DNA of 5,347 bases from Anaerolineales bacterium. GTDB taxonomy: Bacteria; Chloroflexota; Anaerolineae; Anaerolineales; Villigracilaceae. Where the stretch lies: the NCBI GenBank assembly GCA_025938055.1, contig JAICQC010000330.1, positions 1 through 5,347 of the forward strand, given 5' to 3'. How positions within the stretch are numbered: the first letter of the stretch is position 1; each line of letters begins with the position of its first letter. The notes beneath the pieces were generated by a model that was not told where the DNA came from, did not search any database, and saw only the letters and a list, made by a program, of their open reading frames with translations. This document shows positions 1-5,347 of this stretch, piece after piece. The position numbers and the translations under genes are program-made.

Positions 1-393
1 ATCATACATCAGGATGTCATTAGGAGTGGCGCTAACGGTGCCGCTCTCGAGGAGAACAGCTTCCGAAAATACCATGAGTGCTGTATTAGAATCCACAAAG
101 GCAAATGCCGTTAGATCGGGTCCACTCAGCAAGCCCTCATCCGAACCCTGGAAGATCATCTGCCAGTTCGTGCCGTCGAACTTCAGGATATCGTCATCCG
201 CGTAGCCCACTCCACCGACCGTCCCACTACCATCCAGCGAAATATACACTGGGGCAGCAGGCGTGGGGGCGGCGTATGTTACCGCAGGGATGAGAAACGA
301 GGCGAGCAGGGCAAGGATGAAAAAATACCTGACAGGGTTTGCCCATTTCGAGCTTTTGAACGAACGAACTTTCATGTGAAACGTGTTAGACAT
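1..393 (-). CDS. Secreted repeat protein with signal peptide, 3' end cut by window edge
   Basis: This open frame runs from ATG at 393 to the window edge without a stop, giving 131 residues of a longer protein. Residues 1-20 are basic (KVRSFKSSKW), about 22-36 form a hydrophobic core (YFFILALLASFLIP), and VTYA-AP at 38-43 fits a signal peptidase I site, so the product is probably exported. The mature part starts with a Pro/Ala-rich linker and then a beta-rich unit: SLDGSGTVGG (52-61), DDDILKFDG (66-74), W77, FQGSDEGL (81-88), DLTAFAFVDS (93-102), then DILMYD (126-131). The DIL-x-[FY]-D motif recurs 58 residues apart, which suggests tandem repeats. I recall similar repeats in large extracellular proteins of Chloroflexota and other environmental bacteria; their function is unknown to me. 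The ATG overlaps the sulfotransferase stop by 8 bases (ATGTCTAA). It is preceded by AGAAAGG with 8-base spacing, which favours this start over ATG 375, which has no such site. Confidence 0.8.
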   Translation of the reverse strand, partial: MSNTFHMKVRSFKSSKWANPVRYFFILALLASFLIPAVTYAAPTPAAPVYISLDGSGTVGGVGYADDDILKFDGTNWQMIFQGSDEGLLSGPDLTAFAFVDSNTALMVFSEAVLLESGTVSATPNDILMYD

Positions 394-1393
394 ATTGTTT
401 ACCTTTCTCGAAAGAATTTTCGGATAACAGGCGGGAGCGTGGGATTGGTTCGCCCCGCGTGATTTGTAGATTCGTTAAAACGATCCAGCCAAGCATTCGT
501 AACAGGCTGGCGGGCAGCAGCCGGCCGTAGAACTTGAGCAATTCCCCGGCTGATAATTTGACCTCCTGCTTTTGGTAGCCAAACCGCTGCATGAATTTCC
601 CCGTGAACATTTGGATATACAGAATTTCCAGATTCGATAAAACCTCCCGATAACGTCCAACGGGCTTCTTTGAGATCTTGCCCGGTTCGATCCTTTCGAA
701 TGAGCTGTTGCCTCCAACATTGGTATGTTCGGCGGCGCCGCTCATGCTCATCATCTCAGGGGCGAACTCCTCCCCGATAAACGCACAGACATCCTTCATC
801 ACACCTTCCGGGTCACGGGTAATGTCTTCAAAGCAGACGATTTTATACTGATTTGGGTAGCGCTTCAGGTTGCGGAGTGCACGGTTCATGGAAAATAACC
901 AGCGCCCGGTGGAACCGCCCAGCCGGGGGTTGTCACGCCCGTGGCGCTTACGAACCGAAGCATAGCGGTCGCGCGGATCGCGGATCATGTGGATGATTTT
1001 TGCATTCGGGTACTCACGAAAAACGCGATCGGCGTAATGTTCGGTGTGCAGCGATTTATCTCCCCAGCGTGGTTTGCCGAGACGCTCGGCATTGTGCAGG
1101 TGGAACAGAGAGAAAAGCTTTCCATAGCTGGGTGTGCCGCCGTCCAGGAACTCATGGCGAATGCGCTCTGCATCCGGCTTGAGATGTCTCATCCTGTTAT
1201 AGCGAGCCATATCCGAAAGGCAGCGCTCAAAATTGGCGGTCTCGTGTAGATCGCCATAACGCTCATGAAAATAGCGCCACATATTTGTCCGCCGGACCAT
1301 GGAGATGTTGGGATGCGAAGCCAGCAGCGCGAACATCAGGCTCGTGCCACTGCGGTCTGGACCGGCGATAAAAATGGGTGCATCTGAATTCAT
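386..1393 (-). CDS. PAPS-dependent sulfotransferase (Sulfotransfer_3-like)
   Basis: The predicted enzyme transfers sulfate from PAPS to a hydroxyl, most likely on a glycan or lipid given the adjacent glycosyltransferase. Numbering from ATG 1393 (335 residues), the N-terminal strand and 5'-phosphosulfate loop IFIAGPDRSGTS occupies 7-18. RWGDKS is at 109-114, and the 3'-phosphate-binding region IIHMIRDPRDRYAS is at 133-146, with R138 and S146 as likely contacts. CFEDI (187-191) matches the usual 'yEDL' element, GNSSF is at 228-232, and VGRYRE (245-250) matches the late conserved motif. The length suits the family. The frame is open up to ATG 1450, which would give 354 residues and a 17-base overlap with the glycosyltransferase gene. 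ATG 1393 has TAGGAG 8 bases upstream, ATG 1450 has no such site, and the fold begins right after 1393, so I chose 1393. The tail (about 285-311) is hydrophobic to amphipathic and might associate with the membrane. The acceptor is not determinable. Confidence 0.9.
   Translation of the reverse strand: MNSDAPIFIAGPDRSGTSLMFALLASHPNISMVRRTNMWRYFHERYGDLHETANFERCLSDMARYNRMRHLKPDAERIRHEFLDGGTPSYGKLFSLFHLHNAERLGKPRWGDKSLHTEHYADRVFREYPNAKIIHMIRDPRDRYASVRKRHGRDNPRLGGSTGRWLFSMNRALRNLKRYPNQYKIVCFEDITRDPEGVMKDVCAFIGEEFAPEMMSMSGAAEHTNVGGNSSFERIEPGKISKKPVGRYREVLSNLEILYIQMFTGKFMQRFGYQKQEVKLSAGELLKFYGRLLPASLLRMLGWIVLTNLQITRGEPIPRSRLLSENSFEKGKQYV
402..408 (-). promoter_or_regulatory. Ribosome binding site for the secreted repeat protein
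   Basis: On the minus strand the bases read AGAAAGG, 8 bases before ATG 393. The site lies inside the last codons of the sulfotransferase gene, so translation of the two genes is probably coupled. It supports ATG 393 as the start and supports this being a real gene. Confidence 0.6.
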
Positions 1394-1401
1394 TAATTTT
1401 G

Positions 1402-1407
1402 CTCCTA
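1402..1407 (-). promoter_or_regulatory. Ribosome binding site deciding the sulfotransferase start
   Basis: The minus strand reads TAGGAG, 8 bases before ATG 1393. It is the clearest Shine-Dalgarno site in the window. It lies in the 40-base gap after the glycosyltransferase stop, and it moves the sulfotransferase start 57 bases downstream of the longest possible frame. Confidence 0.75.
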
Positions 1408-1433
1408 AAGATAAGGTCGACAGTTCAGGGTGA

Positions 1434-2666
1434 TCAACCTCTCTCTTCATGGGTCGGGTTCAAATCCAGGCGGGGCTGCTTGACTTCCTTATTGTCTGCA
1501 AGTAGATCGTGGTATAGAGAAACATAACGATCAGCAATAAAGTCGAGGCTGTACCTGCTTTCTATCGTCTTGCGTGCAGCTTTGCCTATCTGTTCACGCA
1601 GTTCAGGCTGCTCAAGCAGCAACGCTACGGCGTTTGCAAGCGATTTGGGGTCGCCCGCGCTAAATACTAGACCGTTTTGGGCGTGTTCGGTTACATGCAA
1701 ATTGGCAGGAATATTTGAAACCACCACAGGCAAACCGCAGGTCATTGCTTCGAGGAGAGCATTGGAGTGACCTTCCGCCCGGGAGGGCAGGACAAAAATA
1801 TCAGCTTTCTGCAAATAGTCGAAGACCCGATCGGTCATTCCTACAAAATCCACCTGTTGCGCGATTCCCAGCTTTTCTGCCTGGTTGACCAGGGTATCCC
1901 GCAGCGGCCCATCCCCCAGCAACTGCAAGCGAAGTTTAAGAACTGGGTACTGGCTGGACAGCTGTTGAAAAGCCGTCAGCAGCACATCCAGCCCCTTTTG
2001 TTCATGGAGCCGTCCTACGAAGACCAGGCGGACCGGATCGTGTAGCCCAAAATCTACTTTCGCGGGGATCGAATCGGTCTCGACGCCATTGGGGATGTGC
2101 GTGATCCTGTCAGCGGGCACGCCTGCCTCGAGTAATTCCTGTACAATGGCTTGACTCGTAGCAACGAAACGGTCACTTTGCAGAGCCAAGGGCAGCAGAA
2201 AACGCGATAAGGGCAGTTGCTGGCCCATGCGCATCTTGCGGATGTCACTTGCCTGCCCACTGTTTGCCAGCTTCACCACGCTCTTGCGATGAAACCAGCG
2301 GGCTGCAAGGACGGCTACTGCGGCATGATAGTTCAACCCATGCACGTGCAGAATCTCATAGTCCGCGCGCCGGCGCCACAAATACCAGAACAGGGAGAGC
2401 ATATAGAGATATCCACCGAAACGACGAAGCCCCCTGAGTCCAAACATTTCCCATAACGTCTGGTTGCGGAAAACGCGAATGCCATCCAGAACCTCGTGTT
2501 GGGGTGTTCCCCTGAACCACCAGCCCGTCACAATTTCAGCCCGAACATTCTTTTCGTGCAATGTCCGGGCAAGTTTGTGTGCCTGTCTTTCTGCTCCGCC
2601 CACCCACGGATAGAACAACCGCACCACCATGTGTACACGCAACGGGTTCAACTCACTCCATTCCAT
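1434..2666 (-). CDS. GT4-family glycosyltransferase (GT-B fold)
   Basis: This is a predicted cytoplasmic or membrane-peripheral retaining glycosyltransferase using a nucleotide-activated sugar. It has 410 residues, normal for the family. The N-terminal Rossmann domain has LRVHMVVRLFYPWVGGAERQ (9-28), with the glycine-rich acceptor-side loop GGAERQ, and HVHG (107-110). IPNGVE (191-196) leads into the C-terminal donor domain. There VFVGRLHEQKG (215-225), LLGDGP (249-254) and FVG (274-276) precede the donor-binding EX7E motif, E298 and E306 within PSRAEGHSNALLEAM (294-308). All hallmark residues are intact. A hydrophobic, then arginine-rich stretch at about 84-100 may help it sit on the membrane. 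ATG 2666 lies 8 bases after the stop of the kinase/APH gene and has no good Shine-Dalgarno site, so initiation is probably coupled; TTG 2642 (codon 9) is a weaker alternative. The sugar and acceptor are unknown. The family is common in exopolysaccharide, O-antigen and glycolipid synthesis. Confidence 0.93.
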   Translation of the reverse strand: MEWSELNPLRVHMVVRLFYPWVGGAERQAHKLARTLHEKNVRAEIVTGWWFRGTPQHEVLDGIRVFRNQTLWEMFGLRGLRRFGGYLYMLSLFWYLWRRRADYEILHVHGLNYHAAVAVLAARWFHRKSVVKLANSGQASDIRKMRMGQQLPLSRFLLPLALQSDRFVATSQAIVQELLEAGVPADRITHIPNGVETDSIPAKVDFGLHDPVRLVFVGRLHEQKGLDVLLTAFQQLSSQYPVLKLRLQLLGDGPLRDTLVNQAEKLGIAQQVDFVGMTDRVFDYLQKADIFVLPSRAEGHSNALLEAMTCGLPVVVSNIPANLHVTEHAQNGLVFSAGDPKSLANAVALLLEQPELREQIGKAARKTIESRYSLDFIADRYVSLYHDLLADNKEVKQPRLDLNPTHEERG

Positions 2667-2674
2667 ATCGCAGG

Positions 2675-4615
2675 CTAGATCGAGAGTAAACTATTCAGCC
2701 GCAGTAATTTGTCGGGATTGTTCATCACCCAATCCGCCTGCCCTACAGCATCACGGGCAGAGATCAGCTTACGAGCCGGTCCACCGGTCTCAAAGTATGA
2801 ATTCCAGTAGATCAGTGAAGCGCGCAGTTTGTGGAATCTCCATACCAGAGGCAGGAACTGCCATTCATCATCACTAATCGGATATGCAGACTGATACCCC
2901 TGCAGAAAATTACGAATGCTCTCAAAATTATAGGTTCCGCCTTTATACCGTAAGCGGGAAAGTGCCGAGACCAGATCGCTGAGCCGCCATTCGAGCCGAG
3001 ACGACTCAAAGTCAATCGGTGTGACCACATCTCTGTCAAAGACAATGTTATGCAGACCATAATCCCCGTGAATAATCAAACGAGTCAATGCAGAACTGCG
3101 CAGGGTTTCATCGACCTGGGTCAGTTCATCGAGAACGTACTGGCAATTCTGTACCAGCCAACTGGCATGTCTTTTATCATCTTCATCGCGGAGAGATCGC
3201 GATTTTTCCTTCATCTCATCCACTTTGGCAGAATGCCAGGCAAGATTCCGCCGCCAGTCACCTGTATACGATACGAATCCGAGGTGGTGCCAACCATCAG
3301 GCATGAACCCAGCCAGGGCGCTATGCAGTCGACCCATTGTCTCACCCGCAACTTTCATTAATTTATGGCGGTACGATGGGGGGACAAAACTCAATGAATA
3401 GTTCGTTCCATCCACAAAGTCGAATAATGCGTAATTCCCGCTGTCCAGGCTGACAAAGTTATCACCAGCCGGGGACGTGGTCAGCCGAGGTCCCGGAAAG
3501 CCCAGTTCTGTCAACCGCTCCAAAATGGAATGACTGTAAATAATGGTGGGAGTTTCGAGGCGCGCACGGTAGCGTTTGATGACCTTCCTGCCTGCGGAAG
3601 TGTTCAACATCAGGTTGCGGGTCCGTCTGCTCAGAGGCAAATTGGATGGCGACTCAAGCAATTTCAGCCCCAAACGGTCCACCACGGTTTGGACAGTTTC
3701 CATTTCTATGTCGAGGGAACGCACCCTGGATTTGACGAATTCAGACAACCTGGAAGGTCGCGGCAAATGAGGGATCCACGGGACCGTGGTCTTCCACGAA
3801 GGCACGACATTTCCGTTCAGGCTCCCAGGTTGTTCGCGATCAGCAGTAGAAATATTCATAAGTTTATTCCGTAATTCCTCACGAGTGCGGTCGAGATCAT
3901 TATGACTGTTGTCCACCTCCACTACCTGCCAGCCTCTGACTCTGATGTGATTTAAGGTGGTGTTCAGTGCGCGGTTCGAGCTTTCCAAATAGCGTCTCAA
4001 GTCCGCGCGAGGTCTATTGTGATAATGTTTCCAAACTCCACGCAGGATGATACGTTCCTCACAGATATCAATTGGCACACACGGGACGATCACAATGCCG
4101 GGCTGTGGAATCAGATCCATATAAAAACGGACTTGCGCCGGGTCAGGCATTTCAACGATGGAGGCATGTAAATGCACAACTCGGTGGACAAAACCATCAT
4201 CAAAAATCAGAGCCTCGCCCGGTTGCAGGTACGCACTAAGAAACTCATAACGTCCCATCAGATGATGGAACCAGTGCAAAACGCGCCTCTCCCGGAGGGC
4301 AGCCCCGGCGGGACGGCGCTCCTGAGACTCTGACACATACTTGATCAACTGTTTGTGCTTATGCAGAAACGTACGCCGATAGGCAAAACTTGTGAGATTG
4401 AAGACTTGCCATAGTAGTTGTTTACGATAGCGGGCAGGAGCGAGACGGTTGACCAACTTGCCTAAAAAGGTTCGCCCAGCTAATGGTCGCGCTGCCTCTA
4501 TCACTGAGTAGGCATGGATTCCCTGCTCCTTAAAAATCTCAAGCGCCGCCTTCATAAGCGTCGTTTTGCCGGCCCCGGGAGTTCCAAAAAATTCGACGAT
4601 CAATGGCTTCGTCAC
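2675..4615 (-). CDS. Two-domain protein: P-loop kinase fused to APH-type phosphotransferase
   Basis: This 646-residue protein joins two phosphotransfer folds. The N-terminal domain (about 1-255) is a nucleoside/adenylate-kinase-like P-loop domain: VEFFGTPGAGKTTL at 7-20 is Walker A, LIFDDGF at 136-142 is the Walker-B/DR-like strand, and IVIVPCVPIDICEERI (174-189) fits the later core strand. A Pro/Ser-rich linker (about 256-295) follows. The C-terminal domain (about 330-620) is APH/choline-kinase-like, with probable ATP lysine K347 (VIKRY), brxHGDxxxxN-type loop HGDYGLHN at 516-523 (D518, N523) and metal-binding IDFES at 534-538 (D535). Key residues of both domains look intact. The start is GTG 4615, 4 bases into the upstream stop (GTGA); the Walker motif at residue 11 fixes the start to within a few codons. 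A role in phosphorylating a sugar, lipid or other precursor of the surface polymer is inferred from context only. It is not a recognisable antibiotic-resistance enzyme. Confidence 0.85.
   Translation of the reverse strand: MTKPLIVEFFGTPGAGKTTLMKAALEIFKEQGIHAYSVIEAARPLAGRTFLGKLVNRLAPARYRKQLLWQVFNLTSFAYRRTFLHKHKQLIKYVSESQERRPAGAALRERRVLHWFHHLMGRYEFLSAYLQPGEALIFDDGFVHRVVHLHASIVEMPDPAQVRFYMDLIPQPGIVIVPCVPIDICEERIILRGVWKHYHNRPRADLRRYLESSNRALNTTLNHIRVRGWQVVEVDNSHNDLDRTREELRNKLMNISTADREQPGSLNGNVVPSWKTTVPWIPHLPRPSRLSEFVKSRVRSLDIEMETVQTVVDRLGLKLLESPSNLPLSRRTRNLMLNTSAGRKVIKRYRARLETPTIIYSHSILERLTELGFPGPRLTTSPAGDNFVSLDSGNYALFDFVDGTNYSLSFVPPSYRHKLMKVAGETMGRLHSALAGFMPDGWHHLGFVSYTGDWRRNLAWHSAKVDEMKEKSRSLRDEDDKRHASWLVQNCQYVLDELTQVDETLRSSALTRLIIHGDYGLHNIVFDRDVVTPIDFESSRLEWRLSDLVSALSRLRYKGGTYNFESIRNFLQGYQSAYPISDDEWQFLPLVWRFHKLRASLIYWNSYFETGGPARKLISARDAVGQADWVMNNPDKLLRLNSLLSI
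4612..4615 (-). other. GTGA stop/start overlap coupling the two kinase genes
   Basis: On the minus strand the GTG start of the kinase/APH gene and the TGA stop of the upstream kinase share four bases. Only a weak purine stretch (GGGAAA, 4 bases before the TCCT preceding GTG) precedes it. Reinitiation by the terminating ribosome is the likely mode, giving linked amounts of the two proteins. Confidence 0.8.
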
Positions 4616-5343
4616 AGGATTTCCCAGATTCTTCTCTTCAGTTGCAGAAACACCTCATCGAAAGGCAAATCTGCATTGAGATTGATGCTGCGCAGGCGCT
4701 TCGAGTCAGACTCAGCCAAGGTGGCAAGCTGACCGATCAACTGACTCTTGGCTTTGAGCACCTCGGGCTGATGGTCGGGCTTGCGCTGGAACGACACTTC
4801 AGGGCTGACATCCAGGATGACTAAATACTCCGGCGGACGGATCTTGTCGTAGAGTCTTTTTTCAGCCCTTGCCATTCTTCGCGCTACCGGACCAGCGCTC
4901 TCGCCAGCCAGAGCAGTGATCCTCGAGCCGTCCATGCGACCAGCACCGAGGTCCGGATCGAGCACCTCCAGCGGATACCGGTCAAAGATCACGACCGACC
5001 CCGCCATGGATTTTTTCATGCCAGCTAGATAACGCTCATAACGATCCTGCGCCAGCGACAGATGATGCCAGTACAGGAAAAAATCCCGCAAGCCGGCAAA
5101 CGGTTTGGAAACAAAGTTCTGCTCACCGAATACCTTTGCAGTTGTGCGGTGCGCGCGGCGGAAGGCCCGGTAAACGGAGTACAGGGAGATACTGCGCCGG
5201 GAGGGAAGTTTGCTTCCAAGGTAATAGACATGCGTGTCTATCTTCCAGGAGAACCATTTCGTCAGTGCCTTGCACATGGTGGATTTCCCGGCACCATCGG
5301 CGCCGATCAACGCCAGGGTCAGGCCGCCGGCTGTCAACGTCAT
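4612..5343 (-). CDS. Thymidylate-kinase-like P-loop kinase, 5' end possibly outside the window
   Basis: This is a predicted ATP-dependent small-molecule kinase of the P-loop nucleoside/thymidylate kinase superfamily. From ATG 5343 it has 243 residues. LALIGADGAGKST (10-22) is Walker A, VVIFDRYP (117-124) carries the DR-Y motif, and PPEYLVILDVSPEVSFQRK (170-188) is the characteristic core strand plus the arginine-containing lid start. The lid is short (about 187-200). The REPGGT-type substrate motif of true dTMP kinases is missing; YYLGSKLPSRRS lies at about the expected position. It is also longer than the usual ~210 residues and sits with glycan genes, so I do not call it tmk. Only four bases lie beyond the ATG and the frame is still open there, so the ribosome site cannot be judged. 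The gene may start further right, or the domain may be the end of a larger protein. Similar kinase/APH pairs occur in polysaccharide loci, but the substrate is unknown. Confidence 0.8.
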   Translation of the reverse strand: MTLTAGGLTLALIGADGAGKSTMCKALTKWFSWKIDTHVYYLGSKLPSRRSISLYSVYRAFRRAHRTTAKVFGEQNFVSKPFAGLRDFFLYWHHLSLAQDRYERYLAGMKKSMAGSVVIFDRYPLEVLDPDLGAGRMDGSRITALAGESAGPVARRMARAEKRLYDKIRPPEYLVILDVSPEVSFQRKPDHQPEVLKAKSQLIGQLATLAESDSKRLRSINLNADLPFDEVFLQLKRRIWEIL

Positions 5344-5347
5344 CTTG

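What the first reader, a model, noticed from the sequence alone, without database searches (positions are those of the whole stretch)
2675..4615. One protein with two unrelated ATP-phosphotransfer domains
An N-terminal P-loop kinase (Walker A at residues 11-19) is fused to a C-terminal APH/choline-kinase fold (HGDYGLHN 516-523, IDFES 534-538). Both active sites look complete. Such a fusion could do two successive phosphorylations (mono- to diphosphate) or couple two substrates, and I know of no characterised function for this arrangement. In a glycan locus it could make an unusual phosphosugar or phospholipid carrier.
Basis: partly seen in the sequence, partly recalled or inferred. Interest (0 to 1): 0.7.

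Follow-up and report, generated by a model that had tools for sequence, protein, structure and literature searches.

The report
Two-headed kinase in sulfated-glycan gene cluster
A bacterial protein carries two different, apparently working phosphate-transferring domains, and its relatives sit, fused or as two neighbouring genes, in a conserved gene cluster that looks built to make a sulfated surface polysaccharide, so the natural substrate of both kinases is probably a building block of that polymer.

Summary
Window 2675-4615 (-) is an unbroken 646-aa ORF with a P-loop kinase domain (KIN) and an APH-fold kinase domain (APH) joined by a disordered linker. It is not an assembly error: 32 other full-length fused relatives (44-80% identity) exist. 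Neither site is degenerate: Walker lysine in 151 of 151 KIN rows with a letter there, APH catalytic Asp in 45 of 45. But fusion is only one state. In 15 loci from titled genome records KIN and APH are adjacent 15 of 15 times, fused in 4 and separate in 11; a KIN tree needs 7 to 10 fused/split changes. The locus is a Wzx/Wzy polysaccharide cluster with sulfotransferases, a GT4 beside APH (one ORF with it in two loci), and C2, an uncharacterised NTase-like plus thymidylate-kinase-like protein. Best reading: a kinase pair that phosphorylates a sugar-type precursor or repeat unit of a sulfated exopolysaccharide. The proposed mono- to diphosphate relay is not supported: KIN has an acidic residue where thymidylate kinases carry Arg, in 154 of 154 rows. 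Substrates are unknown.

The parts
2675..4615 (-). KIN-APH fusion, 646 aa, GTG start
3851..4603 (-). KIN: P-loop kinase domain (residues 5-255), homologous to the C-terminal domain of C2
   Evidence: 399.7 bits to own-family HMM; hhalign to C-terminal part of C2, probability 93%, E 3.5e-07
4559..4585 (-). Walker A GTPGAGKTT, residues 11-19
   Evidence: K17 in 151 of 151 rows with a letter there (154 rows)
4181..4210 (-). Walker-B-like LIFDDGFVHR, residues 136-145; D139 putative base, acidic residue at 140, H144, R145
   Evidence: D139 153 of 154, residue 140 D 89 and E 65 of 154, R145 153 of 154
3770..3850 (-). Poorly conserved linker, residues 256-282
   Evidence: segment 260-270 under pLDDT 50; majority frequency 0.29 for 251-280 against 0.63 KIN and 0.68 APH
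2696..3769 (-). APH-fold kinase domain, residues 283-640
3047..3070 (-). APH catalytic loop HGDYGLHN, residues 516-523
   Evidence: D518 in 45 of 45 rows with a letter there (46 rows)
3002..3016 (-). APH metal-binding IDFES, residues 534-538
   Evidence: D535 in 44 of 44 rows with a letter there (46 rows)
4612..4615 (-). GTGA: fusion start overlaps stop of upstream gene (likely translational coupling)
4612..5346 (-). 3' part of C2 (thymidylate-kinase-like C-terminal domain); cut by window end
   Evidence: (C2 HMM 277-520 of 520); fold from the L001 copy
1434..2666 (-). GT4 glycosyltransferase, 410 aa
   Evidence: PF00534, E 2.2e-41
386..1450 (-). Sulfotransferase, 354 aa
   Evidence: PF13469, E 2.7e-28
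1..393 (-). 5' part of a probably exported protein (hydrophobic N-terminus by eye); relatives about 840-1265 aa, NHL or SLH domains in two that were scanned
   Evidence: 64 bits to the relatives' HMM

Best explanation
The protein is the fused form of a two-kinase module that belongs to a conserved Wzx/Wzy-dependent locus for a probably sulfated exopolysaccharide, by record titles mainly in Anaerolineae (Chloroflexota) and also in some Actinomycetota. Shown by computation: both domains are conserved with intact sites; they are adjacent or fused in all 15 loci read; C2 lies upstream, GT4 and a sulfotransferase downstream. Inferred: the APH domain phosphorylates a hydroxyl of a sugar or sugar-like small molecule, or a sugar of the lipid-linked repeat unit, that the adjacent GT4 makes or uses. 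The KIN domain phosphorylates a second, probably unphosphorylated, acceptor in the same pathway. C2 (NTase-like plus thymidylate-kinase-like) activates or transfers the product. The fusion only tethers two enzymes that elsewhere are separate chains.
Against: No substrate or activity is known. No sugar-nucleotide gene was recognised among the neighbours scanned. The APH alpha-C Glu position is Glu in only 4 of 46 rows, although beta3-Lys is kept in 45 of 46, so nucleotide binding may be unusual. Relatives of APH in spore coats often lost catalytic residues (PMC2860764). Some loci have C2 without a clear KIN or APH, so the kinases are not universal in this type of locus. L008 has C2 elsewhere in the locus, not beside KIN. 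That the polymer is sulfated rests on gene content alone; in Actinoplanes too sulfation awaits proof (PMC13390465).
Confidence: 0.55

Rival explanations
1. Precursor-activation route: APH makes a sugar-1-phosphate (or phospho-alcohol), a P-loop kinase phosphorylates a partner nucleotide or metabolite, and the NTase-like N-domain of C2 couples or transfers it, giving a special activated donor, much as LicA (APH fold) works with LicC/LicD (Lic pathway recalled).
Against: NTP_transf_5 match is weak; Pol-beta-type NTases are not the usual sugar-1-phosphate nucleotidyltransferases (established knowledge); C2 also occurs without a recognised APH.
Confidence: 0.3
2. One reading: one domain makes a monophosphate and the other converts it to a diphosphate.
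For: Two kinases on one chain; KIN is distantly related to the thymidylate-kinase-like domain of C2, and thymidylate kinases act on a monophosphate (established knowledge).
Against: KIN carries D or E, never R, after the catalytic Asp (154 of 154), while C2's kinase domain keeps D-R in all 15; KIN and APH are separate chains in 11 of 15 loci.
Confidence: 0.08
3. KIN is the sulfate-activating APS kinase, or a spare thymidylate kinase, of the locus.
For: P-loop kinase beside sulfotransferases; weak thymidylate kinase similarity.
Against: All 14 KIN genomes searched have a separate APS kinase and a separate dTMP kinase over the cut-offs; L015 has the APS kinase in the same locus as KIN.
Confidence: 0.03
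4. One or both domains are non-catalytic scaffolds that bind GT4 or substrate, as suggested for some spore-coat kinases.
For: APH-GT4 fusions; CotSA assembly requires CotS, and spore kinases frequently lost catalytic residues (PMC2860764, passages).
Against: Catalytic residues conserved across divergent rows.
Confidence: 0.1

Closest known systems
Bacterial spore kinases CotS/YtaA (CotI), with glycosyl transferases CotSA/YtcC
   Different: Below the family's cut-off of 172.7; no spore gene recognised; fused to or beside a P-loop kinase; sites intact
N-acetylhexosamine 1-kinase NahK
   Different: 12% identity; NahK is a stand-alone sugar-1-kinase (established knowledge); substrate here untested
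Homoserine kinase ThrB/HSK2 (2ppq)
   Different: 37.2 bits against a cut-off of 255.9; HSK2 lacks beta3-Lys and alpha-C Glu together (PMC4702295, passage), whereas here beta3-Lys is kept
Actinoplanes missouriensis wps-1 cluster (WpsI)
   Same: Kinase-like protein in a Wzx/Wzy cluster with sulfotransferases; its deletion resembles loss of the cluster (PMC13390465, passages)
   Different: One kinase-like domain reported; homology of WpsI to this protein not tested
Thymidylate/deoxynucleoside kinases
   Same: P-loop kinase; viral-library fold hits of the fusion model include dTMP and deoxynucleoside kinases
   Different: KIN lacks the D-R motif; window's KIN below all curated cut-offs

Membership tests
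APH phosphotransferase superfamily (PF01636) | profile score over cut-off | tested here: met
   63 bits against 23.2
APH phosphotransferase superfamily (PF01636) | catalytic HxD....N and metal-binding Asp | tested here: met
   D518 45 of 45, N523 and D535 44 of 44 rows with a letter there, 46 rows
APH phosphotransferase superfamily (PF01636) | phosphotransferase activity | not testable with these tools
   needs enzyme assay
CotS spore coat family (TIGR02906) | profile score over cut-off | tested here: not met
   70.9 bits against 172.7
Homoserine kinase (TIGR00938) | profile score over cut-off | tested here: not met
   37.2 bits against 255.9
N-acetylhexosamine 1-kinase | fold and hexosamine-1-kinase activity | tested here: inconclusive
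Thymidylate kinase (PF02223, TIGR00041), for KIN | profile score over cut-off | tested here: not met
   window: 11.7 against 27, 12.1 against 83.25; but 10 of 120 listed KIN homologues carry a precomputed PF02223
Thymidylate kinase (PF02223, TIGR00041), for KIN | D-R motif after strand 3 (motif recalled) | tested here: not met
   acidic residue instead of R in 154 of 154
Thymidylate kinase fold, for KIN | fold match of the domain alone | tested here: inconclusive
   APH fills the PDB lists shown; viral library lists dTMP/deoxynucleoside kinases without ranges
APS kinase (PF01583), for KIN | profile match | tested here: not met
   not among the 19 families of the window's KIN at E <= 1 (table A); 5 of 16 A4 members match weakly, best E 0.011; separate APS kinase in 14 of 14 genomes
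Wzx/Wzy-dependent polysaccharide locus | Wzx flippase, Wzy polymerase and glycosyltransferases together | tested here: met
   met in relatives with long enough stretches; the 5.3-kb window itself holds only GT4 and sulfotransferase of these

The most novel reading that the evidence does not exclude
A dedicated bacterial kinase cassette (APH-fold plus an undescribed P-loop kinase family, with NTase-like C2) phosphorylates a core sugar of the repeat unit, and this phosphate is needed for, or gates, later glycosylation, sulfation or polymerisation. It would be a bacterial counterpart of the sugar kinases (Fam20B, POMK; recalled) that control glycosaminoglycan and matriglycan assembly in animals.
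Probability: 0.15. Interest if true: 0.75.

Novelty: new variant of a known kind. Interest (0 to 1): 0.5.

Why it matters
Sulfated polysaccharides are described as uncommon in bacteria outside cyanobacteria (PMC13390465, passages), although sulfated exopolymers are also reported from Pontiella (PMC7356697, search listing) and sulfated glycoconjugates as common in granular sludge (PMC10483923, title and start of abstract). A conserved locus in Anaerolineae would give a genetic handle on who makes such polymers. The module holds four apparent phospho- or nucleotidyl-transfer domains without a known substrate (C2's two, KIN, APH), two of them in one chain, so one purified protein can test two unknown activities at once.

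Tried and rejected
Assembly artefact or frameshift join: rejected, 32 other full-length fused relatives. Degenerate domain: rejected. APS kinase or housekeeping thymidylate kinase: rejected. Fusion as one event: not supported. The KIN tree needs 10 changes with all labels, at least 4 forced by well-supported branches. It needs 7 if 'split' is counted only for the 11 loci whose DNA was read, and 8 with four more pairs. The tree is a quick one with SH-aLRT support only, and it warns of long rows, among them L006 and L015.

Limits of the counts. Both protein searches take only candidates of 0.55 to 1.75 times the query's length, so could not list stand-alone KIN and could not list 646-aa fusions; fused and split totals from them cannot be compared. 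Some APH-only or KIN-only rows may be fragments: P0025 is 99% identical to residues 267-643 of the fused P0006. In the genome surveys only the best first-look candidates were scored (6 per genome, 18, 9, 3), so counts are lower bounds: G399, without a KIN match, has one of 54 bits beside its C2 (L077). All five strong matches, five of six and two of four are genomes already known.

Led nowhere: first genome-contig scan with the single protein, none confirmed; plasmid search, two distant APH hits covering 46% and 42% of the query; PDB profile search with KIN, whose 60 shown of 99 matches are mostly Walker A stretches with a few short C-terminal ones; Pfam gave no family over its cut-off for the window's KIN. 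Ten paper searches gave no description of this fusion or locus in what they listed; the library holds open papers only. In C2 loci without clear KIN P-loop neighbours in L073-L076 score only 4 to 14 bits to KIN, too weak to call; L071, L072 and L078 show none.

Full report
The window and the observation. The five genes described here all lie on the minus strand of the 5,347-base window: the 3' part of a gene called C2 here (4612-5346), the finding (2675-4615), a GT4 glycosyltransferase (1434-2666), a sulfotransferase (386-1450) and the start of a probably exported protein (1-393). The finding is an unbroken 646-aa ORF. Its GTG start overlaps the TGA of C2 by four bases, so the two are probably coupled. 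The APH half passes PF01636 (63 bits, cut-off 23.2); the P-loop half (KIN) passes no Pfam cut-off.

Is the fusion real? A search of 5.8 billion proteins listed 46, the window's own among them: 33 full-length fused proteins including the window (the other 32 at 44-80% identity), two partial fused rows (P0044, P0046) and 11 APH-only proteins. A profile search with KIN found 121, of which 120 are listed. Over the 165 proteins of both searches, 36 hold both domains (P0044, P0046 and P0163 only in part), 118 hold KIN only and 11 APH only. These totals do not measure how common each form is: the searches filter by length, so could not list stand-alone KIN and could not list 646-aa fusions. Some one-domain rows may be fragments, for instance P0025, 99% identical to part of the fused P0006. 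The loci below are the better guide.

Are the sites intact? Of 154 aligned KIN rows, Walker K17 is conserved in 151 of 151 with a letter there, D139 in 153, R188 and R192 in 154. In 46 APH rows the catalytic D518 is present in 45 of 45 with a letter, N523 and D535 in 44 of 44, beta3-Lys347 in 45 of 46 (one Arg). Position 361, where I expect the alpha-C Glu from the motif, is Glu in only 4 of 46. The structure model has mean pLDDT 93.4 and pTM 0.61, with a low-confidence stretch at 260-270; the linker 251-280 is poorly conserved. I read this as two well-folded domains on a flexible tether whose mutual arrangement is not predicted.

Where it sits. A second genome scan, with the alignment, gave 34 loci. 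Sixteen (L001-L016) are true relatives; the other 18 (L017-L034) match only short APH stretches and were dropped. Record titles are mainly Anaerolineae, Anaerolineales or Chloroflexi, with Acidimicrobiia (L006, L010), Nitriliruptorales (L008), Bryobacterales (L015) and one Flavobacteriales MAG (L003, possibly a misbinned contig). L016 lacks the KIN side. In the other 15 loci, KIN and APH are adjacent in 15 of 15: fused in L001, L002, L006, L008 and separate in 11. C2 is directly upstream in 13 of 14 testable loci; the exception, L008, has a C2 further along, and L015 starts too late to tell. GT4 is directly downstream of APH in 14 of 14 testable (L003 ends too early). The next gene is a sulfotransferase in 11 of 12 testable; in L015 an APS kinase stands between. 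Wzy was found in 12 of 15 (not in L003, L010, L015), at least one sulfotransferase in 14 of 15 (not in L003). The longest loci read Wzx, three or four sulfotransferases, Wzy, sulfotransferase, C2, KIN, APH, GT4, sulfotransferase, and in several a large NHL or SLH surface protein. In L011 and L016 APH and GT4 are one ORF. A more diverged copy in another genome (L051) keeps Wzx, Wzy, sulfotransferases, C2, KIN (101 bits) and APH.

History. On a KIN tree of 168 rows (40 labelled fused, 128 split) the state needs at least 10 changes, of which well-supported branches force at least 4 (quick method, with warnings about long rows). With 'split' counted only for the 11 loci whose DNA was read, the tree still needs 7 changes. 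Fusion and fission look recurrent, which argues that the two enzymes work together with or without the tether.

Distribution. KIN matches 7 of 396 genomes of the class of G004 at E 1e-10, five strongly, 6 of 150 of the family of G001 at 1e-20, and 4 of 296 of the class of G005 at 1e-20. Most of the strong ones are genomes already known, and these counts are lower bounds: a 54-bit KIN in G399 was missed and seen. Each of 14 locus genomes has one copy. C2 matches 13 of the 396 at 1e-15, and these include all 7 with KIN. It is a rare, patchy module.

Mechanism. All 14 locus genomes searched have their own APS kinase and dTMP kinase, so KIN is not needed for either. The steady company of Wzx, Wzy, GT4 and sulfotransferases places both kinases in assembly of a probably sulfated polysaccharide. 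APH-GT4 fusions and the parallel with spore kinases, never found without their glycosyl transferase (PMC2860764, passages), make the GT4's substrate or product the likeliest target of APH. In Actinoplanes the deletion of wpsI, a kinase-like gene in a Wzx/Wzy plus sulfotransferase cluster, gave squashed sporangia like deletion of the cluster, while deletion of one of its two sulfotransferase genes, wpsB, left sporangia normal in shape (PMC13390465, passages); homology of WpsI to our protein was not tested. PsmN, another NTase-like protein, is needed for hexose on phosphoserine after a kinase has acted (PMC9266682, passage), a precedent for kinase and NTase-like proteins working in series. Whether APH and KIN act on a free precursor, a nucleotide sugar or the lipid-linked repeat is open.

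Verdict. It is a new variant of a known kind: an exopolysaccharide locus with an uncharacterised kinase module.

Noticed in passing
window 4612-5346; L012:8465-9997: C2: NTase-like N-terminal domain (NTP_transf_5, weak) plus thymidylate-kinase-like C-terminal domain, found in more genomes than KIN (13 of 396 at 1e-15 against 7 of 396 at 1e-10); function unknown.
   Followed up: partly
L011:10708-13038; L016:3-1904: APH fused to the GT4 glycosyltransferase in one ORF in two loci.
   Followed up: partly
L015:3520-4146: APS kinase gene between GT4 and sulfotransferase, the only such case among the loci read; fits a sulfated product.
   Followed up: yes
window 1-393; L009:14365-16929: Large surface protein with NHL repeats, SLH domain in L009, next to the sulfotransferase; possible carrier or anchor of the glycan.
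   Followed up: no
L075:5543-7246: Protein with a domain like glucosamine inositolphosphorylceramide transferase N-terminus (PF24793, E 2.4e-40) beside another C2 and a Wzx-like protein.
   Followed up: no
L071:6679-8544: Asparagine-synthase-like protein (weak, PF00733 E 0.0022; GATase_7 over cut-off) directly after C2 in a locus without clear KIN or APH.
   Followed up: no
L003: The locus on a short contig of a MAG labelled Flavobacteriales, possibly a misbinned Chloroflexota contig.
   Followed up: no
L012:14161-15705: Conserved protein of about 510 aa without Pfam match, with a choice-of-anchor Q domain, downstream of the locus in L007, L008, L009, L011, L012 and L014 (C6).
   Followed up: no
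P0025 against P0006: APH-only protein 99% identical to residues 267-643 of a fused one: a recent split, a broken copy or a fragmentary gene call.
   Followed up: partly
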